Source: Thermoplasmatales archaeon
GTDB lineage: Archaea > Thermoplasmatota > Thermoplasmata > Thermoplasmatales > Thermoplasmataceae
Direction: 5' to 3'
Length of the DNA: 64,000 bases
Assembly (NCBI GenBank): GCA_016806715.1
Contig: CP060531.1
Span: 372,001 to 436,000, forward strand
Below the pieces are notes generated by a model, which saw only the letters and a program-made list of their open reading frames with translations, did not search any database and was not told the DNA's origin. Below, piece after piece: positions 1 through 64,000 of this stretch. Each line of letters opens with the position of its first letter. Position 1 is the first letter of the stretch. Made by a program: the position numbers and the translations under genes.

Positions 1-1
1 A

Positions 2-196
2 GGAATATTCCAGTTGGACGGCGCCTTTTACATTGCATTTGGCCTGTGGGTCCTGATATTCACGCCAATAACGGTTGTCATCATCGCTTTGATATCATTC
101 ATTGAGGCGAAGAACTATCTATACATAGCACTCTCATCTTGCGTGCTCTTTGTCCTGTTCTTTGCCATGCTTGTAGTACCACATTTTCTACCCTGA
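2..196 (+). CDS. Partial membrane protein, C-terminal end
   Basis: The reading frame is open from the left edge, so this is probably the end of a gene that starts outside the window; the first possible in-window start is a TTG at 14. The visible 64 residues form two hydrophobic stretches, each long enough to span a membrane, separated by a short polar turn (SFIEAKNY), and end in VPHFLP. No family is recognised. A free-standing two-helix protein starting at 14 is possible but less likely, because no promoter-like sequence can be seen before it. Confidence 0.5.
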   Translation, partial: GIFQLDGAFYIAFGLWVLIFTPITVVIIALISFIEAKNYLYIALSSCVLFVLFFAMLVVPHFLP

Positions 197-220
197 AATG
201 GTGTATTTCCAAGCTAGGTA

Positions 221-230
221 AGGTTTATAA
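221..230 (+). promoter_or_regulatory. TATA-like box before the GltD-like gene
   Basis: AGGTTTATAA resembles an archaeal TATA box and lies about 35 bases before the ATG at 263. That spacing predicts a short leader of roughly ten bases, unlike the leaderless spacing of most promoters in this window. Confidence 0.45.
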
Positions 231-262
231 CTGTCTAACAGATTTCCTGTGGGATCAAGTAA

Positions 263-1699
263 ATGCTCAATTTCGAACGTGTCAAACAGAGTCATGAAGA
301 TCCGGCAAAGAGGATCAAGTCTTTCGAAATTGAGCCAGTGAAGGAATACACCGATAACGAGGCATACGCGGAAGCCAGCAGGTGCATAGGATGCAATATT
401 TGCACGCAAGCCTGCCCGGCAAGCCTGGACATTGGCGGTTATATCCGCAGTACTGCAGTCGGAGACCCGGCACAGACGGTCAGGATAGTTTTTGAGACGC
501 TTCCATTCCCCGCAATAATCGGAAGGGTATGCACCCATCTTTGTGAAGATATTTGCGTTCTATACGATGAAGGGGGACCGATTGCCATCAGGCATATCAA
601 GAGATATGCTGCGGACAAGTTCAACGACTATGGAAAAATTATAAGCCTACCCAAGAAGAAGTTCATGGGCAAGCGAGTTGCAGTTATAGGGGGAGGGCCT
701 GCAGGACTTACTGCGGCATTCTATCTTTCCATTCAGGGAGTGAGAGTGACAGTATACGAAGCTCTCCCCGCCCTTGGGGGGTTCATGAAAACTGGCATTC
801 CAAGATACAGGCTCCCGCAGGATGTGCTGGACAAGGAAATAAATTTCATACTTTCACAGGGAGTGGAAGTGCATCTCAATACAGTCGTGGGTAAGGATAT
901 CAAATTTTCAGAAATAATGCAGAAATACGATGCGGTATTTCTGTCCATAGGAACGCACAAACCTCATATGACCGGCACGCCCGGTTCTGATGCTCCAAAT
1001 GTCTATCATGCGATGAATTTTCTCCAGAGCGTCAGTCTCGGGGAAAAGATCGATGTAGGAAACAACGTTGTCATTATTGGAGGCGGTTTCACTGCAAATG
1101 ATTCATCCAGGACGTCAATGCGTCTTGGCGCAAAGAATGTCATGATAATGTACCGCAGAAGAGAGCAGGACAGGCCCGGATACCCTTCCCTTAATGCAGA
1201 AGAGGAGCTTGAAGAGTCTGTTGAGGAATTCGTGAAGTATGTTTGGGAAGTCACTCCATTTGAATATGTGCAGGAAAACGGGAGGGTTGTTTCCGTGAAA
1301 TACTGGCAGAACGAAATGGTTGCAGAGAAGAACGGCAGGGCAAAACCTGTACCGATCAAGGACAAGGTTCACGAGATCAAGGCTGATGCCGTGATTGAAG
1401 CTACAGGGCAGGAAACCGATTATTCTTTCATCGATCCGGAGTATCTCAGGAAACTCAGGCTGACACCCCAGGGGCACGTTGTCGTGGACGAATCCGGGAT
1501 GACTTCAATCGCTGGTCTTTTCTCCGGAGGAGATTCCACGAACATGAACAAGGACCTGATCTCAGCAGTCAGGGACGCCGATAAGTCGGTAATGGGAATA
1601 CTCGAGTTCCTGAATCTTATGGATACGGTCTATGATGAAAAGCTTCCGATTCTGGACAGGTGGAAGACATATTCTTCAGCCGCCGGTAGAAGAACCTAA
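263..1699 (+). CDS. gltD-like: GltD-like NAD(P)H:FAD oxidoreductase
   Basis: Homologue of the glutamate synthase small subunit and related dihydropyrimidine dehydrogenase and sulfide dehydrogenase subunits, which pass electrons from NAD(P)H through FAD and iron-sulfur clusters. The N-terminus carries the cluster cysteines (C41, C44, C47, C51 and C90, C94, C98). A dinucleotide fold for FAD follows (VIGGGPAG, about 141-148), then a second one for NAD(P)H (IIGGGFTAN, about 271-279). A C-terminal ATGQETDY segment and a GLFSGGD loop near 430 are typical. The length of 478 residues fits the family. No glutamate synthase large subunit lies beside it, so the electron acceptor is unknown; it could be a stand-alone NADPH:ferredoxin-type enzyme. 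It overlaps the end of the opposing trm5 gene by four bases. Confidence 0.88.
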   Translation: MLNFERVKQSHEDPAKRIKSFEIEPVKEYTDNEAYAEASRCIGCNICTQACPASLDIGGYIRSTAVGDPAQTVRIVFETLPFPAIIGRVCTHLCEDICVLYDEGGPIAIRHIKRYAADKFNDYGKIISLPKKKFMGKRVAVIGGGPAGLTAAFYLSIQGVRVTVYEALPALGGFMKTGIPRYRLPQDVLDKEINFILSQGVEVHLNTVVGKDIKFSEIMQKYDAVFLSIGTHKPHMTGTPGSDAPNVYHAMNFLQSVSLGEKIDVGNNVVIIGGGFTANDSSRTSMRLGAKNVMIMYRRREQDRPGYPSLNAEEELEESVEEFVKYVWEVTPFEYVQENGRVVSVKYWQNEMVAEKNGRAKPVPIKDKVHEIKADAVIEATGQETDYSFIDPEYLRKLRLTPQGHVVVDESGMTSIAGLFSGGDSTNMNKDLISAVRDADKSVMGILEFLNLMDTVYDEKLPILDRWKTYSSAAGRRT

Positions 1700-2658
1700 G
1701 CCGCATTCAATTTTTCAAACTCCATGGAGTACAGGCTTTCACTCTTCGAATATCCATGAACAACTCTTTTCCATAACAGTTTCATGCCCATTTTCCGGAA
1801 TTCAAGCATCCTTTCCGTGATTCCTTCCAGGGTGTTTATCTCATAATAGTTTATGACACCGCCTTCTTTCAGTGAAGAATATGCACTTGCGATAAAGTCG
1901 AAAGCGTTGTGTGGAAGATTCATAACTATCCTGTCAAATTTTCCATGCTTCAGTATTTCAACGGATGAATCGGCGCAGATCGCCTCCACAGTTCCAGCGA
2001 GCTTGTTCAGTTTGAGGTTTTCCAGCAGAATATTTATGGCATCACAGTTTGAGTCAATTGCCAGTATTTTCACTTTCGCATTTCTTGCCATGGATATTGA
2101 AAAAGGCCCGATACCGGAAAACATGTCGCATATCAACTCGCCATCCCTGACCCTGCCGGATACAAGCAGGCGCTCGGTCGCCAGGCGAGGTGAAAAATAC
2201 GCCTTCCGGACATTTACCTTCATTGTTATCCCGTTCTCCCTGTACATCGTCTCAGGCAAATCCTCTCCTGCAATGAGTTCTATTGCCCTTGTCCGATGGT
2301 CACCCTTTACTCCCCTGTCAAGGTAGACTGTCTTGATGTTCTTCCGGGTCTGCAGGATCTCCTGCGCCCTGCTGATATACCTGCTCTCCTCATTTCCCTT
2401 TATTATGGCAATATGTCCAATGACGTCAAATGATCCAGGTTGAATGAGAGGCCTGATCTTCTCCTCCTGGACAATACCGTCCGTGTCAACTGTGGTTCCT
2501 TGAATGGATTCCGGAAGTTTGGCTCCATCCAATATGGGTATCAGGACATTGTTTCCGGAAGTGTGTATCTTGCGCGATACGTCAATAAGTCCATTTTTTT
2601 TCAGAACTGATATTGAAGTCTGTGCTATTTCCTTTTTTACGCAGAGGTGGAGAGTCAT
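1696..2658 (-). CDS. trm5: tRNA (guanine37-N1)-methyltransferase, Trm5 family
   Basis: SAM-dependent methyltransferase of the Trm5 family, which makes m1G at position 37 of tRNA and so protects the reading frame. The first roughly 110 residues are the family's recognition region. The class I methyltransferase core follows, with a SAM-binding loop DMFSGIGPFSI near residue 180 and a catalytic-loop motif NLPHNAFDF near 250, which is the Trm5 version of the NPPY motif. The total of 320 residues matches short archaeal members. Its ATG overlaps the stop codon of hel308 by four bases, so the two are probably one leftward transcript with coupled translation. A related TYW2-type enzyme acting in wyosine synthesis is the main alternative. 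Confidence 0.85.
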   Translation of the reverse strand: MTLHLCVKKEIAQTSISVLKKNGLIDVSRKIHTSGNNVLIPILDGAKLPESIQGTTVDTDGIVQEEKIRPLIQPGSFDVIGHIAIIKGNEESRYISRAQEILQTRKNIKTVYLDRGVKGDHRTRAIELIAGEDLPETMYRENGITMKVNVRKAYFSPRLATERLLVSGRVRDGELICDMFSGIGPFSISMARNAKVKILAIDSNCDAINILLENLKLNKLAGTVEAICADSSVEILKHGKFDRIVMNLPHNAFDFIASAYSSLKEGGVINYYEINTLEGITERMLEFRKMGMKLLWKRVVHGYSKSESLYSMEFEKLNAA

Positions 2659-4715
2659 TTCATTCTTCCCTTCAGGCGTTTCGCATGAGAGACAGTCTCG
2701 CTCGCCAGCTTGGAGGAAAACCCGAATATCCTTGAAATATCTGTCGGGTCAGCGGATGCCAGTTCATCCAGCGTCCTGTAACCAGACCGGTGCAGCCTTC
2801 TCGCCCTTACCCTGCCTATATTCGGTATGGTGATGAGGGAAAGTACGTCCTCCTTGATTCCCTCCTTTATCCGGATGTTAAGCTTCTCCAATTCATTCCT
2901 GATTTCGGGCTTGAACATCTCTGCAAGACGGGATAGCGAATATGAAATCCAGTCCGCAGAAGCTATCTTGCTCTGTACATCTCCCGGTCCAATGTTGAAT
3001 TTCTCCGTAATGTCAATAATCGGCACCTCTTCGATCCAGTTCCCGAGAACAATGGCAGTCTTTGCGGCAGCATAGTTGTCCTCGTCGTCCTCAAGGATCT
3101 CGATTTTTTCCAGGAATTCCGCGATGTAAGGCATGTCTCCCGTCCTGGTCGAAAAATTGATCATGTCTGGTGTCTTGCATATGTAGAACAGGGCCAGGTC
3201 GATTGAATGAGGTTTATCAAAATATTCCCTGAGGATAATGGCAGTTTTTGGCTCTATGTATAGATCGCTGACGGTTTTCCCGAAAGTTGTGGCTTCATAG
3301 CTTCCAACCCTCTCCCTTACAAATCCTTCTGAAATAAGGAACCCCATAGTTTTCTCAAGATCTGCATATATGTCAGAAATTACGTTCTGCTGTCCGAAAA
3401 ATGTCGACCCGAAGAATTTCTTTACCTCCTCGAGGTTGGTGGCTATTCCCGTTGAAACCAGCGCCAGAACATTTATCTGAAGCGCACGTTTCTGCCCAAA
3501 TATGGAGATGATTGGCTCTGATTCGCCTGAAAGATACTCATGCGCCTTTTCCACTGCGTTATCGGTTGAGGCATAGAGCAGTGCCCTCCCCTCTCTGTCA
3601 TACTTCGGCCTCCCTGCTCTTCCCAGCATCTGCAGTATCTCAATCTTCTTTACGTACTGGCTGTACCCATCCATGAACCTGCTCATGTCCCTGACAACGA
3701 CTGTCCGTGCAGGAAGGTTTACCCCGGCAGCCAGCGTGGGCGTTGCTACAAGCACCCGAATGTACCGGTCCCTGAAGAGCCTCTCAATGCTCTCCTTTTC
3801 CTTCATTGAAAGACCGGCATGATGGAATGATACGCCCCTTCTCATCAGGGATTTCAGCATCTCCTGGTATTTGTCTGCGTCTTCACCCAGGTCAATGAGT
3901 CCCTCCTCAAGAAAAACGTATTTTCCAGTAACTGATAAGAGCTGTCGGGCAAGGTTTTCTGCCCTGCTCCGTGAATTTACGAATATAAGGACCTGCCCTC
4001 CACCCTCAATATCTCTGCTGATTATGTCTTCCAGGTAATTCTTCGCGCTCACCTTCTCTGTTTCCCCGTCAGTATACTCTATTTCATTGCCATTTATTAT
4101 GCCGTACTTCAGCGGTACGGGTCTGTAGTCGCTCTTTACCAGGTCACTCTTAAGCCATTTTGCCATCTCTTCCCCATTGGATATTGTTGCGGAAAGCGAT
4201 ATTATTGTTATGTCAGGGTTGAGATACATGCAGGCCGAAAGAACCATCTCAAGTTTTGGTCCGCGATCAGTGTCGCCTATAAGGTGAGCCTCATCGGCTA
4301 TGATCAGGCCTATGTCGTAAAGTATGGACGGATCATGCCGGATCATGGAATCTGCTTTTTCAGAAGTGCATACGATAACATCGTAATTATTTATGAACGA
4401 AGGGGATGAGTCCACATCACCTACAGCGATGGTAACCCTGATCCCAAGTTTGCGAAGTTTTTTCAGGTCATCAAATTTCTCGGATGCAAGTGACTTGAGC
4501 GGTACAATATAAAGAGATTTCAGGCCCATTTTCTGTCTTTCCATAATTGCTGCGTAAGCTATGAGGGTCTTCCCGGATGCAGTTGGTACAGTGACAAGAA
4601 CGTTCCTTCCTGCCCGGATTGCCTCTATTGCTTCCTGCTGGTGTGGATACAGTTCATGGTCGCCGCCAGCAATCTCTATGAATTCTTCCGGGTATCCAAG
4701 ATCTCTTACTTTCAT
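2655..4715 (-). CDS. hel308: Hel308 (Hjm) superfamily 2 DNA helicase
   Basis: ATP-dependent 3'-5' DNA helicase of the Hel308/Ski2-like family, which acts on stalled and branched replication forks in archaea. The Walker A motif VPTASGKT lies at about 43-50 and the DEAH box at 140-143. Later motifs include LSATISN, ATPTLAAGVNLPAR and the arginine-finger motif QMLGRAGRPKYD, followed by winged-helix and ratchet regions. The C-terminus has a helix-hairpin-helix segment (ITIPNIGRVRARRL). The length of 686 residues is normal. The gene leads a two-gene leftward unit with trm5, and ribD lies divergently upstream. Confidence 0.95.
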   Translation of the reverse strand: MKVRDLGYPEEFIEIAGGDHELYPHQQEAIEAIRAGRNVLVTVPTASGKTLIAYAAIMERQKMGLKSLYIVPLKSLASEKFDDLKKLRKLGIRVTIAVGDVDSSPSFINNYDVIVCTSEKADSMIRHDPSILYDIGLIIADEAHLIGDTDRGPKLEMVLSACMYLNPDITIISLSATISNGEEMAKWLKSDLVKSDYRPVPLKYGIINGNEIEYTDGETEKVSAKNYLEDIISRDIEGGGQVLIFVNSRSRAENLARQLLSVTGKYVFLEEGLIDLGEDADKYQEMLKSLMRRGVSFHHAGLSMKEKESIERLFRDRYIRVLVATPTLAAGVNLPARTVVVRDMSRFMDGYSQYVKKIEILQMLGRAGRPKYDREGRALLYASTDNAVEKAHEYLSGESEPIISIFGQKRALQINVLALVSTGIATNLEEVKKFFGSTFFGQQNVISDIYADLEKTMGFLISEGFVRERVGSYEATTFGKTVSDLYIEPKTAIILREYFDKPHSIDLALFYICKTPDMINFSTRTGDMPYIAEFLEKIEILEDDEDNYAAAKTAIVLGNWIEEVPIIDITEKFNIGPGDVQSKIASADWISYSLSRLAEMFKPEIRNELEKLNIRIKEGIKEDVLSLITIPNIGRVRARRLHRSGYRTLDELASADPTDISRIFGFSSKLASETVSHAKRLKGRMK

Positions 4716-4788
4716 TTGCAGATGGACATTGCTGAACCCCTAAAATATCATTCCCATTTCCCGAATGTTACAATGTCAATAACTGGCA

Positions 4789-4799
4789 ATAATTTTTAA
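4789..4799 (+). promoter_or_regulatory. TATA-like box of ribD-ahcY
   Basis: AATTTTTAA-type sequence centred about 26 bases before the GTG at 4822. The spacing implies that transcription starts at or next to the start codon (leaderless mRNA). Confidence 0.5.
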
Positions 4800-4821
4800 C
4801 CATATTGCTATAATTGATACT

Positions 4822-5442
4822 GTGCCGTCTCGTCCATACATAATAATTAACGTCGCCCAGAGCCTCAATGGAATGATCGCAGGAAGCATGGGCAGTAGGG
4901 TGTCAATCTCGTGCGAGGAGGACCTGAAACGTGTGGATGGCATAAGGAGGTCTGTGGATGCGATCCTGGTCGGAGCGAACACCGTCATAAACGATAATCC
5001 TTCCCTGACCATAAGGGGAAAGACAGGTCAAGGGCCGTTACGCATTGTCCTGGATAACCTGCTGAGGATCCCGGACGGATCAAAAATCCTGGATGGTAAT
5101 GTGGAGACCATAATTTTCACTTCAAGGAAAGACAGGATCATTCCAAATGCCAGGATGGTTGTGCTGGATGAGGCAGATTTGCAGATGTCAAATGTGATGG
5201 AACAGATCTATGGTATGGGCGTGCGTCGCATACTAGTGGAGGGCGGCCGGACAGTCATAAATGAGTTGCTTACAGCCGGACTTTGCGATGAGTTTTATGT
5301 ATACGAAGGGAATATCATCATTCACGATGGCCTTCCCCTGTTCCAGCCAAATAAGGACTTGAGGGACATAGTGATCAGGAAAACAATTATTGGGAATGGT
5401 GTGCTTTACAGACTTGATTGCGACAAAATAAAGGGTGAATGA
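4822..5442 (+). CDS. ribD: RibD-type reductase, riboflavin/F420 precursor pathway
   Basis: Reductase domain of the RibD/ArfC family, which reduces 2,5-diamino-6-ribosylamino-pyrimidinone 5'-phosphate with NADPH in archaeal riboflavin and deazaflavin synthesis. The N-terminus has the family pattern NVAQSLNGMIAG, followed by VDAILVGANTVINDNPSLTIR. Near residue 145 is the glycine-rich ILVEGGRTVINELL segment. There is no deaminase domain, as usual for the 206-residue archaeal form. The start is a GTG placed for leaderless translation. The 3' end overlaps ahcY by eight bases, so the two are co-transcribed and probably translationally coupled. Confidence 0.88.
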   Translation: MPSRPYIIINVAQSLNGMIAGSMGSRVSISCEEDLKRVDGIRRSVDAILVGANTVINDNPSLTIRGKTGQGPLRIVLDNLLRIPDGSKILDGNVETIIFTSRKDRIIPNARMVVLDEADLQMSNVMEQIYGMGVRRILVEGGRTVINELLTAGLCDEFYVYEGNIIIHDGLPLFQPNKDLRDIVIRKTIIGNGVLYRLDCDKIKGE

Positions 5443-6673
5443 TGTGGAAGACAGGGGATTTTTAAGGCTACAGTGGGCAAGGGAGCACATGGATGTTATA
5501 TCCCAGATACGTCCAAGGTTCATGAAGGAAAAGCCATTCAAGGGCATAAAGGTGGCTATGGCACTGCACGTTGAGGCGAAAACAGGAATTTTTGCGCTGC
5601 TCCTGAAAGAGGGAGGGGCAAGTGTAAATATGGCATCGTGCAACCCGCTTAGTTCGGATGACAGCGTTGTCCAGTCACTGAAAAATGACTATTCAATGAA
5701 CGTGTTTGCGAAAAAGGGCGAGGATGAGAAGGAATACTATGAAAACCTCAACAGGGCACTGGATATCGGACCCGATATAATAGTGGATGACGGCGGGGAT
5801 CTTGTAAAGCTGGTGCATGGAGCCAGGAAGGAACTTCTTCCAAACGTGATAGGCGGAAACGAGGAGACCACGACAGGAGTGGTAAGGCTCAGGGCAATGG
5901 AAAAGGAAGGTGCGCTGAAATTCCCCATGTTCGACGTTAACGATGCCCAGATGAAGCACCTGTTTGACAACAGGTACGGGACAGGGCAGAGTACACTGGA
6001 TGGAATCATGAATGCCACAAACATTCTCATAGCAGGGAAGAAGGTTGTGGTGGCAGGGTACGGCTTTTGCGGAAAAGGTATAGCACTGAGGATGAAGGGT
6101 ATGGGCGCCATGGTCAGTGTTACGGAGATTGATCCGGTAAAGGCAAATGAAGCTCTCATGGAAGGCTTCAGGGTCGAGAGGATGGAAGACGCCATCAAGA
6201 CAGCTGATATGGTGGTCACAGCCACAGGCATGAAAGACGTGGTGACCTACGATCACATGCTCAAGGCGAAGAAGGACATAATACTGGCCAACTCCGGGCA
6301 TTTCAACAATGAGATTGCAGTGTCCGAACTTGAAAAGCGGAACATGGGAATCGTGCCGGTCAGGGAAAGCGTAAAGAAGTTCAAGCTCGAAAACGGCAAT
6401 ACTGTGAACCTGATTGCCGATGGAAGACTTGTTAACCTCGCATCCGGTCAGGGGCATCCAGTCGAGATCATGGACATGAGCTTTGCACTACAGGCGCTTG
6501 TTGCTGAATACCTTGTTTCAAATGCATCCAAGCTTCAGAAGAAAGTATACCCGGTTCCCGAGGACATCGACAGATACGTGGCGGACATACGCCTCGAGGC
6601 TCTTGGCATAAAGCTTGACGCACTTACCGCAGCGCAGCAAAAATATGCGAATTCATGGGAAGAAGGCACATGA
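5435..6673 (+). CDS. ahcY: S-adenosyl-L-homocysteine hydrolase
   Basis: NAD-dependent enzyme that splits S-adenosylhomocysteine, the product of methyltransferases, into adenosine and homocysteine. Visible family features are HVEAKTGIFALLL near 45-57, the substrate segment VDDGGDLVKLVH near 117-128, NEETTTGVVRL near 142, and the NAD-binding loop GYGFCGKG at 208-215. NSGHFNNEI and QGHPVEIMDMSF occur towards the C-terminus. The length of 412 residues fits the shorter archaeal group. Translation starts at a GTG inside the end of ribD. In an archaeon the product may alternatively be a deaminated analogue, because some archaeal homologues prefer S-inosylhomocysteine; the sequence does not decide this. 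Confidence 0.93.
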   Translation: MNDVEDRGFLRLQWAREHMDVISQIRPRFMKEKPFKGIKVAMALHVEAKTGIFALLLKEGGASVNMASCNPLSSDDSVVQSLKNDYSMNVFAKKGEDEKEYYENLNRALDIGPDIIVDDGGDLVKLVHGARKELLPNVIGGNEETTTGVVRLRAMEKEGALKFPMFDVNDAQMKHLFDNRYGTGQSTLDGIMNATNILIAGKKVVVAGYGFCGKGIALRMKGMGAMVSVTEIDPVKANEALMEGFRVERMEDAIKTADMVVTATGMKDVVTYDHMLKAKKDIILANSGHFNNEIAVSELEKRNMGIVPVRESVKKFKLENGNTVNLIADGRLVNLASGQGHPVEIMDMSFALQALVAEYLVSNASKLQKKVYPVPEDIDRYVADIRLEALGIKLDALTAAQQKYANSWEEGT

Positions 6674-6706
6674 TTCGCCTTCAATATGCCTGAACAGTGA
6701 GCGAAC

Positions 6707-6716
6707 TTTACTTATA
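6707..6716 (+). promoter_or_regulatory. TATA-like box deciding the rhodanese start
   Basis: TTTACTTATA is centred about 25 bases before the ATG at 6736. It places the transcription start at that codon and argues against the in-frame GTG at 6697, which lies upstream of the box. Confidence 0.5.
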
Positions 6717-6735
6717 TCTTATGGTATTGTGTATT

Positions 6736-7089
6736 ATGGGATTACTAGACTATTTTAAGCAGCCTGATTTGCTGGTGAACCTTTCGCCCGAAGATTTTGA
6801 GAAGAAGATGAAAGAGGAGAATACAAAGCCAATTGATGTGAGGACCACGATGGAGTACCGGCATGGACACATACAGGGAGTTGAGCTGCACCCGCTCAGT
6901 TCAATCAAGGACCTGGCTCCAAAGCTTGACAAAAACACTCACTACATGCTCGTGTGCGCAACTGGGCACCGCAGCAGGGCTGCCTCCGCAATTCTCATCA
7001 GGAACGGGGTAACTTCTGTGAGCCATCTTGAAGGCGGCATGCGTGCGTGGCACAGTTCCAGCAAAGAAGTAGTCCGCGAAAAGCAGTAA
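6736..7089 (+). CDS. Single-domain rhodanese-like sulfurtransferase
   Basis: A single rhodanese domain, likely a cytoplasmic sulfur carrier or thiosulfate/persulfide sulfurtransferase. The loop VCATGHRSR holds the catalytic cysteine (C74 counted from the ATG at 6736). The domain entry pattern PIDVRTTMEYRHGHIQG and the closing HLEGGMRAW are both typical. The product is 117 residues. An upstream in-frame GTG at 6697 would add 13 hydrophobic residues, but the promoter position favours 6736. The gene stands alone between ahcY and apgM, so the sulfur acceptor cannot be inferred; ThiI elsewhere in this window carries its own rhodanese domain. Confidence 0.88.
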   Translation: MGLLDYFKQPDLLVNLSPEDFEKKMKEENTKPIDVRTTMEYRHGHIQGVELHPLSSIKDLAPKLDKNTHYMLVCATGHRSRAASAILIRNGVTSVSHLEGGMRAWHSSSKEVVREKQ

Positions 7090-7147
7090 CAGAGGAACAG
7101 GCGCGCAGCTCCGCAGCAATTATAAACACATCAAGCATTCTAAGGGC

Positions 7148-8362
7148 ATGAAGAAGATAATGCTCATAATCATGGACGGACTCGGAGACCGGCCCAACCC
7201 GGAGCTGGGAAATATGACAGCTCTGCAGGCAGCTTTCAGGCCAAACCTCAATTTTATGGCAAGAAACGGGATAAATGGGCTCATGCATCCAATTTCACCC
7301 GGAATCAGGGCCGGGTCAGACACGTCTCACCTTTCACTTTTAGGGTACGATCCAAAAGAGGTTTACACGGGGAGAGGTCCATTCGAGGCCATGGGCCTGG
7401 GGATGGAAGTCAAGGCAGGGGACATTGCATTCAGGGCCAATTTCGCAACAAGGGACGATTCCATGCGCATCGTGGACAGGAGGGCAGGAAGGTTGACGTC
7501 CGGCACTGCAGATCTTGCAAGATCACTGAACATTGAAATAAACGGGGTGGAATTCCGGGTGAAGGAAGGTGTCGAGCACAGGGCAGCCCTTGTAATGCAC
7601 GGGAGCGGACTTTCTCCCAATGTAACGGATTCGGATCCTCATGACCCTGGCAAAAAAGTTTCGAGCGTCAGTGCCACAAAGCCTGATGGAGACCTTACAG
7701 CCTCACTGATAAACAAGTTCCTTGTGGAATCCCGGAAGATACTGGATGAAAGCGATGTGAACCACGATCGCATCAGGGAAGGGCTACTTCCAGCAAATGA
7801 ACTTCTTCTTCGCGGTGCCGGCATAGCTCCAAGCCTTGAATCCTTCACCGAGAAGTTCAAGATGAACGGCGCCTGTGTTGTCGGGATCCCCATGATCTCA
7901 GGGATATGCAGGCTGGCAGGAATCAAGCCGATCAGCATACCGGGCGTGACCGGGCGGGTTGATACCGACTACAGGGGAAAGATAAGGGGTGCCATTGAAG
8001 CGCTGAAGGAATATGACTATGTTCTCGTGAACATCAAGGCAACAGATATTGCGGGGCATGATGGCGATCCGATGCTCAAAAGGGAGGTTATCGAGAAGGC
8101 AGACGATGCACTTGGACAACTGATCCCATTGTCAGACAATGCGGTTATATGCATAACCGGTGATCACAGCACCCCGTGTTCAATGAAGGACCACTCCGGT
8201 GACCCGGTTCCCATCGTGTTTTATTCAGAGGGGATCATAAGGGACCGGGTCGAGCGGTTCGATGAAATCAGTGCGCAAGATTCCGCGCTCAGGCTCATGA
8301 GCGGAGACGTGATGCAGTACCTGATGCAGCTTTCGGAGCGGTCGGAGAAATATGGGGCTTGA
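7148..8362 (+). CDS. apgM: Cofactor-independent phosphoglycerate mutase, archaeal type
   Basis: Interconverts 3- and 2-phosphoglycerate without 2,3-bisphosphoglycerate, in glycolysis and gluconeogenesis. It belongs to the alkaline-phosphatase superfamily. The N-terminal metal site is [10 protein letters not shown], the active-site segment is [14 protein letters not shown] near 58-71, and further metal ligands lie in [19 protein letters not shown] near 336-354. The length of 404 residues is normal for archaeal ApgM. A TATA-like AATTATAAA at about 7119 lies 25-29 bases before the ATG, so the mRNA is probably leaderless. Confidence 0.94.
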
Positions 8363-8378
8363 ACCAAAAAATTTATCT

Positions 8379-8406
8379 GATTCTGTATACAGAATCCTTA
8401 AATAGG
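8379..8406 (+). promoter_or_regulatory. 18-bp perfect palindrome next to a TATA-like box
   Basis: GATTCTGTATACAGAATC at 8379-8396 is a perfect inverted repeat and is followed directly by CTTAAATAGG (8397-8406), a TATA-like box about 30 bases before the ATG at 8434. The palindrome covers the place where the TFB recognition element would sit, so it looks like an operator for a dimeric regulator of the following membrane-protein gene. A role in ending apgM transcription is less likely, because there is no loop and no T-rich run. Confidence 0.5.
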
Positions 8407-8433
8407 AAAATAGAGTCTCATGTCTGACGTAGT

Positions 8434-9093
8434 ATGACAGGATGGAAACGTTCAATATTTGAAGAATTAGCCGAGAAAATCAGGGTAAAGAGCATATTTC
8501 GTCTCGACAGGAAGAATAAGAAAAAGGCATCGTTGAACTATTCTCAGTCAAAGGGCATACTTTACGCACTTATATTCTCTGTACTCCTCTGGTGGATACC
8601 TATAGCCGGCCCAGGCATTGCAGGATACCTTGCAGGGAGAAAATCAGGATCCATAGGTAAATCACTCATGTCTGCGCTGGTTGCAGACGCAATCATAACT
8701 TTTGCTATGGTCACTCTGGCACCTTTCACCTCCGGTTCCCTTGGAGTGATGTCTTCTTATCTCAGGAGCGGCATAGTGACGGTTTCGGGTTCATCGATTT
8801 TTGTAGTTTCAAATTTCGCCACTGACCTCAACACTTATTATGGATTTATCAAGACTATAGCGGTGGTACTCCCCAGTGCAATACTGACCCTCACCATATT
8901 CAGCTATGTTGGTGGATTCGTATCATCCATGAAGCTTGCAGAAGAGAATTACAACTACAGCTACGTAAGAGATGAAACAGGCACATCGGCATGGAGAAAA
9001 CCCAAGGTGGAGATCAGGGAACGAGGAATAACGCCATTCAACGGTGAGAGGAGAGACGACGATTCTGCCATTGGGTGGTCAAGAACAGACTGA
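8434..9093 (+). CDS. Conserved-looking membrane protein, function unknown
   Basis: Not recognised as a characterised family. The 219-residue product starts with a positively charged amphipathic region (about 1-40, rich in K and R). Three likely membrane segments follow at about 42-67 (containing WWIPIAGPGIAGYLAGRKSG), 77-97 and 143-165. The tail of about 50 residues is hydrophilic and charged. The glycine-rich PGIAGYLAGRKSGS segment resembles small archaeal membrane proteins of unknown function. The ATG at 8434 follows a TATA-like box and a perfect palindrome, so expression is probably controlled by a dedicated regulator. It ends four bases before the opposing TA0938-like gene. Confidence 0.75.
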   Translation: MTGWKRSIFEELAEKIRVKSIFRLDRKNKKKASLNYSQSKGILYALIFSVLLWWIPIAGPGIAGYLAGRKSGSIGKSLMSALVADAIITFAMVTLAPFTSGSLGVMSSYLRSGIVTVSGSSIFVVSNFATDLNTYYGFIKTIAVVLPSAILTLTIFSYVGGFVSSMKLAEENYNYSYVRDETGTSAWRKPKVEIRERGITPFNGERRDDDSAIGWSRTD

Positions 9094-9097
9094 CCCT

Positions 9098-9394
9098 TTA
9101 TTTCCTTTCCTCGAATTTCATCATCCGGCCATCCGAATAAGTCCTGAAGTAATATTTGAAAGTGGATTTACCGGAACGGGCAGTGCAGTTTCTTCCGGCT
9201 GAATAGTTTCCAATAAGTTCCACATAATCTATACTTTTCCACCCTGTCCTTTCCTTTACCTCAGCGACCATATTCTCAAAGATGTCTGCGCAGACAGAGC
9301 AACAGAAAAACATCCTGTCTCCATCTATTTCCCTGTAATATTCGCCCCATGTCGCGTTGCAAAGTCCACATCCTTCCTTATTGTTTGTTTCCAA
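9098..9394 (-). CDS. TA0938-family zinc-binding protein
   Basis: Small cysteine-rich protein resembling TA0938 of Thermoplasma acidophilum, a family of unknown function. The core is CGLCNATWGEYYREIDGDRMF followed by CCSVC. These give a CxxC plus CCxxC set that could hold a metal, probably zinc. Two starts are possible: the ATG at 9442 gives 114 residues, with the extra 16 lying inside the upstream gene; the TTG at 9394, used here, gives 98 residues and only a 17-base overlap with that gene. The overlap with the zinc-finger/haem-oxygenase-like gene suggests the two proteins are made together and may act together. Confidence 0.75.
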   Translation of the reverse strand: METNNKEGCGLCNATWGEYYREIDGDRMFFCCSVCADIFENMVAEVKERTGWKSIDYVELIGNYSAGRNCTARSGKSTFKYYFRTYSDGRMMKFEERK

Positions 9395-10274
9395 GCAACA
9401 TCCCTCTTTCGAGTCTCGCCTCCAGATAAGTGTCGAATGCACCGGCAGACCTCAGGTAGGCATACTGTATCTCCTCGTAATCGCTACTGGTAGCGTACTT
9501 TTCCACAAGTTTGAGTGCGGTGTATGAATGCGATACGTCTGCATCGTAACCTTCGCGCAAAAAGTTCTTGACCTCGATCGGCACTGCTGCGCTGGTGAGA
9601 AGGTCAGGGCTGAAATAAGGGTACTTTGCCCCGTGTCTTGATAAATCCCGGTTTGCGATGAGTTCAAGTGAGTGCATGGCAGCCATGGCAGAAATCCACG
9701 ATCCGGAAGCTGCCAGGTTATTCCAGACTGCGATAGCTTCGGCAGTCTGTTTTAGTGGCTTTTCCGCGAGTACGTAACTGCGATCGATTCCAAGGGATTC
9801 CCCCATTCTGAGGAGCAGTTCATGGTGTGATGGGCTGTCTTCACCGTATCCATGCAGTTCGGTCATGATGTTTTCAATCTCGTACGATTGCACCTCTTCC
9901 ACATCTGTCTTTGCCATAACATAAGAGCACGACCTTATCCACTGCTTCAGAAAATGATGATGTTCTACAACATACCCCCTCAAAGTGCCAGGGTCATATC
10001 TCTGCATGGCAGAGATAAATGGATGTGGCACATCTCCCCTAAATCTTCTTACGAAGTCAGAAATTATCCAGTCGCCAATGCCATTATGCATCTTATAAAA
10101 CCTTTCAAGAGATGAAGACAGCTTCCCGGTGTCCATCGCGTTGCGTGATATATTCCTGTTCAACCATGAAACGTGCCCGGATTCGCTCGCTGCAGACTGC
10201 CCGATGAAATGATCCGCCATTTCTGTGTAACCGACAGCAGGGAATCTCTGATCGCAAACAGGACAGATTGCCAC
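9378..10274 (-). CDS. Zinc finger fused to haem-oxygenase-like (PqqC/CADD-type) domain
   Basis: The first 35 residues hold a possible C2H2 site (C4, C7, H22, H34; MAICPVCDQ at the start). The remaining roughly 250 residues are all-helical and resemble the PqqC/CADD/haem-oxygenase-like diiron family. The segments GYVVEHHHFLKQW and ENIMTELHG, followed by SHHELLLRMGESLGI, supply Glu and His residues in the order used by those enzymes to bind metal. The likely role is an oxidative or redox enzyme, or a regulatory derivative of one; the substrate is unknown. It is first in a leftward pair with the TA0938-like gene. Homology to the fold is moderately certain, activity is not. Confidence 0.65.
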   Translation of the reverse strand: MAICPVCDQRFPAVGYTEMADHFIGQSAASESGHVSWLNRNISRNAMDTGKLSSSLERFYKMHNGIGDWIISDFVRRFRGDVPHPFISAMQRYDPGTLRGYVVEHHHFLKQWIRSCSYVMAKTDVEEVQSYEIENIMTELHGYGEDSPSHHELLLRMGESLGIDRSYVLAEKPLKQTAEAIAVWNNLAASGSWISAMAAMHSLELIANRDLSRHGAKYPYFSPDLLTSAAVPIEVKNFLREGYDADVSHSYTALKLVEKYATSSDYEEIQYAYLRSAGAFDTYLEARLERGMLLGNKQ

Positions 10275-10347
10275 AATATTGTTACTGAATAGAGTTAGAA
10301 ATAGGTTTTGTCATTTTATGATATGGAACACGAATCCCCTTTGTACA

Positions 10348-10608
10348 CATATTGGACAGGTTGTGTCACAGGCCTGAGCAGGATAGTGCCTTATCCATTC
10401 TGTCATCCCTTTTCTGAGCCACATTCCATCCGAGCATCTTCTTGCCCGCCGCGAACATTGATTCAGATAATGATCTCCGGTGGTACTGTTCCGGATAGTG
10501 CACTGTATCATGGACGAAATCCTTCATGGTGCTCTTCCACATGGTCGATCCATTGAGGGTTACATTCCTCTTTGGTATTTTGAAGACCCTGAAGTCAAAC
10601 CTGTCCAC
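10348..10608 (-). pseudogene. IS4-superfamily transposase remnant, C-terminal end
   Basis: Reading leftward, the frame gives YHRRSLSE, then SMFAAGK, fitting the Y-2-R-3-E-6-K signature of IS4-type transposases, followed by QKRDDRMDKALSCSGL. A TGA at 10366-10368 interrupts it where the second copy near 24.5 kb has Trp (SGLWHNLFNM), so this copy carries a nonsense mutation. Only about 85 codons of the C-terminus remain and there is no complete element. The rest of the 10274-10693 interval holds nothing else that I recognise. Confidence 0.72.
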
Positions 10609-10692
10609 GTATTATGAGTAAAGGCGGTCCAATCGCATGGAATCGAGCTCAATGTCCAAAAGGTTAAAGTAATTAAATAGTTTAGGATTTAT

Positions 10693-11415
10693 GTGACAGG
10701 TATGTCGGTTCTGGGTAATAAGGAGTACTTTAGAAGTTTGATCGTTCCTACCCCTCTCAGCTCAATAGAAAAAAAACTTCGAAAGGATCATTCCTCAAGT
10801 AAGATAGTGAAAGATTTAATCAGAGATTACGTTAAGAAAAATTCTGATCTGTATGAAAACTTAGCTGAAATTATGTTAGAATTGATGAGGTCAGAAATAT
10901 CATTCGAGGAACCCAATGAATATGTACTAAAAGAATATGGGAAAAAGATAAGAGAACTGGATACTAGATTCAATTACATAGACAATTTCATGAACGATAT
11001 GAATGAACGGGACAAAAATGCACTCTGGCGAGATTATGTGCTAGAGTCAATCTCCAATCTAAATAAACTAAGACCGGATATAGTCAAAAATATAAAGAGA
11101 AAGGAATCTTGGAATAACAATGACGCCCTGTTTATATCTTATTATGACCTCTATACTAATTTACTGAACAGTATAGCTCTAACTCTTGCAAAGTCAAAGA
11201 AAATGAGTGATAGTGACAAGATATTGCTCTCCTTTGCTTCTTTCATTTATCAGGTGGTAATATACGCTTATGTCAAAGATGAACTTGACGAGAAGATCAT
11301 GTTAAGGCGTTTCTCCGAACTTAGACTTATGGCTTTGAATGACACTGAAAGACTTTCTAAAGGGAGAAAAGATTTCGTCAAGAACCTGAAGGAAGTACCA
11401 CCGATTTCAGAATAG
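10693..11415 (+). CDS. Unknown helical protein, partner of the PIN-like gene
   Basis: A protein of 240 residues (237 if translation begins at the ATG at 10702) without a recognised domain. It is rich in Lys, Glu, Asp, Asn and Leu and looks entirely alpha-helical. There is no signal peptide; a moderately hydrophobic stretch lies near 190-206 (LLSFASFIYQVVIYAYV). The DNA is visibly AT-rich: the 60 bases from 10801 contain 16 G or C, against 28 in a comparable line of ahcY. The stop codon is three bases from the GTG of the PIN-like gene, so the two form one unit. By position it could be the antitoxin or regulatory partner, but nothing in its sequence proves that. Confidence 0.65.
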   Translation: MTGMSVLGNKEYFRSLIVPTPLSSIEKKLRKDHSSSKIVKDLIRDYVKKNSDLYENLAEIMLELMRSEISFEEPNEYVLKEYGKKIRELDTRFNYIDNFMNDMNERDKNALWRDYVLESISNLNKLRPDIVKNIKRKESWNNNDALFISYYDLYTNLLNSIALTLAKSKKMSDSDKILLSFASFIYQVVIYAYVKDELDEKIMLRRFSELRLMALNDTERLSKGRKDFVKNLKEVPPISE

Positions 11416-11418
11416 GGA

Positions 11419-12207
11419 GTGGTTTCGATTACAGAGGGCAAATTTATTGATACTAACATAGCTTTTGACGCAGTTTATCTGAATCGGAAAAGGCACAAAA
11501 GAACATTGGATTTCCTGTCAGATTTCAAAAGCAGACAGGTCAAGTTAAGCCAACAAGTTGTGGTAGAAATCGAAGAAATTTTAGCAGAATCTTTTGCGCT
11601 TCTGTCTGCCAAAGTCCGGGATTACATAAAGCACCTTGAAAAAACAAAACGTGGATGGGACAAGCTTGATTCAGGTGAAAGGGCAAAAGCTTTGGTGGAT
11701 ATTGAGAAGATGTTATCTAATGACAAAGAAATCATTAAGAAAAACAGAGGAACTTTCATCTTGACTGCATTTAATAATATAAGTAATGCGCTCATGACTA
11801 TGTCCTTTGAGGAAATACAAGAGGATCTTTTGCACTTAGCTAGCGACAACGGTCAGAATGTTATGATCAGGATTATATCGCTATTTCCAACAGTCGAATA
11901 TAAGAGAGAGATTGACGATGCCACAGATTTAAGGAAGGCTATTGAGAAAGGAACAATTACAAGATTTTTTAATGAAAATGGTCATGGCAAAGACAAGGAA
12001 ATCTTATCCGAACTCATCATGATTTTAGCATTTGGTTCTAAGGATGAGTTTTACTCCGAGATCGAATTCTTTACATGCGACACAGATTTTGTTGAAATAT
12101 ATGGTAATTATAGAGAAAACGAGTGTACCACAAACGATGAAACAGATCCACACAAACTATTATTGACCAAAACTCTTAAGAGTCTTTCAATATGCGCCCC
12201 ATATTGA
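11419..12207 (+). CDS. Large PIN-like nuclease, candidate toxin or effector
   Basis: The acidic residues of a PIN-type ribonuclease appear in the right order: FIDTN with D11, VVVEIEEI with E50/E52, KDKEILSEL with D192, and FFTCDTDFVE with D221/D223. PIN proteins cut RNA and are common toxins (VapC). At 262 residues this one is about twice the usual VapC length, with an extra helical region between roughly residues 60 and 185. Translation appears to start at a GTG three bases after the upstream stop. The AT-rich pair sits between transposon remnants, as mobile toxin-antitoxin or defence genes often do. The PIN assignment rests on residue pattern only. Confidence 0.6.
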   Translation: MVSITEGKFIDTNIAFDAVYLNRKRHKRTLDFLSDFKSRQVKLSQQVVVEIEEILAESFALLSAKVRDYIKHLEKTKRGWDKLDSGERAKALVDIEKMLSNDKEIIKKNRGTFILTAFNNISNALMTMSFEEIQEDLLHLASDNGQNVMIRIISLFPTVEYKREIDDATDLRKAIEKGTITRFFNENGHGKDKEILSELIMILAFGSKDEFYSEIEFFTCDTDFVEIYGNYRENECTTNDETDPHKLLLTKTLKSLSICAPY

Positions 12208-12296
12208 AGTCAATTTTTGATCAGAAAGTTTCTATTTTGTTGACAGGTGGGAAGAGTATTCTCAGTCTTTCCAGGCTGGAGGAGGGGTATATTTGA

Positions 12297-12377
12297 TCCA
12301 GTTACTTGCCTGTAAGATATTCATCGGAAGACGTTGTACCACTTCTGCATTTCATAAGGGAGAAATTTGATGGATAA
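12297..12377 (+). pseudogene. Possible HEPN-protein C-terminal remnant
   Basis: A short open stretch after an in-frame TGA reads YLPVRYSSEDVV, then PLLHFIREKFDG and stop. This resembles the C-terminal end of HEPN proteins, which have a YxPxRY element followed by a helix. Its stop codon overlaps the MNT start in an ATGGATAA arrangement, as in HEPN-MNT pairs. No start or upstream domain can be read in 12208-12296, so the gene appears to have been truncated. Confidence 0.35.
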
Positions 12378-12690
12378 ATTTCTTGAAAACGATTTGAAGA
12401 GGCTGCGTTACCTGAAAAATTACGAGAAGGTTGCAGAGTCAGTCAAAGCAATTTGTTTAAAACACGACCCGAAAGCGAGGGTCATACTCTTTGGTTCGGT
12501 GCTCCGTGGGAATTGGACCGGTGACAGCGACATCGATCTCCTGGTTATTCTTCAGGCGCCAGGTGCAAAGGACAGAATAACAGTAGACGTTTGGAGAACC
12601 ATAGAGGCCCCAGTCGAGATTCATTTTAGCTCTGAAGAAATGTTCAAGAACTGGTACATGAAATTCATTGACGTTTATAGGGAAATCTAA
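12370..12690 (+). CDS. MNT-type minimal nucleotidyltransferase
   Basis: Minimal nucleotidyltransferase of the MNT/NTase-fold type. The catalytic pattern is ILFGSVLRGNWTGDSDIDLL: the GS motif followed by the D-x-D pair. The length of 106 residues from the ATG at 12370 fits the family. MNT proteins usually act as antitoxins that modify a HEPN ribonuclease partner. Here the upstream position holds only a short HEPN-like remnant, so this is probably an orphaned antitoxin. An upstream TTG at 12367 adds one residue and is unlikely. Codon and base composition are closer to the chromosome than those of the PIN-like pair. Confidence 0.85.
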   Translation: MDKFLENDLKRLRYLKNYEKVAESVKAICLKHDPKARVILFGSVLRGNWTGDSDIDLLVILQAPGAKDRITVDVWRTIEAPVEIHFSSEEMFKNWYMKFIDVYREI

Positions 12691-12760
12691 GTTACAGGAT
12701 CAATATTTATATTGCCTTTCATTCAACATTTGCATTTCTTCCTATGATCCAGTCCATAAA

Positions 12761-12770
12761 CTTTATTATA
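12761..12770 (+). promoter_or_regulatory. TATA-like box deciding the GNAT start
   Basis: CTTTATTATA is centred about 25 bases before the ATG at 12791. It supports a leaderless start there rather than the open frame's first possible start at 12668, which overlaps the MNT gene. Confidence 0.5.
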
Positions 12771-12790
12771 ACGATGATTACTTGCTCACT

Positions 12791-13408
12791 ATGGTCATAT
12801 TCAAGGAAATTGTGACCCCAAGTGATAAGTATTTCACCGACGCGATCAATATCTACAGGGAGGCTTTTGAATCCAACCCAGAAATATATCTTGACCCAAA
12901 ATATTTCAGTCAGACTCACGGCAGGACCAGCAAGGACATGAAGTGGCATTTTTCTGTGCTTATTGACCAAGAAACTGCCGTGGGAATGGCGGCTTTTGCC
13001 CTCACCATTTACGGTGGGTATGGAGGTTACGTCGCCATAAAGGGAGAGTTCCGGCACCAGGGGTACGGGACAGTTTTGCTGAAAAAAATCATGGAAGCTC
13101 TGGTAGAGGATTCCAGACAGAAAGGATGGGATACCAGGTCCCTCTTCGCAGAGTATGAGGAAAATAACAGGAGGCTATGGGAATCAAAGGGATTCTTAAC
13201 TCTTCCGGTAGAATATTTCCAGCCTCCGCTCTCAGATTCAGGAAAGTGGATCCCAATGAATCTGGGCGTAATCCCTCTCGCGGGCAAAGATAACATTTCC
13301 GGTGAGGAAATTCTTGATTTTGTGACTTTTTTGTATTCAAAAATATACCGGGAAAGAGGTTATTCCAAAAAACAACCTTTTGTTGCGCTGAAGAAGTCAT
13401 GTGAATAA
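12791..13408 (+). CDS. GNAT-family N-acetyltransferase
   Basis: GCN5-related acetyltransferase that moves an acetyl group from acetyl-CoA to an unknown amine. The acetyl-CoA loop is in FRHQGYGTVLLKKIME near residues 82-97. VGMAAFALTIYGG supplies the central strands, and the tail after ENNRRLWESKGF is longer than in minimal GNATs. The start at 12791 gives 205 residues and fits a promoter; starting at 12668 would add 41 residues lacking any conserved feature. The gene lies beside an MNT nucleotidyltransferase, but no TacA-like antitoxin is visible, so it is not clearly a GNAT toxin. Confidence 0.82.
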   Translation: MVIFKEIVTPSDKYFTDAINIYREAFESNPEIYLDPKYFSQTHGRTSKDMKWHFSVLIDQETAVGMAAFALTIYGGYGGYVAIKGEFRHQGYGTVLLKKIMEALVEDSRQKGWDTRSLFAEYEENNRRLWESKGFLTLPVEYFQPPLSDSGKWIPMNLGVIPLAGKDNISGEEILDFVTFLYSKIYRERGYSKKQPFVALKKSCE

Positions 13409-14677
13409 CTGAAGGTAAATCTGAATGGACGGAGTACCTGCCGTTACGTAGTCGGGAACCTGTACAGGGATCGAAGCGTTCTTGCGGTACAATCCACACG
13501 GAGAATGCTGGTACTCTCTTCCCCGATACACTAGAAAATTCCAGACATACATCCAGCATTGAATGAACTGTGCACATTGCGCGGCATCGCATTCACCTCC
13601 GCTATTAAGTGAAAGCGCCGACAATATGCGCCACTGATCCCGATAAGCATAATATAATGCAAAATCCTGATCACTTCATGGAGAAAGGAGTGGAGATCGC
13701 ATTCCAGCTTTCCAGTAGAATCGAGAACAAGGAACTGGTCTGAGCAATGGCCAATATAGTTGGAAAAGAGTTGAATGAAGAAATCGAAGTGGACTGGCGC
13801 ATCTTCCATTTCACGCTTGGGGAGAACAGATATTTCAGGGTACTGCATGGCTGACCACATATCGTCAGGGCACATCTGCATAACGAGAAGAGGATCAGGG
13901 AGCGGTTTGATCTTCTGTCACATCAGGATATGATCAGGTCATGCAGGAATACAAATTGATGAAGAAGAACGGCGAATTCGTGACCATGAAATTCAGGAAA
14001 AGAAGGAAGAATACGACCTGTGGGATGACAAGCTGTGGCAGTACGTTTGAAGAAAAATCCTGCCAGAGCGTAAAGGTCATTAATGTCAGCGTGAGGTCTG
14101 GATGTGTCTGCCAATGATATGAGCCCTAATTCCCTAAGAAGGTAATCAAGCCGGCGAAACATGAATTTACCGAATTATTAATGAAATCGATAAGAGCGTT
14201 TCACTAAATTTCTAAGATGATGCCTGAATTGTGGCGCCTTGGATACCCTTGAGAATTTCATGATAGTGAAAGTGCCGGAGATATGCATTGGCAAATGGCA
14301 TGCATTGATATCCTGCCCCTTCATGAACACGCTGGTCGCAGATTTGGCAACTCAGCCGATTGACCAAAAAAAAGAACTTCATTAAATATCGTATTACCAT
14401 CTTACTACAGTAAATCTTTCCTGTCACCCTAGGACCTTGCCAACTGTTTCTCTCCGTTGCTTTTACCTTATACTTTCTCATCGCACAGCCTTAAATGAGG
14501 TAGATATCTCCGAAGAAACAAATCCAAGTACATGTTACCTCTCCACTGGAAGGCTGACGTTAAGATCATATTATAGCTCTCTCTGATAATAATATCCGAG
14601 CAATAATTATTAAGTATCGAAAGGATCTGTTTCGACGAAGCTCGGAAGGCGTCTCCGTACTTCAAGGAATTATTATA
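13409..14677. other. Long stretch without an intact gene
   Basis: About 1.27 kb between the acetyltransferase and the FAD oxidase. No ORF on either strand has a recognisable family. Several segments look like decayed coding sequence, the clearest at 13657-13959. No intact mobile element, tRNA or repeat was recognised. The stretch is probably the remains of genes lost from the accessory island. Confidence 0.5.
13657..13959 (+). pseudogene. Decayed ORF with in-frame TGA codons
   Basis: One frame starting at the ATG at 13657 reads about 100 codons interrupted by TGA at 13741 and 13852 before a final TGA at 13957. The text between the stops looks protein-like: MEKGVEIAFQLSSRIENKEL, then NEEIEVDWRIFHFTLGENRY, then NEKRIRERFDLLSHQDM. 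Both internal TGA codons could be former TGG. No family is recognised. It is most simply a decaying gene. Confidence 0.35.
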
Positions 14678-16003
14678 GTGGTGATAACGGTGAGCGAAAG
14701 AGATTATGATGTTATCGTCGTGGGAGCCGGAATCATGGGACTTGCGTCTGCATATCACCTAAAGATAGCAATGCCGGATAAATCGGTAGTTGTTCTGGAG
14801 AAAGAGTCTTCGTATTCTCAGGGAAACTCGGGCAGGAGCGTTTCGGGTTATCGGGACTTTTTCTCGACTGTTGTGAATCAGAAACTGTCAAAATCCAGCA
14901 TTAAGTTTTATTCACACATTCAGAAGGATCTGGGATATGACATACAGATGAAGAATGTTGGGTATATGTTTCTGATGAGCAGGTCTAAATTTGACTCAAT
15001 GAGATCTATAATCACAAAGCTGCAGAGCTCAACTGATCTCAGGATACTTGACAGGAGTGAGCTGTCCAAAATTCACTCGCTCATTCTTGATGTTGATAAG
15101 GAGGAATCTAAAGCCCTTAACCTGCAGCCAATCGAAGTGGGGGTGCTCGGCAGGAGGTGCGGCGTTCTCGAAATAGAGAAGCTTTCTTCATTCTACTACG
15201 AGGAATGCAGGAGACTCGGTGTTGAATTCAATTTCAAGACCCAGGTGAATTCTCTTGACGTGGTCCCCAGGAACCCATCCGGTTACCCCAATGAACCATT
15301 CCTGTGGCAGGACAAGCTTATCGGTGGAATCTCCACAAATCGTGGCGACTATTCAGCCCAGAGATATGTGCTGACGACTGGTGCATGGACAGGAAAGTTG
15401 CTGGACAGGATCGGCGTTGATAGCCACATGAAAGCGAAGAAGAGATTCGTATACCAGATCGGAGGGGATTCCATAACAGAAATGGTCAGAACATCCTATG
15501 GACTTAATGATGAGGGGCTGTTCCCATTTTTGATACTCCCCTCGCATGGTGTATACCTCAGACCTCATCCCTCTAGCGGTACATTCTGGATCAGCACTTC
15601 AGGGACAACCTCTGACCAGGAGATTGGACCGACGTTTTCTTTTGATTCTGCGGATGACATTGAATACACTGAACCCAGTGATGAATACTTCGTCGACAAT
15701 ATTCTTCCTGTTCTTCGTGCTTACATGAGAGACATGCCGGACATGAAGATCACCGGAAAATGGACAGGATACTATTCCCTGAATTCACAGGACAAGACAC
15801 CCTATATATTTGCGTTCCTGAACGCCATTGTCGCAACAGGAGGTAGCGGGGCCGGGCTGATGAAATCTGATTCCATTGGGAGGGTCGTGGCGAGCATTAC
15901 CTCCGGGCAATTGGAAACAAGGTTGTTTGATGGCTCCACAATACTGAACAGTTCACTTGGAATTGCTGACAGGGATGTGGGTATTGAGTCACTGAGATTC
16001 TAG
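14678..16003 (+). CDS. FAD-dependent amine/amino-acid oxidoreductase (DAO family)
   Basis: Flavoenzyme of the D-amino-acid oxidase/glycine oxidase/sarcosine oxidase family, which oxidises an amine carbon and passes electrons to FAD. The N-terminal dinucleotide fold is DVIVVGAGIMGLASAYHL near residues 10-27, followed by a Glu for the FAD ribose (VVVLEKE). NSGRSVSGYRDF resembles the flavin-contact segment, and the C-terminal GGSGAGLMKSDSIGR closes the FAD site. It is 441 residues long, beginning at a GTG; a second GTG at 14690 is also possible. It converges on the TPP-enzyme gene, five bases away, and may belong to the same degradation route as the hydantoinase genes, for example using sarcosine or another released amino acid. 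The substrate is not visible. Confidence 0.85.
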   Translation: MVITVSERDYDVIVVGAGIMGLASAYHLKIAMPDKSVVVLEKESSYSQGNSGRSVSGYRDFFSTVVNQKLSKSSIKFYSHIQKDLGYDIQMKNVGYMFLMSRSKFDSMRSIITKLQSSTDLRILDRSELSKIHSLILDVDKEESKALNLQPIEVGVLGRRCGVLEIEKLSSFYYEECRRLGVEFNFKTQVNSLDVVPRNPSGYPNEPFLWQDKLIGGISTNRGDYSAQRYVLTTGAWTGKLLDRIGVDSHMKAKKRFVYQIGGDSITEMVRTSYGLNDEGLFPFLILPSHGVYLRPHPSSGTFWISTSGTTSDQEIGPTFSFDSADDIEYTEPSDEYFVDNILPVLRAYMRDMPDMKITGKWTGYYSLNSQDKTPYIFAFLNAIVATGGSGAGLMKSDSIGRVVASITSGQLETRLFDGSTILNSSLGIADRDVGIESLRF

Positions 16004-16007
16004 CGTC

Positions 16008-17711
16008 TCATCCCAGATATTCCACATTGTGTCTCTCAGTGATAGACCTCCATTCAGGGACTGGAGGAACTATTTTGTCCTCTGGCTCAGTAACAATCTC
16101 CAGTATGTATGGGCCTTTCTCTTTCATTGATCCTTTGATTTTTTCATTGAGTTCACCATCATTAACTATCACATCATAAGGGATGCCATGGGCCTTAGCA
16201 AGGCCAGAAAAATCCACCTGTTTGAACTCTGTTTCGCCGACAATGCGATCATAGAGAGCCATCATCGTGGCTCTTATCCAGCCAAATGATCCGTTGTTTA
16301 CAATGATGACCTTGACATCGGGTTCATATCTTTTCAGTGTTTCCAGTTCACCCTCCACGAAACCAAAACTTCCGTCAGTGGTCATTGAGAATGTGGTTTT
16401 GCCGGTGGCATAGTGTGCTCCAATAGCGGCAGGAAGAGAAAAGCCGAGGCCTCCCACCGCGTAATTGAATAAGAATTTCCTTCCAGGCTTTGAAACGCGG
16501 AAATAGGCTGAACTGTATATGGTTCCCACGCCCGGGTCTCCGGCTATCACAGAATCCTCTGGCACGAGATCCTGCAGCGCTTTCACAAGCCTCACGGGAT
16601 TCACCGTATGGAGCTTCCTTTCACCGAGTTTATTCTGGTACTCGATTGAGTCTTTTCGCTTCTGGATTAGAGAACTCCGGTTCCATTTCATGGAATTACC
16701 ACGTGCTGCTATCCTGTTCATTATTGATAGAGTGAGTTTTGCGTCCCCGTATAGGAAAAGGTCAGTGGGATAGTTATTGCCCAGCTCAAACTCCGAGACA
16801 TCGAGATGAATGATTTTCCTCCCAGTGGCAAACTGAGGAGGATTCTTCCATTCAGAGGTGGAGGCTGAATCAGCGTTGGTCCCAACGTAGAATACGAGAT
16901 CAGAAGCCGATAGAACGCCGTTGGAGAAATCGGTGCCTCCTCTACTTCCAATAACGCCTAGTGACAGCTCACCGAGTTCCGATACAGAACCTTTTCCAGA
17001 AATTGTAGTGGCTACAGGTATCCCAAGCCTGTCAGAGAACTCCTGTAATTCGGCCTCTGCATGTGAAAGCAGCACGCCCTGGCCGGCAACAATAACTGGT
17101 GAGGTGCTCTTTCTGATCATGTTCAGCGCAGCGACAAGCAACTCTTCTCCAGGTGCAGCGCGCACTGAAGGATATTTAGCAAACACTGTCTGCGCATATA
17201 ACTCCTGTTCCGGTACCTGATCAATGTAGGTGTTCATTGGGAAACGAACGAATACGGGCCCCATTCTTCCTGAAGTTGCGATTCTGAAAGCTCTTCTAAG
17301 CAGGCGTGGGATATCTTTCCCATCATTAACGGATATGTATTCCTTGGTTATTTGCCTAAACATGCCTGATTTGTCATACTCAGTGAGATAATCTTTTTTC
17401 TCAGATGAAAGAGATATATCACTTGAAAGCACAACCATCGGTGTTCCAGAATTATAAGCCTCTATGATTCCTGGAAGAGTGTATGATGCCCCGACGCCCG
17501 GAACTTCGCATATCCCTGGTTTTTGTCCGGATCTTGAATAACCATCTGCCATTATTGCGGCGTTTCTCTCATCTCTTACCAAGACGTGCCTGATCTTGTC
17601 ATATTTCTCCCAGCTTTCATAAAGAGGGAAAGATGTCTCACCAATAAGGCCAAATACAGTCTGCACGCCGTATTTTTCCATCATTTCCAGTATTGCATCT
17701 GAACCACGCAT
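16008..17711 (-). CDS. Thiamine-diphosphate enzyme, acetolactate-synthase-like
   Basis: Enzyme of the pyruvate-oxidase/acetolactate-synthase/benzoylformate-decarboxylase superfamily. The N-terminal domain carries the catalytic-type Glu in LVRDERNAAIMADGYSR. A central domain (about 180-320) and a C-terminal TPP domain follow, with TDGSFGF and VNNGSFG forming the cofactor and metal site. The Glu argues against glyoxylate carboligase, which lacks it. The ATG at 17711 (567 residues) matches the normal family N-terminus; an in-frame start at 17765 would add 18 residues. It is last in a leftward unit with MFS, hyuA and hyuB, so it probably acts on a 2-oxo acid made by that pathway rather than in isoleucine/valine synthesis, where a small regulatory subunit would be expected. 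Confidence 0.85.
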   Translation of the reverse strand: MRGSDAILEMMEKYGVQTVFGLIGETSFPLYESWEKYDKIRHVLVRDERNAAIMADGYSRSGQKPGICEVPGVGASYTLPGIIEAYNSGTPMVVLSSDISLSSEKKDYLTEYDKSGMFRQITKEYISVNDGKDIPRLLRRAFRIATSGRMGPVFVRFPMNTYIDQVPEQELYAQTVFAKYPSVRAAPGEELLVAALNMIRKSTSPVIVAGQGVLLSHAEAELQEFSDRLGIPVATTISGKGSVSELGELSLGVIGSRGGTDFSNGVLSASDLVFYVGTNADSASTSEWKNPPQFATGRKIIHLDVSEFELGNNYPTDLFLYGDAKLTLSIMNRIAARGNSMKWNRSSLIQKRKDSIEYQNKLGERKLHTVNPVRLVKALQDLVPEDSVIAGDPGVGTIYSSAYFRVSKPGRKFLFNYAVGGLGFSLPAAIGAHYATGKTTFSMTTDGSFGFVEGELETLKRYEPDVKVIIVNNGSFGWIRATMMALYDRIVGETEFKQVDFSGLAKAHGIPYDVIVNDGELNEKIKGSMKEKGPYILEIVTEPEDKIVPPVPEWRSITERHNVEYLG

Positions 17712-17800
17712 TTTTTCACATCCATCTCTGCTGGTATCGTACAGACAGTATATACGGCTGTCCACGCTGCAGAGCAGCGCTCTCGGGGATTTTTGTATGT

Positions 17801-19465
17801 TTATAGTTTTTTCTTTTCGACCAGTCCGTAGTCTTTCACTGCCTTTTTTCTTGTTATTATCTCATTTTCAATGTCCTCAAGAACCTTATTTTTCGATCTT
17901 GATCTTGGATCCCCATATCCCCCACCGCCAGCAGTTTCAATAGTGATAATATCTCCGGGAAGAAGCTGTGTCGAAGACTTAACGGCAACCTTGGAATTTT
18001 TTCCATTCCTTTTGAGTGTTACACGAGTCTTAGATCCGTCCATCCCTCCATAAAGTCCCCAAGGAGCGAGTTTACCTCTTTCTGCTACCACCGTGAACGT
18101 GGTTTCGCTGAGTATCTCGAATGACCTGACTATTCCAGATCCTCCCCTGAATTCACCTGATCCGGAGCTATCTTGCCTGAATTCATACCTCCGGACTAAA
18201 ATTGGCATGGACAGTTCCACGTCCTCCACGGGAGTGTTCATAGTGTTCGTCATATTGGAGTGTATTGCATCTATCCCGTCCATACCTTTCCTTCCGCCTA
18301 GCCCGACTCCGATTGTCTCGTAGAAAGCCCATTGACCCTTGGAGGTCTTTCCTCCCATCATTATGTTGTTCATTGATCCTCCGGCAGCTGCTGGAACAAG
18401 GTCTGGATATACATTGAGGAACAACTTGAAAACGAGATCCGCATTTCTCTGACTCGTTTCGACGTTTCCACCGGAGACGGGAGCAGGATACTCAGGGTTC
18501 AACAGGGTCCCGACTGGCGCTGAAACCTCAACATCTCTGAATGTGCCATTGTTGACAGGTATATCCTCGCCTAACAGCGATCTCAGAACAAACTGGACTC
18601 CTGAAAGTGTGACGCCGAAGACCGCATTCAATGGGTATGGAACCTGTTTCACGGTTCCGGCGTAGTCTATGAAGATCTTCCCCCCTTTTATTTTCAGGCT
18701 GGCAGCCATTTTCAGCAGTTTTTCATCTGGTGACTCGAGAAAATCCTCCGCCTTGTATTCGCCTTCCTTAAGTGCAGATATCCTGTTGCCGACAATTCTC
18801 TGTGTGTAGTTGAATGACTCGTTGACAGAATCCTTGAAACTCTGCAATCCATATCTGTCTGCAAGCTGGATGACCCTCTTTTCACCTGTAAAATTAGCTG
18901 CCGCCTGGGCCCTGAGGTCACCAATTCTCTCCCTCGGAGTTCTTGTGTTGGAGCGAAAAAAAGAAAGAGTTTCATACACGAACTCGTTGTTTTTCATGAG
19001 AAAGGTTGGGTTTACGATCAAACCTTCCTCATAGAGAGATCTTGCATCTGAAGATATGCTTCCGGGTACCTTCCCACCGATATCTGAATGGTGCGCCTTA
19101 TTGGCAGAAAAAGCAATGAGCTTGCCGCTGTGGTATATCGGCCTTATAACCGTCACGTCGTTCAGGTGAGTGCCTGCAATATACGGGTTGTTCACGACAA
19201 TCATCGATCCTTCTTCCAGGTCTATTCCTTCTTTCTGGCAATATGAAAGCGTATTTGAGAGACCCCATGGCAAAGAACCGAGATGAACCGGAATGTGCTC
19301 GGCCTGAGCTATCAATCTCGCTTCTGTATCAAAGACCGCAGCAGAATGGTCCATCCTTTCTTTTATGTTTGGAGAATATGATGAGTTCCTCAGGGCAATA
19401 CCCATCTCTTCACTGGCATAGTAGAGAGAACTTCTCGTCAACTCCATTGTGATTGAATCTATCAA
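17801..19465 (-). CDS. hyuB: HyuB: hydantoinase/oxoprolinase beta-type subunit
   Basis: Large-family partner of HyuA in ATP-dependent N-methylhydantoinases, 5-oxoprolinases and acetone/acetophenone carboxylases. The N-terminal family features are visible: MERMD-type KERMDHSAAVFD near 35-46, VVNNPYIAGTHLNDVTVIRP near 90-110, and the His-rich KAHHSDIGGKVPGS near 123-136. Near the C-terminus GSGEFRGGSGIVR and TAGGGGYGDP are diagnostic. The length of 554 residues is normal. Its ATG overlaps the hyuA stop by four bases, indicating a coupled two-subunit enzyme. The true substrate (hydantoin, oxoproline or a ketone) cannot be read from sequence. Confidence 0.92.
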   Translation of the reverse strand: MIDSITMELTRSSLYYASEEMGIALRNSSYSPNIKERMDHSAAVFDTEARLIAQAEHIPVHLGSLPWGLSNTLSYCQKEGIDLEEGSMIVVNNPYIAGTHLNDVTVIRPIYHSGKLIAFSANKAHHSDIGGKVPGSISSDARSLYEEGLIVNPTFLMKNNEFVYETLSFFRSNTRTPRERIGDLRAQAAANFTGEKRVIQLADRYGLQSFKDSVNESFNYTQRIVGNRISALKEGEYKAEDFLESPDEKLLKMAASLKIKGGKIFIDYAGTVKQVPYPLNAVFGVTLSGVQFVLRSLLGEDIPVNNGTFRDVEVSAPVGTLLNPEYPAPVSGGNVETSQRNADLVFKLFLNVYPDLVPAAAGGSMNNIMMGGKTSKGQWAFYETIGVGLGGRKGMDGIDAIHSNMTNTMNTPVEDVELSMPILVRRYEFRQDSSGSGEFRGGSGIVRSFEILSETTFTVVAERGKLAPWGLYGGMDGSKTRVTLKRNGKNSKVAVKSSTQLLPGDIITIETAGGGGYGDPRSRSKNKVLEDIENEIITRKKAVKDYGLVEKKKL

Positions 19466-21483
19466 CTGGACACCTCCTTCTTCATCCTAATATTCCCGTA
19501 CTCGTCCAACCTGAAGCTCCAGTTCCTGTTCACTTTAGTCGTTGAGTCATACTCTTCTATTATACTGGGACCCTTTCCATGATCTCCGGGATGAAGCTTC
19601 TCCCTCACATACACCGGGATTTCCTCAAAGATGTCATCAAATGAGGCATTCCTGTAGTGATCGGGTCTTGCAGTGCCCTCTTCTGCCTGGAAGCGTGGAA
19701 TGGAGACTTTATCGACCTTAACCACTGCGTGCACTCTCAGATTTATTATCTCCAGCTGATCTGTGGACGAGTACCCGTAAAGCTCCTTGTGTTTGAGATC
19801 AAACTCTTTCCTGAGGTCCTTGCCTGGTTCGTATGGGAGTACTATTTCATAGGATTGACCAATGTACCTCATTTCCATAAGTTCCATCAGTTTCGAGGGT
19901 TTGAGCCCGTCAGTTTTGAGGTCTTCGATCGCTTTATCCTTGAGGGACTCAAACTCTTTCGCGACATCTAGGTTTGTGGTCATAACCGGTGATGAGAACA
20001 CTCTGACCATGTCCCCGGTCAAAAGACCATATGCCGAAAACAGCCCCGGGTGCTGCGGAATCACGAGGTAGGAGATGTGGAGGTCATCAGCCATATCACA
20101 GGCATGCAGTGGTCCGGCACCGCCAAACGCCAACATGGTAAAGTCTCTCGGGTCCCTTCCACGCTCAACACTAACTATCGAAAGAATCTTTGCCATGGAG
20201 TTGTTTATCAACTTGAGAATGCCTTCTGCAGTGTCGTTAACGCCCATCCCTAACTTACTGGAGAGTTCAGTTACCGCTTGAGAAGCAAGGTCTCTATATA
20301 CCTTCATGCTACCAGCCAGTAGATATTCTGGATTTATGTGACCCAGCAAGATATGAGCATCCGTGATTGTCGCAAGTTCCCCTCCCCGTCCATAAGCCGC
20401 AGGTCCTGGCTCGGAACCAGCACTCTGTGGGCCGACCCTTAGGATTCCACCTTCATCAACCCAAGCTATTGTTCCTCCTCCTGCACTCGCCTCTGCCAGA
20501 TCGATAAATGGATGACGCACGGCATACCCGCTCCCCTTAATTGATCTCCCGCTGTGAGTCTTGCCCGCAGCTTCAAACTCGTATGCCACATCTGGATTTC
20601 CGTCGATGACTGTGCCTGCCTTGGCAGTTGTTCCCCCCATATCAAAAGTGATTACCCTTCCGAGTGATAGCGTGTTAGCGAGATACCTAGATGCAAGAAC
20701 ACCGGCTGCGGGTCCCGACTCTATTATAGAGACAGGATACTCTGATGCGAATCTTACCGTGTCGAGCCCACCTCCGGAGTTCATCACATATAAAGGAGAA
20801 TTGTAACCTGCATTCTTAAGCTCGTCTTTCAGCTGTTCAAGATAATGCGATACAATAGGCGATAGGGAAGCATTGACGACTGTTGTACTTGTACGTTCAT
20901 ACTCCCTGTATTCCGGATTAACCCTGCTTGAGATGCTGATATGACCGTAAAAAGTCTTCCTGAGAACCTGTTCCGCCTGAATCTCGTGTTCAGCGTTCCT
21001 ATATGAATTTATAAAAGATATGGCAACGGACTCAACGTCTTTCTGTTTGATTTTCTTGGAAAACGATTCGACTTCAGTTTTATCCAGCTTTTCGATCTCG
21101 TCCCCTGACGCACCAATTCGCTCATTGACAGTGAACCTCATCGCTCTTTTCACGAGGGGTTCAGGGCGGGAATTGTATAGATTGTATATTTCAGCCCTCC
21201 TTTGTCTCCCAATTTCAAGTACGTCTCTGAAACCTTCAGTTGTGAGAAGGGCAATTCTCGGCAATCCCTTCCTGGTCAACAGTGCATTAGTAGCTATTGT
21301 TGTGGCGTGAAAAATAAGTTCAGTTTGAGTTGCCAGATCCTTTCTCTTTCCCAAGGCTCCGATGACTGCTTTCTTCGGGTCCTGTGGAGTTGTGGGAACC
21401 TTGATTCCCTCAAACTGAGCAGTTTTCGTATCGTAAATAACGAGATCAGTGAAGGTCCCTCCAATGTCTATCCCGATCAGCAT
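19462..21483 (-). CDS. hyuA: HyuA: hydantoinase/oxoprolinase ATPase subunit
   Basis: ATP-binding subunit of the same enzyme, with the actin/sugar-kinase fold. Phosphate-binding loops are IGIDIGGTFTDLV at 3-15 and VITFDMGGTTAKAG near 273-286. IIESGPAAGVLASRYL near 252 and AFGGAGPLHACDMA near 440 are family signatures. The length of 673 residues is typical of N-methylhydantoinase A. The gene starts within one base of the MFS transporter stop and overlaps hyuB, so importer and enzyme are produced together. ATP-driven ring opening of hydantoins gives N-carbamoyl amino acids, which agrees with an amino-acid-type oxidase nearby, but a carboxylase or oxoprolinase role is equally open. Confidence 0.92.
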   Translation of the reverse strand: MLIGIDIGGTFTDLVIYDTKTAQFEGIKVPTTPQDPKKAVIGALGKRKDLATQTELIFHATTIATNALLTRKGLPRIALLTTEGFRDVLEIGRQRRAEIYNLYNSRPEPLVKRAMRFTVNERIGASGDEIEKLDKTEVESFSKKIKQKDVESVAISFINSYRNAEHEIQAEQVLRKTFYGHISISSRVNPEYREYERTSTTVVNASLSPIVSHYLEQLKDELKNAGYNSPLYVMNSGGGLDTVRFASEYPVSIIESGPAAGVLASRYLANTLSLGRVITFDMGGTTAKAGTVIDGNPDVAYEFEAAGKTHSGRSIKGSGYAVRHPFIDLAEASAGGGTIAWVDEGGILRVGPQSAGSEPGPAAYGRGGELATITDAHILLGHINPEYLLAGSMKVYRDLASQAVTELSSKLGMGVNDTAEGILKLINNSMAKILSIVSVERGRDPRDFTMLAFGGAGPLHACDMADDLHISYLVIPQHPGLFSAYGLLTGDMVRVFSSPVMTTNLDVAKEFESLKDKAIEDLKTDGLKPSKLMELMEMRYIGQSYEIVLPYEPGKDLRKEFDLKHKELYGYSSTDQLEIINLRVHAVVKVDKVSIPRFQAEEGTARPDHYRNASFDDIFEEIPVYVREKLHPGDHGKGPSIIEEYDSTTKVNRNWSFRLDEYGNIRMKKEVSS

Positions 21484-22754
21484 TATTTATCATTCCTATT
21501 TTTCTCACCTTCTAAGTCGACATCCTTGGTTTCCTTTATCTTGAGGGCCGATCCAATGGCCAGTACCGAAAATATCAGACCATAGACTGGATACAGGAAT
21601 TCGGATATGGCACCAAGGGCTAGCGAAGCATACGGTGCAGGTCCTGCAACGTAAGCGTTTGCAAACTGGTAAGCAAATGAGTTTCCCGTGTACCGGACAT
21701 TCGTTGGGAATATCTCTGAAATGATGTCTCCTTCCGATGTGTACCCTATTCCGTGTGAAACTCCGTAAAGCAACAGGAAAATTATCAGAAGCCCTGCTCC
21801 TCTCAGGAATATTGACGGGAACACGATCACTATAAACACCAGGTTCGCAACAATAGCCATTACCCTTCTTCCAACCTTATCGGATATTATACCTCCAATG
21901 AAGACAAAGAGTATCTCGGCGAGGCCAAACCCAATGATTGCAATTTGAGCAAAGTGAACCGTAACAATGTTTTCTACCTCATACAGTGATGGGATCAATG
22001 TAATTCCAACATAGTAAATTGTTCCGGATGATGCCACTATCAGCGTGCTCAGAAGAAGGTTTAACTTATGTTGTTTGAATAATCCTGAAATAGGATATTT
22101 CTGAATCTCTTTTTCCTTTTTTGCGGCTTCGAATATAGGTGTCTCTGGAATTCTTAGCCTTATGAAAACCCCTATAACAAGAACAAAAAAAGCAAGTAGA
22201 TATGGAATTCTCCAGCCCCAGGCATACATCGCTGAAGATGGTAGAATTGATGTAAGTATCAGGAATGCAACTGCGCCAAGTATCAGCCCAATTCCCACTG
22301 TGCTCTGAACAAATGAGCCCCAAAGGCCCCTCTTCTTCTTGAAGTTTTCCAGTGTAAGGAGCATTGCGCCTCCCCATTCCCCTCCAAGACCGAATCCAAG
22401 CAGAAGCCTCAGTATTATAAGAAGTATTATTGCTGAAACCCCGGATTGGGCATACGTTGGCAGCACTCCAACAAATCCTGTTGATAGACCGGATATGATC
22501 AGCGTCAAGATCAACATCCTCTTTCTACCTATCTTATCACCGTAATGCCCAAAAACCACAGCACCGACCGGCCTCATGAAGAACCCGATGGCAAACACGA
22601 AAAGGACTGACGCAATTGCGGTTAGGGCATTAGTCTTTGGAAGAAAAGCAGCCCCGATATATACCGCGCCGGAACTAAAAAGAAAGATGCCATACCATTC
22701 TAATATGGTTCCGATCATTGCAGCCGATATCACCGTTCTCTGTACCTTTTCCAT
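21483..22754 (-). CDS. MFS importer of the metabolite:H+ symporter type
   Basis: Twelve-helix major facilitator protein like ProP, ShiA and other metabolite:proton symporters. The loop between helices 2 and 3 reads GHYGDKIGRKRML, and the matching loop in the second half reads GGIISDKVGRRVM. LLLGFGLGGEWGGAMLL is the family's helix-4 region and RIPETPIF the central-loop start. The ATG at 22754 gives 423 residues and follows a TATA-like box; the longer open frame to 22949 adds 65 residues unlike any transporter N-terminus. It leads the operon MFS-hyuA-hyuB-TPP enzyme and most likely brings in the substrate, probably a small zwitterion or organic acid. Confidence 0.88.
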   Translation of the reverse strand: MEKVQRTVISAAMIGTILEWYGIFLFSSGAVYIGAAFLPKTNALTAIASVLFVFAIGFFMRPVGAVVFGHYGDKIGRKRMLILTLIISGLSTGFVGVLPTYAQSGVSAIILLIILRLLLGFGLGGEWGGAMLLTLENFKKKRGLWGSFVQSTVGIGLILGAVAFLILTSILPSSAMYAWGWRIPYLLAFFVLVIGVFIRLRIPETPIFEAAKKEKEIQKYPISGLFKQHKLNLLLSTLIVASSGTIYYVGITLIPSLYEVENIVTVHFAQIAIIGFGLAEILFVFIGGIISDKVGRRVMAIVANLVFIVIVFPSIFLRGAGLLIIFLLLYGVSHGIGYTSEGDIISEIFPTNVRYTGNSFAYQFANAYVAGPAPYASLALGAISEFLYPVYGLIFSVLAIGSALKIKETKDVDLEGEKNRNDK

Positions 22755-23294
22755 GAAAAAAAATAAAAGGTATGAGTTAATAAATACATCCAATGAAATA
22801 TAGGGGTAGTCGTTTAAATACAGCGGGAACGCCGTGTATAATACGCTTAAAGGCCAAGAAGACACCAGTGTAGAAACAAGTGGGTAGAAATACTCATAGT
22901 TCGCAATAAAAAATAAGTTGTTTCCAAACACTCCCAGAATGAATGCCACTGATTCTTAGAGTGTCCGAAAACCAGTTATGTCTGTAGGGGATGCGTCTAA
23001 ACCGGTATAGTGTGATATACCCGTATAAGTATGGGACATCTTGTAAAATATCATTCAGCCCTACCAACCAGATTAACTTCATCACGAATATTGTTCAATG
23101 TTGCCCCCAAGATCAATGGTATTTGTATAGCTGAGCGGCCATTGCCTTTCCAACTCGTGTTACAGGGATTTTTTACACACTTAGAATAGTTATTCAATTG
23201 CTAGTTGCCACGTGATCACAAGCATTCTATTTATTAGATAAATTTGATTCAAAACACAGAATTTTCGGCTCCAGCTGGAATATGAAGGAAGGAG
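22755..23294. other. Intergenic stretch between MFS gene and IS630 remnant
   Basis: About 540 AT-rich bases. The part next to the MFS gene holds its promoter. A weak leftward open stretch continues the MFS frame to 22949 but does not look coding. No RNA gene or repeat was recognised. The N-terminal helix-turn-helix part expected for an IS630 transposase is not readable in 23160-23294. Confidence 0.4.
22776..22785 (-). promoter_or_regulatory. TATA-like box of the MFS-hyuAB operon
   Basis: On the minus strand ATTTATTAAC is centred about 27 bases before the ATG at 22754. It fixes the transporter start and implies a leaderless mRNA for the catabolic operon. Confidence 0.5.
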
Positions 23295-23923
23295 GTGCTG
23301 GAAGCAATATTGATAGAAACCAATACCTTAACTATTTTAAGAGATGCCACAAAAGACCGTGTCGTAGCGATATTACTGCGGTGCTATACAAGTGCAATGA
23401 CTGCACTTCTTCGTGAGAGAAAATTCCTTGTATTCATGGATGAGTGCCATTTCTATCAACACGGCACAAGGATAAGGACATGGTACCCAGCTGAAGATGC
23501 AGACCCAGCAGTGCTGCAGGAACCAAACAGAAAAAGAATAAGCGTTTTCGGGGCTGTGAGCATAAAGGACAGCAGACTTGTAACAGAAATCATGGAAAAG
23601 TACAATGCACCCATATTCCTGGAGTTCCCTTCCCTTGTGTGAGCAAGATTCCCGGACAGTATACTTGCACTGGACAATACACTGTATCACCACGCATGTC
23701 TAATCACAGATTATGCATTTCTCACTAATATTGATGTGATATTTCTTCCCCAGTACCCGCCGTAACTGAACCTCATAGAAAGGGTGTGGAAGCTTGTAAA
23801 GAAGCAGGCAACGCACAACAGGAATTTCGGTTGCTGAATGAGCGAAAGAATGCCATTTTTGAAGAATTCAGTAAACTTTCCATGCCAAATGAGGAGTTGA
23901 GAAAACTATGCGTAATCAATTAA
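23295..23923 (+). pseudogene. IS630-family transposase, broken
   Basis: DDE transposase of the IS630/Tc1-mariner type. The three catalytic regions remain: VFMDECHFYQHGTRIRTWYP, LALDNTLYHHA, and NLIERVWKLVKKQ. It is interrupted by TGA at about 23640, by TAA at about 23763 (in QYPP-stop-LNLIERVW, one base from a CAA Gln codon), and by a frameshift near 23822, after which the frame reads EFRLLNERKNAIFEEFSKL to the stop at 23921. The N-terminal DNA-binding domain is missing. No intact terminal repeats were recognised, so the copy is dead. Confidence 0.85.
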
Positions 23924-24508
23924 GTCGCCATGTATAATTGTTCTCTACACTTTCATGTGGGTTGAGAACTAATCGGGGACGGGTAACCGACTGAAAAAAA
24001 TTCCATATTGGAGTATAAGGAGCGGGATATTCTGGTGATAGGCAGGTACCAACAACTCAATGTGTTCCGGAATAGCTGGAATGTTCGAGATGTTACTACC
24101 CACATTAAAGCTTGATGAGCCCGTATAATTTCATTCAGGAAATTCTTTCCACGGAATAGATGTGATGGCGCATATCCCCTGGATCATGGCGAACGCTTCG
24201 GGGATTGCGTTTTTGACGCTTAGCCTGACCTATTTTGCCTGTGTTTTACGGTAGGTCACCAACCCCATACACATCCATCTTCTCTTGCGCAGAAGACTTC
24301 ATTATGTTCATCGCTTTCCCGCACCTTTGTCCAAATTCCAAGGAATTGGACTAATGCAGTTATGCAGAAAAGCTCCCAGATAACAAATATCTGCATGATA
24401 TAAAAAAAAATTGCGTATGCTGACGTTGTTTTTACAGACCCGCCGTAATGTTCTATTTCGCTTTCAAGGCTAATTCCATGCACGCTATGAATACGTATGG
24501 TTATCGTT
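23924..24508. other. Debris between transposon remnants
   Basis: No intact gene. On the plus strand, after a TAA, a fragment reads MAHIPWIMANASGIAF then LTLSLTYFACVLR (about 24160-24250), which looks like a membrane segment of a lost transporter. On the minus strand 24256-24483 has an open hydrophobic stretch (YAIFFYIMQIFVIWELFCI) without a recognisable family. Both are too short to assign. They are probably remains of genes broken by insertion. Confidence 0.35.
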
Positions 24509-24580
24509 TTACCTGACCATATTGAACAGATTGTGCCACAGGCCTGAGCAGAATAGTGCGTTATCTATTCTGTCATCCCT
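24509..24580 (-). pseudogene. Second IS4-type transposase tail
   Basis: Reads RDDRIDNALFCSGLWHNLFN followed by MVR and stop, the same C-terminal end as the remnant at 10348-10608. At the DNA level about 50 bases are nearly identical between the two (from the segment beginning CACAGGCCTGAGCAG). Here the Trp codon is intact. Sequence upstream of the first Arg no longer matches, so the copy is cut. The two tails show that one IS family once flanked this island. Confidence 0.7.
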
Positions 24581-24599
24581 CTCCTTCCCGGGATGATCC

Positions 24600-24854
24600 A
24601 TGGATAACCATGTAACAATGGTGAGAAAACTGGAGCTTGAGACAGGCATTCTGATACTGTCAGAGGATGAGATAGAGGGATTCCTGGAGAGGACAGTTAC
24701 ACCCATAGAAATGTCTGGGAAGGCAGACAATCCCAGGAGATACATCGGCAGGAGAGTCTACGTTATAATTACGAAAAACGAAGGACCTTCAGGTCGGACA
24801 GAAAAAAGGAATAGTGTCCCCCACTCGTCATTTCATGCTGACTCCAGAGGATAA
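24600..24854 (+). CDS. DUF2080-like transposon-encoded small protein
   Basis: An 84-residue product whose centre, IEGFLERTVTPI followed by RRYIGRRVYVIITKNE, resembles the short AbrB-like DUF2080 proteins often encoded in archaeal transposons, which share a VTP...(K/R)(K/R)YIG(K/R)xVxVxI pattern. The usual glycine/lysine turn between the two parts is altered here (MSGKADNP), and the last 25 residues look like readthrough into non-coding DNA. Its place beside transposase remnants agrees with a transposon origin. Expression is doubtful; it may be a pseudogene with a still open frame. Confidence 0.5.
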   Translation: MDNHVTMVRKLELETGILILSEDEIEGFLERTVTPIEMSGKADNPRRYIGRRVYVIITKNEGPSGRTEKRNSVPHSSFHADSRG

Positions 24855-24934
24855 TTAATTTGAGCAGCCCAATGGCGAATTTATACCAATAGTTTCGCTC
24901 CCTCCGGCAGCATGCGAAAAATGCGACGGTGAAT

Positions 24935-24944
24935 AATTATTATA
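24935..24944 (+). promoter_or_regulatory. TATA-like box of serS
   Basis: AATTATTATA lies about 26 bases before the ATG at 24966, giving a leaderless mRNA. It favours 24966 over the in-frame GTG at 24963. Confidence 0.5.
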
Positions 24945-24965
24945 CTGTCAAACATTTGCACTGTG

Positions 24966-26300
24966 ATGATAGATGTAAAGCTCCTGAGGGAGAACCCGCA
25001 GATGTTCTATGATTCCTGCAGGAAGAGGTTTTTCGACACCTCTATACTGGACAGATTTTTCGCGCTTGACCAGTCGTGGCGTGATATGCTGAAAGAGATA
25101 AATGATCTCAAGCACGAGAAGAACCAGCTCACTGAGGCTATATCCAGGGGCGTTAAGGGCAAGCTGGACGTGGAGAGCGAAAAAAGCAGGGTCAAGGGGC
25201 TTAACGTAACTATATCTGAACTTGAGGCAAAACAGAAGGAAATATCAGAAGAGAGGGACGGTGTGTTGAGGCTTATCCCTAACCTGCTGTATAGAGATGT
25301 ACCCGTATGCAGAGGGGATGAAAACAACGCACTGGTTAAATACGTCGGACACGCAAGGGTATACAGGGATGATGTTGGCACATTCCTCAGAGACTCCGGC
25401 AATTCCAGTGACTATGAGGTGATTGAATCAAAACCTGCGAGTCACGTTGACATGATACGGGATCTTGATCTCGTTGACCTGGATCGGGCAGGGAAGATAT
25501 CCGGTGCAAGATTCTTCTTCATAAAGAACAGGTTGTTCAAGATAGAGCAGGCATTGATAAACTATGCAACAGACTTCCTTGCGGAGAGAGGATTCACGGT
25601 GCTTGAGCCACCCCTCATGATAAACTATGAGTCCATGGCTGGAGCCACAGACATCGAAACCTTCAAGGACTCTCTGTACAAGATAGAGGGAGAGGATCTT
25701 TACCTCATCGCAACATCAGAGCATGCAATAGCTGCGATGCTCAAGGATGAAATTCTTGGAGAGGATGAACTTCCGTCAAGGGTCGCAGGCGCATCACAGT
25801 GCTTCAGGAGAGAGGCAGGGGCACACGGAAAGGACACGAAGGGAATATTCAGGGTTCACCAGTTCAACAAGGTCGAGCAGTTCATATTCTGTAAGCCTGA
25901 GGATTCATGGGATTACTTTGCAGAAATCCTGGCAAACAGCGAGAAAATATACCAGAACCTGGGAATACCCTACCGCGTAGTTAACGTCTGTTCAGGGGAG
26001 CTTGGTTATCTTGCAGAGAAGAAATATGACATGGAGGCATGGTTCCCGTCGCAGGGTAAATTCAGGGAAATAGTTTCCATTTCAAATGACACGGATTACC
26101 AGGCCAGGTCACTGGGAATAAAGTACAGGACAAAAGACGGAAACAGGTATGTTAACACACTCAACGGGACCGCCATAGCAACAAAGAGGATACTTGTCGC
26201 GATAATGGAAAATTTCCAGTATGATGACGGAAAGGCATTCAAGGTACCGGATGCTCTTGTCCCATACACAGGATTCGACAGTGTCAGCAATCAGGCTTGA
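24966..26300 (+). CDS. serS: Seryl-tRNA synthetase (bacterial/eukaryal-like type)
   Basis: Class II synthetase charging tRNA-Ser. The N-terminal roughly 100 residues form the long coiled-coil arm that grips the tRNA (INDLKHEKNQLTEAI onward). The catalytic core has motif 2 in CFRREAGAHGKDTKGIFRVH and motif 3 near the C-terminus in LNGTAIATKRILVAIMEN. The length of 444 residues is normal for the common SerRS, not the rare methanogen type. The start is the ATG at 24966. It marks the return to core chromosome after the mobile-element region. Confidence 0.95.
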   Translation: MIDVKLLRENPQMFYDSCRKRFFDTSILDRFFALDQSWRDMLKEINDLKHEKNQLTEAISRGVKGKLDVESEKSRVKGLNVTISELEAKQKEISEERDGVLRLIPNLLYRDVPVCRGDENNALVKYVGHARVYRDDVGTFLRDSGNSSDYEVIESKPASHVDMIRDLDLVDLDRAGKISGARFFFIKNRLFKIEQALINYATDFLAERGFTVLEPPLMINYESMAGATDIETFKDSLYKIEGEDLYLIATSEHAIAAMLKDEILGEDELPSRVAGASQCFRREAGAHGKDTKGIFRVHQFNKVEQFIFCKPEDSWDYFAEILANSEKIYQNLGIPYRVVNVCSGELGYLAEKKYDMEAWFPSQGKFREIVSISNDTDYQARSLGIKYRTKDGNRYVNTLNGTAIATKRILVAIMENFQYDDGKAFKVPDALVPYTGFDSVSNQA

Positions 26301-26318
26301 ATTGTGTACAAGAATCCC

Positions 26319-26591
26319 TCAATTTCTCTTCACAGAGATTTTTAGCTGATGGCTTCTGGGAAATTCCCTGTCTGCTATATCCCTGATCAACTTTGGCAGA
26401 TCAGTTTCATTGCAGGAAAAGGACCTGTGATCAAAGCCATCTTCCACAACCTCGACCTGTTCCGCGCTGGCCAGCCTGACCACCACTGCCCGGTCTTTCT
26501 TGAAGCTGAGAATTTTTATCTCAAGGGGCGGCTTATTTTTTCCTATAAGGCCGGAAACGACCCTTGCGATGTTATTCCTTGGCGCGATCAT
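26319..26591 (-). CDS. Small conserved-looking protein, unknown
   Basis: A 90-residue, basic, mixed alpha/beta product: PPLEIKILSFKKDRAVVVRL, then VEVVEDGFDHRSFSC, and a C-terminal strand LKISVKRN. No known domain is recognised. It is preferred over the overlapping 138-residue plus-strand frame because its composition (alternating hydrophobic strands, Lys/Glu/Asp-rich) is protein-like, whereas the plus-strand frame is Cys/Trp/His-rich and has no promoter. It is transcribed away from uppS and ends 19 bases from the serS stop. Function is unknown. Confidence 0.55.
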   Translation of the reverse strand: MIAPRNNIARVVSGLIGKNKPPLEIKILSFKKDRAVVVRLASAEQVEVVEDGFDHRSFSCNETDLPKLIRDIADREFPRSHQLKISVKRN

Positions 26592-26770
26592 TGCAAGTTA
26601 TCATTCCTGCCCTGTATAAAAGGGGTTCCCAACTCTGCCACAGGATGGATGCGATTCGGTAATTGTGAAGCATTAAAGTATGGCTACCAGCATTACTCCT
26701 TCAACTATTTTGTAAAGTTGTCAAAAAGGAAAAATTTGATTCGTCGTGTTGTAATACCGGTATAACATAA

Positions 26771-27547
26771 ATGGGAATTACGTCAAGGGTTGGAGACTTT
26801 GTAGGCCAGATTATCGAAAGAACACTGATGGAAGAGATAAGCCGGAGCAGCGTTCCGAATCACCTTGGAATTATTACAGACGGGAACAGGAGGTATGCCA
26901 TGGCCCTTGGGATTAGCACTGACGAGGGGCATGTCGCGGGCAAGAATAAGCTAGAAGATGTACTGGACTGGTGCAGGGAGATTGGAATAAAGGTAGTAAC
27001 GGTTTATGCCTTTTCCACGGAGAATTTCAGGAGAGACAAGAACGAGGTCAGCTTCCTCTTCCAGCTCATCAACCAGAGCCTCATTGACCTCATGAATGAC
27101 GATCGGGTGAAAAGATACCACATAGGCGTGAAGGTTATCGGTGAGAAGATAAACCTGCCGGATTTTCTTGTGAAAACCATCGGGGAAGTGGAGGCCGCCA
27201 CATCTTCAAACAGGGATTTCCTGCTCAACCTTGCCATCGGGTATGGCGGCAGGGAGGAGATCATAAATGCCGTCAGGAGGATACTGACAGACGGTATCAA
27301 GGGCAAGCTAGGGCCATTAGACATAACCGAGGCTAAATTCAGGGAATATCTCTATGACGGAAGTACTCCGGACCCGGACCTTATTCTGCGTACCAGCGGG
27401 GAAGAGCGCGTATCAAATTTCCTTATCTGGCAGAGTGCATATTCTGAACTTTACTTCACCGATGTTTACTGGCCTGAATTCAGGAAGGTCGATTTCCTCA
27501 AAGCCATAAAATCATACCAGATGAGGAAGCGAAGGTTTGGTGAATAA
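26771..27547 (+). CDS. uppS: cis-Prenyltransferase (undecaprenyl-diphosphate synthase family)
   Basis: Makes long-chain Z-polyprenyl diphosphate from allylic diphosphate and isopentenyl diphosphate, in archaea the precursor of the dolichol-type carrier used for N-glycosylation. The diphosphate-binding motif HLGIITDGNRRYA lies near residues 33-45, YAFSTENF near 79-86, and the C-terminal signature DPDLILRTSGEERVSNFLIW near 206-225. The length of 258 residues is normal. It starts a rightward run with tiaS, a kinase and a CDP-alcohol transferase. Its lipid product would feed the AglB oligosaccharyltransferase encoded further right. Confidence 0.93.
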   Translation: MGITSRVGDFVGQIIERTLMEEISRSSVPNHLGIITDGNRRYAMALGISTDEGHVAGKNKLEDVLDWCREIGIKVVTVYAFSTENFRRDKNEVSFLFQLINQSLIDLMNDDRVKRYHIGVKVIGEKINLPDFLVKTIGEVEAATSSNRDFLLNLAIGYGGREEIINAVRRILTDGIKGKLGPLDITEAKFREYLYDGSTPDPDLILRTSGEERVSNFLIWQSAYSELYFTDVYWPEFRKVDFLKAIKSYQMRKRRFGE

Positions 27548-28852
27548 TTGTTTCTTGCTTTCGACGACACCGATTCCAGGAAAGGAATGTGCACCACATA
27601 CCTTATGGCCAGGTTCCTTTCCCAAACCGGTTATTCCATAGTCGGATTTCCGAAGCTTGTACGGTTGAACCCGAACATCAGGCACAAGACAAGGGGAAAC
27701 GGTGCTCTTTGTGTCCAGCTTGGCATAAATGGCAGTGGAAAAAGCACACGGATAGGGGAATTCAATGGAAATCCCATATATTCATATGATACAGCCGAGA
27801 AGATCAGTGATCCAGATGTGCTGATGAAGGATGTCATTGATCTTGTAAACCAGTATGCGCAGACATGGGAAGAGGATACAAATCCGGGGATAGTGATCAT
27901 GGAACACCGGCCGCCAGAAGGGCTTTACAGGAAAGCACTTGCCAGGGAGATTGAAATAGGAGACGTTGAGGAAGTCCTGCGCAACGAAAGTGCCGTATTT
28001 TACAAGATTAAGAACGGCAGGGGGATCATCGGTTCGGCCGCAGCAATTTCTTGGCCGATGCAATCAGTAACCTATGAATGCATCTCTTACCGATACCCAA
28101 ATTATTCGCCACTCGGCCATGAAAGGAAAATGGAAATTGCAGAATACGCTGATTCATTTCCACATTCATTCAACAATATAGACAGGGAAAATGACTATGC
28201 TGCCATATTTCCAAGGGAGAGGACACCGGTGATATACGGTATTCGTTCAGAAGTACCTGACGGACTTCTGGATTTCTCTGATCATCTTGACTCATCATTT
28301 AATTTACGTCCCGAGGGCAAGGTGGTTTACGCAACAAACCAGGGTACTGATGACCATATCGTCCGCGATCCGGCTGATATTGACGAACTTGGTTCGTACA
28401 GCATTGAGGGAAGCGTTACAGAAAATCCATCTGTTATTGAGGGGGGACATTACTTTTCCTCCATGCGTTACGGAACGTCGGAAATACGCATGGCTGCATT
28501 CGAGCCTACAAAATCATTCAGGAGGGTTTTTTCATTGCTGCGCGTGGGCGATCTCATCAGGGTTTACGGTTCATTCGTGGACAATGCGCTTCACGTGGAG
28601 AAGATGCAGGTCATTGCACTGTCCAGGCAGTTCGTCAGGGTCTTGCCGGATTGCCCGTATTGCGGATCACACATGCACACGAAGGGAAAGGACGATTTCC
28701 GTTGTACAGAGTGCGGAACAAAGGTCAGGTACCCGGATTATGCGGAACAGAAGCGGGAACTTTCACCTGGATTGTACGACGTGCCGGTAATGGCAAGGAG
28801 GCATCTTTCGAAGCCGTTTGACATCGAATACCAGAAAGAGGTGCTGCAATGA
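27548..28852 (+). CDS. tiaS: tRNA-Ile2 agmatinylcytidine synthetase
   Basis: TiaS joins agmatine to C34 of tRNA-Ile2 using ATP, so that the anticodon reads AUA; it is the archaeal counterpart of bacterial TilS. The N-terminus FLAFDDTDSRKGMCTTYL is diagnostic. An OB-fold region near 310-350 precedes a C-terminal zinc ribbon (CPYCGSH, then CTECG). The length of 434 residues fits. Translation starts at a TTG immediately after the uppS stop codon, with no gap, so it depends on coupling. Its 3' end overlaps the kinase gene by four bases. Confidence 0.93.
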   Translation: MFLAFDDTDSRKGMCTTYLMARFLSQTGYSIVGFPKLVRLNPNIRHKTRGNGALCVQLGINGSGKSTRIGEFNGNPIYSYDTAEKISDPDVLMKDVIDLVNQYAQTWEEDTNPGIVIMEHRPPEGLYRKALAREIEIGDVEEVLRNESAVFYKIKNGRGIIGSAAAISWPMQSVTYECISYRYPNYSPLGHERKMEIAEYADSFPHSFNNIDRENDYAAIFPRERTPVIYGIRSEVPDGLLDFSDHLDSSFNLRPEGKVVYATNQGTDDHIVRDPADIDELGSYSIEGSVTENPSVIEGGHYFSSMRYGTSEIRMAAFEPTKSFRRVFSLLRVGDLIRVYGSFVDNALHVEKMQVIALSRQFVRVLPDCPYCGSHMHTKGKDDFRCTECGTKVRYPDYAEQKRELSPGLYDVPVMARRHLSKPFDIEYQKEVLQ

Positions 28853-29304
28853 TCTGCATCAGCGGCATTCCCGGCACGGGGAAGAGCACCCTGTGCAGGA
28901 AGCTTAACGAAATCGGGATAAAATGCATCTCTGCAAACGATGAGGCGGCCAGGCTGGATTGCATTTCAGGAGACGAGGTCGATGTTGATCTCCTCAGGAG
29001 CAGGATGGATCGAATCAACATTGTGGAAGGGCATTACTCGCATCTGCTAGACTGCGATGCGGTTATAATACTGACTGCACCGGAGGCCACAATCAGGAAA
29101 AGGCTTACAGAGAGGGGATACAGCGAGGCGAAAATTGATGACAATATAGAATCCATGCTTGCGGGTACCATTTATTACGAGGCACTGGACAGGATGCCTG
29201 CAAGCCGGATATTCATCATAGACACCGGTTCAGCAGATGAGAATTCCGTTCTTACCGAGGCTGAAAGGATAATTTCTCAGATGAAGGCAAATAATAAATC
29301 TTGA
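28849..29304 (+). CDS. AK6/Fap7-type adenylate kinase-like protein
   Basis: Small P-loop protein like archaeal homologues of Fap7 (AK6), an adenylate-kinase-fold ATPase that helps mature the small ribosomal subunit. The Walker A loop is ISGIPGTGKSTLCRKL at residues 3-18. The LID-type segment RKRLTERGYSEAKIDDNIES near 84-103 and NIVEGHYSHLLDCDAVIIL near 58-76 match the family. The length of 151 residues is slightly short but complete. It overlaps tiaS by four bases and is co-translated. Nucleotide specificity is not certain. Confidence 0.82.
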   Translation: MICISGIPGTGKSTLCRKLNEIGIKCISANDEAARLDCISGDEVDVDLLRSRMDRINIVEGHYSHLLDCDAVIILTAPEATIRKRLTERGYSEAKIDDNIESMLAGTIYYEALDRMPASRIFIIDTGSADENSVLTEAERIISQMKANNKS

Positions 29305-29320
29305 TTACGGTTTATAGGTC

Positions 29321-29932
29321 ATGGTCGTCGACTCCATGCGTGCAAAGGTTGATCCCATGCTTCTTCCTCTTGCAATGAAGTTTTCAAGGTTCAGCCCGGA
29401 CTTCATTTCGTACTTGGCCATAATCTTTGCAGCACTCACCGGGATATTCTACTTTCTCTCCACTCCCTACTTCCTCCTTGGTGCTTTCATATCGCTTGTC
29501 CTCTCCTCACTTTTCGATGCGCTTGACGGAAGGGTCGCCAGACTTCGAAAAATTTCGTCTAAAAGAGGCGACCTGCTTGATCATGTCTTTGACAGGTATG
29601 CGGACATTTTCATTATCCTGGGAATAACTTTCTCCATATACGGTAATGTTGCCCTCGGACTTGCTGCAATAGTGGGTGTTATGCTGACCAGTTATATGGG
29701 TACCCAGTCACAGGCACTTGGACTGAAGAGAAACTACTCCGGCATACTTGGCAGGGGCGACAGGCTGGTGTTCATGCTGGTTGCGATAATTCTCCAGATA
29801 ATAATCACCGGTTCTGTATACGTCTCCGGGTTGAGGCTTGACGTATCAACTGTGCTGCTCATCTGGTTTGCCATCGGCGGAAACATAACCGCGGTGATGA
29901 GATTTCTCGATTCCTACCGGTCACTTTCCTGA
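29321..29932 (+). CDS. CDP-alcohol phosphatidyltransferase (archaetidyl lipid synthesis)
   Basis: Membrane enzyme that transfers a CDP-activated lipid to an alcohol head group. The family signature D-G-x2-A-R-x8-G-x3-D-x3-D is present as DALDGRVARLRKIS, then KRGDLLDHVFDRYAD (about 65-95). About five to six hydrophobic helices surround it. In archaea the closest roles are archaetidylinositol-phosphate synthase and archaetidylglycerol- or archaetidylserine-phosphate synthase; sequence alone does not choose. It is last in the uppS-tiaS-kinase run and its end overlaps the opposing phosphohexomutase gene by 12 bases. Confidence 0.87.
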   Translation: MVVDSMRAKVDPMLLPLAMKFSRFSPDFISYLAIIFAALTGIFYFLSTPYFLLGAFISLVLSSLFDALDGRVARLRKISSKRGDLLDHVFDRYADIFIILGITFSIYGNVALGLAAIVGVMLTSYMGTQSQALGLKRNYSGILGRGDRLVFMLVAIILQIIITGSVYVSGLRLDVSTVLLIWFAIGGNITAVMRFLDSYRSLS

Positions 29933-31285
29933 ATTGGACGCCATAACCAAGTCAACGAACTCATTCTCAAGTTCTGTAGCCGTTTTCAGCTTCTTTGATT
30001 GCGCATAAACACGCACAATAGGCTCAGTTCCCGAGGGCCTTATCAAAACCCATCCATTATCCCTGACTATTTTTATGCCGTCCATAAGGTCTGTGACTTC
30101 ATGATCGAGTTTCTCAAGCAGAAGCGTCCTGATTTCTTTCCACGGTATTTCAAGTTCCACGCTCTTCTTGACGAGAAAGTATTGCGGGATATCCTTGATC
30201 AGTTCTGAAGGGTGTTTTCCGGTCCTGGCCATAAGCTCGAGGAAAAGAGCAACCGTCATGGCACCATCCCTGCAGTACTGGTGTGCGCCAAATATGATAC
30301 CACCGTTCTCCTCCCCGCCGATTCTCGCATGATTCTCAATCATAGTCCTCGATACAATGGGAGCCCCAACCCGTGTTCTTAAGAGCTTTGCTCCAGCTTC
30401 AGCACATACGTCTGTTATGGAATCTGAACTGCTGATGGGAGTGACCACTATATCTCCCTTTCTGGCAACATTCTTCGTAATAAGGGCAAGCGTCTTGTCA
30501 CCATCAATGAATTCACCATATTCGTCAATCACAACAGTCCTGTCGGCGTCTCCATCGTGAGCAAAGCCGGCAACGAAACCGCCCGACTTCATCAGTGAAG
30601 TGATCGAACCAAGGTTCTCCGGCTTGGGCTCTGACGGCCTGGCGCTGAATGTGCCGTCAGGGTTTGCATTGAGCGTAACTACAGAGCAGCCAAGCCTTCT
30701 CAGAAGCTCGGGAGTGCTGCGGAATGATGCCCCGTTTCCGGTATCCACGGCGACCCTGTAATGCTTCTCCCGTATGAGTTTGGAGTCTACCATTGACATG
30801 ACGCCCTGTATATACTCTTCAACCGCACTGGAATAATTACTGTAAGTGCCGATCGACTGCCACTCAGCATCCTTGAATTCCTCGTTGTAAAATGTCCTCT
30901 CTATGTTCTCTTCCTCTGAACGGGGCATTTCTGTGCCGTCCTTGTGTATGCATTTTATTCCGTTGAACTGGGGTGGGTTGTGTGAAGCTGTTATCACCAC
31001 ACCGAATTTCTCATTCCTCTTGCAGAAGTATTGAATTGCAGGTGTGGGGAGTATCCCCAGGTCAACGACTTTTGTGCCGGTGGACATTATTCCTGCAGCC
31101 ACTGCCGCGACGATCATGTCTCCACTGATCCTCGTATCCTTTCCCATCACAATCTCCTCTGCATTGAGGTAGGAGCCTATTGCCTTACCCACGTTCTCAC
31201 AAAATTCAACATTAAGATCCCTGTTTGGAATGCCACGAATGCCATTTGTGCCAAACAGTCTTGGTTTATCTTCTGAATCAGACAT
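29921..31285 (-). CDS. glmM: Phosphoglucosamine/phosphomannomutase family enzyme
   Basis: Alpha-D-phosphohexomutase, probably turning glucosamine-6-phosphate or mannose-6-phosphate into the 1-phosphate for sugar-nucleotide synthesis. The phosphoserine loop is ITASHNPPQFNGIK near 94-107, the metal loop FAHDGDADR near 233-241, the sugar loop GGEENGGIIFG near 318-328, and the phosphate-binding loop RPSGTEPIVRVYAQ near 415-428. The length of 454 residues is normal. In this neighbourhood it may supply sugars for surface glycans. Substrate choice among glucosamine, glucose and mannose is not settled. Confidence 0.9.
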   Translation of the reverse strand: MSDSEDKPRLFGTNGIRGIPNRDLNVEFCENVGKAIGSYLNAEEIVMGKDTRISGDMIVAAVAAGIMSTGTKVVDLGILPTPAIQYFCKRNEKFGVVITASHNPPQFNGIKCIHKDGTEMPRSEEENIERTFYNEEFKDAEWQSIGTYSNYSSAVEEYIQGVMSMVDSKLIREKHYRVAVDTGNGASFRSTPELLRRLGCSVVTLNANPDGTFSARPSEPKPENLGSITSLMKSGGFVAGFAHDGDADRTVVIDEYGEFIDGDKTLALITKNVARKGDIVVTPISSSDSITDVCAEAGAKLLRTRVGAPIVSRTMIENHARIGGEENGGIIFGAHQYCRDGAMTVALFLELMARTGKHPSELIKDIPQYFLVKKSVELEIPWKEIRTLLLEKLDHEVTDLMDGIKIVRDNGWVLIRPSGTEPIVRVYAQSKKLKTATELENEFVDLVMASNSGK

Positions 31286-31376
31286 ATAAACGAATATCCC
31301 AGACCCATAATAAATATTTCAAGGGGAACTCCCCATGTACTGAAAGCTTATCTATTCAATTTTGCTATATACAATC

Positions 31377-33803
31377 ATGGGAAAACTAACTGGTTACATC
31401 CTTGGTGTATCCGGAGCCTTGCTTGTCTCTTTTTATATACTATCTGTATACTACATGCCCCTTATCAACTGGCTTGGTCCGTACTTCGGCGCGCCGCTGG
31501 TTTTCATCCTCCCCATTTTATTCCTTATTCTGGGTAATCCGCTTACATATCCGGTGGTCCTGGTATCGTGGCTAATCATAGCGTTCCTTGTTGCCCTTGG
31601 TGCTAGAAGAGGCGGGAAATCGGCAGGAACAGCATTCACAGTTTATCTGTCAATCCTTGGTTTCCTTGGTGTATCTGCCATTGCCCTTTTATTCAGTTCA
31701 CATATCCTCTCAGGTACCACAGCATCTGCCCTTTCCACGTCTTCATTCAGTGGCATGCTGTCAACCATACCCTCCGGAACAAATCTGTATACTATTGAAA
31801 GTGAACCGCTGATTGGAAGCCTCGTTGGGATTTTCTCATCCTTTGCTGGCGTACTGGGGAGCGGTACTTCATCCGGGGCAGGTTCTCCCGGGATATCTCA
31901 GATCGTCACAGCGTTTGAGAGCAATTTCCTGGTTTACCTTATTGTCAATCTCGTCGTTTTCCTTGTTGCTTCATATATCTTCGGGAGACTCCTTTCCAGG
32001 CTGGCTGGACCAAAGCGCAAGAAGACACCGGCGGCAGTGACGGCAGTGGTCATAATGGTCGTTCTTTCTGCTGTATTCTTTTCGCTTGCAGGCATGAACC
32101 AGGATGGAAATTACGGCACACATTCCCCGCTAACTTCGTCGGGCAATACCTATTTGCCGGCGACCTATGGAAATGCGACCCCTTCGATAGCTTCCGGCAA
32201 CCTATCGGGAATAGCCTCTGCCCTGAAGGTGTTTGATGCTTCCCCAACCACCACCCTGAACTCTTCATATCTTGCAGCCGGCATCGTTGGAAAGTATGGT
32301 GGGGTGTACAACATTTATGCCATGATCGGCACCGCCGGTCCGGGAAATGCTTCAGCGTGGTTCAATACTGAAGCTTCCAGGGCCTCATACTTCACTCTGG
32401 TCATATACACTTACAACGTCACCCAGATTGTCAATGCGATCTCGTCAGACCAGATAATAAACGGCAGTGGGGTCACTGGATCATCTTCACTGGCAAACCT
32501 TCTCAATATTATACCGCAGGTCGTTATTATAGAGGGATACAACGGCACTATCAGCCAGGCCGGGTCTCTAGCTGCCCAGAATGCAAACAACATTGTATCG
32601 CTCTCTGGTGGCGCAGGAACAAAGCTGCTCGTCAGTCTTAACATAAGCTCAAGTACCTCTTTCCCCGGATTCTCGGGATCACTTTACGTTTACTCTGGCG
32701 CGATTGCGTGGCCGGGAAGCGTGACAGGAATAATCAGTCCAGTCACCAGTGCCATGAACCAGTCCGGTCCCCTGGTCACGTTTGAAAAGGGATTGGAAAG
32801 TGGATACCTCATTCCCGGAAATGGCCAGGGAAATATGCAGGGGTCGGTAATGGTAGCCGGAGTGGTCAGTCCATCAATGTTTAATTCCACCCTTTTGAAG
32901 GATATAGGGGCAACAGGATCGGGAACACCAGCTTCGGCGGAAAGGATAGCAGTAGCTGGAGGTATTTTCTATCGGCCGGATGTATTTCACTCCTCCCCTG
33001 GTTCGAATACAGTTCAATACTCAAAAGTGTTCAACTATTCGGGGAATATTGAGTTCGGATCAAACGGCACATATGCCCTGATTGTCGGTTATCCTATTAG
33101 TGGCGCTGGCAATTCAGTTTCTTACAATTATACGGTCTACTCGACCTCAGCGGGTTTCGGAAGCATTTTCAGTTTCAATGGACAGAATAACACCATAATT
33201 AAAAATCCGGGGAGTTCAATCGATATGAGCACGACGAATTTCACCACTGATGCAGTCTTCCCCGCCAACCTCAGCATCGAGACCGGGACACTCGATACAG
33301 GGAATGGTATCTATACTATCAGCACCACGGTGATCAACCACGACAGTGATATTATAACAAACTTGAGCATAAGTGATAACAGTTCAATTTCTGCATACTC
33401 TGGATACATGAAAGTGGTTAGCGGTATACCATACCTTGCAGGTAAGACTATCCAGCCCGGTGGGAATATTACCCTTTCATTCAATGTGTCTGTCAACAAC
33501 TTCGGATCTTTCACGCTATCCGGTCCAGCGGTGAATTACTCCTCCAATGGATCACGATTCAACGTCACCGGGACCCCTGTAAGCCTCATTGTGCCGCTTC
33601 CGTCCTTCCTGGATTCAGTAATATCCATTGAGTACGCTACAATTTCAGGAGCCGGACAGTCCAGTCCAATAGGTGTACTGGCAATGCAGCTTCTACCTGG
33701 TTTCTACCTGTTCGAGATCATTGCAATTCTCGTTGTGATCCTGGATATATTCATAGAAATCAGGGGATTCAGAAAATGGAGAGCCAGAAAGGGAACCAAA
33801 TAG
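31377..33803 (+). CDS. Large multi-span surface protein, unknown
   Basis: No characterised family is recognised. From the ATG at 31377 the product is 808 residues; an upstream TTG at 31362 would add five. The first roughly 250 residues contain several hydrophobic membrane segments separated by a Ser/Thr/Gly-rich loop. A region of about 520 residues follows, rich in Ser, Thr, Gly and Asn with many N-x-S/T sequons, presumably outside the cell. A single C-terminal membrane segment ends in the basic tail RGFRKWRARKGTK. A beta-sandwich-like part near the end (IYTISTTVINHDSDIITNLS) resembles archaeal surface-layer domains. It is a plausible glycoprotein client of AglB. Function is unknown. Confidence 0.75.
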   Translation: MGKLTGYILGVSGALLVSFYILSVYYMPLINWLGPYFGAPLVFILPILFLILGNPLTYPVVLVSWLIIAFLVALGARRGGKSAGTAFTVYLSILGFLGVSAIALLFSSHILSGTTASALSTSSFSGMLSTIPSGTNLYTIESEPLIGSLVGIFSSFAGVLGSGTSSGAGSPGISQIVTAFESNFLVYLIVNLVVFLVASYIFGRLLSRLAGPKRKKTPAAVTAVVIMVVLSAVFFSLAGMNQDGNYGTHSPLTSSGNTYLPATYGNATPSIASGNLSGIASALKVFDASPTTTLNSSYLAAGIVGKYGGVYNIYAMIGTAGPGNASAWFNTEASRASYFTLVIYTYNVTQIVNAISSDQIINGSGVTGSSSLANLLNIIPQVVIIEGYNGTISQAGSLAAQNANNIVSLSGGAGTKLLVSLNISSSTSFPGFSGSLYVYSGAIAWPGSVTGIISPVTSAMNQSGPLVTFEKGLESGYLIPGNGQGNMQGSVMVAGVVSPSMFNSTLLKDIGATGSGTPASAERIAVAGGIFYRPDVFHSSPGSNTVQYSKVFNYSGNIEFGSNGTYALIVGYPISGAGNSVSYNYTVYSTSAGFGSIFSFNGQNNTIIKNPGSSIDMSTTNFTTDAVFPANLSIETGTLDTGNGIYTISTTVINHDSDIITNLSISDNSSISAYSGYMKVVSGIPYLAGKTIQPGGNITLSFNVSVNNFGSFTLSGPAVNYSSNGSRFNVTGTPVSLIVPLPSFLDSVISIEYATISGAGQSSPIGVLAMQLLPGFYLFEIIAILVVILDIFIEIRGFRKWRARKGTK

Positions 33804-33821
33804 GAGCGATCCAGGGCTACA

Positions 33822-34469
33822 CTATTTCACTTTTCCATCCCTGTATTTCCACAGGTACATGCTTGCAATGGAGCAATAGGGTCTCCATGACTCAGCGATG
33901 GCCTTTATCTGTTCTGTATCCGGAATATCCTGAGTACCGTAAATATCCCTTACTGCTGCCCTGATGCCCTGGTCTTCATAAGCGAGCACGTCTGGTCTTC
34001 CCATTGAAAAAATGAGCACCATCTTTGCGGTCCATGTGCCAATCCCTCTTGAGAGCGTCAGGATTTCAATGACACCATCATCGTCAAGCTCCCAGATTTT
34101 TTCCAGGTCTATTTTTCCACTCAGTATCTTTTCAGAGAATTCCCTGACATATTCAATTTTCCTGAACGATACTCCACATCTCCTGAATTCTTCCCTGTTT
34201 GTGTCCAGAATCACCCGAGGCAGCAATTCTCTTCCCGGCATCATCTCGTAAACCCGCTTTAGAATAGCATCAGCAGCCCTGGATGAGAGTTGCTGGCAAA
34301 TTATGGATTCACATACATTCGTGAATATATCAGGATCGGGTGTGAAATCAATGACTCCATTCCTTCTAACGATCGGTGAAAGTACATCATCGTTTGAGAC
34401 CAGGTGTCCGTACGCTTCCGTGAGCATTTTCTTATAGCCATCCAAATTCTGTCGAAAGCCTAATTTCAT
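33822..34469 (-). CDS. AlkA-type HhH-GPD DNA glycosylase
   Basis: Base-excision repair glycosylase of the HhH-GPD superfamily, probably removing alkylated purines such as 3-methyladenine. The helix-hairpin-helix is in LSRGIGTWTAKMVLIF near 139-154, and the catalytic Asp follows in VLAYEDQGIR near 160-169. ICQQLSSRAADAILKR near 57-72 is the typical substrate-side helix. The length of 215 residues matches the short archaeal AlkA group, and no iron-sulfur cluster cysteines of the Nth type are present. Its ATG overlaps the upstream glycosyltransferase stop by four bases, so the pair is coupled although the functions look unrelated. Confidence 0.87.
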   Translation of the reverse strand: MKLGFRQNLDGYKKMLTEAYGHLVSNDDVLSPIVRRNGVIDFTPDPDIFTNVCESIICQQLSSRAADAILKRVYEMMPGRELLPRVILDTNREEFRRCGVSFRKIEYVREFSEKILSGKIDLEKIWELDDDGVIEILTLSRGIGTWTAKMVLIFSMGRPDVLAYEDQGIRAAVRDIYGTQDIPDTEQIKAIAESWRPYCSIASMYLWKYRDGKVK

Positions 34470-35560
34470 TGAAGATCATACTCCCTTCCTCTCCAGCTTA
34501 TTTTCTTCATCCTCCTGCCTGCAATCAGGTTATAGGTATAGATGAACGGTATCAGGAAACTCAGCAGGAATACAAATGCCTTGATCTCCCTGCTCCTTGC
34601 CGTGTTTTTTAAGCCAGTTAAAATTGAAGGGATAAAGAATAGCAGGAATACTGGAGATACGAATATGGAAAGCACTATTGCACTTACGAAGAGCAGGTCA
34701 GATGCCCCGAAAAAGAGGATGCCATATCGAAACACGCTGGGTGATGACGACTCCGATAGTGCGGTCTGGCGGTTTGCCCATTCGATGAATGTGCTGAAAT
34801 TGTCAGGAGAATTTATTACTGGCTGGGCAGACCTTGCATAGAAGATCTTCTTTCCTTCAGATTTGGTCAGTTTAGTCAGGGCTATGTCATCAGACACTGA
34901 TGAGCTGAAAAGTCTCATGCGTTCATCGGTTGATATTAGTTCTCTCCGGAATGCCAGGGAACCACCCCATCCAAACCTGGTGATGTCAGATTCCATCATG
35001 CCAAGTCCCACAAACCCCCAGACAAGTTTTACCCTGGACCAGAACCCCCCGACCGGCCTGAAGTAAGGGAATGTAGTAACAATGCCGTACTTCTCGTCCT
35101 TAAGGGGGGAAACAAGATCTCCCAGCCAGTTTTTTTCAGCAATTATATCTGAGTCGGCTATTACATATGCCTGGAATTCGTCATACTTTGACAGTGCTGA
35201 TGCGATTGCGCGGACTTTCCCACTGCATCCAGTGCAGGCGAAATTCGAGGGAATGATCCTTATTCCGACCTCATTGAGCACCGGTACGGAAGGATCATCC
35301 ATGCTGTCAACAACTGCTACAGTCTCATAATTGCCGTATTCCTGTTTCATGAGGGAAAGTATGTTCTCCCTGAGGGAAAAGTCGGCTCCACGGCAAGGAA
35401 CAATAACGAGGGTTCTTGGAGAGAAGTCTCCAGCTTTATAGCTGGTGCCATGGCGGCTGCCAATAGCTATATATGTCAACCCGACCCATATCAGGACCAG
35501 GATCGCTATGAAAAAATACAGAACTATTCGTGTAAGCAAATCAAGCATTATATCATACAC
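34466..35560 (-). CDS. Membrane glycosyltransferase, GT2/GT21-like
   Basis: Processive-type or ceramide-glucosyltransferase-like enzyme with a GT-A fold. An N-terminal membrane helix (about 8-32) precedes the catalytic domain, starting at TLVIVPCRGADFSLRENI. The nucleotide-sugar motif is VIADSDII near 132-139. The acceptor-side residues lie in SVSDDIALTKL near 222-232 and in the QxxRW-like ANRQTAL near 270. Two or three C-terminal membrane segments follow. The length of 364 residues fits GT21-like proteins such as HpnI. Likely substrates are a sugar nucleotide and a membrane lipid or polyprenyl phosphate; the exact ones are unknown. Confidence 0.82.
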   Translation of the reverse strand: MYDIMLDLLTRIVLYFFIAILVLIWVGLTYIAIGSRHGTSYKAGDFSPRTLVIVPCRGADFSLRENILSLMKQEYGNYETVAVVDSMDDPSVPVLNEVGIRIIPSNFACTGCSGKVRAIASALSKYDEFQAYVIADSDIIAEKNWLGDLVSPLKDEKYGIVTTFPYFRPVGGFWSRVKLVWGFVGLGMMESDITRFGWGGSLAFRRELISTDERMRLFSSSVSDDIALTKLTKSEGKKIFYARSAQPVINSPDNFSTFIEWANRQTALSESSSPSVFRYGILFFGASDLLFVSAIVLSIFVSPVFLLFFIPSILTGLKNTARSREIKAFVFLLSFLIPFIYTYNLIAGRRMKKISWRGREYDLQ

Positions 35561-35721
35561 CCGGAATAAGTTGAAATATCTCTGGTATTTTAAACTCTCC
35601 TAGCTTTTCTTGTATATTTATCCCGGCTAAGATAACGCAGCTATCATCCGGGAAACATTCCTAATTTGGGGCGGAAGAAAAGTATCTTAGTATAGAGTTT
35701 CAGCGAAAGCATAATCATAAA

Positions 35722-35757
35722 GGTTTTATAGAGTTATTATCATGTAATAAAGGTGAC
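35722..35757 (+). promoter_or_regulatory. Promoter and Shine-Dalgarno of the diiron-like gene
   Basis: GGTTTTATAG (35722-35731) is a TATA-like box, and AAAGGTGA (35750-35757) before the ATG at 35761 is a good ribosome-binding sequence. This gene is therefore read from a leadered mRNA, unlike most neighbours. Confidence 0.5.
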
Positions 35758-35760
35758 TAA

Positions 35761-36456
35761 ATGGTCGAAAAATTGAGTGATGATTTCTACGGAGAAATGT
35801 ATGGATTCGTCAAGAAGCACAGTGCGATCAACAACGGGTTCATAGACCGGTTTGCGAGAGGTGATATCTCCGTTTCGGAATTCAGGAGATTCTCGGAAGA
35901 GTTCTATCATTTTACACGGGAATGGGTATCAATCCTCTCTGTACTGCTTGTGAATACACCGGACGAAAACGATGCAAAAAACCTGACCACAATACTGGTA
36001 TCTGAACTCGGGGACATGGATCCAACCAAGAGACATGAGCTGCTCTACAGGAAGTACCTGAGAAGCATTGGAATTGAGCCTAAAGATCTCGTGAAGAAGA
36101 ACCAGGTAAGAACAACAAAGGCATGGCTTGATGGCATGAGGACGTATTTTGCAAGTGATCATTTCGAGGCTCTCGGTGCTGAATTCGGCCTGGAGAACAT
36201 GGCAATACCCATGTGGGACAAGATACTGTCGGGTTTCAAGATATGGGTGAAGAAGCATCCAGAATATGCCGGCATGGATATAGAATATTTTACCTTCCAC
36301 AGAGAACTGGAAGAACATCATGAGGAAGCAATGGAAGACGTTCTGGGAGGGCACAAGGACGATCCCACTGCACAGAAGAAGTTCAGGATTGGTGCGGACG
36401 GGATCCTGAAACTCGAGGAAAAATTCTGGCTCGGGCTGGAAGACAAGAACAACTGA
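35761..36456 (+). CDS. Haem-oxygenase-like (PqqC/CADD-type) metalloprotein
   Basis: A 231-residue all-helical protein resembling PqqC, CADD and other haem-oxygenase-like diiron oxidases/oxygenases. Putative metal ligands are spread over three helices: E42 region (SEEFYHFTREW), LVSELGDMDPTKRHELLYRKYL near 87-108 (Glu then His), and the strong ELEEHHEEAME near 183-194. These enzymes use dioxygen to cleave or rearrange small molecules such as amino acids and fatty acids; the substrate here is not visible. TenA-type thiaminase is less likely, because the active-site cysteine pattern is absent. It precedes the PPC-domain gene by 62 bases. Confidence 0.7.
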   Translation: MVEKLSDDFYGEMYGFVKKHSAINNGFIDRFARGDISVSEFRRFSEEFYHFTREWVSILSVLLVNTPDENDAKNLTTILVSELGDMDPTKRHELLYRKYLRSIGIEPKDLVKKNQVRTTKAWLDGMRTYFASDHFEALGAEFGLENMAIPMWDKILSGFKIWVKKHPEYAGMDIEYFTFHRELEEHHEEAMEDVLGGHKDDPTAQKKFRIGADGILKLEEKFWLGLEDKNN

Positions 36457-36518
36457 TCTGAAATTTTTCCTTACTTTTATTTCGGCATGTTTTAATCTTT
36501 TCTGTTGATGCAGTAAAT

Positions 36519-36935
36519 ATGATGCACAGGAGAGAGAATGACACTGTACTAGTCAAGTTCGAGGATGACGAGGATGTCCTTGAGGCGCTGGACAAGATAG
36601 TAAAGTTCTATGGCATTGAATCCGGTACGGTGCAATGGGGCATAGGGATGCTTCATGATATAGAGGTAGGGTACTGGAATGGCAAGGAGTACGAGAAGAA
36701 AAAATATGCGGACAGGGCAGAAATAGTCTCCTTCCATGGTTCAATAGCATCCAGCGAACCAAGGTTCCACATTCATCTGTCATTCGCCGTGCGTGACCAT
36801 TCTGTCCATGGCGGGCACCTGTTCTCGGGAATTGTCGGCCCACTGCTGGAGATAGAGATTCATGTGGTCAACACCATTACCATAAGCAGGAAACTTAACG
36901 AAAAAAGCGGACTCAAGGAGATCGCAATCCAGTAA
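36519..36935 (+). CDS. PPC (DUF296) domain protein
   Basis: A 138-residue member of the plant-and-prokaryote-conserved (PPC/DUF296) domain family. The histidine pattern FHIHLSFAVRDHSVHGGHLF near 82-101 is the family's metal-binding core, and the final GP-x-LEIEIHVV segment also matches. Prokaryotic members form trimers and bind zinc; some are regulators, but their exact biochemistry is not established. The start is the ATG at 36519 (a second ATG follows immediately). It is convergent with the tyrosine-degradation operon, three bases from its last gene. Confidence 0.85.
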   Translation: MMHRRENDTVLVKFEDDEDVLEALDKIVKFYGIESGTVQWGIGMLHDIEVGYWNGKEYEKKKYADRAEIVSFHGSIASSEPRFHIHLSFAVRDHSVHGGHLFSGIVGPLLEIEIHVVNTITISRKLNEKSGLKEIAIQ

Positions 36936-36937
36936 GT

Positions 36938-37975
36938 CTACATCAGGCTCCGGATAAGTTCCCTGACTTCACTGCTGGTTTCCTTAAGATCTGACATTAT
37001 GGAGGGGATTTCCTCGACGGTGACGCCAAAGTCAGCAAGTTTCTGGCTGAAACCAAGGTTCTCGATGAAGTATTCGATCATGTCTGCAGAGAGCATTGCA
37101 GTTTCCGGGGATTCCTTGCCTGTGCCACGGAGTTCCATGGAAATTAGCGAAAGCTCCCTCCACCTCTTCTTTGCGTAGTACCTCATAACCGTGGGCAATG
37201 TGATGCACGAAGTGATGCCGTGTGGTATCCCGTATTTGGCTCCAATCACTTTTCCTATGCGGTGGCTCAGCCCCATCTGCGCATCGTAAACATCAAAGTA
37301 TGAATACCACGCTGCAAGCTGGCATTCCATGAAGTTCTGCTCATTCTGTCTGGTCAGGTTGTTGAAAAGTTTCTTTATTGCCATTATGGCGAAAGTGGTT
37401 CCGATTTCTCCGATACCATCTGAGATCAGGGTCTCTACAGCGTGGTCCAGAGCACGCACGCCTGATGATCTCCATAGCCATTCCGGTGTCTCCTCCGGTC
37501 CGGTTGGATCGAGGATGACATACTGTGGAGTGATGTTTCTGTCCCTTATCCCCATCTTGGTATGATTTTCAGTGTACCCTGCTATATGGGAAAACTCAGC
37601 AGCCGAAAGTGTTGTTGGTATTGCAATATGCACCAGGTTCTTCCTCTTGGAGAAGTATTTCGCGGCTTTCGCGGAATCAATTACGCTCCCGCCGCCAACG
37701 GAGATTATGACGCCCGCTTTTGTCTTCTTTATGAGATCCGTGACTTCATTGATTTTCTCTATGGGGGCATGTTGTGTAATTTCGCTGTACTCAGAATGCT
37801 TTACGGTTATGTTTTTCAGTATTGATTTGTAAAAGCGTGTTTTTGATACAGAAGAGGATGTGACCACAATAGCGCTGGAAGCTCCAGATTCCTTTATGAA
37901 GTCATTAAGACGAAATCTGCTATTCTGTCCATAGGACACCGACCTGATCGGCAGGTAGCTGTAGTTATAAATCAT
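36938..37975 (-). CDS. Iron-type alcohol dehydrogenase, maleylacetate-reductase-like
   Basis: Group III (iron-type) dehydrogenase. The NAD(P)-binding loop is VGGGSVIDSAKAAKYF near 94-109. IPTTLSAAEFSHIAGYTE, then KMGIRDRNITPQYVILDP, follows the maleylacetate reductase pattern more closely than general iron ADHs. Metal ligands are likely in RALDHAVE and in LSHRIGKVIGAKYGIPHG. The ATG at 37975 overlaps the homogentisate dioxygenase stop as ATGA and gives 345 residues; a TTG at 37984 would add three. As the last gene of the homogentisate operon it probably acts on a ring-cleavage product. A glycerol-1-phosphate-dehydrogenase role seems unlikely in this context. Confidence 0.8.
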   Translation of the reverse strand: MIYNYSYLPIRSVSYGQNSRFRLNDFIKESGASSAIVVTSSSVSKTRFYKSILKNITVKHSEYSEITQHAPIEKINEVTDLIKKTKAGVIISVGGGSVIDSAKAAKYFSKRKNLVHIAIPTTLSAAEFSHIAGYTENHTKMGIRDRNITPQYVILDPTGPEETPEWLWRSSGVRALDHAVETLISDGIGEIGTTFAIMAIKKLFNNLTRQNEQNFMECQLAAWYSYFDVYDAQMGLSHRIGKVIGAKYGIPHGITSCITLPTVMRYYAKKRWRELSLISMELRGTGKESPETAMLSADMIEYFIENLGFSQKLADFGVTVEEIPSIMSDLKETSSEVRELIRSLM

Positions 37976-39114
37976 GCATACCAAGACTTCATGTAGCTGG
38001 TATCCTCAACGCTCTCTGCCTCGGTCGTCAGTAGCAGGGGGTCATACGCCTCGACCATTACGGCAACCTCATCCGTTGACTCAGCTCCAATGGCTTTCTC
38101 CACAGCTCCTGGCTGCGGTCCGTGGATTAACCCTCTTACGTGAAGAGTTATGGAACCCGCGGATATACCTTTCCTGCTCATGAAGTTTCCAGAAGAGTAA
38201 AAGAGGACTTCATCAGTGTCGATGTTGCTGTGGTAATATGAAATAGGAATTGCCTTCGGGTGGAAATCGAATTTTCGTGGCAGGAAAGTGCCAACCATGA
38301 AGGACTTTCCGCTGAATGTCTCATGTACGGGAGGAGGTTGATGCAGTTTTCCGACTATTGGGGCCATGGTGCTGACGTTTATAGCATATGGATATAGATA
38401 TCCATCCCATCCTGCAACATCAAGAGGGTCCCTGTCCCTTCTCTCAATTATATAGTGATCGCCATAGTCCACCCAGACCTCGTATTCGCCCTGCCCGCTA
38501 GCGGGGGGGTGCAACTTTGGGACGCGAATATCCCTGTCATAGTACGGAGCTCCCTCCTTTATCTGCCCATAAACGTTCAAATACCGAGGCGGCATGCCAA
38601 TCCTGTCCCTGGATTCCAGGAAGAAAGACTCAAAATCGCTACCTGCGTCCAGCCTGTAGGTTGTCCCCTTTGGTATGTACAGGTAATCTCCCCTTGATAC
38701 ATCCAGGTCTCCAAGGACGGAGTGAAGTGTAGCTATGCCTGACTGCACGAAAAACAACTGATCATACAGGGCATTCCTGAATAGCTTCTTTCCGTTGGCT
38801 ACAGGTTTCAGCACCCCCATTGAAATCCTGCTGTTGAACATCATGTAATTTCGTCCGGTAATGAAATCCCCGGACCTTCTGCTTTTCTGTGTTTCCACAT
38901 GACGATGGGTATATTCGCCTATCCCGGCCACAGGTGCCTTCTTTTCCATCTTCTCCACTGATTTCACCCGTGTGGGTTCTGATGTATGATAGAGAAGTGA
39001 GTAGGGCCCTTCAAAACTCTCCTCACCAAATAATTCTTCCCTGAGCAGCTTGTCCTTGTTAGTATAGGTGTGCCGGCTTTCAGGCATTTCCCCCTGCTTC
39101 ACGTAATATACCAT
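37972..39114 (-). CDS. hmgA: Homogentisate 1,2-dioxygenase
   Basis: Cupin-fold iron dioxygenase that opens homogentisate to maleylacetoacetate in tyrosine breakdown. Family features include SLLYHTSEPTRV near 58-69, DYLYIPKGTTYRLD near 143-156, a conserved PYAINVSTMAPIVGKLHQPP near 243-262, and the iron-binding ligands in YYHSNIDTDEVLFY and ITLHVRGLIHGPQPGA towards the C-terminus. The length of 380 residues is shorter than eukaryotic enzymes (about 440) but similar to prokaryotic homologues. It is third in the operon HPPD-FAH-HGD-dehydrogenase, 13 bases behind the FAH gene. Confidence 0.92.
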   Translation of the reverse strand: MVYYVKQGEMPESRHTYTNKDKLLREELFGEESFEGPYSLLYHTSEPTRVKSVEKMEKKAPVAGIGEYTHRHVETQKSRRSGDFITGRNYMMFNSRISMGVLKPVANGKKLFRNALYDQLFFVQSGIATLHSVLGDLDVSRGDYLYIPKGTTYRLDAGSDFESFFLESRDRIGMPPRYLNVYGQIKEGAPYYDRDIRVPKLHPPASGQGEYEVWVDYGDHYIIERRDRDPLDVAGWDGYLYPYAINVSTMAPIVGKLHQPPPVHETFSGKSFMVGTFLPRKFDFHPKAIPISYYHSNIDTDEVLFYSSGNFMSRKGISAGSITLHVRGLIHGPQPGAVEKAIGAESTDEVAVMVEAYDPLLLTTEAESVEDTSYMKSWYA

Positions 39115-39127
39115 TTCCTTTCCCCTC

Positions 39128-40027
39128 CTATATGACTTTATTGTCCAGTTCTCCGATCATGTCGGAATATAATATTACCCTATCGCCATGATTGAGCCAT
39201 GGGTGATCTTGTGACTCGAGAATGCAGCCTGTTCCTACTGTTCCCGTCATTATAACGTCTCCAGCCCTGATCCACGACTCAAGGGAAGCCCACTCTATGA
39301 GTTTCTCAATATCCCAGTAGATGCTGTTAAGGTTCCCGGCAGAATACGTCACCCCATTTACTGTTGCAGTCATGTTCATATCAATTTTTCCCTCACCATT
39401 TCTTCGTTTCAGGACCTCGTCCTTTGTAATGATTGCCGGGCCGAGGCTTGTGGCGAAATCCTTTCCCTTTGAAGGCCCGAGACCTACTTTCATTTCTTCT
39501 CTCTGTATGTCCCTGGCGCTCCAGTCATTTGCCAGGGTAAAGCCGAAGATATGGTTCCACGCATCTCCTGCAGCTATGTTCTTTCCATTGCGTGAAATGA
39601 TGATGCCCATCTCAAGTTCATAATCCATCTCCCTTGTGTATGAAGGTATGGGGACATCGCTTCCAGCTGGATACAGGTTCGAAGTGTTCGAGAAATAGAA
39701 TACGGGGTATTTGTACCACTCCGGTATCATGTCCAGGCCGCGTTTTAGTCTTGCCGTTCTGACATGTGTCTCAAAAGCATAGAAATCCCTGATCGATTTA
39801 ACCTCGGGGATTGGTATCAGCTTGGTCATTGCCTGGAATTCCCCGATGGGCTTTACGCCCTGCATCTCTTTCTCAAGCTTTTCCGTATCTTTGCCTATGA
39901 GCTCGTAGAAATTCAAGCTCAGGGAGGCTTCATCCATCCCAAGTGAAGATGAGACAGGGTAAGCTAAACCATCCATAACTCCAACAGTGACAGGTTTCCC
40001 CTCATGGGAGACTCTTGCTATTTTCAT
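39128..40027 (-). CDS. Fumarylacetoacetate hydrolase family protein
   Basis: Metal-dependent C-C hydrolase expected to split fumaryl- or maleylacetoacetate to acetoacetate and the C4 diacid. The metal Glu residues lie in EMDYELEMGIIISRNG near 132-147, followed by GFTLANDWSARDIQ near 161-174 and the C-terminal VIMTGTVGTGC near 261-271. The length of 299 residues is the compact prokaryotic FAH size. The gene starts three bases after the HPPD stop and so is co-translated. Many FAH-family enzymes have other substrates, but the operon makes this one clear in general terms; whether it takes the maleyl or fumaryl isomer is open. Confidence 0.9.
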   Translation of the reverse strand: MKIARVSHEGKPVTVGVMDGLAYPVSSSLGMDEASLSLNFYELIGKDTEKLEKEMQGVKPIGEFQAMTKLIPIPEVKSIRDFYAFETHVRTARLKRGLDMIPEWYKYPVFYFSNTSNLYPAGSDVPIPSYTREMDYELEMGIIISRNGKNIAAGDAWNHIFGFTLANDWSARDIQREEMKVGLGPSKGKDFATSLGPAIITKDEVLKRRNGEGKIDMNMTATVNGVTYSAGNLNSIYWDIEKLIEWASLESWIRAGDVIMTGTVGTGCILESQDHPWLNHGDRVILYSDMIGELDNKVI

Positions 40028-40030
40028 TTT

Positions 40031-41116
40031 TCAGAGATTTCCCCTTTTTTCCTGCTCCAGTTCTATCGACCTGAAGAGGGCCTTGAAGTTGCCATTGCCA
40101 AAGGATATGGCGCCTTTTCTCTGTATTATTTCATAGAAGAACGTCGGCCTGTCTCCCATGGGCTTGGTGAATATCTGCAGCAAATAGCCCTTATCGTCCC
40201 TGTCGACCAGTATTCCAAGCTTCCTGAGTTTGTCCATATCCTCACTTATACTCCCGACCCTATCCCTGAGGTTGTCATAGTATGAATCCGGGGTGTAAAG
40301 GAACTCTATGCCCCTCCTCTTCAGGTCTGACACGGTCTTGATGATGTCATCTGTCTCCAGTGCTATGTGCTGAACGCCGGGCGAATTGTAATAGTCAAGG
40401 TATTCCTGTATCTGCGACTTCTTCAAACCGTATGCAGGTTCGTTTATGGGAAAAATTATCTTGCGGTCATTATACTCAACGACCTTCGACTTCAGGGCTG
40501 AGTACTCCGTGCTGATGTCCTTGTCATCGAAGCTGATCAGCTGCCTGAAACCAAATCCGTCGATGTAGTACTTAACCCAGCTATCCATGTTCTTTTCCTC
40601 AACGTTGCCCACAACGTGGTCTATCCTCTTTATGCCCACGGATTGGGAGTCACCTTCAACCTCCTGGAAGTCTGGAGGCAGGATGTCTTCATATTCCGAG
40701 TAATCATTTATGGTATGCATGGTCTCTCCATAGGTCGGCACAGCAGATTTCCTCAGTTTGCCGGACGGTGTCTTTACCGTTTCAATCCTGCCCATCTTCA
40801 CTACTCCACGCCGTGAAACCTCCTTTGCTGTATCGTCTATGTTGTCAACCTTGAATGAAATGTCCCTCACGCCGTCTCCATGCTTCCTGACATGTTCGGC
40901 AATCGGTGAGTTTTGGTCAAGAAAGCTGGTCAGCTTCAGCTTCATTGCGCCCTGTCCCATAAGGTATGAAACCCTATCCCTTACTCCGGTTTCGGGTCCG
41001 GCATATCCGAGGATCCTGAATCCCATTGCATTCCTGTGAAAATACGCCCACTGTTTTGCAGAACCAACGTAAAATTCAACGCTGTCTATAGAGTCAAGGA
41101 TCTTCTCTGATGCCAT
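40031..41116 (-). CDS. hpd: 4-Hydroxyphenylpyruvate dioxygenase
   Basis: Non-haem iron dioxygenase that converts 4-hydroxyphenylpyruvate, the transamination product of tyrosine, to homogentisate. The protein is a tandem vicinal-oxygen-chelate fold; iron ligands in the C-terminal half are H167 (RIDHVVGNV), H250 (GVQHIALET) and E329 (FFYEIIQRKGA). LLQIFTKPMGDRPTFFYEI is a strong signature. The length of 361 residues is normal. It leads the leftward tyrosine operon. A tyrosine aminotransferase and a maleylacetoacetate isomerase are not in this window. Confidence 0.93.
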   Translation of the reverse strand: MASEKILDSIDSVEFYVGSAKQWAYFHRNAMGFRILGYAGPETGVRDRVSYLMGQGAMKLKLTSFLDQNSPIAEHVRKHGDGVRDISFKVDNIDDTAKEVSRRGVVKMGRIETVKTPSGKLRKSAVPTYGETMHTINDYSEYEDILPPDFQEVEGDSQSVGIKRIDHVVGNVEEKNMDSWVKYYIDGFGFRQLISFDDKDISTEYSALKSKVVEYNDRKIIFPINEPAYGLKKSQIQEYLDYYNSPGVQHIALETDDIIKTVSDLKRRGIEFLYTPDSYYDNLRDRVGSISEDMDKLRKLGILVDRDDKGYLLQIFTKPMGDRPTFFYEIIQRKGAISFGNGNFKALFRSIELEQEKRGNL

Positions 41117-41248
41117 ATTTGCACATGAAAGCCGGAATAAAAAGGTTTTTCGTTGCTATAAATTAGCTCGGGACAGATAAAATTACATGTCTACGAAGTG
41201 ACCGGGCACGGGTAAATTTGTTGCTTTAATGCGGTTGTGTTTAGGAAT

Positions 41249-41258
41249 GTATTTATCT
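41249..41258 (+). promoter_or_regulatory. TATA-like box of the MetE-like gene
   Basis: TGTATTTATC lies about 25 bases before the ATG at 41278, implying a leaderless mRNA. The interval between the divergent hpd and MetE-like genes is only about 160 bases, so both promoters share it. Confidence 0.45.
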
Positions 41259-41277
41259 TTCTAATCCCTGTATTATC

Positions 41278-42441
41278 ATGAATTTTGAAACAACCATGAC
41301 GGGGAGCTTTTACAGGAGCAAGAAGGTAATTGATCTTCTAAACGCGTCGCCGACTGGAGAACTGGGCCGCCAATATCAGGCTGTGGCAGTTGATGCAGAG
41401 CGTGAGGCTGTTGTTGATCAACTTCACCCTGATGGATATGTCCATGGACTGAACTGGGTCAGCAATGGTGAACAGAGGAAAGCGGGGTACACTACATACC
41501 TGCCAAACAGGTTCGCGGGATTCTCCCGTACTGAGAGGACAACACAGAAGTTCGGAAACAATTTCATTGCAGAGCTCATAGAAGCTTCACCCGGAATTGC
41601 ATCGGCCATTGGCAATTCTCCCGCATTCAGGTTGCCGGCAATAGAAGCACCGTTGCAGTACACCGGTGAGAAACTCGCCAGATCGGAAGCTGAGGATGCT
41701 GCAAAAATAGCAAAACAGGAGAAGGCAGAGAGGATATTCATACCGTCACCTTCGCCGGGCGTGATAACAGTATTCTACCCTCCGGGAAAGGGGTACAGGA
41801 GTCACCAGGAATACCTTGATGCTGTTTCAAAGGAAATGAGGAAGGAATACAGTGCAATACTTTCAGTCAACAATGTGGACCTCCAGATAGACGCTCCGGA
41901 CCTGGCAATGGCGGCGAGCCTCGGAGTGGATTGGGGAATAGACTTCTTTGATGCTCTTCCTCTGCACGTTGAGGCCATTAACAGGGCAATTTCAGGCCTG
42001 CCGAGAGACAGGATAAGAGTTCACTACTGTTACGGGAACTATGTAGCGTCTCATCTTTCTGACCCTTCTTACGAAAGAGTTCTGCCAGAGATTCTTGGAC
42101 TCAAGGTTGGCACTATAGTGGGTGAAATGGCTAATGGCAGGCACCAGGGAGACCCTCTAATCCTGAAAAAATATGTACGGGAGCATGGATGGCCAGCCGG
42201 AATGAAATACGCGGTGGGAGTCGTGGATGTGAAGAGTCCGTTCGTTGAGACACCAGAGACCATTGCCCAGCGGCTTACAAATGTGTCCTCAATAGATGAA
42301 ATAGGTCCGGAGAAGGTTCTAGGAGGTACGGACTGCGGTTTCGAGACATTCGAGAACATGGGTTCCATTCCAAAAAGCATAGCCCTGAAAAAACTGAAAT
42401 CACTGGTTCAGGGCGCTGAACTTGCACGGAAGATAAGCTGA
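41278..42441 (+). CDS. MetE-like cobalamin-independent methyltransferase (short form)
   Basis: Resembles the C-terminal catalytic domain of cobalamin-independent methionine synthase. Zinc ligands are visible as H249 and C251 (RVHYCYGNY), E283 (GEMANGRH) and C353 (GGTDCGFET), and substrate residues in DLQIDAPDLA near 201-210. The N-terminal MetE domain is absent; 387 residues is typical of archaeal short MetE proteins, whose methyl donor is not methyl-tetrahydrofolate in at least some cases. It may make methionine from homocysteine, a product of the AhcY reaction encoded earlier in the window, but an alternative thiol acceptor is possible. Confidence 0.85.
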   Translation: MNFETTMTGSFYRSKKVIDLLNASPTGELGRQYQAVAVDAEREAVVDQLHPDGYVHGLNWVSNGEQRKAGYTTYLPNRFAGFSRTERTTQKFGNNFIAELIEASPGIASAIGNSPAFRLPAIEAPLQYTGEKLARSEAEDAAKIAKQEKAERIFIPSPSPGVITVFYPPGKGYRSHQEYLDAVSKEMRKEYSAILSVNNVDLQIDAPDLAMAASLGVDWGIDFFDALPLHVEAINRAISGLPRDRIRVHYCYGNYVASHLSDPSYERVLPEILGLKVGTIVGEMANGRHQGDPLILKKYVREHGWPAGMKYAVGVVDVKSPFVETPETIAQRLTNVSSIDEIGPEKVLGGTDCGFETFENMGSIPKSIALKKLKSLVQGAELARKIS

Positions 42442-42537
42442 ATCGTTCAGCAAATCCGCCAGTTGATAGAAGGGAGTTTCTGCAATCTGCCTGAACTCTT
42501 TTCACTGCGTTGTTACTTGCTGTTAAATCTGTTGATT

Positions 42538-42690
42538 TCAGATGCCAATGAACAGGGATTCAGGCGTCCCTGCTATTTTTACCACATCCATTATCAATTC
42601 TGCATACAGTGAAGGAAGCACGAAAACCGTTGTATCGAGACCGTCAACAGAGAATTTACGCCTATAAAGAAGTTTAGCATCCTTCGCATC
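42538..42690 (-). other. Coding-like stretch after the MFS gene
   Basis: Directly beyond the MFS stop, another minus-strand frame reads EDAKDAKLLYRRKFSVDGLD, then TTVFVLPSLYAELIMDVVKI to a TGA at 42538. The text looks protein-like, but there is no ATG, and the open frame starts inside the MFS gene. It could be a small unrecognised protein, or an extra tail once joined to the transporter and separated by a frameshift. I cannot assign a function. Confidence 0.25.
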
Positions 42691-42691
42691 C

Positions 42692-43885
42692 TCAAATAAT
42701 ATTGTTGCGAAAGTCTTCCTCGGTTTTCCTTCGTCTCCTGGAAAAAGCCAGCATGCTAATGGATAGCAGAGATACGGGCAACGCAATTAGAAATGAATTT
42801 ACCTGTCCGATATATACCCAGAGATATCCTCCAAGAGGTCCTGAGATAGTTACTCCAATCGTCGTGAATGTGTTTACTATTCCACTTGCAATTGATGCAT
42901 TTTTTTCATCCACAGATCTTATGGCTGTCAAAATGATGAAGTAACCAAATGACTGCCCCAAGGAGAATAAAGCGATGACGAAGTAAAGAAAAATCAAGGT
43001 AGGCGTAAAAGGAAACAGGAAAAGGGCAATCCCCATAAAAAAGTAGCCCATGACAGTTACAGTCCTTGGACCAAATTTGTCTGCAATTAATCCACCAATT
43101 GGGTTAGTTGCAGCATAAACTACCTCCATTACAACATCAAATATAGCTATACTGAGAATTGAGGCAGAGAATTTTTGAGAGAGAAACGCTGGATAGAACT
43201 TATCAGAATAAAGGCCGGCTGCGAGAATCATAACAGCAAGTGAAACCACAAAAAGTGACTTGTGACGCGCAATCCATTTTAACTTAGGTTTCATCCCGTA
43301 ATCATCCCGGTTTGACTGCATGCTACGAGCTATGCCTCTGGGAACATACAAAGTCAAGAATATAATCGAGACAACAAAAAGGCTGGCAACTGCCAGAAAT
43401 AAAATCTGAAAACCAATACTTTGAGCGATAATGCCTGCCAAGAAAACACCTACTGCACCTACTCCGGAACCCAGGGCGTTAACTTGACCAAGGAATCTTC
43501 CAACTCTCTCCCTCTGTATGTTCTGAGAAATAAGCACAGGCAAAAGGGTTTGTGGAATATATTCAGTAGCTCTCACAACTACATAGAAAATGCCTACCAT
43601 CAGAATATTGTTTGAAAAAGCAAGTCCAACATACCCTAGGGCTCCAATGATGATGAAAATGGAAAATACCCTAGCAACAGGGTACCTACTACCTAACCAC
43701 CCTCCAACAATTGTGAAGGGAATGCCAAGTGCTGATGCAAATCCAAATAGGCTCCCAGCCACAAACGGAGGGATAGACCTTATTATTAGCACATAAAAGC
43801 TGAAAAGGGAGGTCCCAACGGAAACGATGGAGGAGATGACAACAAAAACAATAATTCCTGTCGGTGCGTTTCTTTCCACCTCCAT
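42692..43885 (-). CDS. MFS transporter
   Basis: Twelve-helix major facilitator protein, 397 residues. The helix 2-3 loop reads GGWLGSRYPVARVFSI, a weak version of the usual motif, while the second half has the clearer GGLIADKFGPRTVTV. A charged central loop with RSMQSNRDDYGMKPKLKW separates the halves. The C-terminus is basic (SRRRRKTEED). The general arrangement resembles drug/metabolite efflux proteins, but the substrate is not visible. The gene is bounded by about 250 bases downstream and 520 bases upstream without a clear gene, and its AT content is higher than that of the neighbouring operons. Confidence 0.85.
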   Translation of the reverse strand: MEVERNAPTGIIVFVVISSIVSVGTSLFSFYVLIIRSIPPFVAGSLFGFASALGIPFTIVGGWLGSRYPVARVFSIFIIIGALGYVGLAFSNNILMVGIFYVVVRATEYIPQTLLPVLISQNIQRERVGRFLGQVNALGSGVGAVGVFLAGIIAQSIGFQILFLAVASLFVVSIIFLTLYVPRGIARSMQSNRDDYGMKPKLKWIARHKSLFVVSLAVMILAAGLYSDKFYPAFLSQKFSASILSIAIFDVVMEVVYAATNPIGGLIADKFGPRTVTVMGYFFMGIALFLFPFTPTLIFLYFVIALFSLGQSFGYFIILTAIRSVDEKNASIASGIVNTFTTIGVTISGPLGGYLWVYIGQVNSFLIALPVSLLSISMLAFSRRRRKTEEDFRNNII

Positions 43886-44407
43886 CGTTTAAACACCCCT
43901 AGAGACTGAATCTGTTTGCTGGTTCAGTTGAAGTGAAATGATCCCTGCTCTTTATAATATTTTGGTACGTTTTCTTGAAATACCAAAAAACACTTGTTCA
44001 GAGGATGGGCAGATATAATTAAGTGGGTAATGTGAATTACTAAACACCATCCTCTACGACCTTTGTTTCCGAATTTTGTACTAAGTTACCATAGATACGT
44101 GAAACAGATTTCAGGATGGGCTTCATGTAGATTTCGTACCATTCTAAAATGTTTGGCTCATCCTTAGAGTCTACATGCGAATAGGGATTTAACTTATTGA
44201 ATAGTGCTAGTATAGTTACTAATATATTGTCGATTTGTCGATGATTTGTTGATGATTAGAGGATGGAAAAACATATTGATTTCACGAAGGTCCTGAAAAT
44301 TGCTGCCATCAAAGAACTTAAGATGTACTGAGACATCTTCCTAGCCCATTAAATCAACGAAAATTTGACACCCACGTTGCATCAAAAAGAATAACTATGA
44401 TTCCGCA
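43886..44407. other. Gap between MFS and HemQ-like genes
   Basis: About 520 AT-rich bases without an intact gene. Most of the right half shows a decayed minus-strand reading frame described separately (44040-44340). The part next to the MFS gene presumably holds its promoter. No RNA gene was recognised. Confidence 0.4.
44040..44340 (-). pseudogene. Decayed small ORF, frameshifted in a short repeat
   Basis: Two minus-strand frames are joined by a shift. The first reads EDVSVHLKFFDGSN and then FQDLREINMFFHPLIINKSS; the second reads DNILVTILALFNKLNPYSHV, then EWYEIYMKPILKSVSRIYGN, and stops at 44040. The change of frame falls in a tandem near-repeat of about 11 bases (ATCATCAACAA, ATCATCGACAA, ATCGACAA) at roughly 44227-44257, a likely slippage site. 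No start codon is clear and no family is recognised. Confidence 0.35.
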
Positions 44408-45082
44408 ATGAACAAAGGCATGGCATCAAATCCAGAAATCTACATGATGGTGTTATCGTACAGGCTGAAATCATCCTTTTATTCGCTCACCGCGGAAAAG
44501 AGGGAAGCAATGTCAGCTGCAACCTCAGATCTCTTTACCGGCTACTCAGGCGATCTGGTGAACCACCATTCCTACAGGTCGATGAGGTCGGACGGAGACA
44601 TAGTATTCTGGTACTCAGCGCATTCTCCCGAGGCTATAGAAGCGGTCAAGTTTTCGCTAAACGATAAATTTTCAGCATACATGAGGCCAAATTACAGCAT
44701 GATATCACTTTACGAGGACTCACCCTACCTGAAACCAGGAAATGTTCTTGACGATACCCTGCGGCAGCAGCCACTGAAATATTTTGTAGCCTACCCCATG
44801 AGCAAGCAACCCGAGTGGTACCTCCTGGATTACGAGGAGAGGAAGAAGATCATGGCAGAGCACATCGGCATGGCACTTGCTGATCCGGAAGGAAGGATGG
44901 TCAGGTCTTACACAACCTATTCATACGGACTCGGGGACCAGGAATTTGTTGTATTATACGAGACAGACTCCCTTGCAGCATGGTCACACGCAACCAGAAA
45001 ATTGAGGGAAGCAAGAGCACGGAAATGGATAGTTAACGAAACGCCTATAATTGTAGGCATACTGAGGGAAAAATTATTTTAG
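44408..45082 (+). CDS. Coproheme decarboxylase-like (HemQ/chlorite dismutase family)
   Basis: Haem-binding protein of the chlorite-dismutase superfamily, closest in pattern to HemQ/ChdC, which decarboxylates coproheme to haem b with peroxide. YFVAYPMSKQPEWYLLDYEE near 125-144 is the family signature, and H152 in IMAEHIGMA is the expected proximal iron ligand. The length of 224 residues fits a single-chain member. The ATG at 44408 is used; ATG at 44420 is possible. No other haem-synthesis gene is close, so a role in haem synthesis versus peroxide or chlorite handling rests on family resemblance. Confidence 0.82.
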   Translation: MNKGMASNPEIYMMVLSYRLKSSFYSLTAEKREAMSAATSDLFTGYSGDLVNHHSYRSMRSDGDIVFWYSAHSPEAIEAVKFSLNDKFSAYMRPNYSMISLYEDSPYLKPGNVLDDTLRQQPLKYFVAYPMSKQPEWYLLDYEERKKIMAEHIGMALADPEGRMVRSYTTYSYGLGDQEFVVLYETDSLAAWSHATRKLREARARKWIVNETPIIVGILREKLF

Positions 45083-45144
45083 TGCACTGACGTCGAAAAA
45101 GAGAGAAAGGCTGATAATGGCACCGGCAGTCCGCCAATATAAAT

Positions 45145-45154
45145 CCTTTTAAAA
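45145..45154 (+). promoter_or_regulatory. TATA-like box of thiI
   Basis: CCTTTTAAAA lies about 26 bases before the GTG at 45175 and supports a leaderless transcript beginning at that codon. Confidence 0.45.
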
Positions 45155-45174
45155 TGCTGTAAGATAGGGATGCT

Positions 45175-46617
45175 GTGTTCATTGTCAGGTATTCTGAGAT
45201 AGGGCTCAAGGGCAGGAAAGCCAGGTCATCAATGGAGAGGCTTCTTCTCAGTAACCTTTTACTTTCATTGAAAAAACATGGGATATCTGCGGATGCCAGG
45301 AGGGAATCCGGGAGGATCATGGTCTATCCCGTCAGGGAGGGAGAAGAGGCAGAGAAGGCCATCGGATATGTAGCAGGTGTCAAGTCGTTTTCACCGTGCA
45401 CGGAGCACAGTGCATCAACCCTGGATGAAGTAGTCGAAGTGGCGAAATCAGAGTTCTCACAGGCGGTAAAGGGGAAAACTTTTGCAGTCAGATCAAGAAG
45501 AACAGGATCCCATGACTTCACGTCAATGGACATGGACAGGGCTATCGGGTCAGCCATATTCGAGGGATCAGCAGGCGTTGACCTCAGGAACCCACAGGTC
45601 GAGGTCGGAGTGGAGATCAGGGACAGCGAGCTTTTCCTTTACAGCCGGGTCATAAAGGGTCCAGGGGGACTTCCACTCGGGTCCCAGGGCAAGCTTGTCA
45701 GCCTCATGTCAGGCGGAATAGATTCACCTGTAGCAGCATGGATGATGATGAAGCGAGGATCTCCGGTTGATCTCATATTCTGCTCCCTTGCACACCCTGT
45801 CGATACACTCGCATTCCTTAAGTCTGCAGAAAAGCTTCTTGGAAGGTGGTCCACGGGTGTGGACGCAACAATAAATATAATCGACGGGAGACCCCTCATT
45901 GAGGCTTTTGCGGACAAAAACCGGTACCATTTCCAGAACGTTGAATTCAAGCGCGCACTGTACCTCATAGCACAGGTAATTGCCATTGAAGAAGGTGCCC
46001 ATGGCATAGTAACCGGGGAATCACTGGGGCAGGTATCTTCCCAGACTGCTGAGAACCTGGGTTCGATCAGCCATGGACTCGAGATACCGATATTCAGGCC
46101 GCTCATAGGATTCGATAAGGACCAGATTATCGATCTCGCCCGCCAGATAGGTACAATGCCTGAAGCGGACCTCGGGGAATTCTGTTCACTGTTTGCAGAT
46201 ACACCTATCACAAGGATCACCACTGAAACTCTGGACAGGGACATGGGTGACTTTGCGCTTGCCGATCAACTTGCCTCACAGCGCGTTTCCTTCAAATTTT
46301 CGGAACTTGACCGATATCTTGAGTCCTTATCAGGTGGCGTAACGGGGGTTAATGGAATTGAGGCGAATTCGGTGGTGTTAGACATGAGGAGCGCAGACAA
46401 GTATCAGGGCTGGCATTACCCCGGAGCCATAAGAGCTGGATTGGGAGATATTACGGATATTGTGGACAAGCTCGGAAAGGATAAAGTCTACATTGTATAC
46501 TGCCAGAAAGGGCTTCAGAGTGCATACGCAGCATCAAGGATAAAATCACTCGGCGCAAACGCATTCTACGCAAATGAGGAGTCCATGAGAAAAATTTCAG
46601 GAGTTTCCCTGTCCTGA
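45175..46617 (+). CDS. thiI: ThiI sulfurtransferase with C-terminal rhodanese domain
   Basis: Activates U8 of tRNA with ATP and inserts sulfur to form 4-thiouridine; in some organisms it also supplies sulfur for thiamin. The domains in order are a ferredoxin-like/THUMP region (about 1-165), a PP-loop ATPase with LMSGGIDSPVAAWM near 178-190, and a rhodanese domain from about 375. The sulfur carrier is likely C443 in VYIVYCQKG, paired with the cysteine of LGEFCSLFADTPI near 337. Many archaeal ThiI proteins lack the rhodanese domain, so the fused form is notable. The start is a GTG after a TATA box. The 3' end overlaps the opposing gene by 21 bases. Confidence 0.93.
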   Translation: MFIVRYSEIGLKGRKARSSMERLLLSNLLLSLKKHGISADARRESGRIMVYPVREGEEAEKAIGYVAGVKSFSPCTEHSASTLDEVVEVAKSEFSQAVKGKTFAVRSRRTGSHDFTSMDMDRAIGSAIFEGSAGVDLRNPQVEVGVEIRDSELFLYSRVIKGPGGLPLGSQGKLVSLMSGGIDSPVAAWMMMKRGSPVDLIFCSLAHPVDTLAFLKSAEKLLGRWSTGVDATINIIDGRPLIEAFADKNRYHFQNVEFKRALYLIAQVIAIEEGAHGIVTGESLGQVSSQTAENLGSISHGLEIPIFRPLIGFDKDQIIDLARQIGTMPEADLGEFCSLFADTPITRITTETLDRDMGDFALADQLASQRVSFKFSELDRYLESLSGGVTGVNGIEANSVVLDMRSADKYQGWHYPGAIRAGLGDITDIVDKLGKDKVYIVYCQKGLQSAYAASRIKSLGANAFYANEESMRKISGVSLS

Positions 46618-47259
46618 AAGAACCAGTTTTCGTATAGTCACGAATTCCTTGTCGTATACATCCTTCCGGTTGAATTTCCTCGGGACTGCGAGAGGGTAAT
46701 AATTTCCTTCAATGAATGCTATGCGTGCGGCTGACAGTGCATTGTCGTGTATCTTGTGAGGCATGCTGGTGTTGGTCTCATCAACGATGGTTATGCCGAT
46801 ATTTGTCTTTTCAAGTGCATCCATGATCGCCATCCTGTTAGGCTTGTCCCCGTTTCCAATCTTTATTGAGATATTTTTGTAGGAGTAGAAATCAGCTATC
46901 TCCTGCACCTCTTTTCCAACTGAAGCTGTATCAGGGCATTCATAGGCCTCCGTAAGTATCATGTCTGCGGTTACGGCGATTCCCGGTCTCGGCCCAGGAT
47001 CTATCCCTATTATGATGCTGTTGAAGTCATAACGGTTGAGCAGGCGTGGAAGAGCCATTCTTATGGCCTGCACGGGATTGCTCGACTTTATCTGTCTTGG
47101 CAGCTGATCATCGCCGTCAGCGCTCAGGACAACAGGAACGTCTTCCGGTATCTGTCCAGGATCCTCAATGCTCACGAATGGCAGTTCCCACTCCCTGAGC
47201 TGGTATATAACATCATGATAAAATTTGAAGTCCTGGGTAAATATGCCTATCCGACCCAT
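46597..47259 (-). CDS. Predicted RNase-H-fold nuclease-like protein
   Basis: Archaeal protein of unknown role. The segment IIIGIDPGPRPGIAV near 82-96 looks like the first strand of an RNase-H/RuvC-type fold with a possible metal Asp (D87). ISIKIGNGDKPNR near 150 and a DNALSAARIAFIEG helix near 173-186 complete an alpha/beta core. The length is 220 residues. It lies behind the DHH nuclease, S15 and Nep1 genes on the same strand, 32 bases from the DHH gene, which suggests a link to information processing. Catalysis has not been shown, and the fold call is by motif only. Confidence 0.6.
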   Translation of the reverse strand: MGRIGIFTQDFKFYHDVIYQLREWELPFVSIEDPGQIPEDVPVVLSADGDDQLPRQIKSSNPVQAIRMALPRLLNRYDFNSIIIGIDPGPRPGIAVTADMILTEAYECPDTASVGKEVQEIADFYSYKNISIKIGNGDKPNRMAIMDALEKTNIGITIVDETNTSMPHKIHDNALSAARIAFIEGNYYPLAVPRKFNRKDVYDKEFVTIRKLVLSGQGNS

Positions 47260-47291
47260 TCAAGTGTCTATGCGCCTATGATTTAAATTCT

Positions 47292-48644
47292 TTACGCATC
47301 CTTGATGCTATTTCCTGATAACTGTCCCTTTACAAGTTCATTGGCCAGCTCTACAAACTGCTTTTCTTTCCCTCTTGCAATGACTGCACCTGCTGCTACG
47401 TCGTGCCCGCCGCCACTTCCGCCCACCTGGCTGGATGCCTCCCTCATTACTATGGACAGGTTAAGGCCCCTCTGCACAAGTCTCCTGGTGCCCCTGGAAG
47501 AAACCTTTGTGTCTTCCGAACCAACATTGAAACCAATGAGGGGTTTGTCCTGCTTAAGCAGGTACAAAGAGAGTATGCCACTTATGGAGCCGGTCATTTC
47601 ACCTTCGGGCGCGTAGAAATATCTTATGCTGTCCTCTTCAAAGACATCTTTCAGTACCCTGTACGTATATTCAATGAGTTTAGTCTTTGATATCTTCCAG
47701 TTTGATTCCATCTCATCCTTCACGGAAGTATCTCCGAGAAAGTACTGTACTGGAATTGAATTCTTACCAATTTTGCTGTTTCCGTCAACAATGCTGCTTA
47801 TTTCCTTGGAGGAGTATCCAGTATCCTTGAACCTGATAATGTCGCCCTCCAGGTACTTCATTGCTTCCAGGCCAATATTCTGTGTGATCAGTTTTGCCGC
47901 GAGCGCATTTGTAAGTGCAGCCTTTTCGGTATCCTGCAAATCATATACACTGGTTTCCGGGTTTATCCCCAAGTTGTTAAGCAACCTGGTCACATTTTCA
48001 GGGTTTCCTGTGAGATCCATGAAGAACGGATCAGTGGAATAGGTCACAGCATCCACGACCCTGCCACCCTCAAGATTCAGCGTGTGCACTGTATCATAAC
48101 CGCTTCCATACTCCTTCTCAAGTATGCTGTTGATTCCTCGCAGTCCACCGATATCCTGCTTGTCAGCAATTACTCCAGAGAGGAAGAATGGAAAAAGATC
48201 CCGGTTCTTTTCGTCAACTGTAAGCGCCATCAGGTAAGCCATTGTAGCTCCGCAGGCTTCCCTTGTTCCGTCAATGCCAAAATCCCTTGCATTTATATTA
48301 AGCGCCTTTATCGTGGATTTATTGTAGAAATGGTGGTCCAGAATTATGATATTCTCGGATTCCGGCACATACTGTATCTGGTCAGACCCGGCGTCCACTA
48401 TCACGGTTGTGACATCCGGCTGCTCCTCAATCCTTCTCCTGAAGTTTTCGCCGTCAAGGCTTTTTATGTAGCCAAGGTGAAATTTTATGCCCAGGCGTTT
48501 CAGCATGGTGCAAAGCACAATTGCAGAGCTTGTTCCATCTCCGTCGTAGTGAGCAAGCACCCGCACGTATCTTGAATTCTTTATCTCGGAGGAACCTCTG
48601 TATAGAAGTTCATAAAATTTTGGGTCAATAATGTCCTTTAGCAT
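47292..48644 (-). CDS. DHH-family nuclease, archaeal RecJ-like (GAN type)
   Basis: DHH/DHHA1 phosphoesterase like archaeal RecJ homologues, which act as single-strand exonucleases and can associate with the GINS replication complex. Metal motifs are LAHYDGDGTSSA (H32, D34, D36), VIVDAGSD near 82-89 and the DHH motif IILDHHFYN near 100-108. The C-terminal DHHA1 part ends in GGSGGGHDVAAGA near 413-425. The length of 450 residues is normal. The gene follows rpsO by five bases, an arrangement I recall from other archaea, and is probably expressed with the ribosomal protein. Confidence 0.88.
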   Translation of the reverse strand: MLKDIIDPKFYELLYRGSSEIKNSRYVRVLAHYDGDGTSSAIVLCTMLKRLGIKFHLGYIKSLDGENFRRRIEEQPDVTTVIVDAGSDQIQYVPESENIIILDHHFYNKSTIKALNINARDFGIDGTREACGATMAYLMALTVDEKNRDLFPFFLSGVIADKQDIGGLRGINSILEKEYGSGYDTVHTLNLEGGRVVDAVTYSTDPFFMDLTGNPENVTRLLNNLGINPETSVYDLQDTEKAALTNALAAKLITQNIGLEAMKYLEGDIIRFKDTGYSSKEISSIVDGNSKIGKNSIPVQYFLGDTSVKDEMESNWKISKTKLIEYTYRVLKDVFEEDSIRYFYAPEGEMTGSISGILSLYLLKQDKPLIGFNVGSEDTKVSSRGTRRLVQRGLNLSIVMREASSQVGGSGGGHDVAAGAVIARGKEKQFVELANELVKGQLSGNSIKDA

Positions 48645-48649
48645 CGTGA

Positions 48650-49087
48650 TTACAGGACTTTACTGAGGTTCCACTCCGGAGCAATGCTTCCCTGTCGCTT
48701 ATAGTACTTTACAAGCCTCAGCATTTTTGACATTATGAGCATTTCTCCTCTTATGTTGCTCATGTCCTTCCTGTTGGATTCCGTATGTTTCCTTACATTC
48801 TTGTATCTGTTTATGAGGTGAGTAAGATCTTCGGGCAATTCCGCTTTAACACCGTTTTCTATCAGGATAGTCCCTATCTTCTTCCCAAGGATCGGTTTCG
48901 TGCCGGGTATTCCGTACTGATCCCTCAACTTGATTCCAATAACTGAATGGGACATCCCCTGCTTGTTGAGATCGACAACTGTTTTCACTATCTCGTCGTC
49001 TCCCATTCCAAGCCACGAGGGCTTCCCTTGTCCATATACTCTGTGTGATCCGGATTTTCCTCTCTTTCTTGTGTGCATTCGTGCCAT
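48650..49087 (-). CDS. rpsO: 30S ribosomal protein S15 (archaeal/eukaryal S13e type)
   Basis: Small-subunit protein binding the central domain of 16S rRNA. The archaeal N-terminal extension is clear: [19 protein letters not shown], followed by [12 protein letters not shown]. The core ends with the conserved [19 protein letters not shown]. The length of 145 residues is typical of archaeal S15. An AGGAGA Shine-Dalgarno lies nine or so bases before the ATG at 49087, so this mRNA has a leader. It is the second gene of a leftward information-processing group with nep1 upstream and the DHH nuclease downstream. Confidence 0.97.
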
Positions 49088-49154
49088 TAACAGTATCTCC
49101 TAATTTATTCTCCATAGCAAAGGTATTAATCTATTTTTTGACAGTAAATGGGCA

Positions 49155-49826
49155 TCAGTCCACAGTGTTCCTCGATACTCTCTCGTACTGCGTTATAACT
49201 TCCATACCCACAGACCATATTGTCAGTTCATCCCTGAAAATAGATATTTTCTCGAATGAATCGAGATTTGACCTGTAATCTCCTTCCGAAAACCCACCTA
49301 TCACTACCGTAATAGGCAACGGTGACTCGATCACTGACTCGATTTGCCGAACCTCGGAACCGGGAGCCATTACTATAACCCTACCCTCAGCTTTGCCAAT
49401 GATTGTATCCAGGCTTGCTTCACTAATGCTGAGCAGGGTTTTTCCTTCCGCCACTATTTTCCTCTCCTGGAATAACTTCTCGAAAAGTCCTATGAACCTG
49501 TTGTAAGCCCTTGGGAGCCGGGTATCGGGGGAAATATCAATTACAAGGTTATTCCTTGTGTGTATTCTAACCCTCAAGCCACCGGTCCTGTTCAATATGG
49601 AATCTAGTGCCATCAAGAGGAATATGTGTATAATGTCCGGTCTACCCCTCCTGTTGGATTCTCCAGGAAAATGCCGGTCAATGCTGCTGTGCATATAGTT
49701 GGAATCCAGGAGTATATTTGCAACCTTCTTCTTCCGTTCCTTTGCTATTTTCCCGATTGAATAGTCATCCATCATCTCTGTAGGTATTGTCTCAAGTTCA
49801 GCATCTGCAATAATTATGGTCAGCAC
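49155..49826 (-). CDS. nep1: Nep1 (Emg1) rRNA pseudouridine N1-methyltransferase
   Basis: SPOUT-class methyltransferase that methylates a pseudouridine in helix 35 of small-subunit rRNA during ribosome assembly. The signature SNRRGRPDIIHIFLLMALDS near 58-77 and the SAM-pocket strands ITVVIGGFSEGD near 171-182 fit the family. IDISPDTRLPRAYNRFIGL near 95-113 is the RNA-side region. The length of 223 residues is normal. It precedes rpsO by about 70 bases on the same strand, which agrees with a shared role in the small ribosomal subunit. Confidence 0.92.
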   Translation of the reverse strand: MLTIIIADAELETIPTEMMDDYSIGKIAKERKKKVANILLDSNYMHSSIDRHFPGESNRRGRPDIIHIFLLMALDSILNRTGGLRVRIHTRNNLVIDISPDTRLPRAYNRFIGLFEKLFQERKIVAEGKTLLSISEASLDTIIGKAEGRVIVMAPGSEVRQIESVIESPLPITVVIGGFSEGDYRSNLDSFEKISIFRDELTIWSVGMEVITQYERVSRNTVD

Positions 49827-49910
49827 ATCCCAATAGTGCTTTGCCGGAATTATAAATATCGATCCGGAACCGTGGGAAAAGGTTAATGGCAGGTATAAAC
49901 TGATGTAATC

Positions 49911-50423
49911 GTGTACAATATTTCCGTGATAGGTGGGAGTACAATTACAGATGAATACTGCATGATCGCACGCAGGGTGGGAGAACTTCTGGCAAGGAAT
50001 AAGTCAATAGTGTTCTGCGGAGGACTTTCAGGAGTCATGGAGTGTGTTGCTGACGGGGTTAAAAGCAAGGGAGGCATTGTGGTAGGGATACTGCCTGGAT
50101 ACAGCCCGATGGAAGGCAATTCGAACCTCACTGTTTCTGTCCCGACAGGAATGGGATTTGCCAGGAACTTTCTTGTAATAAGGGCTGGGGAAGCAGTAAT
50201 TGCCATTGACGGGTCAGCTGGGACGCTGTCAGAGGCAGCATTTGCAATAAGCGAGGGGAAGGACATCATATCGCTTGGATCAGCAGAGATTGTGCCCAGG
50301 AAGAAACAGGAGGGAAAATTCATCAGGGCAGCCACACCAGATGGAGCTGTTGATATGGCATTGAGTTCTGCAAAAAAATTCAGGGAGAAGTTCATTGAAA
50401 TAATGCAGAAATTAAAGGATTAG
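49911..50423 (+). CDS. LOG/TIGR00725-like Rossmann-fold protein
   Basis: Member of the lysine-decarboxylase-like (LOG) superfamily. The phosphate-binding glycine motif is GGLSGVMECVADG near 38-50, and the partner motif is DGSAGTLSEAAFAIS near 104-118, matching PGGxGTxxE with a changed first part. True LOG proteins release cytokinin bases from their ribotides; this shorter prokaryotic subgroup has no settled substrate. Translation uses the GTG at 49911, needed to include the first strand YNISVIGGS. At 170 residues the protein is complete. Its end is next to the convergent AglB-partner gene. Confidence 0.82.
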   Translation: MYNISVIGGSTITDEYCMIARRVGELLARNKSIVFCGGLSGVMECVADGVKSKGGIVVGILPGYSPMEGNSNLTVSVPTGMGFARNFLVIRAGEAVIAIDGSAGTLSEAAFAISEGKDIISLGSAEIVPRKKQEGKFIRAATPDGAVDMALSSAKKFREKFIEIMQKLKD

Positions 50424-50424
50424 A

Positions 50425-51195
50425 TTACCTTCTCCACTTTGGATTGCTTGGCCTGTTAGGTTTCCTTCCGGAACCCAATACAAGGATCACCATGAAAATA
50501 AATACTCCCGCCGCAACATAGTAGATCCAGTCATAATTTGGAGGTGTCCCGTTGTAAAATGTTACTGAAGCTTTCTGGGTTTCACCGTTTACCTTGATCA
50601 ACGGGTTGTTCACGGAAATTGAAAGCGTGTATGAGCCAGTACCGAGCACTGACTCTAGTATCTCCAGGGAAACGACCTGCGAGGAATCCGGCGCCAGGCT
50701 GACTACCTTTGTACCATACAGGTTGCCGTTCAGATCGAACGACACGGTTATATTATTGATGGCGAAAGGCTGGCTGTTTGTTATGGTAGCTGACAGGGTA
50801 ATCGGGTTATAAACGTTGATAGCGAATGTGTGGGAATAATTAACATATTGGTTACCATACAGCGCGCTTGTGATAACCGCTATATAAATTGTCTGTGGCG
50901 AAGCGGGAGCTGTAACTGAGAATGAGGCGGAGGGGTTGCTTCCCCCATAATTCTCATAAGTGCTGGTAGGCGAAAATCCAGTCAGGTTTTCGCCGGAAAA
51001 GAAAGCCTCTGTCGTGTAATTGCTGAAACCAACGGAATTATTCACATAGACGGTGAAACTCTGTCCGGTGTAGACATTTCCTGGAATTGTGACAGAGACA
51101 TTATCGACTATGGGTATCGGGGATGCTGCAGATACCATGGCAAGGGCAGGTAATGCCATGAATGCAACTATCAGGACGGCAAATAGCTTGTTCAT
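50425..51195 (-). CDS. Secreted membrane-anchored beta protein, candidate AglB partner
   Basis: Not a known family. A signal peptide (about 1-24, LFAVLIVAFMALPALAMVSA) leads a region of about 200 residues rich in Ser, Thr, Asn and Val that looks like two Ig-like beta domains, with sequons such as NNS, NYT and NLT. A single membrane helix (about 223-243) and a short basic tail NPKWRR follow, so the bulk lies outside the cell. The ATG overlaps the aglB stop by four bases. The second domain (ITLSATITNSQPFAINNITV) resembles the end of the AglB extension, which has the same helix plus basic tail. It is a candidate accessory subunit of the oligosaccharyltransferase. Confidence 0.75.
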   Translation of the reverse strand: MNKLFAVLIVAFMALPALAMVSAASPIPIVDNVSVTIPGNVYTGQSFTVYVNNSVGFSNYTTEAFFSGENLTGFSPTSTYENYGGSNPSASFSVTAPASPQTIYIAVITSALYGNQYVNYSHTFAINVYNPITLSATITNSQPFAINNITVSFDLNGNLYGTKVVSLAPDSSQVVSLEILESVLGTGSYTLSISVNNPLIKVNGETQKASVTFYNGTPPNYDWIYYVAAGVFIFMVILVLGSGRKPNRPSNPKWRR

Positions 51196-54100
51196 CTCCT
51201 GAACCTCCTACCCCTCATCGAGGCTATAACCAGTCCTGCCACAACAGTCACGGCAATTATGATTAATCCGGTGAAAAGTGTCGCAAGTGCATCACCGGTG
51301 TAGTTGGGTATGATCCCATTACCAGACGGGGACGGAACAATGCTTGTATACGGATATTCCACTGTTAACAATACTGGTTCTGTTACTGTGCTTCCGTTGA
51401 TGGTGGCATTAAAGTCGGCATAAACTGTTCCACCGGGGGAGTAAGCAGAGCCTGTGGGTGAGAGAATGACATCAACAGTAACAGACTGGGAATATGGAAC
51501 GTTTATTGGTCCTGCAGCCTTCCCGTTGTAAACAAGTGTAGCTGTCCATCCATAAAGGTTTACGTTTGTGGAACTGTTAATCTTTCCAGTCACCGTGATC
51601 GGTGCATTTCCCGTATTGACGAGTTTGATCTGGTACACAAGATTATTTCCCTGTGGAGTTCCAAATATGGATACCACATGTGTTGAATATGAAAGTCTCG
51701 GAACCACATCAACGTTCACTATTCCGGATGAAGTCGATGAAGAATAGCTCATGTTGATGGGCACGGCCTCTATTCCGGCCTGAGGATTTTTCATGGCATA
51801 TACAGTGGCATTCACAGACTTGGTCTGTCCGGGTGCAAGCCCGATATGCGTCTCGTTGAACAATATAACCCAGGATGGGCTGCCGGAACTCAGCGTGACG
51901 TCATTGTAAACATTCTGCCTGTTAGTGACGTTGAAACGCACAAGGGTACTGTTTGTAAGGTTCAGTCCAGTCTGTATTTGCGGATAATTCTTTGCCTGGG
52001 TTATTACAACATTTCCTGTGACCTGCTGACTCAGTGATAGTGTAACCGATTGTGTGGAATTTATTTCAATGGTGTCATTTTCGCTATATGTGACGGTCAG
52101 TACTGTGTTGTTAAAAGCCGTCATGGTCTGTGTAACGCTTGCATAAAACGAATAGTTTCCCAGTGGAAGTAGAAGTGAAGTCTGCGACGTGTTGAACATT
52201 ATGTTGTAGGGGTATTCTGTGATCACAACATTCGTCTTTTGTGGCACAGATCCGACTGTCACTATGACCTTTGTCAGGTACGTATTCACGAGGCTGAAAT
52301 TATCATAGTAAGTGCCACTGAATGCAGGAATGGTGACTCCATTGAAATACCCTGTTCCGGTTGCATTGTTGAGAGCATATATCTCCCAAGTACCGGAAGG
52401 CAGGGACACTGTATAGAAACCATCTGAATTTGTTGTTACTTCAGCAATGTACTTCCCGGAAGTGGACAGTATCTGAACTGCCGTATTTTCTAACGGCGAT
52501 CCCTTAATGGTAACCTGTCCGGTAAGGACGGTATTTACAGGATTCGACTTTACGTTTATTGTGAAAGAACCAGTCGAGGTCGTGGAAATTGTGCCACTGC
52601 CTGAAACAACATACGAACCCGTTGAATTCACTACTGTATTGTAATACTGCACGCTATAGCTTCCTGTTGTTGGAATATACACCTTGTCTGTTGTCAGGTT
52701 GGCTGTGGTTCCGTTGATTGTCAGTGTATAGTGTCCCCCTCCAATGCCAAGGGAATTTTTCAGCAGAATCACCCGGGCGGATACGTTGGAAGGAGTTACC
52801 ACGCGGTTTGCATTCAGGGAGTAAAGATTCCAGGATGCCACAGGACTGCCTGTTACATTCGAATAGGTATATACGAGATAATTGCCAAACGGAAGTGGTC
52901 CGCTGGCATTTACTGCATATCCTGTAGAATTGAAAACTGTATAGTTGGTTTCATTTACCTTGAGCGTTGCATATGGGGTCGCTGAAAGCAGGATTTTCTG
53001 GTTTGCAGAATTTGGAATGACCACAGCGGGTTCAGCCAGCTTAAGTGTAGATGTGCCGTTGCTCGCAGAGGCTAGATATACTCCTGGAACTACACTTGCA
53101 GATATTCCATTTTCGTTTCCGTGAAGGTAGTACGTATTTGTTCCAGTTAACGTCAGGTTCACGATGCCGTCAAGCTTCTGGTTATTGTTGAAGAGCGTGA
53201 AATTGGCTTTGACCGTTACTGGGTTCATTGTAACACTCTGGCTGCTGCCCGTTATACTGGCAGTCACTGAGCTGTAAAGAGGTGCCATTGAAGTAGAACT
53301 TAAGTCCAGCTTACTCTGGTTCGTATAATAAAGTGTAGCTGTTCCTGAACCTATAGTGCCAAAATACACCGGGTTTCCAGATGAATAGAGAACAGAAATT
53401 CCCGAGTTTATTGCACTGCCCGAAGAATCATGAAGAGATACAGTCTGCTGGTTTGCAAATGTAAGCATAGGTGATACGCTGCGGTTGGAAATCAGATAGA
53501 TACTCTGGAACCCAGTCTGGAAATTGCCCAGGTATGTTACTGCTGACATTACGCCATAGAAACCCTCAGGCAGCATTATGCTATAAGGACCCGGAGTTGA
53601 ATACGAGTATTTGAGGAACGTGGAATTACTCATTATCTCATAGTATCCACTGTAAGCGGAAACTGCTGATAATGATGCTGATACAGTGAGAGAGTAGGAT
53701 AAACTCATTGTGGCAGTCACTGATACATTTGACTCCACATCAATAGTTTTAACCACTGCATTGCTTCCGCTGGACGCATAAAGTGTATAGATTCCATAAG
53801 GTACGGTGATGGAAAACTGCCCGCCGGTGTTTATGGTGGTTTTGTAAGCGCTTGAGATCTGCCCGTCCGGATACAGGAATATCGTGTTACCTGCCCTGGA
53901 ATTGTAGATAGTTCCAGAGACAGTTGCGCTCATTGACGCTGAGAGTGATAACGTGGAGTTCTGACCCCAATTTGAGAATGTCACGGTGGTGACGTTTGTC
54001 TGTGAGCTACCTTTAGTTGCGTATACAGAATAAGTTCCGGGCTGTACCCATAGATTAGCGTGTCCCGCACTGTTTGTTACATTGGAATATACTGTGGAGC

Positions 54101-57100
54101 CGTCAACCGCCTTGACAGTATAACCAGGCGAAAGGCCGAATGACGAGGAAGTATTGACGAAAAGACTGTCAAAGTAAACGATAGCATCATATACCAAGCT
54201 ACCGCCAATAGTTATGTTAGCCTGGAGTATGTCAGGATAATACGTACCATTGACAAGGAGTGATTCATGATAATTGTAGGGCTGGATGTTATTCAGCACA
54301 TATGCTCCATTCACTATGGGGATGGATATATTTGTGTTATACGTGGAATTGGTAAGGAACACAGTGCCAGTTTCTATCTTCTTTGTTGAAAACTGTCCTG
54401 GAAGGGAAGCATTCGCGTTCTTGATATTCTGGTATTCAATGAAAGCGGTTCCGGATATCTCGGAAGTCTTCGCCTGATAATTATCCTGGATGTAATAGTT
54501 CGGCATTCCTGTTGTTGAATTTATTGCCAGTGTTTGTCTCTCGGCCTGCTGTGTTGATACATATACAGGCTGTTCCTTCAGGATGTTCTTTCCATAAAGA
54601 TAAAGTGGATTCAAAGCCCCGGTACTGAATACTACGGTATCGTTTCCGGGTACAGCTGTCAAGTTATAGTAACCATTAGCATTGGTCTGTACAACGCTAT
54701 GGGGTATCCCGTACTGGTCATACAGGGTTACATTTACGCCACCGATCGGGAGTCCATTGGAATTTGTAACCCGTCCATTTATTATTGCGCCTGGGTAATA
54801 AGAAACAATGGGGTCGCTGCTTCCGAGCATCTGTGACGTTGAGGGGAAGATTACAGCAGTTCCAATCCCTTCCTTAAGGTAAGTATAAGCCTGTTGTAAT
54901 GGTATATCCTGCCATGCATTGGGGTGAGCTGCATAATTAGTGTATGGATTCCATGGTATGAGTTCATAAACGATCTCAAAGTTACTCATATTCCAGGCAG
55001 GCATAATTGTCAGGTTAGTGGTTCCGCTGACCAGTCCGGGGATGCCATTAGATACTCCCACAGCGCTGGCAGGGAAACCTATCTGCAGGCGATAAATTGT
55101 TGTATTGTAGAATGCAGGGGTATACTGAAGGTACTCATTTGTAACTGTTGCTGTCGTTGAAACGTTTTGAAGCGGGTATGTACCATTTGTGGTGTCAACA
55201 ATGACATTGTAGTAGTTCGTTGGAACAACTCCGCCGCCTGCGGTTGCATATGAGGGCGTATCTGTGAGGTACGAAGGTGCATAGAATGTTCCCGTATTGT
55301 TTACTGATGATGGAAACAGCGCGTGGTCAGCTTGGATGTACTGTATTGAATACCCCGTTACCTGCTCAAGAGCAGAGTACGCATTTACTAACGTACTCAT
55401 CGAGTATTTTGATGCTAACTGTCCCTTGATCAGGGCAAAATATGCATTTGTTGGCCCGATTGAGTTTATGTACTTCCCGTATATGGACGGGTTTTTCAGG
55501 ATCAGCGAATCGTATGCCTGTGGATTTGCGTAAATCTTGGCAAGGAACGATGCCTCTGCCGGACCAAAGTAAAAAGTCAGTACTTGGCTAACGTTCGGGG
55601 TAAACCCACCTGTGGATTTATCATATTCCACCTCTATTGTTCTCGCTATGAATAGAGCAACAATCTGGCTTTGATTCTGTGCCAAAAGTATCTGCCCGGC
55701 CACCTGGTAACCTTGCTGGAAATCATCAGCTACTGTAGGGTGAAGCCCTTGTTGAAGTTCCTGGAAGCCGTAATCCCACCATGAAACGTAAGCGGGCTTG
55801 TCATTTATCGGCTTATTCGCATTCTGTGTGGCCAGCCACGCGAAGGACTGTGCCAGTGGCTGAGATTTATTGTCTATTAGGCTGCCAGTTGCACCGACGT
55901 AGTACAAACTGCTTGCGGTAAAATTTGGAGGTTGCAGAATTCCGGGTATGGTATTGTATATCTCCTGGTTATATTTTGCTGCGTTGTTTACGGGAATTGA
56001 TGAGGATATTACACCCAGCCCTGAAGGGATAATGAGTAATGTGACTATTATAAAGACAAATACGACGTGTACCCAGCTGATGTTACCCTTTATGGCTTTT
56101 TTGATGCTTGCTGACGGAGCACCGCTTCTTCTCTTCAGATCGTATAGCTTGACGACATGAGCGAAATAAAGCAGGAGGCCTGCTCCAAGAACTGCATAGG
56201 CAGGTGCCGCTGTGATATTAAACCGTGCTGCCTCGAAGCTCATATAAATTGATACCAGTGAGAAGACTAAGATGAAGAACATCGAATCCTTCTTTTCTTT
56301 AAGATACATGTATATAGCATAAGCGATGCCACCCATTCCCAGTACAAATTCAAAGACGCCAAAGCCTGAAATGTACTGCCCTAGTGGCAATGAAGCTGCT
56401 TCTGCTATGGTCTGGTAAACTCTTGTCTTGATGAAATACCCGTCACCGCTTATCAGGGTATTGAAACTGTGTGTATCGAAAACTGCAAGGGCGGCGAGTA
56501 GTCCAGCGCCAAGCACGGCTATTACAGGTACAGATATGACCCACGGCTTGCTCCGAATGGCCATAAATACGAAACCCATTATTATAACAAGAATACTCAG
56601 GAGAAAGACGGGAGTTAACCATATCGAATAGTTTCCGATACCGATATAATAATACGCACCAAGCAGGAAACCAAGGAAAACCGTTATTGATGTTGAGTAT
56701 ACAAGATAATCGCTGGGTCTTTTAAGGAAGAGGTTGATAAAATACTGAACTATGACATACAGAAGGAGAATGACTACGGCGTACGCATAGCCCTGCCATG
56801 AAAGCATGAGCGCTCCCAGCGAAGCGCCAGCGAAAAGAGCGTATATTGTGGGAAGCCTGTTGTTTCTGTAATAATCACGTATTGACGAGAAAATCCGCGT
56901 CGGTGGGTATAATTTATCAATGATTTTGCCTTTATCGATAGTTACAATTGTTCTCTCAAAGAAATAGATTGCAAATAGCACAAAGATAAGTTCTGGTGTA
57001 TGAATTCTTCCATCCGAGAGGTAGCCAGCACTTATATTGCTTGGCATTAGCATATACAGCAAAGCTGCAACCATCCCTCCTTTCTTGCCAAATACTTCCT

Positions 57101-57518
57101 TCCCGATAAGGTAAACTGGGATTATGAGAAGTGCACCAAAAAATGCATCAAGTTCCTCGAAGGTCAGCAACGCTGCGCTCGTGATGTTCATGAACGGCGA
57201 CAGAACCACTGCTATGAATACGACCAGTATATGGAAAAACGGAGTTCTCGGGTTTACCGAGCCAAGAGGATAGTTCAAGGTTGGATCGAAGCTCAGCCAG
57301 TGACCTGTCTGTATCACGTGCAGTATGTTGATCCAGTTATAGTATGGATCACTTCCCCCAGATGTTGTGAAGAAACCATTCTGAAAAGTAACCGACCATG
57401 CGAAGTAATTTGCCAGGAAGAGGTAGAAACCAACCAGAACCGTGAGAACCACGGCCTCCGGATATTTTCTGATAAATCCCTCCTTCCCAGAAGAGCTGTC
57501 CCTGTAAGATAATTCCAT
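51192..57518 (-). CDS. aglB: Giant AglB/STT3 oligosaccharyltransferase with beta-repeat extension
   Basis: Membrane enzyme that moves a glycan from a lipid carrier to Asn of surface proteins. Residues 1 to about 500 form the multi-span core, with acidic site SGGSDPYYNW (D57) and a second loop GYLSDGRIHTPE near 165-176. The catalytic-domain signature WWDYG is at 580-584. The globular domain normally ends the protein, but here, from about residue 912, roughly 1150 more residues follow: repeated carboxypeptidase-regulatory-like beta domains (GRVTNSNGLPIGGVNVTLYD; later GQVTIKGSPLENTAVQI) rich in Asn, Ser, Thr and Tyr. Near 2077-2099 is a final membrane helix, ending RGRRFRR. The single 2108-codon frame has no break, so the fusion is real in this sequence. 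Confidence 0.92.
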   Translation of the reverse strand: MELSYRDSSSGKEGFIRKYPEAVVLTVLVGFYLFLANYFAWSVTFQNGFFTTSGGSDPYYNWINILHVIQTGHWLSFDPTLNYPLGSVNPRTPFFHILVVFIAVVLSPFMNITSAALLTFEELDAFFGALLIIPVYLIGKEVFGKKGGMVAALLYMLMPSNISAGYLSDGRIHTPELIFVLFAIYFFERTIVTIDKGKIIDKLYPPTRIFSSIRDYYRNNRLPTIYALFAGASLGALMLSWQGYAYAVVILLLYVIVQYFINLFLKRPSDYLVYSTSITVFLGFLLGAYYYIGIGNYSIWLTPVFLLSILVIIMGFVFMAIRSKPWVISVPVIAVLGAGLLAALAVFDTHSFNTLISGDGYFIKTRVYQTIAEAASLPLGQYISGFGVFEFVLGMGGIAYAIYMYLKEKKDSMFFILVFSLVSIYMSFEAARFNITAAPAYAVLGAGLLLYFAHVVKLYDLKRRSGAPSASIKKAIKGNISWVHVVFVFIIVTLLIIPSGLGVISSSIPVNNAAKYNQEIYNTIPGILQPPNFTASSLYYVGATGSLIDNKSQPLAQSFAWLATQNANKPINDKPAYVSWWDYGFQELQQGLHPTVADDFQQGYQVAGQILLAQNQSQIVALFIARTIEVEYDKSTGGFTPNVSQVLTFYFGPAEASFLAKIYANPQAYDSLILKNPSIYGKYINSIGPTNAYFALIKGQLASKYSMSTLVNAYSALEQVTGYSIQYIQADHALFPSSVNNTGTFYAPSYLTDTPSYATAGGGVVPTNYYNVIVDTTNGTYPLQNVSTTATVTNEYLQYTPAFYNTTIYRLQIGFPASAVGVSNGIPGLVSGTTNLTIMPAWNMSNFEIVYELIPWNPYTNYAAHPNAWQDIPLQQAYTYLKEGIGTAVIFPSTSQMLGSSDPIVSYYPGAIINGRVTNSNGLPIGGVNVTLYDQYGIPHSVVQTNANGYYNLTAVPGNDTVVFSTGALNPLYLYGKNILKEQPVYVSTQQAERQTLAINSTTGMPNYYIQDNYQAKTSEISGTAFIEYQNIKNANASLPGQFSTKKIETGTVFLTNSTYNTNISIPIVNGAYVLNNIQPYNYHESLLVNGTYYPDILQANITIGGSLVYDAIVYFDSLFVNTSSSFGLSPGYTVKAVDGSTVYSNVTNSAGHANLWVQPGTYSVYATKGSSQTNVTTVTFSNWGQNSTLSLSASMSATVSGTIYNSRAGNTIFLYPDGQISSAYKTTINTGGQFSITVPYGIYTLYASSGSNAVVKTIDVESNVSVTATMSLSYSLTVSASLSAVSAYSGYYEIMSNSTFLKYSYSTPGPYSIMLPEGFYGVMSAVTYLGNFQTGFQSIYLISNRSVSPMLTFANQQTVSLHDSSGSAINSGISVLYSSGNPVYFGTIGSGTATLYYTNQSKLDLSSTSMAPLYSSVTASITGSSQSVTMNPVTVKANFTLFNNNQKLDGIVNLTLTGTNTYYLHGNENGISASVVPGVYLASASNGTSTLKLAEPAVVIPNSANQKILLSATPYATLKVNETNYTVFNSTGYAVNASGPLPFGNYLVYTYSNVTGSPVASWNLYSLNANRVVTPSNVSARVILLKNSLGIGGGHYTLTINGTTANLTTDKVYIPTTGSYSVQYYNTVVNSTGSYVVSGSGTISTTSTGSFTINVKSNPVNTVLTGQVTIKGSPLENTAVQILSTSGKYIAEVTTNSDGFYTVSLPSGTWEIYALNNATGTGYFNGVTIPAFSGTYYDNFSLVNTYLTKVIVTVGSVPQKTNVVITEYPYNIMFNTSQTSLLLPLGNYSFYASVTQTMTAFNNTVLTVTYSENDTIEINSTQSVTLSLSQQVTGNVVITQAKNYPQIQTGLNLTNSTLVRFNVTNRQNVYNDVTLSSGSPSWVILFNETHIGLAPGQTKSVNATVYAMKNPQAGIEAVPINMSYSSSTSSGIVNVDVVPRLSYSTHVVSIFGTPQGNNLVYQIKLVNTGNAPITVTGKINSSTNVNLYGWTATLVYNGKAAGPINVPYSQSVTVDVILSPTGSAYSPGGTVYADFNATINGSTVTEPVLLTVEYPYTSIVPSPSGNGIIPNYTGDALATLFTGLIIIAVTVVAGLVIASMRGRRFRR

Positions 57519-57601
57519 CTAAACGCTACCTAAGGTGCTCTAATGGAATCTTCATATAAAAAACTAATCGAGGATTGTATTCGCTGTTATGTATTGAGAG
57601 A

Positions 57602-58072
57602 TCAGCCAAGGAGGATCATCTCTTCGTTATCACTGTCGTACTCTATGAGCCTGGAATATCTTCCCCAGTTTATTATCAGTCCAAATGTCTTCTCATTATC
57701 GTCAGAAGGGAAAACATTTCTTATGAACTCATCAATATCTTCACGGGAGATTCTCCGCTCTCCGCTTTTTCTGTACAGCTCCATCAACGAATTGAAAGGC
57801 TCCAGGTGCAGCAACTGTTCTTTCAGGATATCTCTCCGCTCGTTTATGTCTGATTTAAGGAAATTGTTTCCGAGGTCGGTGAGTTTAACATCCCCGCTGG
57901 ACACATCTATGAGTCCAAGCGACTCTGCATCCTCCAGCAGGTTCAGCAGCGTCGTCCTCTCTTCATCCAGGACATCGTCAAGTTCAGCAATATCTACGGA
58001 TCTTCCTTCATCTTCCAGTATCTCCAGTAGGCCAATCAGATCGCCAGTGTTTCTTGTCTCAAGATTTCGCAT
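57602..58072 (-). CDS. AAA-associated C-terminal domain protein
   Basis: A 156-residue acidic protein resembling the C-terminal AAA-associated domain found behind some nitrate/sulfonate-type ABC ATPases. The N-terminal half looks like a winged helix (LIGLLEILEDEGRSVDIAEL, then SLGLIDVSSGDVKLTDLG). The second half has the family's SDINERRDILKEQLL and FGLIINWGRYSRLIEYD segments. The ABC ATPase itself is absent, so this is a stand-alone regulatory-like domain. It lies downstream of the permease gene, 48 bases away on the same strand, and two genes from a substrate-binding-like regulator, which together hint at a transport-control group. Confidence 0.75.
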   Translation of the reverse strand: MRNLETRNTGDLIGLLEILEDEGRSVDIAELDDVLDEERTTLLNLLEDAESLGLIDVSSGDVKLTDLGNNFLKSDINERRDILKEQLLHLEPFNSLMELYRKSGERRISREDIDEFIRNVFPSDDNEKTFGLIINWGRYSRLIEYDSDNEEMILLG

Positions 58073-58120
58073 ATTTAATATTCGTATCTTAATGAGATAT
58101 AAGGTTTAATAATTTCTCTT

Positions 58121-59443
58121 TCAACCGACATGAAATTCAATGTCACGGTTATATTCTTTATGCGTGAAAGTTACAAACCCGTACGCCGAAATCAGGATCA
58201 TCACCACAATATACATGTAAATAATAACTGGAAATTCAGAAGCAAAACTCCAAACGGATACAGTAAAAACCGCTGCCAGGAATATGAGGGATACTAGCGG
58301 GAAGAACTTGGTTGTAATAACGCGTCCCTTGGTTTTCACCAATGCCACATTGGCAAATGCGTGCACTGATATGAAGAACAGCCCTGCCAGGCTCGACATG
58401 TACACGAATGCATTGTAAGGGCCATACAGAACCGAGAGGACAAGGATCAACGTTATGACGGTGACAAGTAAAACAGATGCCGCGCCCTTCTTTCCTGTAC
58501 CTTTTCCATAATACAGAACATTATCCATGAACATCTTCTTCACTGATTTAAGAAGCGCATTGAGATAAGAAACAGAAAGGTTCATGGCACTAAGCACAAG
58601 GAATAGAATTGCCGGTACAAGGAATATGATACCATATTTCTGCTGGATATCGGCAAGCAGGGCAGCTGGATTGTTAACGTAGAGAGTAAGATAGTTGCCA
58701 ATGAATGCAACCACAGCAAAAGAAGAGATTATCATGATAAGCCCGGATATAAGGAACGCCAGTGCCAGGCCATCAGCGGGTGTTTTCTTTGGGTTCTTGC
58801 TGTTTTCTGACAGGAATATTGACGAACCGCTTCCGGAAAACGCAAGTATACCAAATATGACTCCTGTAAGGAAGTTTCCATTAAGGTTCCCGGGATAAAA
58901 AATGACGGCGGACCCGTCATATGGGTATAAAAACATGAGGAAGCTAATCACAATAATGAATGCCGCTTCTGCTGTTCCTGCAATGAGTGTGAATTTAAGG
59001 GACTTCTTCAGACCGAGGTGAACTATGGCAAAAACGGTTATCACGAAGACCGCGCTCAAAATGAAAGGAATTGTTCTTGCGGAGGAAATGCCAAAATCCA
59101 GCATGCTCTCAAAAATGAAATAACCGGCAAAACTTGTTATTGCTAGCAGTACTATTATTGAATAGGCAAGGTAGCTCAGTGCTACGAACAAGCCAGGCAC
59201 TTTTCCAAGGATTCTTCCTGCGTATGAGTAGTACCCGCCATTTGTAGAAAATCTCCTTGAAAGCTGGTAAGTGGTATTTATTGTCGTGAAAGAAACCAGG
59301 AATGATATGATTATCGCGTATGGAAAATCTTCTCCGGCAAAAAGGGCAACAAGGGGGAACACCGCTATAAGGTCAAGCATAGGACCTATTGAAGTGAACG
59401 ATTGCATCAAGCTGTGTCCCAGTCCAACGTACCTTTCCTGCAC
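58121..59443 (-). CDS. APC-superfamily amino-acid permease
   Basis: Twelve-helix transporter of the amino acid/polyamine/organocation type, 440 residues. The first helix region SIGPMLDLIAVFPLVALFAG and the following RRFSTNGGYYSYAGRILGK near 63-81 are typical of APC proteins. IFGILAFSGSGSSIFLSE near 193-210 corresponds to the helix-6 substrate region. The start is a GTG at 59443 with a TATA-like box upstream, so the mRNA is probably leaderless. It is divergent from the winged-helix/substrate-binding-like regulator gene, which may control it. The likely substrate is an amino acid, not determined. Confidence 0.87.
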   Translation of the reverse strand: MQERYVGLGHSLMQSFTSIGPMLDLIAVFPLVALFAGEDFPYAIIISFLVSFTTINTTYQLSRRFSTNGGYYSYAGRILGKVPGLFVALSYLAYSIIVLLAITSFAGYFIFESMLDFGISSARTIPFILSAVFVITVFAIVHLGLKKSLKFTLIAGTAEAAFIIVISFLMFLYPYDGSAVIFYPGNLNGNFLTGVIFGILAFSGSGSSIFLSENSKNPKKTPADGLALAFLISGLIMIISSFAVVAFIGNYLTLYVNNPAALLADIQQKYGIIFLVPAILFLVLSAMNLSVSYLNALLKSVKKMFMDNVLYYGKGTGKKGAASVLLVTVITLILVLSVLYGPYNAFVYMSSLAGLFFISVHAFANVALVKTKGRVITTKFFPLVSLIFLAAVFTVSVWSFASEFPVIIYMYIVVMILISAYGFVTFTHKEYNRDIEFHVG

Positions 59444-59469
59444 TGCGCTGTGATAATGCTGTTGGATAT

Positions 59470-59497
59470 AATCTTGATCAGGAAAGAATAATTATCT
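59470..59497. promoter_or_regulatory. Divergent promoter region, permease and regulator
   Basis: Only 76 bases separate the two start codons. On the minus strand GATTATATCC lies about 29 bases before the permease GTG; on the plus strand AATAATTATC lies about 28 bases before the regulator ATG at 59520. The two promoters are next to each other, so one bound regulator could affect both genes. Confidence 0.45.
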
Positions 59498-59519
59498 GCG
59501 TAAGAATGAATGAAGGAAA

Positions 59520-60527
59520 ATGGAACTGAGGACAGCCATATTATCCGATCTTGTTAAGCACAAGGAAATGGGAATTTTACAGAGCGAGATCGAGTCACAC
59601 TTCGGGTTTTCACGTGCCCATGTTTCTGAAACTCTCTCCATTCTGGTTTCCGAGGGGAAGGTGATAGAAAGGATGGAGGGCAAGCTCCTGAAACGCGTGT
59701 GGCTCACAGAGTTTTATCCGTATCCAATCAGCGGGACGATACGGATAGCCATGCTGGCATCCAGTGAATATGTCCCTTTTCTTGCATCTGCACTCTCCGT
59801 ATGTGCCGAGAATAAAATCACGTTGCGGTTTCGAATACTTAAATCAGCCTACGATGTCATGGACAGCCTGATCTCCGGCAGCAGCGAGATTGCCCTTGCT
59901 CCCTTTTACTCACAGATAGTATATTCGATCGTAACACGTAAAATAAAGATCCTGTCATCCATAGCTTCGGGAGGTTCATCAGTTTTCACGAACGAGGAAA
60001 GCCTGCAGAGTAACATTGGCACCTCAGATACCTCAACAATGATACTTCTTTCACGCACTTTCATGAAGTCTCTGGAGAAAAACGTTGAAGTCTATGATGA
60101 CCCGCATTCTGCAATCGCGTCGTTTGAGAGCGGAAAATTAAAGTTTATAACAATATGGGAACCTTTCTGCACCGTCCTGAGAAAAAAAGGGAAGTATATG
60201 GAGCAATTGAAATATGAAGAGGCGCTGGGCGACATTCCCTGCTGTGCATCATCATACAGGATCAACGCCTCAGCGGCGGACGGGAAATTATTCAGGGAGA
60301 TAGTGAATGAATACGGGAAGCTCATAAAAGACGGCATGACTTCCACAAAACTTGGAGAGGCAATAGAAATCATGTCAAAAGAGATGGGAATACAGCAGGA
60401 AATAATATCAGAATCACTGAAAAGCTACCGCTTCCTGGAAGGAGTTGACAGGGAACTGCTGATGAGATACATGGACGTCCTTAAAATTCCAGTCTCCATG
60501 AGCAGCATAGAGGATATGTTTCCTTGA
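59520..60527 (+). CDS. Winged-helix regulator fused to substrate-binding-like domain
   Basis: Residues 1 to about 65 form a winged helix-turn-helix (KEMGILQSEIESHFGFSRAH, followed by VSETLSILVSEGKV). Residues from about 75 form a periplasmic-binding-protein-like fold of the NMT1/SsuA type (IRIAMLASSEYVPFLASAL, then DVMDSLISGSSEIALAPFYS and IWEPFC). There is no signal peptide, so this is an intracellular one-component sensor: ligand binding would alter DNA binding. The design is like LysR regulators, but with the winged helix and binding domain of different families. It is divergent from the APC permease and probably senses the transported molecule. The length of 335 residues is complete. Confidence 0.8.
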   Translation: MELRTAILSDLVKHKEMGILQSEIESHFGFSRAHVSETLSILVSEGKVIERMEGKLLKRVWLTEFYPYPISGTIRIAMLASSEYVPFLASALSVCAENKITLRFRILKSAYDVMDSLISGSSEIALAPFYSQIVYSIVTRKIKILSSIASGGSSVFTNEESLQSNIGTSDTSTMILLSRTFMKSLEKNVEVYDDPHSAIASFESGKLKFITIWEPFCTVLRKKGKYMEQLKYEEALGDIPCCASSYRINASAADGKLFREIVNEYGKLIKDGMTSTKLGEAIEIMSKEMGIQQEIISESLKSYRFLEGVDRELLMRYMDVLKIPVSMSSIEDMFP

Positions 60528-60544
60528 CTACAAACGTGTTACGC

Positions 60545-62161
60545 TTAAGCGATCATAGATAGATCAATCTCTGCAAGTGACACCGGATCTTGAATACCAT
60601 ATAACTCAAGCAGTGCAGGATGCATCTCGCCAATGAACCCTATAACCTGTCCATCAAGCATGATATCTCCGCTTCTCCCGGTCACCAGACCATCTTCATC
60701 GTTCGGTCTTATTTCAGTGCTTCCGCCTGAAAGCCTCAAGATGACATATTCAAGTACCTGTTTTGCGGCAGAAAATGGTGCCCGGGAACCATGTATCATG
60801 AAACAGAGATGAGTTTTCTGCCTGCCGTGTTCAACCACTTCACCAATCTCAAAGATTTTTTGAGGCATGGGTCTTCTCCTGTTCTGCTTTATTATCTCCA
60901 TCATGTTTACAAAAAGCCTGTCCCTGACCACTGAAAAATCCGAGCTTTTTGGATTAAGCAAGGTTACATCCCCCCGATATTTAAGGAAGGAGAAAGGCAT
61001 TTGTGGGCCGACAACAAAACTCTTCACCTCCTGGTAACCGGACCCAATAAGGAGTTGACATGCAATACCGGTCAGTTCGTCAGTCTTGTGGGAAGTACCT
61101 AGCGTCTGCACTGGGATCTCAGAGAATGGTATCTGATCGTAACCTATTCCCTTGGCAATGTCCTCAATGACATCAACCGCTCCCATTACGTCTACCCTGT
61201 TTCCCGGTAGCGTTGTTACATACCCATTATATGATGGTGTTACTATATAACCCATCTTCCGCAGAGCTTCAGAAATGGAGTCTTCTGGTGGCTCAAATCC
61301 CAGTACCCTGGCAATGTCGTCATAGCTGAATTTAACTTCCCTGCCATTTTCGGCAACCAGTTCTGTTATAATCTTCTTATCAATCCCGTGGAATCTGGGC
61401 ACCGAAATAGAATATCCAATATATTTCAACTCATATGCAAGAAGGAAAAACGACTGGAACACCGATTTCCTGTCCGTACCTTCTATGTCAATGAACAGTC
61501 TGGTGGAATCTTCGGTTATCCTTGTATCATAACTGTTTGAAATTGGTGGAATTGACATGACTTTTCCGTTCCTGTCCTCGATCACATTTATAAATTCCTG
61601 AGATGGCAGCAGGTCACCATACTTTTTTCCCAGTGGGTGTTCATTCAATATTTCTCGAGCGGTACCGTTCATGGCACCATCAAATGTCCGCAGCGTTACG
61701 GAATCGGATTTTTTCAGGGAATAGGAAACAGCCTTGCAGGATTCTTCCAGGGAATGAATACCTATGGATGCTGCCTGCCTCTCCCTTCCAATTGTTTCGT
61801 GCAACCTCTCCTGGTATTCGATAATTCGCGGAAGGCTATCGCCAAGTCTTAGGCCCGTTGCAATCAGTGAAAGAAAATAGGGTCTGATACTGAGGGCCTT
61901 AGCGCCTATATGAACGTCAAAATCCGAGTCCTCGAGTGTGAGTATTTCCGGCGAGGTCACAAGATCAAAAATATTCATGGAATATTCAAGGGAATAGAAG
62001 GAGAAGAGGTCGGGCCGGTCAGGATTGAATTCCACTTTTACCGTTCCACTATCAATCTCAACAGAAAAACCGATAACAGATGCATATTTCTGCAGCCGAT
62101 CAACGAAGTTATTGCCAAATCTTTCAGCAAGGAATTCAGAATTATCCCTGATTACTACCAT
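60545..62161 (-). CDS. pheT: Phenylalanyl-tRNA synthetase beta subunit
   Basis: Beta chain of the tetrameric PheRS, needed for binding tRNA-Phe and editing. It has the archaeal/eukaryal short form of 538 residues. Features are EFNPDRPDLFSFYSLE near 48-63, the B3/B4 editing region around 110-260, the B5 domain beginning ENGREVKFSYDDIARVLG near 262-279, and the class II-like core with FEIGEVVEHGRQK near 445-457. PheS is not adjacent. The gene converges on the regulator gene, with only 17 bases between their ends. Confidence 0.94.
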   Translation of the reverse strand: MVVIRDNSEFLAERFGNNFVDRLQKYASVIGFSVEIDSGTVKVEFNPDRPDLFSFYSLEYSMNIFDLVTSPEILTLEDSDFDVHIGAKALSIRPYFLSLIATGLRLGDSLPRIIEYQERLHETIGRERQAASIGIHSLEESCKAVSYSLKKSDSVTLRTFDGAMNGTAREILNEHPLGKKYGDLLPSQEFINVIEDRNGKVMSIPPISNSYDTRITEDSTRLFIDIEGTDRKSVFQSFFLLAYELKYIGYSISVPRFHGIDKKIITELVAENGREVKFSYDDIARVLGFEPPEDSISEALRKMGYIVTPSYNGYVTTLPGNRVDVMGAVDVIEDIAKGIGYDQIPFSEIPVQTLGTSHKTDELTGIACQLLIGSGYQEVKSFVVGPQMPFSFLKYRGDVTLLNPKSSDFSVVRDRLFVNMMEIIKQNRRRPMPQKIFEIGEVVEHGRQKTHLCFMIHGSRAPFSAAKQVLEYVILRLSGGSTEIRPNDEDGLVTGRSGDIMLDGQVIGFIGEMHPALLELYGIQDPVSLAEIDLSMIA

Positions 62162-62205
62162 TCAGTATGACAGATTGATGTAGCGTATTTAAAAGTCTTG
62201 CAGTC

Positions 62206-62526
62206 CTAACTCTTGCCTGATATTTCATCAATTTCCTTGTTGACTTTCTTGAGGGTGTAGTCTCTCAGGACAAGCCTAATCAGGTCTTCCAGTGATATGG
62301 CACCGCCGGTATCAACGTCCTTCTCCAACTCTTCCACAACCTTCTTCGGCAGGACCAGATCAACCTTGCTTGTTCCCCCTTTCCCGTCATTCTTATCTAT
62401 GAATTCATTAATTGCGAGTCTTATGATATCCGATACGCTTTCATACTGGAAGTTCTCTACCATGTCTTCAAGTTTCTGCATCACCTGCTCGGAAATCCTG
62501 ACTGTTATTCTATATGGAACTGACAT
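62206..62526 (-). CDS. Ribbon-helix-helix-like DNA-binding protein
   Basis: A 106-residue protein with two CopG-like ribbon-helix-helix patterns. The first is YRITVRISEQVMQKLEDMVE followed by YESVSDIIRLAINEFI. The second is SKVDLVLPKKVVEELEKDVD followed by ISLEDLIRLVLRDYTLK. Tandem copies in one chain could bind DNA without needing a homodimer. A GGTGA Shine-Dalgarno lies four bases before the ATG at 62526. It is upstream of pheT on the same strand, 44 bases away, and divergent from the carbonic anhydrase gene, either of which it may regulate. No toxin gene is beside it. Confidence 0.82.
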   Translation of the reverse strand: MSVPYRITVRISEQVMQKLEDMVENFQYESVSDIIRLAINEFIDKNDGKGGTSKVDLVLPKKVVEELEKDVDTGGAISLEDLIRLVLRDYTLKKVNKEIDEISGKS

Positions 62527-62641
62527 ATTCTCACCGGCTGCCTACGGTTCCAGTGTTTCGTACCGTATACTTGTCTGACACTTCATGACAGCTTATAAAT
62601 CTTTTTAGCATATAATTGTAAGACACACTGCAAAGAAAACA

Positions 62642-62651
62642 GTCTTAAATC
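62642..62651 (+). promoter_or_regulatory. TATA-like box of the gamma carbonic anhydrase gene
   Basis: GTCTTAAATC is centred about 24 bases before the ATG at 62670, giving a leaderless mRNA. A second TATA-like GCTTATAAAT lies at about 62591. Confidence 0.45.
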
Positions 62652-62669
62652 AATTATGGATTTCGAACA

Positions 62670-63176
62670 ATGGCTATTAAGATAGGCAGGAACGTATATA
62701 TTGCTCCGACCGCGGTAATTCTTGGGCAGGTTGACATATCCGATGGCGTTTCCATTTTCGATGGTGCAGTTATCAGAGGGGACATGAATTTCATAACACT
62801 GGGGGAAAATTCTAACGTGCAGGATAATGCAACAATTCATACAGATTCCGGGAATCCAACTGTTATAGGAAAAAACGTATCCATAGGGCATAACGCCATA
62901 GTCCATGGCGCAACCGTTGACGACGACGTGATTATCGGCATGGGATCCATCATTCTGAATGGCTCCCATATCAGGACCGGGACCGTCGTTGCAGCGGGTT
63001 CGGTAGTCAAGGAAAATTTTGAATCACTGGAAAATTCCCTGTTGGCAGGTGTTCCAGCTCAGTTGAAGAGAACGGGGGATTCAATGCATGAGTATGCAAT
63101 TGCAAACGGGAGATCTTATCAGGGGCTGCGCGACCTCTATCTTGCTGGAAAAATTGAAAGGTACACAAGAAAGTGA
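62670..63176 (+). CDS. Gamma-class carbonic anhydrase-like protein
   Basis: Left-handed beta-helix protein of the gamma carbonic anhydrase/YrdA group, which forms trimers with metal sites between subunits. The three metal histidines are H57 (NVQDNATIHTDSG), H74 and H79 (VSIGHNAIVHG), and R36 (VIRGDMN) matches the conserved arginine. Hexapeptide repeats run from about 10 to 130, followed by a C-terminal helix. The proton-shuttle acidic loop of the Methanosarcina Cam enzyme is absent, as in CamH-type members, so activity is likely but not certain. It is followed by about 140 non-coding bases before the archaellin gene. Confidence 0.88.
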   Translation: MAIKIGRNVYIAPTAVILGQVDISDGVSIFDGAVIRGDMNFITLGENSNVQDNATIHTDSGNPTVIGKNVSIGHNAIVHGATVDDDVIIGMGSIILNGSHIRTGTVVAAGSVVKENFESLENSLLAGVPAQLKRTGDSMHEYAIANGRSYQGLRDLYLAGKIERYTRK

Positions 63177-63314
63177 GGGAACCTGGGGCAAGGAAACAGT
63201 ACCTACACATTCTACTGCAGTCACACTTGCACAACAACCAATTCATGAGTAAATATCTGTTTGTGCAAAAAATCGATAATAGAGCACAGTGCCTTGAATC
63301 GATGAGGTGTCTAA

Positions 63315-64000
63315 GTGAATAGAACCATAATAAGAGGAGTCAAGGGACTCAAAAGGATGTTCAGCCTGAAAGTGAACAGCAAGGCAGACACGGGAATAGG
63401 AACACTGATCGTGTTTATCGCGATGGTGCTTGTTGCCGCAGTCGCTGCAGCAGTTCTCATAAACACGGCTGGACAGTTGCAGACGAGGGCCCAGACCACA
63501 GGGTCACAGACCACACAGCAAGTTGCGAGCGGATTGGGAATACAGGCTATATACGGGCAGGACAGTAATATAGCTACACCGGAAGCAGGTCTAATCGAAT
63601 ACATGGCCATATATGTAACGCCTAACGCGGGAAGCTCCCCAATAAATCTTGGAAACGTAACAGTTTCGTTGACATATCAGGGATTCAGTGCTTCGCTAAC
63701 ATACGCGCCATCAAATGCAACTGGACCAAAAGCTTCATCATATGAAGGCTATCACTCTGCAATCGGCGGAACAGCAAACGTCTTTAGTCTGAAATACTTC
63801 AGTGCAATCAATGGTACTGCAAACGGATCAGTACACTTTGCCCTACTCGGAGTGGCGAACGCAACAAAGTCAATTACCGGGACATATCCTGTTGTACAAC
63901 CAGGAGATGAAATGGCAATACTCATCAACGTATCCGCAGTGTTCGGAGGGCTTGGCAGTGGGGCTGTTTCTACCGGAATCGCACAGGGCCAGCAAGTCAG
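63315..64000 (+). CDS. Archaellin (archaeal flagellin), cut by the right edge
   Basis: Structural subunit of the archaellum filament. The N-terminus has a long basic leader, then the class III signal: SKA at 22-24 followed by [20 protein letters not shown]. The preflagellin peptidase is expected to cut after A24, leaving the hydrophobic helix that polymerises. [13 protein letters not shown] and [11 protein letters not shown] continue the conserved region, then a Thr/Ser/Asn-rich outer domain with sequons begins. Translation starts at a GTG at 63315 preceded by GAGGTG, a good Shine-Dalgarno. The gene runs past position 64000, and further archaellum genes may follow outside the window. Confidence 0.93.

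Follow-up and report, generated by a model that had tools for sequence, protein, structure and literature searches.

Eukaryotic oligosaccharyltransferase (OST; Ost1/ribophorin I, OST48) and TRAP contain single-pass subunits whose beta ectodomains lie beside the catalytic subunit STT3. Those archaeal OSTs that have been studied consist of one protein each, with a length of up to ~1,050 residues, and characterised AglBs have been reported at 591-868 aa (PMC3703281) and at 754-1,054 aa (PMC5131992 Table 3). Here, we describe an AglB-like protein of 2,108 aa encoded in a 64,000-nt stretch of DNA (hereafter, the window) from a Thermoplasmatales archaeon whose genome forms one contig of 1,959,588 bases and holds this ORF as its only STT3-family match. 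Its homologues point to a whole archaeal class that builds a large extracellular arm into its OST, with a partner gene coupled to it. The initial annotation of the window had read an unbroken frame of 2,108 codons encoding a normal core, then beta domains and a second membrane anchor, and had set its length against that of characterised AglBs. The frame indeed runs without an internal stop (Table 1), the architecture was recovered by Pfam, catalytic motifs, AlphaFold and Foldseek matches to A. fulgidus AglB, and the length contrast holds for characterised proteins of 591-1,054 aa (PMC3703281, PMC5131992).

Anatomy of the long AglB

The anatomy of the long AglB, i.e., a core, an arm and a second anchor, is near certain. 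The core consists of a multi-spanning STT3 region (residues ~19-510) followed by a globular domain. Pfam placed STT3 (PF02516) at residues 55-494 of the 2,108-aa protein with 30.3-35.4 bits, above the curated cut-off of 24.5, together with four CarboxypepD_reg stretches (the best at 913-966) and DUF1416 at 1661-1719. The archaeosortase-A-associated subfamily TIGR04154 matched residues 24-812 with 171 bits, below its cut-off of 450. D57, E373 and W580-G584 are invariant in the order, and by its STT3 domain, the Asp of the first DxD, the Glu of TIXE and WWDYG, the protein can be assigned to the AglB/STT3 family. The second DxD is replaced by (S/T)(D/G)GRxHTPE in Thermoplasmatales, with D169 present in 36/54 under a loop alignment that is uncertain. 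Family f13 and two further loci (L080, L091) likewise deviate at this second motif.

Table 1 Features of the aglB locus, in positions of the window.
Feature	Position	Strand	Evidence
aglB-like gene, whole frame, 2,108 aa	51192..57518	-	ATG start, without internal stop
AglB core, residues 1-905	54804..57518	-	Pfam STT3, TIGR04154 below cut-off, fold match to A. fulgidus AglB
D57 of first DxD (GGSDPYY)	57348..57350	-	53/53 aligned homologues having a letter there
Second-DxD stretch, residues 168-176	56991-57017	-	(S/T)(D/G)GRxHTPE where many other phylum families have DHD
TIAE (TIXE motif), residues 370-373	56400..56411	-	E373 in 53/53 having a letter there
WWDYG, residues 580-584	55767..55781	-	54/54 aligned homologues
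Extension, residues 906-2065	51324..54803	-	Pfam, AlphaFold pLDDT 84.5, collinear across class
First extension domain, residues 911-966	54621..54788	-	Conservation nearly equals core
Sequon N959 in first extension domain	54642-54644	-	42/42 homologues
Middle of extension, residues ~1200-1950	51669..53921	-	Absent from Acidiplasma aeolicum and two MAGs related to it
C-terminal membrane helix, residues 2073-2104, then basic end	51207..51302	-	Hydrophobicity; helix in AlphaFold model
Partner gene, 256 aa, adjoins aglB downstream	50425..51195	-	Overlaps aglB by 4 nt (ATGA)

The extension, of ~1,150 residues, comprises ~10 TTR/prealbumin-like and two Ig/CARDB-like beta domains, as counted from secondary structure. 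In keeping with the beta repeats and terminal helix read earlier, AlphaFold returned residues 909-2108 (42 sequences) as an all-beta chain with one C-terminal helix at a mean pLDDT of 84.5; the pTM of 0.46 means that the domains can be trusted, but not their mutual arrangement. The terminal helix is the sole strongly hydrophobic segment after the AglB core, and sequence and model together would anchor both ends of the arm in the membrane. In Foldseek, a model of residues 470-1330 matched A. fulgidus AglB (5gmy, 7e9s, 3waj), its arm part matching pilin and adhesin stalk domains, and the whole extension matched only generic Ig/MG-domain beta-sandwich strings with low TM-scores. A single-sequence search of the extension against the PDB yielded noise only. 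The DNA of the region contains one 27-bp tandem-repeat match and no notable array, so the extension is not a recent repeat expansion.

Distribution of the long form and its partner gene

We surveyed AglB homologues across the phylum of the window; most of the surveyed genomes are MAGs, and related species are non-independent points. Almost all complete frames in the order span 2,030-2,134 aa, and a long AglB is present in Ferroplasma acidarmanus Fer1 (L087, 2,061 aa) and in Thermoplasma sp. The long form is also the rule in the other orders of class Thermoplasmata, at ~2,070-2,440 aa (~1,830-2,030 aa in family f10). Other families of the phylum carry arms of differing length, in proteins of up to ~3,300 aa, as well as short AglBs of ~1,120-1,430 aa that lack the terminal helix. 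Judged from these frames, the long form is class-wide in Thermoplasmata, has related forms in the phylum and is not peculiar to this organism, and the length of the window protein by itself is ordinary for its group. The initial annotation would have been refuted by a length that is both universal in the group and already described; the first half holds within the order, the second does not: the openly licensed papers searched mention aglB only as present and hold no description of a long AglB in Thermoplasmata. Within that literature, the class-wide long AglB is apparently an undescribed variant of the archaeal OST. The interest of the finding is raised because a conserved partner, which the initial annotation had not linked to the gene, and motif-less homologues exist.

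The search for the same domain order, also suggested there, found the arm order-wide in Thermoplasmatales and collinear across the class. Profile alignment of the order arm with the class arm covered 1,135 collinear columns (E 7e-105), versus 528 broken columns (E 3e-14) for an unrelated TTR-repeat family aligned to the arm as a control. For most members of the order, identity with the window protein is ~45-55% across the membrane core and 49-59% across the globular part, against 25-34% over the arm, the first ~100 arm residues being conserved nearly as well as the core. Against a near relative, identity reaches 90% in the core and 76% in the extension with silent sites saturated (hence no dN/dS ratio), which argues for purifying selection on both parts. 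The core tree permits a single origin of the anchored form in one clade (AU p 0.886).

Acidiplasma aeolicum and two related MAGs (L069, L070, L073) encode proteins of 1,425-1,442 aa, from which ~750 mid-arm residues are gone and in which both ends are kept. The aglB frame is split in E-plasma (L066, two ORFs), Thermogymnomonas acidicola (L093, four ORFs) and UBA582 (L084), through draft error or decay. Three loci (L139, L140, L141) encode AglBs of ~3,150 residues that are extended at the N terminus, with WWDYG at ~950; there, the product of the gene after aglB has ~410 aa, closes with a GYGxLxA stretch and may be a subtilisin-like peptidase. Another locus (L119, genome G071) holds a second, contig-edge ORF with WWDYGH besides its 2,380-aa AglB, and in the tree the core of L119 falls outside the other members of the class.

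The partner protein combines a signal peptide with beta domains that are weakly CARDB-like, a C-terminal membrane helix and a PKWRR tail, the tail motif across the family being PKW(K/R)(K/R). It is single copy in the window genome. Across the survey, 63 of 81 loci, nearly all Thermoplasmatales loci included, have the partner gene immediately downstream of aglB, usually overlapping it or standing a few bases apart, and homology within the family extends over the class (hhalign E 1.2e-38). Translationally coupled to aglB, the gene follows it across Thermoplasmatales and in the greater part of the class, and does not stand beside the short AglBs. Genomes with a short AglB or with the ~3,150-residue type (L139-L141) gave no full-length partner match, their matches being CARDB-domain fragments of large proteins only, and long, anchored AglBs without the partner occur in phylum relatives (L136, L138-L142). 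Compared with solved structures, the partner profile found no relative and no OST or TRAP subunit; its best match was a weak one to the cell-surface protein 2l0d (E 0.0095).

Homologues without catalytic motifs and the sequon pattern

Family f10 of the class encodes the long protein in 45/45 genomes of at least 90% completeness. In the aligned f10 sequences, DxD, TIXE and WWDYG are lost as a set (e.g., GGSSAQY, WIDYS), the first Asp alone being left in a few, and the loss extends to further basal or partial f10 sequences. A similar loss is found in f29, represented by the single genome G179. The motif-less loci (L189-L218 and L220-L228 in f10, L127 in f29) keep the arm, the C-terminal helix and the partner, which adjoins the f10 protein in 27/27 cases with flanking sequence. 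The sole exception among the f10 sequences read is the basal genome G155 (L219), whose catalytic motifs are intact; the motif loss therefore seems to have arisen inside the family. Because STT3 surveys found at most one match per f10 genome, no intact second OST was seen in f10. We infer from the lost residues that the f10 proteins are catalytically inactive. Conservation per block in f10 is 0.40-0.51 for the extension, close to the 0.49-0.65 of the core. Since the family keeps arm, anchor and partner without the catalytic residues, arm and partner would do something besides glycan transfer, and the role of the arm appears separable from catalysis. For annotation, this is a warning that the AglB-like proteins of f10 are probably unable to glycosylate.

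The arm of the window protein contains 45 sequons versus 27 expected from composition (z = 4.1), so the richness in N-x-S/T noted in the initial annotation is real. Three other surface proteins of the same genome equal or exceed it (z 4.0-11.1, versus -0.3 for neighbouring cytosolic proteins), and sequon richness was dropped as special to the extension, because surface proteins of this genome show it in general. One 1,172-aa surface protein (G000:C1:187003-190518, L164), which has relatives in the family, carries six CarboxypepD_reg stretches and 78 sequons versus 27 expected.

Sequon columns conserved in at least 40% of homologues number 23, versus 4 for the reversed motif. In the arm, sequons exceed expectation 2.08-fold in the order, 2.39-fold in the other intact families of class and phylum and 1.32-fold in f10 (p 4e-11 and 1.9e-6, with related species counted as independent), and reversed motifs stay at ~1.1 in all three groups; the intact locus L116 shows no arm excess. 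This pattern is consistent with glycosylation of the arm in those groups whose core is active. The arm itself is probably N-glycosylated, and the sequon statistics agree with a putative glycan transfer to N-x-S/T by the long AglB.

Exported proteins, sampled over ~400 kb per genome, have a sequon excess of 2.05 in the window genome and 1.15-1.17 in two f10 genomes. The intact f21 control G176 gave 1.18 in the same sampling, i.e., no excess, and its own extension is enriched 2.45-fold. As this intact genome likewise lacks an excess, exported-protein sequons were dropped as proof that f10 has lost N-glycosylation. PF00953 (GlcNAc-1-P transferase) was uninformative as a pathway marker, since it is absent from the window genome too.

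A candidate scaffold and its comparison with known systems

Our preferred reading, to which we give roughly an even chance, is that the long AglB provides a double-anchored extracellular scaffold of the OST, joined by a partner subunit and with a role separable from catalysis. The extension would be an ancient, fixed extracytoplasmic arm that begins just after the catalytic globular domain, passes through ~12 beta domains and returns to the membrane via its own C-terminal helix. Arm and coupled single-pass partner would most likely form a complex over the enzyme, probably at the protein exit site, which may hold or order surface proteins as they emerge and are glycosylated by the core; the arm itself would also be a substrate of glycosylation, as the sequon statistics support. 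Counting for the scaffold are the near-constant length in the order, the class-wide collinear arm, its conserved near end, the co-conserved partner and family f10; counting against it are the mid-arm deletion in Acidiplasma, the partner-less long AglBs in the phylum and the generic Foldseek matches. The motif-less f10 homologues separate the scaffold's job from glycan transfer, making a sharp test possible.

Twelve domains of ~4 nm each (our own estimate), anchored at both ends, would give an arch of ~20 nm. Tomograms of two Thermoplasmatales show an unordered exterior protein layer of ~20 nm whose composition is unassigned (PMC12448462). The numerical match between arch and layer is suggestive only, and the long AglB is a candidate component of the surface layer in wall-less acidophiles.

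Alternatively, the extension might be a passive, self-glycosylated surface arm fused to AglB, which adds to the ~20 nm exterior layer or keeps that layer off the active site. We regard this as possible, though rather unlikely. Such an arm would share its sequon excess and its C-terminal anchor with basic tail with other surface proteins of the genome, would suit the layer of the two Thermoplasmatales (PMC12448462), and would allow for a middle part that is dispensable in Acidiplasma. However, such an arm would need neither a domain order fixed class-wide nor a conserved near end, nor a partner conserved along with it, and the gene is single copy. The self-glycosylated stalk put forward in the initial annotation survives in part: its sequons are enriched and positionally conserved, but its persistence in the motif-less homologues and the class-wide set with the partner make a scaffold or a complex more likely than a passive stalk, short of proof.

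An S-layer-like lattice part fused to the enzyme, raised in the same annotation, would agree with an anchored beta-domain chain bearing many sequons. This reading is weakened and now very improbable: published microscopy shows Thermoplasmatales mostly without an S-layer (PMC12448462, PMC5155288), yet the extension is found order-wide, and its occurrence in one copy joined to an enzyme does not resemble a lattice protein.

We give hardly any credence to the extension being a homologue of eukaryotic NOMO (BOS complex, multipass translocon) fused to an OST. The two have a common layout, with ~12 beta domains followed by one membrane helix, and among solved structures the extension profile matches NOMO2 best (E 3e-8 and 5.7e-12). 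Yet a control profile, built on a TTR-repeat surface protein that is unrelated but comes from the same genomes, ranks NOMO2 first as well (E 9.4e-10), a single-sequence search does not find NOMO, and it lies outside the 50 best fold matches. Specific sequence homology is thus refuted, the similarity being clan-level (TTR/CarboxypepD_reg) and common to the control family. Finally, the chance that read-through, mis-assembly or an unusual start has joined two genes is negligible, for although the frame is split in some drafts (L066, L093, L084), dozens of independent genomes, complete ones included, have an unbroken frame of equal length, which refutes the artefact and excludes the frameshift near codon ~912 that the initial annotation had allowed for.

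With archaeal AglB (A. fulgidus AglB-L and others), the window protein has in common the multi-spanning STT3 region, the first DxD Asp, TIXE, WWDYG and the globular domain after WWDYG; the characterised ones are too short for its arm and second anchor, and Thermoplasmatales differ by (D/G)GRxHTPE in place of the second DxD. The CarboxypepD_reg/TTR-repeat surface proteins of Thermoplasmatales, such as L164, resemble the arm in domain type and sequon excess, but they lack an enzyme core and their profile similarity to the extension is partial. NOMO is alike in its chain of beta domains, single helix and short tail. Eukaryotic OST and TRAP are alike, by analogy only, in setting anchored beta ectodomains beside the catalytic subunit, and differ in that arm and catalytic core share one chain in the window protein. 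More tentatively, arm and partner could constitute a conserved, extracytoplasmic surface-protein biogenesis machine of class Thermoplasmata that is independent of glycan transfer, with the f10 OST a pseudoenzyme kept solely as a scaffold; such a machine would correspond in kind, by analogy, to the luminal apparatus of beta domains that flanks the eukaryotic translocon and OST.
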